From Anaerolineales bacterium (GTDB lineage: Bacteria > Chloroflexota > Anaerolineae > Anaerolineales > VGOW01): a stretch of 6,217 nucleotides of DNA. Below, piece by piece: positions 1-6,217 of this stretch (positions are counted from its first letter, which is position 1; each line of letters begins with the position of its first letter). Position numbers and translations under genes: made by a program. The stretch spans positions 1 through 6,217 of the forward strand of contig CAKKQG010000092.1 in NCBI GenBank assembly GCA_919901875.1, given 5' to 3'. The notes below the pieces were generated by a model. The model made no database searches. It saw only the letters and a list, made by a program, of their open reading frames with translations, and had not been told where the DNA came from.

Positions 1-875
1 GGATACGCCACTGCCTGACCATTGAGATCAACGGTCAACACGTATGCCACTGCCGGTAACACGTTAGGAGTCTTCGGTCCGCGATAGAGAAACGGCGACG
101 AGTTCACATCGTCGTAACCCGCATACGGATTCGATCCATATCCGCGACCGTAACCTGTATCCTTCGACAACACTTTGCCATTGGGGTAGGTCGCTTTGAA
201 TTGATCCCAAGAGATGATGGAGACCGCGCGGAAAACAAGTTTGCTGCCGGTGAGTTCTCCGGCAATCGCCTCGCCTGTTCCTTGCTGCCACCACGTTTCG
301 GTTTGACGGTCATACATCACCAAGTTGCTGTAACGCAAACGTCCTGTCGTGCCGAAGTCGAGCGTCTGTCCTTTAACTATTCGCTCGAAGGCGATAGCGG
401 TATTGCATAACGGACAAAAGGTAATGATCACGGGGACGCCGCCAACCGCATCATTAACAATCTCGTGCCACATCAAAATTTGAATCGGGTAAGCGCGCGC
501 GTCACCGTTGATCTCAAACAAGATGATCGGTTCAACCGGCTTCAACCATTCGTTTGCTTCTTTCACTGTGACAAACTTTGGATTCGAGAGTGCGGGGATT
601 CCATCTTTGGGTGGACCACCGGAAAGAATCTCGCTATATGGAATAGTGTGTTTACTGAAATCTGTTTTGAATTCACGCTGGGCGTTAGAGGGCGGCGGAT
701 CGTCAGTGGTGATCAGAGGTTTGGGTGTCGCGGCATCGGCTGTGCCGATGGCAGCGACGGCGGGAGTTGTGGGTGATGAGGCAGAAATAGGTAATGAAGG
801 TAGAGGAGTGGGCGTGGCGGCGCACGCTGAAACGATCAAGGTGAAGAAGGTGAATAGGTAGAGGTGAGTTTTCAT
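1..875 (-). CDS. DUF3179-type lipoprotein, C-terminus cut off by the window edge
   Basis: The frame is open from ATG at 875 to the left edge, giving 291 complete codons with no stop. The N-terminus is a lipoprotein signal: hydrophobic residues 5-16, then Val-Ser-Ala-Cys with Cys18 as the lipidation site. An Ala/Thr/Pro/Ser-rich linker follows to about residue 65. The domain from about 95 onward matches the DUF3179 family: Ala-Arg-Ala-Tyr-Pro (126-130), Trp-His-Glu-Ile-Val-Asn-Asp (136-142), a Cys-Pro-Leu-Cys motif (154-157), Val-Met-Tyr-Asp-Arg-Gln-Thr (186-192) and Ile-Ser-Trp (221-223). The function of the family is not established; the protein should sit on the outer face of the cytoplasmic membrane. 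AAGGAG lies 5 bases before the ATG, and the start overlaps the upstream gene's stop as ATGA, which suggests translational coupling. From memory, related proteins are somewhat longer, so a C-terminal part probably lies off the edge. The family call is confident; the role is unknown. Confidence 0.88.
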   Translation of the reverse strand, partial: MKTHLYLFTFFTLIVSACAATPTPLPSLPISASSPTTPAVAAIGTADAATPKPLITTDDPPPSNAQREFKTDFSKHTIPYSEILSGGPPKDGIPALSNPKFVTVKEANEWLKPVEPIILFEINGDARAYPIQILMWHEIVNDAVGGVPVIITFCPLCNTAIAFERIVKGQTLDFGTTGRLRYSNLVMYDRQTETWWQQGTGEAIAGELTGSKLVFRAVSIISWDQFKATYPNGKVLSKDTGYGRGYGSNPYAGYDDVNSSPFLYRGPKTPNVLPAVAYVLTVDLNGQAVAY

Positions 876-1231
876 AGCGTCTCCTTAATTAAGTGCTTGA
901 GATCATCAAGTGTCTGGCAACGATTAAACTGTTCCGCCGTGATCCATAGCTGCGGCTGAGAATCATTTATTTTAAATGCAGCCGGGAGCGGCACCTCGGC
1001 GATGCCATAAAGTTTTTGCAACTCATCGCGATGCAAAAAGATGACGCGCCGACCCAGCGCGCCAACAAAATTTTTCCAATCGCGGCTCATGCCGTTGACC
1101 GAATAGGTGAGCGCGCACAATTTGCACGGGTAGGTTTGTGGCGAGACGATGCGATGGGTGATGTCACCGAGCATGGCAACGAGTCCGCTGTCGGCGTTGT
1201 AGACGAAGATGAGATCGTAACTTTGATTCAC
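872..1231 (-). CDS. small conserved uncharacterised protein with a Cys-Lys-Leu-Cys motif
   Basis: This is a 119-residue protein read from GTG at 1231. The longer open frame reaching back to 1507 is not used, because it runs antisense-like through the membrane protein gene. An Ala-Gly-type signal is absent, so it is probably cytoplasmic. Visible motifs are Phe-Val-Tyr-Asn-Ala-Asp-Ser-Gly (9-16), Ser-Pro-Gln-Thr-Tyr-Pro-Cys-Lys-Leu-Cys (30-39) and Phe-Leu-His-Arg-Asp-Glu (65-70). I recognise this combination as a widespread family of unknown function, sometimes loosely labelled GTPase in databases, but no P-loop is present. Cys36 and Cys39 could bind a metal or form a disulfide. The only nearby ATG would remove the conserved N-terminal motif, so GTG is preferred; the ribosome site (AAAGAG) is weak. 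The stop TGA overlaps the ATG of the DUF3179-type lipoprotein. Confidence 0.72.
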   Translation of the reverse strand: MNQSYDLIFVYNADSGLVAMLGDITHRIVSPQTYPCKLCALTYSVNGMSRDWKNFVGALGRRVIFLHRDELQKLYGIAEVPLPAAFKINDSQPQLWITAEQFNRCQTLDDLKHLIKETL

Positions 1232-1251
1232 AGGATGCTCTTTAGGTGAAG

Positions 1252-1295
1252 GACAGACGCAGAACACACCGGGCTTGCATTGTTCTGCGCCTGTC
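1252..1295 (-). promoter_or_regulatory. intercistronic RNA hairpin
   Basis: Between the membrane protein stop (1306) and the next start (1231) lies a long inverted repeat. CGCAGAACA (1258-1266) pairs with TGTTCTGCG (1281-1289), and the stem extends outward through GACAG/CTGTC (1252-1256 with 1291-1295). The one intervening position is A opposite C on the plus strand but U opposite G in the minus-strand transcript, so the 15-bp stem is complete only in the RNA of this operon. The loop is 14 bases. No T-run follows on the minus strand, so this is not a typical intrinsic terminator. An attenuator, a processing or stability element, or a weak terminator lowering expression of the two downstream genes are possible. 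Confidence 0.6.
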
Positions 1296-1305
1296 TTGAT
1301 GATAA

Positions 1306-1746
1306 CTAAAACTTTTTGCTGAGAGGGACAAACACGAGCGCCGTAATGATGCCGTAGATCAGATGTCCCATCAGACTCAACCATTGAGTTTGTTCGATGA
1401 CAAACACCATTTGCGTCATGCCCAAACCTAAGGGCATTAAGATCAACGCGCCCAAGACCCACCATATCACTCCGTTGACCATTCCGCCGATGAGGGCGGC
1501 AAGCCAACCTTGAGGCAATTGCGTGGCGACTGCGCCATAGACCGCGCCGATAAACGCGCTGATGATCAGATGCACGATTAAACCGACGATAGCGTTCTCT
1601 TGGCGGATGAGCATCCCCACCATGGGCAACATACCCATCATGCCCATCATCATGCCAAAGACCACACCGCCCGCCAGCCCGGCGATAGCGCCCGCTTTAA
1701 CTCCGCTGATGACGTTGGGTCTGGAAGCTATTATTATTGTAGACAT
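1306..1746 (-). CDS. Met/Gly-rich four-helix integral membrane protein, unknown function
   Basis: A 146-residue, strongly hydrophobic protein. Predicted membrane segments by eye are about 15-38, 52-76, 80-106 and 123-142, with a short Ser-Lys-Lys-Phe tail. The first segment is Gly-rich (Ala-Gly-Leu-Ala-Gly-Gly) and runs into a Met cluster, with eight Met between residues 32 and 45. Gly-Gly-Met-Val-Asn-Gly-Val-Ile-Trp-Trp-Val-Leu-Gly (87-99) and Leu-Met-Gly-His-Leu-Ile-Tyr-Gly (125-132) look like conserved family motifs of small bacterial membrane proteins of unknown role. The Met cluster may bind Cu or Ag, or may simply be helix packing. AGGAG lies 12 bases before ATG at 1746, a rather long spacer. 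It is the first gene of the minus-strand group and faces the divergent intergenic region. The coding call is good; the function is not recognised. Confidence 0.78.
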   Translation of the reverse strand: MSTIIIASRPNVISGVKAGAIAGLAGGVVFGMMMGMMGMLPMVGMLIRQENAIVGLIVHLIISAFIGAVYGAVATQLPQGWLAALIGGMVNGVIWWVLGALILMPLGLGMTQMVFVIEQTQWLSLMGHLIYGIITALVFVPLSKKF

Positions 1747-1849
1747 AGTTTGTTTTTTCTCCTGAAGTAGATTTAGATTGATGCCCGGTTACAGATATAG
1801 ACGACATCAGAGTTTCACTTCTTACCTCACTATGACATTTATGCGAATC

Positions 1850-1877
1850 TTGAGACCCTCTTCCTCTTCGTAAGAAT
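1850..1877 (+). promoter_or_regulatory. candidate sigma-70-type promoter for the plus-strand genes
   Basis: TTGAGA at 1850-1855 (one mismatch to TTGACA) is followed after 16 bases by AAGAAT at 1872-1877 (two mismatches to TATAAT). It would start transcription near 1884 and leave a leader of roughly 90 bases before the ATG at 1976. This is a by-eye match in the only sizeable intergenic space upstream of the plus-strand group. TAATAA at 1896-1901 is an alternative -10 without a matching -35. I found no convincing minus-strand promoter in 1747-1870, although one should exist for the divergent genes. Confidence 0.28.
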
Positions 1878-1915
1878 TCCGCCCTTAACCACGTCTAATA
1901 ACTGAATAACGATGC

Positions 1916-1954
1916 CGTCCGTTTGAGAATTAGCACTGTGCTACCCAAACGACG
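1916..1954 (+). promoter_or_regulatory. imperfect inverted repeat in the leader of the plus-strand group
   Basis: The core TAGCAC-T-GTGCTA (1931-1943) is a perfect 6-1-6 palindrome. It is flanked by GTTTG (1921-1925) paired with CAAAC (1946-1950), then CGTC (1916-1919) paired with GACG (1951-1954), giving 15 complementary positions interrupted by small bulges. It ends 7 bases before the AGGAG (1962-1966) of the first plus-strand gene. It could be an operator for a dimeric repressor or a leader hairpin acting on translation of the 1976 gene. No known operator consensus is matched in full. Confidence 0.4.
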
Positions 1955-1975
1955 TTATCAAAGGAGAACTTACCG

Positions 1976-2323
1976 ATGCCAGATCCAGATGAAGTTTTAC
2001 AGCACCTGCTCAAGCAAGAATCGCTCACACCCGAAGAGGCTAAGCAAGGATTGGTCTCTTGTTTTTTGGTTACCAATCGCCGCTTCGTCGAGCGTCGCTT
2101 AGGACCTCGCCCTCCAGCCGAAATTGATGCCGCTACTCAGAAACTTATTGATTCGGTCTTGGAGCGACATTTATCAGGGAAGCGAGTTACTTTGGTAGAT
2201 CTAAAGCAAGTGCGGCAAGTGTTGATAGAGCAGTGCAGTTTTGAATCGGAGCCCGACCTGCTGGCGATGCACGTGCAGATGCTTGATGATCTGTTTGCGC
2301 GCGTTAAGTTAGGCGCGGATTAA
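1976..2323 (+). CDS. small helical protein, unknown function
   Basis: A 115-residue soluble protein starting at ATG 1976, with AGGAG 9 bases upstream. I do not recognise the family. It is rich in charged and Leu residues and looks almost wholly alpha-helical: helices are likely at about 4-15, 18-42 (containing Asn-Arg-Arg-Phe-Val-Glu-Arg-Arg), 48-66, 72-88 and 92-112. There is no signal peptide or membrane segment. Cys29 and Cys87 are isolated, not a Cys-x-x-Cys motif. The stop TAA is 13 bases before the next ATG and the ribosome site of that gene lies between them, so the two are almost certainly co-transcribed. Its position as first gene after the inverted repeat makes a regulatory or adaptor role possible, but no helix-turn-helix is evident. 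Codon use and the good ribosome site support it as a real gene. Confidence 0.72.
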   Translation: MPDPDEVLQHLLKQESLTPEEAKQGLVSCFLVTNRRFVERRLGPRPPAEIDAATQKLIDSVLERHLSGKRVTLVDLKQVRQVLIEQCSFESEPDLLAMHVQMLDDLFARVKLGAD

Positions 2324-2336
2324 AAGGAGAATTTCT

Positions 2337-2633
2337 ATGCTTATCAAAAACGATGTTCAACCTGATGGAATCCGCGAGGTGAGGTTCACCTTGCCGCCTG
2401 AAATCAACGCTCAAACTGCCTGTCTGTGTGGCGACTTCAACGACTGGGATGAAACTCTCCACCCAATGAAGCGCGCCGAAGATGGTAGTTTTTCTTTGAC
2501 CGTCAAACTTCAAGCGGGTCAGCACTATCAATTTCGATATTTTGTTGATCAAACACGTTGGGAAAACGATTGGGCGGCGGACCGCTATATTCCTAATCTT
2601 TTTGGTAGCGATAACTCTGTCGTGGAAGTATGA
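2337..2633 (+). CDS. stand-alone CBM48 / isoamylase early-set (AMPK glycogen-binding type) domain protein
   Basis: A 98-residue protein starting at ATG 2337, with AGGAG 7 bases before it. The whole chain is one beta-sandwich early-set domain. Visible features are Val-Arg-Phe-Thr-Leu-Pro-Pro (15-21), Cys-Gly-Asp-Phe-Asn-Asp-Trp (31-37), Met-Lys-Arg and Asp-Gly-Ser-Phe (44-52), Tyr-Gln-Phe-Arg-Tyr-Phe-Val-Asp (64-71) and a C-terminal Trp-Glu-Asn-Asp-Trp-Ala-Ala-Asp (75-82) leading into Asn-Ser-Val-Val-Glu-Val. In the family such domains bind alpha-1,4 glucans such as glycogen and usually sit in front of a branching or debranching enzyme or on AMP-kinase beta subunits; no catalytic domain is attached here. 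Whether this lone copy binds glucan or serves as a protein interaction module is unknown. It sits between the unknown helical protein and ccdA, 58 bases before the latter. It ends in TGA, showing ordinary use of UGA as a stop in this genome. Confidence 0.86.
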   Translation: MLIKNDVQPDGIREVRFTLPPEINAQTACLCGDFNDWDETLHPMKRAEDGSFSLTVKLQAGQHYQFRYFVDQTRWENDWAADRYIPNLFGSDNSVVEV

Positions 2634-2691
2634 GGCAACTTCATCACGGACTCGGAAAGAAATAGATTGTTGAGAATAGGAGAAAGTAAAA

Positions 2692-3465
2692 GTGGATCCA
2701 AATAACATCACGTTTGGTTTAGCATTTGTGGCAGGGCTGGTGTCGTTTTTATCTCCCTGCGTATTGTCCCTCGTGCCGGCTTATATAGGATATTTGAGCA
2801 GCCGCTTGGTGACTGCCAATGGTGACGTTGTCGAGAACCGTTGGGAAACGATCACACACGGTGTGGCGTTTGTGCTTGGTTTCAGCTTAGTCTTTGTGAT
2901 CCTCGGTGTTGCCGCCAGCGCGTTCGGAGCATTTCTCTTTGAGGCACGCAGCCTGCTCACCCGCGTCGGCGGCGTCATCATCATTATCTTTGGCTTGCAC
3001 ACTTTAGGTGTGATCCATCTGCCATTTTTGGATTATGACCTTCGTCGTCAGCAAATGCCAGATCGCAAACTGGGTTACTTGTCCTCGTCATTGATGGGCG
3101 TGTTCTTCTCAGCAGGTTGGTCGCCCTGCGTGGGTCCTGTGCTGGGCGCGGTGCTCACCCTTGCCTTGGGCGCCGAAAATATCAGTCGAGGGGCGATCTT
3201 GCTTTCAGCTTATTCGTTAGGATTGGGGATTCCTTTCCTGTTAGCGGCGGCTGGAGTGGGTCAAGTGTCACAGCTGATCAATCGTTATCGAAAATATATG
3301 CGCTATATGTCGTTCATCGCCGGACTGTTGTTAATTGGAATTGGTGTTTTGCTATTGACTGATTCGTTACAGCTGCTGGCGCGCTATGCCTTCATTTCGG
3401 ATTTTCAAACCGCGCTCGACGAGAATCTGGTGTCCTTTTGGCAACGCTTTGCGGGCGGAAAATAA
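2692..3465 (+). CDS. ccdA: CcdA/DsbD-like transmembrane thiol-disulfide electron carrier
   Basis: A 257-residue integral membrane protein. It starts at GTG 2692, with AGGAG (2678-2682) 9 bases upstream. It has the CcdA pattern of two repeats of about three helices, each with one redox Cys: Ser-Phe-Leu-Ser-Pro-Cys-Val (18-24, Cys23) and Ala-Gly-Trp-Ser-Pro-Cys-Val-Gly-Pro (141-149, Cys146). Membrane segments by eye are about 8-35, 54-82, 88-108, 130-160, 168-192 and 205-226. In the family this protein takes electrons from cytoplasmic thioredoxin and passes them across the membrane to extracytoplasmic thioredoxin-like partners, for cytochrome c maturation or disulfide repair. No cytochrome c assembly genes are seen here. 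The DsbA-like gene 29 bases downstream is the obvious partner. The length and both Cys-Pro-flanked motifs are normal for the family. Confidence 0.95.
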   Translation: MDPNNITFGLAFVAGLVSFLSPCVLSLVPAYIGYLSSRLVTANGDVVENRWETITHGVAFVLGFSLVFVILGVAASAFGAFLFEARSLLTRVGGVIIIIFGLHTLGVIHLPFLDYDLRRQQMPDRKLGYLSSSLMGVFFSAGWSPCVGPVLGAVLTLALGAENISRGAILLSAYSLGLGIPFLLAAAGVGQVSQLINRYRKYMRYMSFIAGLLLIGIGVLLLTDSLQLLARYAFISDFQTALDENLVSFWQRFAGGK

Positions 3466-3494
3466 AATCGGGCGCGATAAATTTAGAGAGAGAT

Positions 3495-4214
3495 ATGACC
3501 CAAAACAAGCAACCACAAAAAAATATTTCAAAGAAACAAACTGTCCGTGAGCAACGGGTAATCGCCCGCCAACGACAACAATGGGTGTGGGTAGGAATCG
3601 GTTTGCTGGCTCTCGTGTTTGCTGGCGCATTTATTTTCTGGCCTCGTCCCACAGCCGAACCCGTTGATGCCACACGGTTAACGGATGATCCTTCACTGGG
3701 TTCAGTGGCGGCTAAAGTCACCATTGTTGAATACGGCGATTTTGGTTGTTCCGCTTGTCAAGCCTGGCATCGCGCGGGTATCGTTGAACAAATCCGTGCC
3801 AAGTATGGTGATAAAGTTCGTTTTGTCTGGCGCGACTTTCCGGTGATCACGCCTCAGTCTCCTAAAGCCGCCGAAGCCGCGCAGTGTGCATATGATCAAG
3901 GCAAGTTTTGGGAGTACCACGATTTACTTTATGATCGAGCGCCAGCAATTGGTCTGAGTGATCTTAAGAGTTATGCCAGTCAGTTGGGGTTAGACACAAC
4001 GAAGTTTAACCAGTGTTTGGATTCGGGTCAGTATCAAGCGACGGTTGACCGCGATAAGCAAGAGGCATTTGCGCGCGGGTTTCGTGGCACACCCTCTTTT
4101 TTGATAAATGATAAACCGTTGGCGGGTCCACCTTCACTTCAATACTTACAGAATTTGATCGATTCAATTCTTGGAATAGGCGGTGATTTTTTTCAAGGGA
4201 TCGGGGTAGATTGA
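3495..4214 (+). CDS. membrane-anchored DsbA-family thioredoxin-fold protein
   Basis: A 239-residue protein read from ATG 3495, preceded by GAGAGAG. The frame is open back to an ATG at 3438, but that start would overlap ccdA and add 19 non-conserved residues. A Lys/Gln/Arg-rich cytoplasmic tail (1-29) is followed by a single membrane helix (about 31-49), so the catalytic domain should lie outside. The thioredoxin-like domain begins with Val-Thr-Ile-Val-Glu-Tyr-Gly-Asp-Phe-Gly and carries the active site Cys85-Ser-Ala-Cys88. The cis-proline loop is Arg-Gly-Thr-Pro-Ser-Phe (197-202, Pro200). Cys131 and Cys174 may form a second disulfide. The helical insertion between them (Ala-Glu-Ala-Ala-Gln-Cys-Ala-Tyr onward) is typical of the Thioredoxin_4/DsbA-like family. 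It may oxidise, isomerise or reduce substrate thiols; pairing with CcdA favours a reduced or isomerase state, which is inference. It ends in TGA, followed one base later by TAG. Confidence 0.92.
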   Translation: MTQNKQPQKNISKKQTVREQRVIARQRQQWVWVGIGLLALVFAGAFIFWPRPTAEPVDATRLTDDPSLGSVAAKVTIVEYGDFGCSACQAWHRAGIVEQIRAKYGDKVRFVWRDFPVITPQSPKAAEAAQCAYDQGKFWEYHDLLYDRAPAIGLSDLKSYASQLGLDTTKFNQCLDSGQYQATVDRDKQEAFARGFRGTPSFLINDKPLAGPPSLQYLQNLIDSILGIGGDFFQGIGVD

Positions 4215-4272
4215 TAGTCGCCTTTAAAACGGCGGAGATGGTATAACGATATATGACTTTTCCTGATGGCTT

Positions 4273-4279
4273 GAGGTGA
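4273..4279 (+). promoter_or_regulatory. ribosome binding site fixing the selenoprotein start
   Basis: GAGGTGA matches the anti-Shine-Dalgarno complement over seven bases and lies 5 bases before ATG 4285. An in-frame GTG at 4276 falls inside this site and so cannot be the start it serves. ATG 4285 is therefore preferred, which removes three residues from the longest open frame. Confidence 0.75.
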
Positions 4280-4284
4280 CAAAT

Positions 4285-5268
4285 ATGACTGATAAACCAA
4301 CGAGTGAATCCTTTGAGGAATTTAAGAACTCCTTCTCTTATGGTTCACGTTCCGACATGAATTTTAAATTTCTAAAGAATTTGTTGGATGAAGATGCCTC
4401 CAGATTTTTTAGGGACTTACTATGGAAATTGGGCGATGCAATTGACGACGGTAATTTTGAACACATTATCGAGCATATCTTTCAAACGCAAGCGTTGGCT
4501 TATGCCGGTCCAGGTCGCTATATCTACGAGACCGGACCCTTTACGCCGGTAACCAAACCGCTTTCGGAATTGCGTTTGGCTTTGTTTACTTCCAGTGGTC
4601 ATTTTGTTGAAGGAGATGACCCGAAGCCTTTTGGGATTGAAAATTTATCACAGCAAGAAGCCGAAGCGCGAATCAATGACTTCCTGAAAGAAGAACCGCA
4701 ACTCTCGGTGATCCCATTGGATACTCCCGAAGATAAATTGCGGGTGCGCCATGGTGGTTATGATATTCGAGGGGCGCTCGCCGACCCGAATGTTAATTTC
4801 CCTCTGACACGGTTGAAAGAATTACAACGTGAGGGACGGTTGAGTCAATTGCATTCTCTTGCTTATTCATTTGTAGGCGCGTGCGCTCAGTTACGTTTGT
4901 TGAATCACACTGCCCCTGCCTGGGCGCGCCTACTTAAAGAACAACAGATTGAGGGAGTGCTGTTAGTACCCGTCTGACCAGTATGCCATGTGTCCGTGGG
5001 ACACTTAGCGCGGGTATTAGAAGAAGCGGGTTTGGCAACAGTTGTCATCGGCACAAGTGCTTTTCGTGATCGACTGGCGGCAATGCATTTGCCTCGAACA
5101 GTTATCACAAGACATCCAATAGGGCGACCACTCGGTGCGCCAAATGATCGGGAAACTCAGCGCAAAGTGATACTCGCCGCCCTTGATCTACTCGAGTCGG
5201 CGAGCCAAAGCGGGATGATAGTTGACTTACCGGGTTCTTACCGTCTTTTGTCTCATCAAGACGTGTAG
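4285..5268 (+). CDS. selenoprotein: glycine/sarcosine/betaine reductase selenoprotein B (GrdB)-like protein, with UGA-encoded selenocysteine at residue 231
   Basis: Read with TGA 4975-4977 as selenocysteine, the frame runs from ATG 4285 to TAG 5268 and encodes 327 residues. Residues 1-75 form a charged helical N-terminal region. The family core follows: Lys-Pro-Leu-Ser-Glu-Leu-Arg-Leu-Ala-Leu (91-100), Ser-Ser-Gly-His-Phe (103-107), Ile-Pro-Leu-Asp-Thr-Pro (143-148), Arg-His-Gly-Gly-Tyr-Asp (155-160), Asp-Pro-Asn-Val-Asn-Phe-Pro-Leu (167-174), Tyr-Ser-Phe-Val-Gly-Ala (194-199), then Val-Pro-Val-Sec231-Pro-Val-Cys234-His. After that come Gly-Arg-Pro-Leu-Gly-Ala-Pro and Leu-Asp-Leu-Leu-Glu-Ser. 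As I recall the family, non-seleno members have Cys at 231, giving a Cys/Sec-x-x-Cys redox site. True GrdB acts in clostridial amino-acid reductases; no grdA or grdC partner is here, so the substrate is unknown. It follows the DsbA-like gene after 70 bases. Ordinary calling would give false ORFs 4276-4977 and 4990-5268. A nonsense mutation of a Cys codon is the main alternative, but the SECIS-like hairpin argues against it. Confidence 0.9.
4975..5017 (+). promoter_or_regulatory. bacterial SECIS element with its selenocysteine UGA codon
   Basis: The UGA is at 4975-4977. Twelve bases later GTGTCC (4990-4995) pairs perfectly with GGACAC (4999-5004) around the loop GTG (4996-4998). Counting the U of UGA as 1, the loop G and U are at 22 and 23, close to the loop G and U that SelB recognises in E. 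coli fdhF mRNA. A 5-bp lower stem, AUGCC (4983-4987) with GGUAU (5013-5017, one G-U pair), can extend it across an asymmetric internal loop. A short upper stem, small apical loop and G as first loop base match the known bacterial SECIS pattern. The hairpin itself encodes Val-Ser-Val-Gly-His. Confidence 0.85.
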
Positions 5269-5278
5269 TCTTCTGATG
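5254..5278 (+). terminator. weak hairpin over the selenoprotein stop codon
   Basis: CATCA-AGAC (5254-5262) pairs with GTCT-TC-TGATG (5268-5278), apart from a two-base TC bulge, around the loop GTGTA. The stop TAG (5266-5268) straddles the loop and the first base of the 3' arm. No T-run follows, so as a terminator it would be weak or need Rho. It is the only candidate for the end of the plus-strand transcript that I could find. Confidence 0.3.
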
Positions 5279-5815
5279 GTTATGGTCTTGCGCTACCAAT
5301 ACAGATCACCTTAATCCGCGTTCGGAATTGGCGATGCCACCTTTCACAATGTGAGGACAGATTCAGGTAACAAGTCTTACTTCAGATAACGCGGGGGAAG
5401 ATATGGCTATAGGTTGGCGAAGTATTTTAGCGTCACCTGTTGTCTTCGCTTCCTCAGTTCAAGGCCTCGGCATTGAGTTCGGCGTACAACGTGCCTTCGC
5501 CACCGTAAGGCAGAAAAAACGACACCACCTCAAAGAAAGGTCAGCATCTTCTCAATTATTTGATTGACATCTTTCGCAGTGAAACCGTAGGTGATGTTTT
5601 AATCGCGCCCGACGAAATCAACGCAGTGAACATTACCTACCACTGCCGCTCCACCCCGACGCGCGGCGCGTGACCTTCTTAGCGGAAGATCGTTTGGGTT
5701 TCTTTTGCGATGTTTTTCGAGGATGCATGGGGTGACCCCGCTACGTATGACGTGATTAGATTAAAGAAGAGTAGGGGGAGGATGGCAAGGAAGAGGGAGC
5801 GGAAATAATACTCTT
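5269..5815. other. gene-poor region with short, frame-broken coding-like patches
   Basis: No open frame longer than about 55 codons is present. Patches that read like protein occur in several frames. Plus 5509-5670 (54 codons) contains Ile-Asp-Ile-Phe-Arg-Ser-Glu-Thr-Val-Gly-Asp-Val. Plus 5595-5732 (46 codons, another frame) contains Val-Thr-Phe-Leu-Ala-Glu-Asp-Arg-Leu-Gly-Phe-Phe. Minus 5540-5454 (28 codons) contains Leu-Pro-Tyr-Gly-Gly-Glu-Gly-Thr-Leu-Tyr and ends in TGA. Plus 5403-5567 is a 54-residue frame with a GGGGGAAG-like ribosome site that lies antisense to the last patch. The two long plus patches overlap in different frames, as a frameshifted relic would. I recognise no family. 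It is most simply decayed sequence between the selenoprotein gene and the recombinase fragment. 5269-5400 holds nothing I can identify. Confidence 0.45.
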
Positions 5816-6115
5816 TTAGGTGAAATCATCTCGCAAGTAATGCAAACGAATCTGAACCCGCCTGTGCCCTAACGCTTCGGCAAGTTTAATCTGCGACTCG
5901 GCTTCGGTATGCCCTTCACTCAGCAAGCGGCGATATAACTCGTTGGTATATGTCGCCCGAAAATCATGCGTGCGTGTATGCTCAATGCCAAGAGATTTGC
6001 AAGCCTGCGAAAGCGCTCGTTGATAAGGTCGTTCCAACTTCTTCCGATCACGAAACACTCGTCCGTTGTCAACCCTCACGTCAACTGATCGATCAGAATT
6101 CGGCAAACTGATCGC
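5816..6115 (-). pseudogene. tyrosine recombinase / phage integrase, C-terminal fragment
   Basis: The open frame runs from just below an in-frame TAG (6116-6118) to TAA (5816-5818). The first possible start is TTG at 6106, giving 96 residues; no good ribosome site precedes it. The sequence is the C-terminal catalytic part of a tyrosine recombinase. Thr-His-Asp-Phe-Arg (46-50) is the His-x-x-Arg box (His47, Arg50), and Leu-Gly-His-Arg-Arg (79-83) supplies the next conserved His. Tyr90 in Leu-His-Tyr-Leu is the nucleophile, nine positions after His81 as usual in the family. The N-terminal DNA-binding part and the first catalytic Arg region are missing, and no continuation appears in the other minus frames up to 6160. 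It is therefore an inactive remnant of an integrated element. The insertion between the Arg50 box and His81 is charged and helical. Confidence 0.82.
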
Positions 6116-6162
6116 CTAGCATCATGAGTCTCTGGGTGTGAAAATATTTGGCAAGGGGTGAG

Positions 6163-6197
6163 AAAAAGGCTACTTCGACTCGTAATCGAAGTAGCCT
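6163..6197 (-). terminator. intrinsic terminator of a gene beyond the right edge
   Basis: Reading the minus strand, GGCTACTTCGA (6196-6186) pairs perfectly with TCGAAGTAGCC (6178-6168) around a 7-base loop and is followed at once by TTTTT (6167-6163). An A-T pair can extend the stem by one. Eleven perfect pairs plus the T-run make this a classic Rho-independent terminator. The gene it ends must lie to the right of 6217, since only about 20 bases remain there. It also shields the recombinase fragment from that gene's transcription. Confidence 0.88.
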
Positions 6198-6217
6198 ATC
6201 TACGAGAGAACGCGTTA

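What the first reader, a model, noticed from the sequence alone, without database searches (positions are those of the whole stretch)
4285..5268. A hidden selenoprotein: one in-frame TGA at the redox position of a GrdB-like protein
The sequence shows two open frames in the same phase, 4285-4974 and 4978-5268, separated only by TGA at 4975-4977. Joined, they make one full-length protein of the glycine/sarcosine/betaine reductase selenoprotein B-like family. The TGA sits in Val-Pro-Val-X-Pro-Val-Cys-His, where family members known to me have Cys or Sec. UGA is used as a normal stop by other genes in the window (2631-2633, 4212-4214, 872-874), so a changed genetic code is unlikely. Ordinary annotation would report two hypothetical fragments.
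Basis: partly seen in the sequence, partly recalled or inferred. Interest (0 to 1): 0.93.

Follow-up and report, generated by a model that had tools for sequence, protein, structure and literature searches.

The report
Truncated selenoprotein gene in Chloroflexota
A bacterial gene is interrupted by a UGA codon that its family keeps in place and very likely reads as the rare amino acid selenocysteine; 113 of the 120 closest stored proteins listed end just before that codon, so databases probably hold them without their predicted redox centre, while the way selenocysteine would be inserted is ordinary and the substrate is unknown.

Summary
Confirmed. 4285-5268 is one frame interrupted only by TGA 4975-4977 (residue 231 of 327). 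All 16 distinct long-type genes that my searches reached carry TGA in that column; five full-length database homologues carry Cys there; 113 of 120 listed homologues end exactly before it. A hairpin 18 nt after the TGA meets published bacterial SECIS limits, covaries over 28 sequences (6 of 8 pairs changed on both sides) and exceeds all 2000 synonymous-codon controls. selA, selB and selD lie in the window's own, 64% complete genome; selC was not found there but is clear in the 16 other carrier records, 15 of them distinct.

The protein is nearer PrdB than GrdB but below the cut-offs for both. The partner family of those reductases was found in 0 of 17 carriers, with a working positive control. 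It forms its own clade (100/100) with an extra N-terminal region of about 85 residues. My reading: a stand-alone UxxC selenol-thiol reductase; the function is inferred. The kind is known since 2005 at least; I found no name for this subfamily in the libraries and papers searched.

The parts
4285..5268 (+). selenoprotein gene (327 codons read through TGA, stop TAG 5266-5268): long-type PF07355 / PrdB-like protein
4975..4977 (+). in-frame TGA, predicted selenocysteine 231 of a U-P-V-C (UxxC) redox motif
   Evidence: Sec/Cys column in all 17 rows of A2; TGA in all 16 distinct long-type loci reached
4990..5004 (+). predicted bacterial SECIS hairpin GTGTCC(GTG)GGACAC: 6-bp stem, 3-nt loop beginning with G, 18 nt after the TGA
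   Evidence: limits from PMC13188914 (passage)
4285..4542 (+). N-terminal extension (about residues 1-86, FKNSFxYGSRSDxNFKFLK motif) outside the PF07355 and PrdB matches
   Evidence: profile matches begin at residues 88 and 86; conserved in A2
3495..4214 (+). DsbA-like thioredoxin-fold protein (FGCSACQ), directly upstream, Cys form; the tool's ORF starts at TTG 3438
   Evidence: PF13462, PF01323; NF041057 at 105 bits, below its cut-off of 190
2692..3465 (+). CcdA/DsbD-type membrane protein, same strand upstream
   Evidence: PF02683
2337..2633 (+). CBM48-like small protein, same strand
   Evidence: PF02922; 56% homologue about 5 kb from the short-type gene of a congener, L115
1976..2323 (+). 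115-aa protein without family; a 47% homologue lies directly upstream of a deiodinase-like gene in another genome (L112)
3..875 (-). DUF3179 protein (cut by the contig end); DUF3179 also lies near the gene in L037, L038, L111

Best explanation
The gene at 4285-5268 carries one conserved in-frame TGA followed 18 nt later by a covarying hairpin, and the TGA is very likely read as selenocysteine, giving a 327-residue PrdB-like protein predicted to act as a reductase through a UxxC centre. Shown by calls: the frame, the Sec/Cys column, the hairpin with covariation, selA/selB/selD in the same genome, selC in the other carriers, no pyruvoyl-subunit partner found. Inferred: SelB binds the hairpin and delivers Sec-tRNA; Sec231 attacks a small oxidised or polarised substrate, Cys234 resolves the selenyl-sulfide, and a thioredoxin, glutaredoxin or flavoprotein disulfide reductase drawing on NADPH resets the centre, so that it works as a stand-alone selenol-thiol reductase rather than as part of D-proline or glycine reductase. 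I put selenocysteine at about 0.96 and the stand-alone reductase reading at about 0.45; the substrate is unknown.
For: TGA in the same column in 17 long-type loci, 16 distinct; Cys in five full-length relatives, which fall in two places inside the clade. 113 of 120 listed homologues end at the residue before that column. Hairpin: the 14 long-type loci all have a G-first 3-nt loop at 18 nt, with fold energies of -7.8 to -20.9 kcal/mol for the 47 nt after the TGA; mean contiguous stem 7.08 in 13 distinct genes against 1.56 in synonymous versions, 0 of 2000 as high; covariation 0.520 against at most 0.130 when slid, 0 of 500 shuffles, 6 of 8 pairs with two-sided changes. Of 47 distinct non-DC-type TGA motif sites in the loci held, 46 have at least 6 of 8 pairs; the 47th is a chance motif elsewhere in L088. 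Three distant homologues without TGA have stems of 0, 0 and 2 bp there. Machinery. PF09338 found in 0 of 17 carriers and in 6 of 7 positive controls. Thiol-redox or NADPH genes in the held flanks of 8 of 15 long-type loci.
Against: selC was not found in the window's own assembly. Folded alone, the window's hairpin region is not more stable than shuffles (z 0.13 and -0.35), and 1456 of 20000 synonymous versions of the window reach its 6-bp stem. Within the 13 long-type sequences alone covariation is weak (50 of 500 shuffles as high). Two distant homologues have Gly and Ser in the column. The 12 DC-type sites lack this hairpin position and have another. No neighbour gene is shared by more than 4 of 15 loci except as a fragment, and no chance expectation for the neighbourhoods was computed. 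G398, which does hold PF09338, also holds a related PF07355-type gene with a partial N-terminal match (L069). No solved structure matches convincingly, so the reductase mechanism rests on family analogy.
Confidence: 0.9

Rival explanations
1. It is the PrdB subunit of a genuine D-proline reductase (or the B subunit of a glycine-type reductase) in an amino-acid fermenting bacterium.
For: Best NCBIfam match is TIGR04483 PrdB, 106.7 bits over residues 86-320; same UxxC motif as listed for PrdB in PMC2398784 (passage). The Cys relative P0015 just passes the general selenoprotein B model TIGR01918 (65.9 of 65.45).
Against: The PrdB cut-off is 300 bits; the window's protein and seven long- or short-type relatives score 105-142. 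PF09338, which by my recall covers GrdE and the PrdA proprotein, was found in 0 of 17 carriers and in 6 of 7 control genomes. No such gene was seen among the window's genes or the neighbours given to Pfam.
Confidence: 0.04
2. The TGA is a real stop: the 230-residue product is the functional protein and the rest is a decayed or separate frame, or the TGA is a sequencing error in one assembly.
For: 113 of 120 listed stored homologues end at that point.
Against: TGA, not TAA or TAG, in 16 of 16 distinct long-type loci from different assemblies; frame, UxxC and residues up to about 319 conserved after it; dN/dS 0.06-0.14 after it in the 6 of 10 pairs where it could be computed; hairpin.
Confidence: 0.02
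3. UGA is read as another amino acid here (changed code or leaky stop).
For: The frame is open only if TGA is sense.
Against: TGA ends other genes of the window; Cys replaces the residue in relatives; selA, selB, selD present; SECIS-type hairpin.
Confidence: 0.01
4. The selenoprotein belongs to a disulfide relay with the CcdA and DsbA-like genes just upstream, which pass electrons across the membrane.
For: Five same-strand genes in a row from 1976 to 5268, with CcdA and DsbA-like directly upstream.
Against: In the held flanks of the other 14 long-type loci, tblastn at E 1e-4 found no relative of this CcdA and a DsbA relative in one only, about 7 kb away (flanks are short in several). No signal sequence is visible by eye in the selenoprotein's first residues.
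Confidence: 0.15

Closest known systems
Proline reductase PrdB (TIGR04483) and the 'PrdB' selenoproteins of ocean metagenomes (pfam07355, UxxC; PMC1088965, PMC2398784)
   Same: Same superfamily and UxxC motif, Sec with Cys homologues, SECIS-type hairpin after UGA
   Different: 107 of 300 bits; extra N-terminal region of about 85 residues; no PrdA-type partner gene found in carriers; own clade. Whether the ocean sequences include this long type could not be checked, as their sequences were not at hand
Glycine/betaine/sarcosine reductase selenoprotein B (GrdB, GrdF, GrdH)
   Same: The C-terminal part of PF07355 aligns; UxxC
   Different: Window protein 45-50 bits against cut-offs of 65-800; U-P-V-C instead of the U-G-T seen in L036; no GrdE-type partner found
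Deiodinase-like selenoproteins of bacteria (PF00837; NF038285)
   Same: Own TGA in GSFTUPYCG; lies 22-24 bases upstream in L044 and L045 and one ORF upstream in L041
   Different: A different family; absent from the window and not found in its 64% complete genome

Membership tests
bacterial selenoprotein gene | in-frame TGA with conserved coding sequence on both sides | tested here: met
bacterial selenoprotein gene | Cys in the same column in homologues | tested here: met
   P0007, P0012, P0013, P0014, P0015
bacterial selenoprotein gene | SECIS hairpin: loop 3-9 nt, stem 4-16 bp, G in first two loop positions, 16-37 nt from UGA, energy at most -7.5 kcal/mol (PMC13188914, passage) | tested here: met
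   window: loop GTG, stem 6, spacing 18, -11.4 kcal/mol for the 39 nt after the TGA
bacterial selenoprotein gene | selA, selB, selD in the genome | tested here: met
   selA and selB matched in part but over cut-off, selD over nearly its whole length
bacterial selenoprotein gene | selC (tRNA-Sec) in the genome | tested here: inconclusive
   not found in the 64% complete own genome; 63-73 bits in the 16 other carrier records, 15 distinct
bacterial selenoprotein gene | selenium in the protein | not testable with these tools
   needs mass spectrometry or 75Se labelling
PF07355 (GRDB) superfamily | Pfam gathering score 22 bits | tested here: met
   44.7 bits
PrdB (TIGR04483) | curated cut-off 300 bits | tested here: not met
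   106.7 bits; seven relatives 105-142
D-proline or glycine-type reductase | pyruvoyl/proprotein partner subunit, PF09338 (that it covers PrdA is recalled) | tested here: not met
   0 of 17 carriers, several of them incomplete assemblies; control rings in 6 of 7
GrdB-type selenoprotein B (TIGR01918) | curated cut-off 65.45 bits | tested here: not met
   window protein 47.2 bits; P0007 47.4, P0012 59.4, L043 45.4, but P0015 65.9 just passes
D-proline reductase | thiol-dependent reduction of D-proline | not testable with these tools
   needs enzyme assay

The most novel reading that the evidence does not exclude
A stand-alone branch of the proline/glycine reductase superfamily has left amino-acid fermentation and works with a deiodinase-like selenoprotein as a two-selenium reductive module fed by NADPH, removing a heteroatom or halogen from a small molecule, and databases have hidden it by cutting nearly every member at its active site.
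Probability: 0.2. Interest if true: 0.7.

Novelty: new variant of a known kind. Interest (0 to 1): 0.42.

Why it matters
Among the 120 best stored relatives listed, 113 end one residue before the predicted catalytic residue, so a function or structure assigned to those 230-residue proteins would concern an inactive piece. The subfamily separates the PrdB/GrdB fold from its pyruvoyl partner and so makes testable what the Sec-bearing subunit can do alone. In two loci it sits directly behind, and in a third one ORF away from, a second, deiodinase-like selenoprotein whose bacterial function is also unknown, which gives both a testable partner.

Full report
Observation. The window is contig C92 of an unnamed assembly (2.63 Mb, 484 contigs, 63.67% complete). 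Frames 4285-4974 and 4978-5268 share a phase and are split only by TGA 4975-4977. TGA ends other ORFs of the window. That the assembly belongs to Chloroflexota is inferred from named relatives.

The column. The order search found relatives in 30 of 151 genomes; 31 of its 35 matches hold exactly one TGA, three none, one two TGA and a TAG. Of 41 loci read through (L001, L008-L047), 38 have TGA at the motif (37 U-P-x-C; L036 U-G-T); L031, L034, L035 do not (L035 is cut before the site). The long type, with the N-terminal FKNSF-YGSRSD region, is L001, L008, L009, L037-L047 (14 loci; L008 and L039 are one gene) plus L065-L067: 17 loci, 16 distinct, all with TGA. L043 is titled SAR324, the other named ones Chloroflexota, Chloroflexi or classes in it. 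Full-length database relatives P0007, P0012, P0013, P0014, P0015 have Cys there. Of the 120 best of 1712 homologues, 113 end at query position 230, 5 have Cys, P0046 ends at 226 and P0051 runs differently (replacing a faulty count). Which stop codon ends those stored proteins cannot be seen from protein records.

The hairpin. In the window: GTGTCC(GTG)GGACAC at 4990-5004, loop 18 nt after TGA, -11.4 kcal/mol. This meets the limits in the Fig. 2 legend of PMC13188914 (passage). The 14 long-type loci have a G-first 3-nt loop at 18 nt with stems of 5-8 bp. Against synonymous versions with the family's codon usage, the 13 distinct genes average 7.08 contiguous pairs versus 1.56 (highest 3.62 in 2000), and ten short-type SVG genes 7.1 versus 1.67; related sequences are not independent. 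Long-type sequences alone covary little. Twenty-one sequences give 0.358; 28 give 0.520 with 6 of 8 pairs changed on both sides, 0 of 500 shuffles as high and at most 0.130 when slid. I chose the 28 from the loci held, leaving out duplicates, near copies, some minus-strand loci and the DC type. As a check on that choice, one search took every distinct TGA motif site in L001, L008-L047 and L065-L093: 59, of which 12 are of the U-P-D-C type, with another predicted hairpin (loop at 23 nt, or 20 nt in L013 and L026). Of the other 47, 46 have at least 6 of the 8 pairs; the exception is a chance motif in L088, whose true site is counted apart. Three distant homologues without TGA have Cys, Gly and Ser in the column and stems of 0, 0 and 2 bp. 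Against: alone, the region is no more stable than shuffles, and the window's own 6-bp stem arises in 1456 of 20000 synonymous versions.

Machinery. selB 318.9 bits, selA 371.1, selD 365.3 (with its own TGA) in the window's genome, all over cut-off, selA and selB matched in part. selC: best 41 bits, below 47. In the rows listed, scores of 63 bits and more stand apart from a lower group at 53 bits and less, which still crosses Rfam's 47 (five of 14 control genomes do). All other 16 of 17 carrier records reach 63.2-73.3 bits; G120 and G525 share coordinates and are one assembly. Congeners G001-G004 reach 72.1-76.

Family. PF07355 44.7 bits. NCBIfam: PrdB 106.7 of 300; GrdH 50.2, GrdF 47.8, selenoprotein B subfamily 47.2 of 65.45, GrdB 45.2. 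P0007, P0012, P0015, L043, L010, L019, L013 score 105-142 for PrdB; P0015 just passes TIGR01918 (65.9 of 65.45). A tree of 40 rows gives one long-type clade of 18 rows at 100/100 with a stem of 1.36 changes per column; the Cys forms lie in two places in it, one of them at an unresolved fork, and the tool warns that long branches meet at this stem. A profile of the long type matched 100 of 400 genomes of the phylum; four (G000, G381, G420, G353) match from profile positions 2-6 at over 290 bits, and G398 has a gene with a partial N-terminal match (27-119) that lacks the FKNSF motif (L069).

Partners. PF09338 was found in 0 of 17 carriers; none of the 14 named controls rang, so I tested seven more genomes of the phylum with other PF07355-type matches (one, G026, seen to be GrdB type): six rang, G511 did not, and G000, G120, G045 were again empty. 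That PF09338 covers PrdA is recalled.

Neighbourhood. Fifteen of the 16 distinct long-type loci were compared (window, L037, L038, L040-L047, L108-L111; L067 left out for its short flanks), with 0.1 to about 10 kb held per side. Deiodinase-like gene in 3 (L044 and L045, 22-24 bases upstream; L041, one ORF away); G6PD in 4 (L038, L041, L044, L045) and by eye a C-terminal piece in L040; FAD disulfide reductase in 4 (L041, L044, L045, L111); thioredoxin-reductase-type flavoprotein in 3 (L037 with glutaredoxin, L038, L110 with a response regulator); DUF3179 in 4 (window, L037, L038, L111); DsbA-like in 2 (window, L111). At least one thiol or NADPH gene in 8 of 15, not counting the L040 piece (Pfam run on representatives only). 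The deiodinase-like proteins of L041, L044, L045 carry their own TGA in GSFTUPYCG, with weak T4_deiodinase and NF038285 matches. A congener's short-type gene (L010/L115) also has a deiodinase-like gene beside it, convergent. L112-L114 were fetched because they hold deiodinase-like genes and are not counted. L044 and L045 have a transporter with an OpuAC-type binding protein downstream (L044 tested). No chance expectation was computed.

Structure. AlphaFold2 on A2 (Cys for Sec): mean pLDDT 85.5, pTM 0.87, alternating strands and helices after residue 95. No close solved structure found.

Literature. 'Proline reductase PrdB', UxxC, was counted 42 times in the Sargasso Sea and 235 times in ocean samples (PMC1088965, PMC2398784; passages). 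PrdB and GrdB are listed among selenoprotein families in PMC9312934, PMC13188914 and PMC5029168 (passages); PMC1794560 counts three selenoproteins in Chloroflexi (passages). The operon section of PMC13188914 (read whole) names no PrdB-deiodinase pair. Searches listed no paper whose title names this subfamily; PMC9751293 and PMC9696928 were seen in listings only. The library lacks most subscription papers.

Verdict. Selenocysteine at 231 is as well supported as sequence can make it. The enzyme's role is inferred: a UxxC selenol-thiol reductase without the pyruvoyl partner.

Noticed in passing
L041:3600-4277, L044:4286-4975, L045:1717-2406: Deiodinase-like selenoprotein genes with their own in-frame TGA (GSFTUPYCG) lie upstream of the PrdB-like gene: 22 and 24 bases away in L044 and L045, about 720 bases and one ORF away in L041; a possible two-selenoprotein unit.
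   Followed up: partly
L010:2212-2900 (-): The deiodinase-like gene next to the congener's short-type gene matches in two pieces that overlap in different frames near the Sec site, so it may be broken or misassembled there.
   Followed up: no
window 3438-4214: The DsbA-like protein with FGCSACQ is a Cys relative of the Rcas_1661 (seleno)lipoprotein family (105 bits, cut-off 190).
   Followed up: no
L011-L014, L017, L018, L022-L027, L032: Relatives with U-P-D-C have a different predicted hairpin, typically CGTGCC(CGTGYT)GGCACG, with the loop 23 nt after TGA in 11 of these 13 loci: a second SECIS layout in one superfamily.
   Followed up: partly
L031, L034: Distant homologues have Gly or Ser in the Sec column and no hairpin: possible loss of the redox residue.
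   Followed up: no
G000:C142 (L059): The selD gene of the same genome also carries an in-frame TGA, so it is probably a selenoprotein too.
   Followed up: no
window 5816-6106 (-) and 6168-6196: A 96-residue ORF that looks by eye like the C-terminal part of a tyrosine recombinase, and a perfect 11-bp inverted repeat near the contig end (by eye).
   Followed up: no
L044:6512-9815, L045:3867-7163: Transporter genes with an OpuAC-type (glycine betaine) binding protein downstream of the selenoprotein gene in both loci; a hint at a substrate, but the two are close relatives.
   Followed up: partly
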